A program made the position numbers and the translations under genes. A stretch of DNA of 13,188 bases from Candidatus Sumerlaeota bacterium (lineage in GTDB: Bacteria > Sumerlaeota > Sumerlaeia > JAFGJS01), in contig JAFGJS010000005.1 of the NCBI GenBank assembly GCA_016928995.1, positions 1-13,188 on the forward strand, in the 5' to 3' direction. This document shows, in pieces, positions 1-13,188 of this stretch (positions within the stretch are counted from its first letter, which is position 1; each line of letters opens with the position of its first letter). The notes below the pieces were generated by a model that did no database searches, had not been told where the DNA came from, and was given only the letters and a program-made list of their open reading frames with translations.

Positions 1-7
1 CGAATGC

Positions 8-35
8 GCCCCAAAGCCAATTCGGGGGGCCTTTT
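8..35 (+). terminator. Possible intrinsic terminator at left edge
   Basis: GCCCC (8-12) pairs with GGGGC (26-30) around a 13-nt loop and is followed by C and TTTT (32-35). In the plus direction this resembles a weak rho-independent terminator, presumably for a gene lying left of the window. It lies downstream of abiEi on the other strand, where it has no T tract. The stem is short, so the call is tentative. Confidence 0.35.
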
Positions 36-161
36 CACTGGTCAATCAGGCCATGATAACCGCCAAGAACCAGCGATCTTGATTCATGCCTGAATTCCTT
101 TCATCGATTGAGTGCCAAACCAGGGGTACGTATTAAATCCACACCAAAAGGGGAAGAACCT

Positions 162-761
162 TCAAATCATCGCCTCGATGTAGGATTTCATGACTTTTTC
201 AACGCGGCAGATTCGGCCATAGTGAACCAGTTCATCAATCGACGCCTTTTTTCCGCGCAGGGCGTCGCGCAGCGCTTCGAGCGCCACGTCCAGCCCGATC
301 TTATTGCGATACTTGAAGCAGTCGGCGATTGTTTTCGCCGGATTGTAGATGCGGCACTCCACCCCGTTGAAGTTGTGCGCTTCAATGCCCTCGCTGAACG
401 CCGGGCCGGAAAATCGCACCGTCCGCAGCTGCATGGTGTCGATCTTCGGTTTGCGGCTTTTTTCGCCGATGGCCAGCCAGACTTCGTGGGGTATTTGGGT
501 GGAGATTTCGTGAAATTGCAGCGCGGAAAGCAGGCTGATCACGCCGGATGGAACTCGCTTGCAGACCTCGGCAAAACTGCGATGTTCATCCATCATCGCA
601 TCCGGCAGGCAATACAGTCCGCGTCCCACTCGCTCGAGCGCCCCTTGCTCGCAGGCCAGCAACAGGTATTGCCGGGGCACGCCGATCTCGGCAAGGTCGC
701 GCGGACGCAGTAGTCCTTTTGACCGGGCGAGCCGCATGATTTGTGACATGTGAGCATTCAT
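162..761 (-). CDS. AbiEi-family antitoxin / transcriptional repressor
   Basis: The 199-aa product matches the AbiEi family, the antitoxin of type IV toxin-antitoxin systems, which acts as a DNA-binding autorepressor. Residues 5-52 form the N-terminal winged-helix domain (LARSKGLLRPRDL followed by VGRGLYCLP). The C-terminal domain carries family blocks such as PHEVWLAI (91-98) and the stretch around YNPAKTIADCFKYRNKIG (139-156). Length is normal for the family. The ATG at 761 is chosen over Met5 because the promoter upstream places the transcript start almost on it, and there is no Shine-Dalgarno sequence. In characterised systems AbiEi is followed closely by AbiEii, a nucleotidyltransferase toxin. 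Here the 161 bp downstream to the window edge holds only a 13-codon ORF, so the partner is missing or lies further left. The family call is strong; activity as an antitoxin is inferred. AbiEi-like proteins also occur as solitary regulators. Confidence 0.88.
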   Translation of the reverse strand: MNAHMSQIMRLARSKGLLRPRDLAEIGVPRQYLLLACEQGALERVGRGLYCLPDAMMDEHRSFAEVCKRVPSGVISLLSALQFHEISTQIPHEVWLAIGEKSRKPKIDTMQLRTVRFSGPAFSEGIEAHNFNGVECRIYNPAKTIADCFKYRNKIGLDVALEALRDALRGKKASIDELVHYGRICRVEKVMKSYIEAMI

Positions 762-814
762 AAGATAGATTTACAACAGGTCGTGGATTGATGTCAAGTC
801 CCGACATATTGTAA
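762..814 (-). promoter_or_regulatory. abiEi promoter with nested palindromic operator
   Basis: On the minus strand, TTGACA (797-792) and TAAATC (773-768) are separated by 18 bp. A start six to seven bases after the -10 would fall at about 761, the first base of abiEi, so the mRNA is predicted to be leaderless. Two nested inverted repeats cover the promoter: inner arms ATGTC/GACAT (791-795 and 803-807) over the -35, and outer arms TTACAA/TTGTAA (771-776 and 809-814). AbiEi proteins are known to repress their own promoters through inverted repeats, so this is a natural autoregulatory site. Binding itself is inferred. Confidence 0.5.
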
Positions 815-840
815 TTTTGGTTATCACGGACGCTGGTAGT

Positions 841-3369
841 TTATTTCTTTGACACGGCCAGACGGCCGAGGAGGTCGGCTAGGGATTGAAGGACTTCGGG
901 TTGGGGCAGCGGGAGTTTGAAGTAGGGTTGGCCGGCGCGTTCGTCGCGTGTCAAGAATGATTCCAATCCATCGCTCACAGCGCCAAGTGGCGAGGATTGC
1001 TTCTTATCATCTGTAGAGCTGGAAGCATTCGTCGGTTGTTGAAGCGCTTGGCCGAGTTTTTCCAGGAAGTTCATGCCGGCGGCGGCGAGTTCGTTCCATG
1101 CGGCGTTGGCGCCGTCCGCGCCGGACGACGATGAGGCTGCTGCTGTGATTGCTTCCCGCTCCTTTTCTTGATCCATGCGCGCGTCGCTGATTTCCTCCGC
1201 GCCGCTGGCGTCCGGTTCTTCGCTGGGCGCGGCGGGCGGAATGCCGCCGGAGGCGCGTTCGACGGTTTCCATGAAGCGATTCAACCGCGTGCCGCCGAGG
1301 AAGACTTCGTCGCTGCCGCCGTCCAGCACGCCGGCGAACAACGACTTCTTGAAGTCGATCAGCGAGAGCATGCCGTGCTCGATTGTCCCTTGCGCCACGT
1401 AGTTGATCACGCGCACCGGTTGCCGCTGGCCCAGCCGGTGCACCCGGCCGATGCGCTGCTCCAGCACCGCCGGGTTCCACGGCTGGTCCATGTTTACCAC
1501 CACCGAGGCGTGCTGCAGGTTCAGCCCGACGCCGCCCGCGTCCGTGGAGAGAAAGATGCGGCACTCAGGGTCTTCCTTGAAGCGGCGCACGAGTTCCTTG
1601 CGCTTCGGCCCTGGCACGCCGCCGTGGAACAGCACGTGTTCCCAGCGCCGGTCCGCGAAGCGTCGTTGCAGCAGCTCATGCGTGCGCAGCCACTGGCTGA
1701 ACACCACCGCCTTGGCGCCATTGCTCTCGAAAATTTCCTCGAGCTGCGTCGCCGCCTCGTCGGCTTTCACGCCGAAGTCGGTTTCGTGATCCAGCAGCCA
1801 GGTGCTGTTGCACGCCATGCGCATGTTCTGCAGCGCGATCATCAGCCGCCGCTGGTCGGGCTCAGTGAGCATGCGATGCCGCCGCCACTTAGCCACGAGC
1901 TTCGCCACGGTCTCCTGGTTCTCCTCGTGGTGCGCCATTTGCTCCGGCGTCATCGGCACGAAGAACGTCTTGTCCAGCCGCTCGGGCAGTTCGCTCAGCA
2001 CTTCGCGCTTGGTGCGCCGCAGCAGGATCGGTGACAGCGTCTTTGCGACTTGGGAAAGGTTGCGATACCCCACCACCTTGCCGTTCTCATCCACGTGCTG
2101 ATGCTCGGCCAGAAAGCGGAACGTAGGCCCCAAGCGGTGGCGGTCCACGAACTCGACGATGGAATGCAGTTCCTCCAGCCGGTTTTCCAGCGGCGTGCCG
2201 GTCAGCACGATGGCGTGCTCGCTTGGCAGGCGCTTGACCGCGCGGGCGGCGCGCGTCTTCCAGTTCTTGATGCGTTGCGCCTCGTCGAGCACGATAAGGT
2301 CCGGCGCCCAGCGGCGGATCGCCTCGGCGTCGCGGTGGATCACGTCGTAATTGACGATCTTAAAGAACGAATTGCTGGAGTAAGCCGCTTCACGCGCCGC
2401 AATCGGCCCCTCAACCACCTGCGCCGAACGGCCGGTGAACCGCTCGATTTCGGAGCGCCATTGATGTTTGAGCGACGTGGGGCAGATCACGAGCGCGCGC
2501 TCGATGTCCGCCGTGCGCGCCAGAATTTCCGCCGTCGCAATGGCTTGGATCGTCTTGCCCAGCCCCATATCGTCCGCCAGCAGGCAGCGTCCCGCCCGCG
2601 CCGCGAACAGCGCTCCCTGCCGTTGGTAAGGATACAGCGAAACCTTGAGCAGACGCTTGAACGCCGCGCTCTCCGCGCCATCGGGGAAGACCTTGTCAAT
2701 CGCCGTGGCTCGCCGCGCTTGGTCGCGCACTTGCGCGATGAAGCCGAGCGTGTCCTCATAGCAACGCAGTTCATGATCCGCCTTTTGCGCGATGCGCGAA
2801 GCCTCGCGCAGAAAAACGTCGAACCGCGCGTATGCCTCCGGTTTGAGCAGCTCGTTCGCGCCGAAATACTTCGCAGCCAATTTTCGCAACGCCGCCGGAC
2901 ACTCCGCCGCCGGGCCGAAAACCACCTCGCGCTTAAGCCCATAGCGCAGATAAATTTCGCTGAACGGCGGCTGAAAACCCTGCGCCAGCGCCTTTTTGCC
3001 GCCCCGCTTGCGGCGCAGTTTTTCCAGAGTAAACTCGATATGCTTGCACGAGCCAAGGGTATTCACCGCGTAGTCCGGGCACGAGCAATAATTCACGCCC
3101 GGCGCCTCGCCGCGAATCGCCACGCGATATGCCCCGCCGCTTTCCGGATTGGTCACGCGAAACTCCGAAAACACCGGCTCCTCGCCCAGGTTTTCCAGCT
3201 TGAACTTCTGCTCCCGACCAAACTCCCGCCGCAAGGCGAGCTGCCATTCCTCCAGCGACATCCCTTCCGGTCTATGCGTGCGCAGAGTCTTCTTCACCGC
3301 TGCTTTTTTGGACTTCTCCTTCGCAACCTTGGCTTGCTTACCGCGCGCCTGTTTTTTCACCGATGCCAT
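841..3369 (-). CDS. SWIM zinc-finger SNF2-family helicase-like ATPase
   Basis: This 842-aa protein is a SWI2/SNF2-family double-stranded DNA translocase. After a Lys-rich tail (1-30) comes a SWIM-type zinc finger, C95-x-C97-x10-C108-x-H110. The SNF2 ATPase lobe follows: Walker A DDMGLGKT (266-273), DEAQ (362-365) and LTGTP (389-393). The helicase C lobe has STDAGGVGLNLQ (608-619) and QRIGRVHRLGQ (638-648), the arginine-finger motif VI. All catalytic motifs look intact. Residues about 700-800 are a Ser/Ala/Glu-rich, probably disordered linker, ending in a short conserved-looking tail. The ATG at 3369 has a good ribosome site, GAGGAAAGG, 8 nt upstream. Bacterial SWIM-SNF2 proteins are widespread and presumably remodel protein-DNA complexes or recycle RNA polymerase, but their role is poorly defined. 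The neighbours (an HTH-like ORF upstream, abiEi 79 bp downstream) do not form a known defence operon. Confidence 0.93.
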   Translation of the reverse strand: MASVKKQARGKQAKVAKEKSKKAAVKKTLRTHRPEGMSLEEWQLALRREFGREQKFKLENLGEEPVFSEFRVTNPESGGAYRVAIRGEAPGVNYCSCPDYAVNTLGSCKHIEFTLEKLRRKRGGKKALAQGFQPPFSEIYLRYGLKREVVFGPAAECPAALRKLAAKYFGANELLKPEAYARFDVFLREASRIAQKADHELRCYEDTLGFIAQVRDQARRATAIDKVFPDGAESAAFKRLLKVSLYPYQRQGALFAARAGRCLLADDMGLGKTIQAIATAEILARTADIERALVICPTSLKHQWRSEIERFTGRSAQVVEGPIAAREAAYSSNSFFKIVNYDVIHRDAEAIRRWAPDLIVLDEAQRIKNWKTRAARAVKRLPSEHAIVLTGTPLENRLEELHSIVEFVDRHRLGPTFRFLAEHQHVDENGKVVGYRNLSQVAKTLSPILLRRTKREVLSELPERLDKTFFVPMTPEQMAHHEENQETVAKLVAKWRRHRMLTEPDQRRLMIALQNMRMACNSTWLLDHETDFGVKADEAATQLEEIFESNGAKAVVFSQWLRTHELLQRRFADRRWEHVLFHGGVPGPKRKELVRRFKEDPECRIFLSTDAGGVGLNLQHASVVVNMDQPWNPAVLEQRIGRVHRLGQRQPVRVINYVAQGTIEHGMLSLIDFKKSLFAGVLDGGSDEVFLGGTRLNRFMETVERASGGIPPAAPSEEPDASGAEEISDARMDQEKEREAITAAASSSSGADGANAAWNELAAAGMNFLEKLGQALQQPTNASSSTDDKKQSSPLGAVSDGLESFLTRDERAGQPYFKLPLPQPEVLQSLADLLGRLAVSKK

Positions 3370-3814
3370 TGGTTTCAGCCTTTCCTCATTCCAATCACAT
3401 TTTGATCATGCGACGCGCACATGATGAAGGCCATCTTCCGTCAATTTCAAGAACATTCTCCCGAACGCTTCGCTTTTAGTTCTGATGTTACGCTCAGAGT
3501 GTTTTTTGGAGCGCGGCGACAGAGCAAAACAGCGTCACATGACCACCGTACTCCAAAATGGCGCACAATGTGAAACACCAGTTCTTCATGACTACGCCTG
3601 CCGCATTGCAATCCTCCAGCACTCAACATATGCCCAATGTTGGATACTTGAAGGCTAAGATGTTACAGCAAAGATCACATGAGCGTTATTCGGCATCCAG
3701 CATCCTGCCATTTCGCCCCAGGCGTTTCCTTGAACACCAAAAGCAAAGGCCCGTTTTCTTGACCATTCCATTCGCTTGGCATCAGGCGAAACAACCGGAA
3801 AAATGACCCCAACC
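3370..3814. other. Intergenic region without a supported gene
   Basis: This 445-bp gap separates the SNF2 gene from the small HTH-like ORF. The best open frames (82 codons plus strand from 3558; 60 codons minus strand from 3629) lack a ribosome site, have no recognisable motif and are not supported. The SNF2 promoter must lie here, but I could not pick a convincing -35/-10 pair. No strong hairpin, tRNA or repeat is visible. A decayed gene or remnant repeat is possible. Confidence 0.5.
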
Positions 3815-4045
3815 TCATTTACGTTCACTGTCAATCATTGATTCCTCATGACCCTCCCGCTCCAGCAACGCCCGAATCTTCTCCGCCCCTTTCCTGCTCG
3901 GAACGGCCCGATTTTTCAGCCACACCCTGGCACAACCGTATAGTGCTGACACCCGACAAGCCAATTCGCGGATTGACATTTCATGCCGATCTTTATAGGT
4001 TCTTAAATCTGGAATCAGGGCTTGGCGCTTTTCTCGCTCACTCAA
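3815..4045 (-). CDS. Small HTH (Xre-like) DNA-binding protein, start uncertain
   Basis: The C-terminal 76 codons of this open frame read like an Xre/Cro-type helix-turn-helix protein. From the TTG at 4045, residues 12-62 hold an amphipathic helix, then MSIRELACRV (23-32) as HTH helix 1, a turn, VWLKNRAVPS (41-50) at the recognition-helix end, and KGAEKIRALLE (52-62). The order and spacing resemble 'ELA..L-VS..TV..WL-G...PS..A.EKI..LL' in this superfamily. The start is unclear: the frame stays open upstream into the permease gene, but that part is a shadow of the permease. Candidates are GTG 4132 (105 aa), TTG 4045 (76 aa) and ATG 3979 (54 aa), and none has a good ribosome site. GTG 4132 would put the hairpin at 4081-4101 inside the gene. 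It could be a genuine small regulator or the 3' remnant of a larger gene. Confidence 0.4.
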   Translation of the reverse strand: MSEREKRQALIPDLRTYKDRHEMSIRELACRVSALYGCARVWLKNRAVPSRKGAEKIRALLEREGHEESMIDSERK

Positions 4046-4080
4046 AAATTTAGGTTTAGGAGCACAAAGCCGAATATGGC

Positions 4081-4101
4081 AAAGGGGGTAACAAGCCCCC
4101 T
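4081..4101 (-). terminator. Possible terminator after the FtsX-like permease gene
   Basis: On the minus strand AGGGGG (4101-4096) and CCCCCT (4088-4083) form a perfect 6-bp GC stem with a 7-nt loop, starting 46 nt past the permease stop codon. The T tract is very short (TTT, one base of it in the stem), so termination would be weak. Confidence 0.35.
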
Positions 4102-4146
4102 CGGCTGTGTCCTCTTCCCATGGGGATAACACTATCGAAAGATGCT

Positions 4147-5091
4147 CTAAATCTCTGCGCGAAGGGCGTCGGCGGGGAGCATGCGGGATGCGGCGATGGC
4201 AGGATAGACCGCCGCGATCAGGGAGCAAAGCGTGGAAGCCGCGCAGGTCAGGGCGAGATTGACGGCCAGCGCCGGACTCCACAGCGCCAGGAGCGGCGCG
4301 CCATACTGCCATGCGGCAAGGACGCCGCTGAAGATTCCGCCCGCCATGGCGCCCGCAAGTCCGGCCGTCGCGCCGATGAGCAGGGCTTCCAGCAGCACCA
4401 TCCGCCGGATCAGGACGGGCAGCGCCCCAAGGCACAGCATTGTGCCGAACTCGCGGATGCGTTCCGTGACGCTGAGCAGCAGCGCATTGCATGCCGCGAT
4501 CGCGGCCACGAGCAACGCCAGCGCCGCCGTCCAGGCCTCGCGCCGCCGCTCGCGGATTTCGCGCCGCTCCTCGCGTTCGCGTTGCGCGGCGTCCGGAAAT
4601 CGCGGCAGGATGACGGCGTTATTGATTTGCGCGTTTGTGGAATAGAGCGGAATCGAGGAAGGCGAGGCCTGGGTGAATAGACCTGCGGCATGGGCGAAAA
4701 TCAAGATCACGTTTGGTGATTCTGCTTCTGGTGAGTCTGTCTCATAAGGCTGTATCGCGGCTCCATCGTCGCTGAGCAGCGCAAGCAACCGTAGTTCCGC
4801 GCCGTCCGGCGCATCGATTCCCGCGACGGCGATGCGCCTTCCATCCAGCGCGCCCAGTTCCCGTTCGAGCGCCGCAGCCATGCGCCGCGCTTGCTGATCC
4901 GCATCGCGCTCCTGTGCCGCCGCAAGCCGCAATTGATGCGAGGCGAGGAACGCCATCAGGCAGGCGGCGCCGAGTCCCACACCGAGCCAGACCACCGCCG
5001 TGCGCCGCTTGCGCCCCAGCATTCCGCGCCATGCGAAACGCAACGTCGCTCCCAGCGGAAGTATATTGCTTTGTCTGTGTAACCATCGCAT
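4147..5091 (-). CDS. FtsX-like ABC transporter permease (orphan)
   Basis: This 314-aa inner-membrane protein has the four-helix FtsX/MacB permease layout. It has a basic N-terminus (RKRR, 27-30), TM1 about 31-51, an extracytoplasmic domain about 52-185 ending in an Arg/Glu-rich helix (171-184), and TM2-TM4 about 186-208, 230-255 and 274-298. Two cytoplasmic family signatures are clear: TERIREFGTMLCLGA (209-223) after TM2, and YPAIAASRMLPADALRAE (296-313) at the C-terminus. It is shorter than a typical MacB or LolC-type permease (about 400 aa) because the extracytoplasmic domain is small. The ATG at 5091 is preferred because AGGAG lies 6 nt upstream; an in-frame TTG at 5124 is the only longer choice and lacks such a site. 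No ATP-binding subunit or membrane-fusion protein is nearby, so its partner must be encoded elsewhere. Substrate unknown. Confidence 0.82.
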   Translation of the reverse strand: MRWLHRQSNILPLGATLRFAWRGMLGRKRRTAVVWLGVGLGAACLMAFLASHQLRLAAAQERDADQQARRMAAALERELGALDGRRIAVAGIDAPDGAELRLLALLSDDGAAIQPYETDSPEAESPNVILIFAHAAGLFTQASPSSIPLYSTNAQINNAVILPRFPDAAQREREERREIRERRREAWTAALALLVAAIAACNALLLSVTERIREFGTMLCLGALPVLIRRMVLLEALLIGATAGLAGAMAGGIFSGVLAAWQYGAPLLALWSPALAVNLALTCAASTLCSLIAAVYPAIAASRMLPADALRAEI

Positions 5092-5169
5092 CGAAAACTC
5101 CTGTTTCGCATAACCGCAGATCAAACCCTGGATACGGAGACACAGAGTCGCTTTAATAAGCGTCAGTTG

Positions 5170-5586
5170 CTAATGTATGGGAAACAAGCCAATGACTCGA
5201 TTATTCTCGTCGCAATCAACCACTAAAAGGCCTGTAACGTACCAGGAATTATAATCGGAGAACAAAGAATAAATGATTCCTATTATACTATAATCCCGAA
5301 GCCCAATGAGAGTATGCACTTGTTTTTCGTTTCGAACAAGCAATTCCTCAATTCGAAATTCGTCTAATCTTTCCTCCAAATATTTTTCTGCGCTATCCAG
5401 ATCCATGCCGAGGATTGAATTTTCGATGACATTTTGAAAATGAATCATTCGATTCCATTTAATCAGGTCATAACCAATAAACAGTAGCGCAGCGCATAGT
5501 GCGGTTAATACGAGAAGCGCCAAAGCCTTTTTTATTTTGGGCGATTCATGGCCGTTATGATTTACTGAATTTATCGCATTAGGCAT
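5170..5586 (-). CDS. Hypothetical single-pass membrane protein
   Basis: I do not recognise this 138-aa protein. It has a hydrophilic N-terminus, a Lys-rich stretch (KIKK, 17-20), one hydrophobic helix (about 21-39), and a 100-residue C-terminal domain probably outside the cytoplasm. That domain begins with a charged helix (about 62-83) and ends in a beta-like stretch, VTGLLVVDCDENNRVIGLF. The order 'helix, then strand-Asp-turn-strand' recalls BamE/SmpA-like small envelope domains, but this is weak structural resemblance only. The gene is visibly more AT-rich than both neighbours. It lies 41 bp from the end of the glycosyltransferase gene and 78 bp before the permease. The ATG at 5586 has no clear Shine-Dalgarno sequence. 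Open length, membrane segment and strand agreement with its neighbours support a real gene. Confidence 0.6.
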   Translation of the reverse strand: MPNAINSVNHNGHESPKIKKALALLVLTALCAALLFIGYDLIKWNRMIHFQNVIENSILGMDLDSAEKYLEERLDEFRIEELLVRNEKQVHTLIGLRDYSIIGIIYSLFSDYNSWYVTGLLVVDCDENNRVIGLFPIH

Positions 5587-5627
5587 TAGCGAGACTCATA
5601 TCTATGCAAGGAAGTGCGGACATTTTT

Positions 5628-7772
5628 TCATCTCGATTCGGGTTGCGCGTCGCGGAAACGGGCTTCCAGGTTCGGACGCATGCCGTTGGTCATGCGCGCT
5701 TCAGGATCGCTGATCAGGCGAAAACGTTGATGAATGCCTTCGATGACTTCCGGCGGATACTGGCTGAGGTATGCCGGGCCGACATCGGATATCAGCAGAA
5801 TGCGCTGATTGCGCGGAAGGGCGTCCAGGGCTGCGAGGATGTCCTTGTGCGTGTCGAAATTCACGTGCATAAAGTGTTTGTTCTCGATGTTGATGTTGTG
5901 CTCCAGGCCGGTCATGCCATTGGTGTAATACATGATCGACGGCTCGGTGTAATGGCCGAAGAACACCAGCGTGTCATAGCTGTCGAAGTCTTGCACGAAA
6001 TCATCCACCTGGTCCCAGCCGAAGTTATGCTTGTCTTTCATTTCGATCAATTTTTTATACTGCTTTCCCGTGAAAACAATAGTCATAACGACGATCAGCG
6101 TCAGGAGAATCTTCCGTAACGCGGAGCGATTGCCAAAAACGAGCCATAGCGCGAGAAAAACGCCGGCGGAGGCCAGCAGCATGGGGCCGGCGATTTCCAC
6201 GCCGGACCAGATGCGATCAAGCAGCGTGCGTCCGGTGACCTTCAGGTACACCTCGCGCTCGAACAGGGCCATCAGGGTTTTATTACGGTCGAAGATGGCG
6301 AAAAATCCAGCCATGATCATCGCCGCCGCAAGCCAGCCGATCGAGCGTCCGCGCCGGAAAAGATCCGGCAAGAATATGCCCGTGAGCATGCAATAGCCGG
6401 GAAATACAAGCAGGATGTACGGCGCGCGGCGTGTCTGCGAGGCGGAGATGATCATCATCGTCGTGAGCGTCCAGGCGATGCCAAAGACGTAAGACACGCC
6501 ATACTCGGACCATTCAGCGGGAGCGATGAGGCGTTCCTTCCAGCCGCGTGGTTCGGCGGCGTTGTTAGCGTTCGACGGCGTCTCAGTATCCATGGCGATT
6601 GCAGGATCTTCCCGGCGGCCGTCGAACATGCGCCATACGCCGAACGCTGCGGCGGCCAGCATCACGCCCAACGCCGGCGCAGGCAGATGCTCCCAGGCCT
6701 TCGAGATGTAGTAAAACCAGCGGCCCTGATGCCCGTCGAGCGTTCCTTCCGCGCGCATGATCAGGTGATAGCCGACGTACCAATCCCAAAACAGCCTGCC
6801 GTGCTTGAGCGTCATGTAAGTGTGCCAGGGCGCGGCGACTAAAAGAGCCACGCCATTGAAGATCGCCATCTCCGCGATATAGGCCAGCGCCGCCGCGCGA
6901 TTGATGAACAGCGCGGCGCCCAGCGCGGCGATCAGAAACAGTTCGAACGGCGCCTTGGCGACCGGCAGCACGCACATCCCGATCAGCAGACCGGCGGAGA
7001 ACATGCGCTGCCAGCGCGGACCGGATAGAGCGTAGACGCGATACAACGCCGCGATGCCGATGAAAATCGCCGTGAAATAAGGCAGGACCATTTTCGTCAT
7101 CAGCCCCAGGCCCAGCATCGCGCCGGCCAGCGCGAGCCAGCCGATGCGCCGCCGCCGGAACCATGCGGCGTATGCGGCGATGGTGAAGATCATGAAAGAG
7201 ATCATCGGCCCATCGAACTGAGCTTTGCGGAAATACATGCAGAGGAAATAAATCGAGCCGTAAAGCGCGGCGGTGAAAAAGCCGCACCAGCGGTTGCGTC
7301 CCAACTCGCGCCCGGCGCCGTACATCGCGAAGATCGAAATCACGCCCAGGATCGCGGAGGGGAGCCGCGCGGCGAAATTCGCCGTGCCAAAAATCCGGAA
7401 ACTGATTCCCATCAGCCAGATCAGCAGCGGCGGGAACACGCCGGAATAAAATGAATGATGTCCGATGGGATCGTCGCCGGGGGAGTAGCGCCAGCCAATG
7501 CCGCCCGGAAAGGAATATTCCGTCTGATCCAGCCAATACTCGCCGCCGAGATAATCGGCGATCTTGGCGCGCCAGGCGTAGAGCGCCTCGTCCCAGTCTT
7601 TGATGTCGCCCAGCCCCAGGTGATAGAATTGCATCGCGGAGAGAACCAGCAGCACGGCGAGCTGAAAATGCACGGCGCGGATCTTTCGCGGCCAGATTTT
7701 CGCCGGCAACGCGCAAAATCCTTCCACCCATCGTTGATTGAAATTTTGGAATTTCAGCAGCAAATCCCGCAC
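5628..7772 (-). CDS. GT-C membrane glycosyltransferase, PMT/ArnT-like (GT39/GT83 type)
   Basis: This 714-aa polytopic protein belongs to the dolichyl-phosphate-mannose / aminoarabinose transferase superfamily, which moves a sugar from a polyprenyl-phosphate carrier to lipid, glycan or protein on the outer face of the inner membrane. After TM1 (about 33-52), the first extracytoplasmic loop carries the acidic catalytic motif DWDEALYAWRAKI (59-71). Later family landmarks are FPPLLIWLMG (113-122), RLPSAILG (136-143), the second conserved acidic site FRKAQFDGPMI (181-191), GLGLMTK (221-227) and VAAPWHTYM (312-320). Around ten or more helices are likely to residue 568; residues 570-714 form a soluble extracytoplasmic domain. 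The start is GTG 7772: AAGGAG lies 6 nt upstream, which decides it over the out-of-frame ATG two bases earlier. No lipid-A or capsule genes are adjacent, so donor and acceptor are unknown. It lies 131 bp downstream of the AraC gene. Confidence 0.85.
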   Translation of the reverse strand: MRDLLLKFQNFNQRWVEGFCALPAKIWPRKIRAVHFQLAVLLVLSAMQFYHLGLGDIKDWDEALYAWRAKIADYLGGEYWLDQTEYSFPGGIGWRYSPGDDPIGHHSFYSGVFPPLLIWLMGISFRIFGTANFAARLPSAILGVISIFAMYGAGRELGRNRWCGFFTAALYGSIYFLCMYFRKAQFDGPMISFMIFTIAAYAAWFRRRRIGWLALAGAMLGLGLMTKMVLPYFTAIFIGIAALYRVYALSGPRWQRMFSAGLLIGMCVLPVAKAPFELFLIAALGAALFINRAAALAYIAEMAIFNGVALLVAAPWHTYMTLKHGRLFWDWYVGYHLIMRAEGTLDGHQGRWFYYISKAWEHLPAPALGVMLAAAAFGVWRMFDGRREDPAIAMDTETPSNANNAAEPRGWKERLIAPAEWSEYGVSYVFGIAWTLTTMMIISASQTRRAPYILLVFPGYCMLTGIFLPDLFRRGRSIGWLAAAMIMAGFFAIFDRNKTLMALFEREVYLKVTGRTLLDRIWSGVEIAGPMLLASAGVFLALWLVFGNRSALRKILLTLIVVMTIVFTGKQYKKLIEMKDKHNFGWDQVDDFVQDFDSYDTLVFFGHYTEPSIMYYTNGMTGLEHNINIENKHFMHVNFDTHKDILAALDALPRNQRILLISDVGPAYLSQYPPEVIEGIHQRFRLISDPEARMTNGMRPNLEARFRDAQPESR

Positions 7773-7903
7773 ATGTCGCTCCTTGAATCAATACACATCC
7801 GCCGATCACGGCGTTACGAGCCGTTCAAAACGCGGATTTTTGCGAAGCAAGGAGGCAATCTTCAAGCAGAAAGTTCAGGTGGATAATCCTTGCTCCGCCG
7901 TCT

Positions 7904-8728
7904 TCATTCTCGCGCCCAAGCGCCGGGGGATTTGCCGAAGCGGCGGCGGAAGAGACGATAGAAATGCGCCAGGTCGCCAAAGCCTGATGAGAACGCCGCT
8001 CCGGCGATGGTCTGGCGCCCCTCGTGCAAGAGCCGTGCGGCGTGTTGCAGGCGCAGCTCGTTGCGCCGCATGAGAAAACTTTCGCCGGTCAGGCTGCGGA
8101 AAATCTGCGTGAAGCGCCGCCGCGAAAGATGCGCCTTGCGCGCAGCGGCGTCCACTTCCCACGGTTCGTAAAATGTCTCCTCCAGCAAGCGGATCACGCC
8201 GCGCACGCGTACCTCCGCGGCGTTGTGCCGCGGGGCGTCGGGCTGGCGCGAAAGCAGAACCAGGATGCGGTTCGCCTCGGCTTTCAGCATCAATGCGGCG
8301 CCGGGCCGCCGGCCGGATTGCTCCGCCAGCATGCGGCGAAAGGACGCCTCGATCGTCTCGCGTTCGAATGTGTCCGGAATCAGCGGCGCGTGCTTGCGCG
8401 CCCTCAGCGCGCTCCACAGCTCGCGGCAGTCGGGGTGCTCGACGTATTCGCGGGATAGCGCCAGCAGCAACAGCGTGGTCGGTTCGATGTCCTCCAGCCG
8501 GTGCCAGCGATTTTTCGGGATCAGCCACAGCGAACCAGCCGGCAGCGTCAACGCTTCACGCTGGTTTTGCTCATGGTAGCGCGCCGCGCCGCGATAGATG
8601 TAATACAACTCATAAAAGGGATGCCGTTCGCGCGGCATGGCGAACGCCGGATCATGCATGCTTTCCGCCGCGGCCACGCCTCCCGGCGGCGGCGTCAGCG
8701 CGATTGGCTTGCGCACTTCCTGCGGCAT
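7904..8728 (-). CDS. AraC-family transcriptional regulator with cupin sensor domain
   Basis: The 274-aa product has the standard two-domain AraC plan. The N-terminal arabinose-binding-like cupin covers about 30-95 (RHPFYELYYIYRGAARYH, then LPAGSLWLIPKNRWHRLED). The C-terminal double helix-turn-helix covers about 176-270: the first HTH around VDAAARKAHLSRRRFTQIF (192-210) and the second around TIAGAAFSSGFGDLAHFYRLFRR (240-262), ending in the typical FGKSPGAW. The ATG at 8728 is preferred over a GTG at 8770 because AAGGAG lies 6 nt upstream. The gene is divergent from the GH88-type hydrolase gene 212 bp away, so it probably senses a sugar and activates that gene, possibly also the dehydrogenase further right. 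The shared intergenic region holds a palindrome and a 63-bp-spaced direct repeat that could be its sites. The glycosyltransferase gene follows on the same strand and may be co-transcribed. Confidence 0.9.
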   Translation of the reverse strand: MPQEVRKPIALTPPPGGVAAAESMHDPAFAMPRERHPFYELYYIYRGAARYHEQNQREALTLPAGSLWLIPKNRWHRLEDIEPTTLLLLALSREYVEHPDCRELWSALRARKHAPLIPDTFERETIEASFRRMLAEQSGRRPGAALMLKAEANRILVLLSRQPDAPRHNAAEVRVRGVIRLLEETFYEPWEVDAAARKAHLSRRRFTQIFRSLTGESFLMRRNELRLQHAARLLHEGRQTIAGAAFSSGFGDLAHFYRLFRRRFGKSPGAWARE

Positions 8729-8780
8729 GGCTGCTCCTTTCAGCGGCGTTGCATCTTCGTCAGCGATCACATTTTACCTG

Positions 8781-8796
8781 ATCGGCCATTGCCGAT
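8781..8796. promoter_or_regulatory. Palindrome in the divergent AraC/GH88 intergenic region
   Basis: ATCGGC (8781-8786) and GCCGAT (8791-8796) form a perfect inverted repeat around CATT. The site is 53 bp upstream of the AraC start codon and 145 bp upstream of the hydrolase start. An operator or autoregulatory site is inferred from position only. Confidence 0.35.
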
Positions 8797-8820
8797 TTCA
8801 TATATAAAGTATGACTATCC

Positions 8821-8896
8821 ATCATTGATTGCCCGATCCGCAAATATATTTTTCCTGTTTGGCCTAGACATGCGAAATCGCGGATGATTGAATGCC
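8821..8896 (+). promoter_or_regulatory. Paired direct repeats, candidate AraC-type half-sites
   Basis: ATCATTGATTGCC (8821-8833) and ATGATTGAATGCC (8884-8896) agree at 11 of 13 positions, in the same orientation. They start 63 bp apart, six turns of B-DNA. AraC-family regulators typically bind directly repeated sites on one DNA face, and a looping or tandem arrangement of this kind is plausible. The right copy lies 44 bp upstream of the hydrolase start at 8941. I could not identify a convincing -35/-10 pair for the hydrolase. Confidence 0.35.
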
Positions 8897-8940
8897 GTCT
8901 TACTGAAACAAAACAAATATCTCATAGTGAAGGCAGGTGC

Positions 8941-10344
8941 ATGATGAAGATCGACCGACGACTGAAAACGGAGGCGCTGCAACCGTTGCTGAAGCGCTTT
9001 TTTGATCGCACAGCCGGCAAGATCGCCGAATTGAACAAGTCCTGGAAGCCAGAGAGCGGCTCGCCGGTGTTCACGGTCAAGGGGCGCTACACCGCGCGCG
9101 GCTGGACTGAATGGACGCAGGGCTTCATGTATGGCTGCCAGATTTTGCAGTTCGATGCGACCGGCGACGAGAAATTTCTCGCCATGGGCCGCGAAAACAC
9201 GCGCCAGCTGATGGCGAAGCACGTGAGTCATATCGGCGTGCATGATCACGGCTTCAACAACGTCTCGACATACGGCAACCTGCGCCGTCTGGCGCGCGAA
9301 GGGGCGTTCGAGGCGTCGCAGGCGGAAATCGATTTTTACGAGATCGCGCTGAAAGCTTCCGGCGCGGTGCAGGCCGCGCGCTGGTCGCGCATCGCCAACG
9401 GCACGGGCTACATCCATTCGTTCAACGGGCCGCACTCGCTGTTCAGCGACACGATCCGCTCCTGCCGCGCGTTGAACCTGGCGCATCAGCTGGGGCATTG
9501 TCTGATGGGCGAGGGCGACAAGCCGATCTCGCTGCTCGACCGGGCGATGATGCATATCATGAACACGCTGCGTTTCAATGTGTATTACGGCAAGGGACGC
9601 GATGCGTACGACGTGCGGGGCCGTGTGGCGCATGAGGGCATCTTCAACATGACCGACGGCCAGTACCGCTGCCCCAGCACGCAGCAGGGCTATTCGGCGT
9701 TTAGCACGTGGACGCGCGGGCTGGCGTGGGTGCTGCTAGGTTGCGCGGAGGAGCTGGAGTTCTTCAGCGCGCTGCCGGCCGATGAGCTCAACCTGACGAT
9801 CTCGCACGGCGACGGAATCTTTGAAGAAATCACGGACAAGCGCGATTTCCTTAAGCAGATGCGCGAAGCGGCCAAGGCCACGGCGGACTTTATCATCGAA
9901 AATTCCTGCGCGGACGGCATTCCGTTTTGGGACACGGGCGCGCCAGGTCTGGCCAACCTGCCTGATTACCGCAAGCATCCATCCAACCCGGATAATCCAT
10001 ACGAGCCAATGGACAGCAGCGCGGCGGCGATATGCGCGCAGGGCTTGTTGCGGCTGGGCCGCTATCTCGGCGCGCAATCCAAGGACGGCAAGGATTACTG
10101 GCAGGCGGGATTGACCATGACGCGCTCGCTGCTGGAGCCGCCGTATGTTTCTGAGAATCCGAAGCACCAGGGCCTGATCCTGCATTCGATCTATCATCGC
10201 CCGAACGGCTGGGATTACACGCCGCCCGGCAAGAAGATTCCGCAGGGCGAGGCCTCGATGTGGGGCGATTATCACGCGATGGAACTCGCGGTGTATTTGC
10301 AGCGCATCCTGCAGAAAAAACCGTACTTGAAGTTTTTCGATTAA
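8941..10344 (+). CDS. GH88-family-like unsaturated uronyl hydrolase
   Basis: This 467-aa protein has no signal peptide and is probably cytoplasmic. It resembles GH88 unsaturated glucuronyl hydrolases: (alpha/alpha)6-barrel enzymes that hydrate the double bond of 4,5-unsaturated uronic acids made by polysaccharide lyases, releasing the sugar. Family landmarks in order: HDHGF (101-105), whose Asp102 would match the catalytic Asp of the HDxGF motif; Asp170 in SLFSDT, matching the second acid; His231; QQGYSAFSTWTRGLAW (248-263), retaining the Gln, Trp and Arg of the usual HQGY...WxRGQAW; PMDSSAAA (356-363); and EASMWGDYHAMELA (437-450). Odd points are Gln248 where His is usual and AFS instead of the acidic DDS/DES, so substrate preference may differ. 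ATG 8941 is preferred over ATG 8884 because GAAGG lies 7 nt upstream and the earlier start overlaps a candidate operator. Divergent from the AraC gene; the dehydrogenase follows after 335 bp. Confidence 0.78.
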   Translation: MMKIDRRLKTEALQPLLKRFFDRTAGKIAELNKSWKPESGSPVFTVKGRYTARGWTEWTQGFMYGCQILQFDATGDEKFLAMGRENTRQLMAKHVSHIGVHDHGFNNVSTYGNLRRLAREGAFEASQAEIDFYEIALKASGAVQAARWSRIANGTGYIHSFNGPHSLFSDTIRSCRALNLAHQLGHCLMGEGDKPISLLDRAMMHIMNTLRFNVYYGKGRDAYDVRGRVAHEGIFNMTDGQYRCPSTQQGYSAFSTWTRGLAWVLLGCAEELEFFSALPADELNLTISHGDGIFEEITDKRDFLKQMREAAKATADFIIENSCADGIPFWDTGAPGLANLPDYRKHPSNPDNPYEPMDSSAAAICAQGLLRLGRYLGAQSKDGKDYWQAGLTMTRSLLEPPYVSENPKHQGLILHSIYHRPNGWDYTPPGKKIPQGEASMWGDYHAMELAVYLQRILQKKPYLKFFD

Positions 10345-10384
10345 TCGCCGCTACGTTTTTGTAATATAAAGGAGCCTCGAAAAA

Positions 10385-10471
10385 TCACCACAGAGCGACA
10401 GAGAACACAGAGGATTTAGAAGATCATGATCCAATCTCTGCGCGCTCTGCGGCTCCGCGTGAATTTTTTTT
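10385..10471 (+). repeat. CACAGAG-type hairpin repeat with T8 tail, likely terminator
   Basis: The left arm (10385-10412, rich in ACAGAG) and right arm (10436-10462, rich in CTCTG and CTCCGCG) form a long imperfect inverted repeat, ending in eight Ts (10464-10471). Purine-rich CACAGAG arms facing CTCTG arms are a familiar dispersed intergenic repeat in many environmental bacterial genomes, recalled from experience, not searched. Located 40 bp after the hydrolase stop, the stem plus T tract could serve as its rho-independent terminator. Confidence 0.6.
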
Positions 10472-10525
10472 GGTTCTCTTAATCTCTTTGATGAGTGAAT
10501 TGCCAAATTGATTTCGGAAAGAGGA

Positions 10526-10590
10526 TTACATAACGACAATGATATGTAAATTTGGAGCCATGAAATTTACATGTCATTACATTGATGTAA
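10526..10590 (+). promoter_or_regulatory. Cluster of five TTACAT/ATGTAA half-sites
   Basis: The hexamer occurs five times in 65 bp: TTACAT at 10526, ATGTAA at 10544, TTACAT at 10567, TTACAT at 10577 and ATGTAA at 10585. Copies two and three lie within perfect 10-bp inverted arms, ATGTAAATTT (10544-10553) and AAATTTACAT (10563-10572), with a 9-bp spacer. Copies four and five form TTACAT-TG-ATGTAA (10577-10590). The cluster ends 28 bp before a likely -35 for the dehydrogenase gene, a position suited to an activator or to cooperative repression. The binding protein is unknown; the local AraC regulator is one candidate. Confidence 0.5.
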
Positions 10591-10618
10591 AATTGCTCTC
10601 AGTCAGAGATAAGCAGGC

Positions 10619-10646
10619 TTGGCAACGATATATAAATCAATAATTT
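10619..10646 (+). promoter_or_regulatory. Likely promoter of the Gfo/Idh/MocA gene
   Basis: TTGGCA (10619-10624) and TAATTT (10641-10646) are spaced by 16 bp in AT-rich DNA. They would start a transcript near 10653 with a leader of about 27 nt containing the GGAGG and GAGGA ribosome-site sequences upstream of ATG 10680. The -10 match is only moderate. Confidence 0.35.
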
Positions 10647-10679
10647 ATGCAGGATCGACGGAGGACGAGGATTATACTC

Positions 10680-11828
10680 ATGAATAAACACACCATTGGC
10701 ATCATCATGAACGGCGTCACGGGACGCATGGGAACCAATCAGCATCTGGTCCGTTCGATCCTGGCCATCCGCAAGCAGGGCGGCGTAAAGGTTTCCGACA
10801 ATGAAACCATCTGGCCCGAGCCGCTGCTGATCGGCCGCAATGAAAACAAGCTGCGCGCGCTGGCCGAGGCGCATGGCGGATTGAAGTGGAGCACGGACCT
10901 TGCCGCCGCGCTGGCCAATTCGGAATACACGGTCTACTTCGACGCGCAAACAACCAACCGCCGGGTTGAGGCCGTCAAACAGGCCATCGCCGCGGGCAAG
11001 CATATCTATTGCGAAAAGCCGACCGCGGAGAATTCCAGCGACGCAATGGAGTTGCATCGTTTGGCCGAGGCGGCCGGAATCAAGCACGGCGTAGTGCAGG
11101 ACAAACTTTGGCTGCCGGGTTTGATGAAACTGAAACGGATGATCGACAGCGGCTTCTTCGGCGAAATTCTCTCCGTGCGCGGCGAGTTCGGCTACTGGGT
11201 ATTCACCGGGCATCATGAGCCCGCGCAGCGCCCGTCGTGGAACTACCGCAAAGCCGACGGCGGCGGCATCATCATCGACATGCTCTGCCACTGGCGCTAC
11301 GTCGTGGACAACCTGTTCGGCGAGATCAAGCAGCTCACCTGCCTTGGCGCGAACCACATGAAGCAGCGCGTCGATGAGCAGGGCAAGGCCTACGACGCCG
11401 ACAGCGACGACGCGGCGTACGCCACCTTCGTTACTGAGCGCGGGATCATCTGCCAGTTCAACTCATCGTGGTGCACGCGCGTGAATCGCGACGAGCTGTT
11501 CGAGATGCACGTGGACGGCACGCTGGGATCGGCGGTGTGTGGATTGCGCAACGCGAAAGTGCAGGCCGCTCCGGCCACGCCGCGCGCCGTGTGGAATCCC
11601 GACATCCCCAGTCCGATCGCCTATCGCGATGGCTGGCTCGAAGCGCCGGATTACATGGAATTCGACAACGCCTTCAAGGCGCAGTGGGAGCTGTTCTTGC
11701 GGCACGTGGCGCTCGATGAACCGTTCCGCTGGAGCCTGAAGGAAGCGGCGAAGGGCGTGCAACTCGCCGAACTCGGCCTGCAATCCTGGCAGGAGCGCCG
11801 CTGGCTCGACGTGCCGGAACTGAAGTGA
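10680..11828 (+). CDS. Gfo/Idh/MocA-family NAD(P)-dependent oxidoreductase
   Basis: This 382-aa protein is a Gfo/Idh/MocA-type sugar or cyclitol dehydrogenase. The N-terminal Rossmann fold has IGIIMNGVTGRMG (6-18) as the dinucleotide-binding loop and YCEKPTAE (110-117) with the family EKP lysine, Lys113. The C-terminal alpha/beta domain carries WNYRKADGGGIIIDMLCHW (187-205), where Asp200 and His204 match the family's conserved D-x3-H active-site pair. Length is typical. ATG 10680 is chosen over ATG 10647 because GAGGA lies 8 nt upstream and the longer start falls near the predicted transcription start. Such enzymes oxidise or reduce sugar hydroxyls, and some make 3-keto sugars that allow glycoside cleavage by elimination. 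Its location after the GH88-type gene suggests action on a sugar from the same substrate. The 335-bp gap with its own promoter and half-site cluster points to separate but possibly coordinated control. Confidence 0.88.
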   Translation: MNKHTIGIIMNGVTGRMGTNQHLVRSILAIRKQGGVKVSDNETIWPEPLLIGRNENKLRALAEAHGGLKWSTDLAAALANSEYTVYFDAQTTNRRVEAVKQAIAAGKHIYCEKPTAENSSDAMELHRLAEAAGIKHGVVQDKLWLPGLMKLKRMIDSGFFGEILSVRGEFGYWVFTGHHEPAQRPSWNYRKADGGGIIIDMLCHWRYVVDNLFGEIKQLTCLGANHMKQRVDEQGKAYDADSDDAAYATFVTERGIICQFNSSWCTRVNRDELFEMHVDGTLGSAVCGLRNAKVQAAPATPRAVWNPDIPSPIAYRDGWLEAPDYMEFDNAFKAQWELFLRHVALDEPFRWSLKEAAKGVQLAELGLQSWQERRWLDVPELK

Positions 11829-11844
11829 TTATAACACTTCAGTT
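11818..11844. terminator. Hairpin overlapping the dehydrogenase stop codon
   Basis: AACTGAAGTG (11818-11827) and CACTTCAGTT (11835-11844) are perfect 10-bp inverted arms around a 7-nt AT loop. The TGA stop (11826-11828) sits at the inner end of the left arm. There are only three Ts after the stem, so this is a weak intrinsic terminator or an mRNA-stabilising 3' hairpin. A second inverted repeat, GCCATAT/ATATGGC (11851-11857 and 11879-11885), follows before the convergent gene ends at 11921. Confidence 0.5.
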
Positions 11845-11920
11845 TCGCTAGCCATATCGCAATGCTGACATCGGTCTTATATGGCGCAGATCAGTGTTCT
11901 TGGGTAGAATGTAACGAAAA

Positions 11921-12937
11921 TCAAGAACGTCTACTCCTAATTCGAACGCAAAAACCGATTCCGACTAAAATAACTGATATTGCGATGATTAGCCATATAT
12001 ATAATCGGTCCGATGATTCTGCTATTGGATTTTGATTTTTTTGAGGTTGTATATTAGTTTTTTTTGTATTTTTCACGATTGGGTCAAGATTAGTAGATGC
12101 TGACTCTGTTTTTGATTTCAACGCCAAATCATTAATGACATCCTTCTCCATATCACCTATATCATGATTAATCTTTTTCTTTTCACGTGCCATGCGTTCC
12201 TTTTCGGCTTGGGCAGTCAGTCTATCAGCAATTGTGGAATCGCCAAGTATCTCAAAAGCAAGGTCATGCAATTCAGCGATATCGTTTGGCGAACGTTTAT
12301 AAACATCAATGAGGTCGTTTTCCATCACTTTAAACTCATGTTCCATCGTTTCGGTCAAACGGTAATTCCGGATTAATTTGCCCCAGTTATTTTGCGCTTC
12401 AATAAACTCTTGAGGTGGTCCATCTTGAAACGGATCGATCTTAAATGAGTCCGGTCTAGGCGATGAAGACGGATTAAAATCAGGATATTTTTTTTTGAAT
12501 TCTTGACAGAATTCGTGCCCAGATTTATACCCCTTTAATAATTCTGTAGCCATTTCCCGTCGCGCCAAACGCATTCCTTCTCCTGTTTTGAGCTGGTTTT
12601 TTCGCCTAATGGCTGTTGCTTTATGCCAGTATGTATTCATTCGGTCGTGAGGAGATAGGTCGAGGGTTAGAGTTTTATTAGCCAAGTCAATTATATAATC
12701 CAACGAGGGTTCATCGTTAAAACCACGTGATGCGATAGCAGCTACTAAAAAAGCAGACATTTGTCCTTTCCGTTCTGAATTTGGTTCATTGGCTATCACT
12801 TCTTGCCACGATGTAACATGTTGTTGTAGATTCTCAGGCGTCAATTCATTGAAAGCATTAGGATCGTTCATCCAAGCATCATTTTGAGCATATACTTTAT
12901 CGCCTGTCATCCATATAAATACAATCCAAAAACGCAT
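11921..12937 (-). CDS. Hypothetical exported, C-terminally membrane-anchored protein
   Basis: I do not recognise a family for this 338-aa product. Its N-terminus looks like a short secretion signal (hydrophobic 3-10, possible cleavage after VYA, 15-17). Residues about 30-270 are mostly alpha-helical and charged, with helix pairs that could be TPR-like (weak). Residues about 275-310 are a Ser/Asn/Lys/Gln-rich linker, and 312-331 is a hydrophobic helix followed by the basic tail RIRSRRS. This predicts an extracytoplasmic domain anchored by a C-terminal helix. The gene is strongly AT-rich against its GC-rich surroundings and convergent with the dehydrogenase gene. No Shine-Dalgarno sequence precedes ATG 12937, and the frame stays open upstream into the repeat-bounded element that begins 12 bp away. 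The original start may therefore have been lost, and the gene may be 5'-truncated or silent. Confidence 0.65.
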   Translation of the reverse strand: MRFWIVFIWMTGDKVYAQNDAWMNDPNAFNELTPENLQQHVTSWQEVIANEPNSERKGQMSAFLVAAIASRGFNDEPSLDYIIDLANKTLTLDLSPHDRMNTYWHKATAIRRKNQLKTGEGMRLARREMATELLKGYKSGHEFCQEFKKKYPDFNPSSSPRPDSFKIDPFQDGPPQEFIEAQNNWGKLIRNYRLTETMEHEFKVMENDLIDVYKRSPNDIAELHDLAFEILGDSTIADRLTAQAEKERMAREKKKINHDIGDMEKDVINDLALKSKTESASTNLDPIVKNTKKTNIQPQKNQNPIAESSDRLYIWLIIAISVILVGIGFCVRIRSRRS

Positions 12938-12949
12938 AAAAAAGAAATC

Positions 12950-13188
12950 GTAAGCCTTTAGCCAAATGTTGCAAAGGGTGGCCGGGCTATGGTTCGGGCG
13001 GCTGCGCGGGGGGCAGCGGCGGCAGGGTTCCGCCGCCCGATCCGTAGCGTACGCCGCATTTCAACGCACATCGCCCCAAACCGCTGCAACGCCGCTGGAA
13101 CTCCCGCCTTGACTCGATCAACCCAGGCGAGCATGATGACTCTGTCGTCCAAGCGCCCTGGCCGCGCGATACTTGGCTAAAGGCTTAC
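12950..13188. mobile_element. MITE-like element with 16-bp terminal inverted repeats
   Basis: GTAAGCCTTTAGCCAA (12950-12965) and TTGGCTAAAGGCTTAC (13173-13188) are perfect 16-bp inverted repeats bounding 239 bp. The interior is very GC-rich while the left flank is AT-rich, so the composition changes sharply at the repeat. Inside is a GC hairpin, CGGCGG/CCGCCG (13017-13022 and 13030-13035). No transposase fits; a 64-codon minus-strand frame inside is arginine- and alanine-rich with no known motif. A non-autonomous transposable element or other dispersed repeat is the best reading. The right repeat ends exactly at the last base, so the element may extend further and no target duplication can be checked. 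Confidence 0.6.

Follow-up and report, generated by a model that had tools for sequence, protein, structure and literature searches.

What is the GC-rich segment, framed by inverted repeats, at which this contig breaks off, and does it belong to a mobile element? The window (the whole stretch of DNA analysed, 13,188 bases) is the entire contig C152 of a 161-contig genome, so the outermost base of the right-hand repeat is indeed the last base of the contig, as had been predicted from the sequence. Coordinates and base composition likewise confirmed the predicted perfect 16-bp repeats around a 239-bp GC-rich segment beside AT-rich DNA: GTAAGCCTTTAGCCAA occupies 12950–12965, its exact reverse complement occupies 13173–13188, and G+C is 64% within 12950–13188 compared with 38% in 11921–12949. 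The arms can be stretched to 23 bp at 87% complementarity (12950–12972 and 13166–13188; three mismatches, all transitions). Among perfect 16-bp inverted repeats with non-overlapping arms no more than 600 bp apart, this pair is the only one in the window. In a chance estimate counting perfect 16-bp repeats with non-overlapping arms only, such a repeat arose anywhere in 5 of 1000 first-order Markov sequences of window length (~0.5%). The parts of the segment are as follows.

12950–13188, no strand: putative transposase-less element, complete end to end, 239 bp
12950–12972, plus strand: left terminal inverted repeat, outer 16 bp perfect
13166–13188, minus strand: right terminal inverted repeat
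13027–13101, no strand: middle stretch of the element, on contig C152 only (own-genome search)

We consider it probable that the 239-bp segment represents an IS66-kind insertion element that is non-autonomous, likely internally deleted and mobilised in trans. Briefly, two apparently IS66-type ends (GTAAGC...) enclose ~200 bp that seem to encode no transposase; internal deletion of a longer insertion sequence would most likely have left the 239-bp form, and the IS66 transposase of a full-length relative would move the element in trans after binding to its two ends. Each new insertion site would thereby gain an 8-bp target duplication, presumably including the site of the window copy. The element resembles a MITE in being short (239 bp), bordered by inverted repeats (perfect 16-bp ends) and devoid of a transposase match. 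Its two ORFs (63–64 aa) gave no Pfam or NCBIfam match, and a search for known RNA families across 11800–13188 returned none. A minus-strand motif within the element, LPPLPPA, looked like a possible C-terminal remnant of an IS66 protein but found no match on search and was set aside. MITEPsy2 is 228 bp long (PMC3189936) and resembles the window element in measuring <300 bp and in having terminal inverted repeats, no transposase and dispersed ends, but differs in that the complete short form of the window element was assembled once only. No published IS66-derived MITE was found in a literature search covering a minority of journals.

Evidence for dispersal comes from the same genome, where the 16-mer has seven exact sites (two being the window's own ends) and one further site with one mismatch; a reversed-pattern control gave no exact match in this genome. 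Subterminal sequence is common to four contigs, three of which stop 77–87 bp inside the element: the left 77 bp recur on C107 and C134, and the right 87 bp (13102–13188) on C52, each of these contigs ending there. The left ends of C107 and C134 are identical to each other and differ from the window at a single position (13017). Because C107, C134 and C52 share the ends, stop inside them and carry different flanks, we conclude that the assembly was broken at a dispersed repeat. Such an element would explain the end points of the window contig and of several further contigs in the genome. On C131, C96 and C143, the end and a few similar bases lead into unrelated sequence, present in the bin as a single copy. 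Both ends stand together on C152 only, and the middle 75 bp of the element were not found elsewhere in the genome. The original prediction, a multicopy element at whose repeat the contig broke, therefore held for the ends, which recur in several contexts with different flanks and so are not single-copy, and for the break, which three other contigs repeat. It did not extend to the complete 239-bp form: the suggested listing of paired ends returned a multi-site end sequence, yet one complete pair.

Two of these contigs offer observations of their own. On C131 (L004 1501; contig position 34530), a 177-codon open frame runs out directly at the element end, which may mean an interrupted gene, and the contig stops 85 bp further in. 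On C96 (L038 201–216), an exact end is followed ~110 bp later by apparent transport genes, a possible cargo, which by eye we take to encode a sugar-binding lipoprotein and an ABC-transporter ATPase; no partner for this end was found on that 6,959-bp contig.

At the window copy itself, the surroundings of the left end are described by two further features.

12942–12949, plus strand: left flank AAGAAATC, expected copy of the 8-bp target duplication, whose right partner would lie beyond the contig end
11921–12937, minus strand: 338-aa ORF of unknown family, start codon 12 bp from the element

The 338-aa ORF stays open as far as the repeat, which places the insertion at or just before its 5′ end, and the insertion probably separated the ORF from its upstream region. 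A comparison of flanks within the genome for an 8-bp duplication produced no match.

To look beyond this genome, we searched 39 genomes of the same class for the end sequence. With one mismatch, the end occurs at 12 sites in G014 and two in G006, all close to contig ends. The G014 ends fall into two kinds, and two pairs of unlike (left–right) ends in this genome are flanked by identical 8 bp, AACAGATC and GCTATGTT. Target duplications, which the original prediction had proposed as a check, are thus found beside same-type ends in a relative. Furthermore, contig C772 of G014 holds two short derivatives (377 and 407 bp), both ends of each lying in the one contig:

L087 1898–2274: short derivative, within the C772 unit 1898–4050
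L098 45–451: short derivative, same unit and same orientation

Between these derivatives lie 1.37 kb with a single long open frame of 455 codons from stop to stop, which may be cupin-like or sugar-isomerase-like. CCTTTCCT stands on both outer sides of the 2,153-bp unit as an 8-bp duplication, as would be expected had the pair transposed as one unit. Separately, an end pair on G014 contigs C277 and C563 (L044 and L053) has an 8-bp duplication and the usual left end; its right end diverges from other right ends after ~28 bp, so interiors differ between elements. At least 10 contig ends in G006 (L060–L072) have in common CTCGATCCTTCATCCCATAAGGTCG... running into a CCCATAGCTTTTTG stretch; this is another high-copy repeat whose ends differ, probably an insertion sequence. 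We discarded the high-copy ends of G006 in which 31 bp match the left end of G014, since they belong to a different element with other ends. Viral contigs searched for the end gave no match, and a single archaeal match to the extended end (L037) was rejected, having no transposase among the listed nearby ORFs and fitting chance in a 257-Gb scan.

We then compared the ends with those of IS66 elements, using PF03050 (IS66 transposase) loci drawn from a search of 386 genomes. The elements found have GTAAGC-, GTAACC- or GTAACT-type ends, and several have 8-bp duplications, of which the following lie at PF03050 elements with GTAA- ends:

L117: ATAGTTAC
L075: GCAAGTCC
L129: AAGTAAAC

The window ends begin with GTAA (GTAAGC), as IS66 inverted repeats do. 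In a distant genome, G158 (L126), the stop codon of a Pfam-confirmed PF03050 gene lies inside GTAAGCATTTAGC, which is identical to the C143 end over 13 bp and matches the window end at 12 of 13. A value of 8 for the target duplication is tabulated for the IS66 elements ISPpa5a and ISPpa7 (PMC3281130). The likeness to the IS66 family (TnpC transposase, PF03050) thus lies in the GTAAGC terminal sequence, in the 8-bp duplications at related G014 copies and in the G158 end. The difference is that the 239-bp copy carries no transposase and the window genome's own bin gave no PF03050 match. A transposase bounded by the same exact ends, which the original prediction had suggested looking for, was accordingly not seen in the bin, a matching-type end appearing instead on the G158 gene, and none of the genomes searched yielded a full-length element carrying exactly these ends. 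The lack of a PF03050 match in the bin would be expected if a collapsed full-length copy was not binned. Judged on end sequence and duplication length, with no transposase between both ends, the ends appear to belong with IS66; lacking a PF03050 match, the 239-bp copy is a relative of IS66 by its ends only and not an IS66 insertion sequence. The predicted non-autonomous mobile element is supported by ends that recur in different flanks, by contigs that break at the repeat, by the lack of a recognisable transposase and by 8-bp duplications beside such ends in a relative. Two other candidates were dropped: G014:C211 is a multi-gene IS66 in which the element's ends were not found, and an N-terminal frame (LLNLT..QA.EI.AQG.EAVTWALL) at the left end in G014 and G006, similar in appearance to the start of an IS66 TnpC, was unconfirmed by Pfam, NCBIfam and plasmid searches and is not used as evidence.

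The main rival, which we regard as unlikely, is that the insertion-sequence ends are real while the assembler made the 239-bp copy by joining both ends of an element that was longer and had collapsed. Three contigs stopping 77–87 bp inside the ends, as they would at a collapsed longer repeat, and a middle stretch confined to C152 agree with such a join; against it, the contig is unbroken through those 75 bp, which lie outside the shared ends, the one-base difference from the C107/C134 left end marks the window copy as its own variant, and in G014 there are short derivatives whose two ends stand in a single contig. Less probable still is that the transposase mobilising this non-autonomous element comes from another family, one that happens to have GTAAGC ends and 8-bp duplications: the matching end at the stop codon of the G158 IS66 gene and the GTAA ends and 8-bp duplications of further IS66 elements speak against it, even though no IS66 transposase was found in the bin and no family model matches the N-terminal frame seen at the left end in G014 and G006. 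We give almost no credence to the idea that there is no mobile element and that the repeat arose by chance or as a fold-back artefact of assembly. The position of the repeat exactly at the contig end is what such an origin would predict, but chance repeats of this kind are rare (5 in 1000), the end is found again, with target duplications, in relatives, and the sequences into which the left and right arms lead are not the same, each recurring on other contigs with other flanks, on which ground the fold-back was rejected.

Read as an IS66-kind non-autonomous element, the segment is a known sort of transposable element, ordinary in kind, which also broke the assembly, and through it a bacterial class with sparse sampling would gain a non-autonomous family of IS66 type. 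That such derivatives can carry genes is hinted at by the cassette-like unit of G014. A broader proposal, that the class has an IS66-type end family moving transposase-less segments and host genes as cassettes, is speculative and in our estimate rather doubtful; it draws on the C96, C131 and C143 ends with unrelated interiors, one of them before an apparent sugar-transport operon, and on the host-type gene between the two G014 derivatives with an 8-bp duplication outside. Mobile insertion cassettes (MICs) are mentioned in PMC3281130; the G014 arrangement, a host-type open frame between two short derivatives and an 8-bp duplication flanking the whole unit, is shared with MICs and composite transposons, whereas the window copy is without cargo. 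Elsewhere in the window, an imperfect 28-bp inverted repeat (79%) with a 9-bp spacer lies between two ORFs at 10526–10590 and is possibly a terminator or a small repeat.
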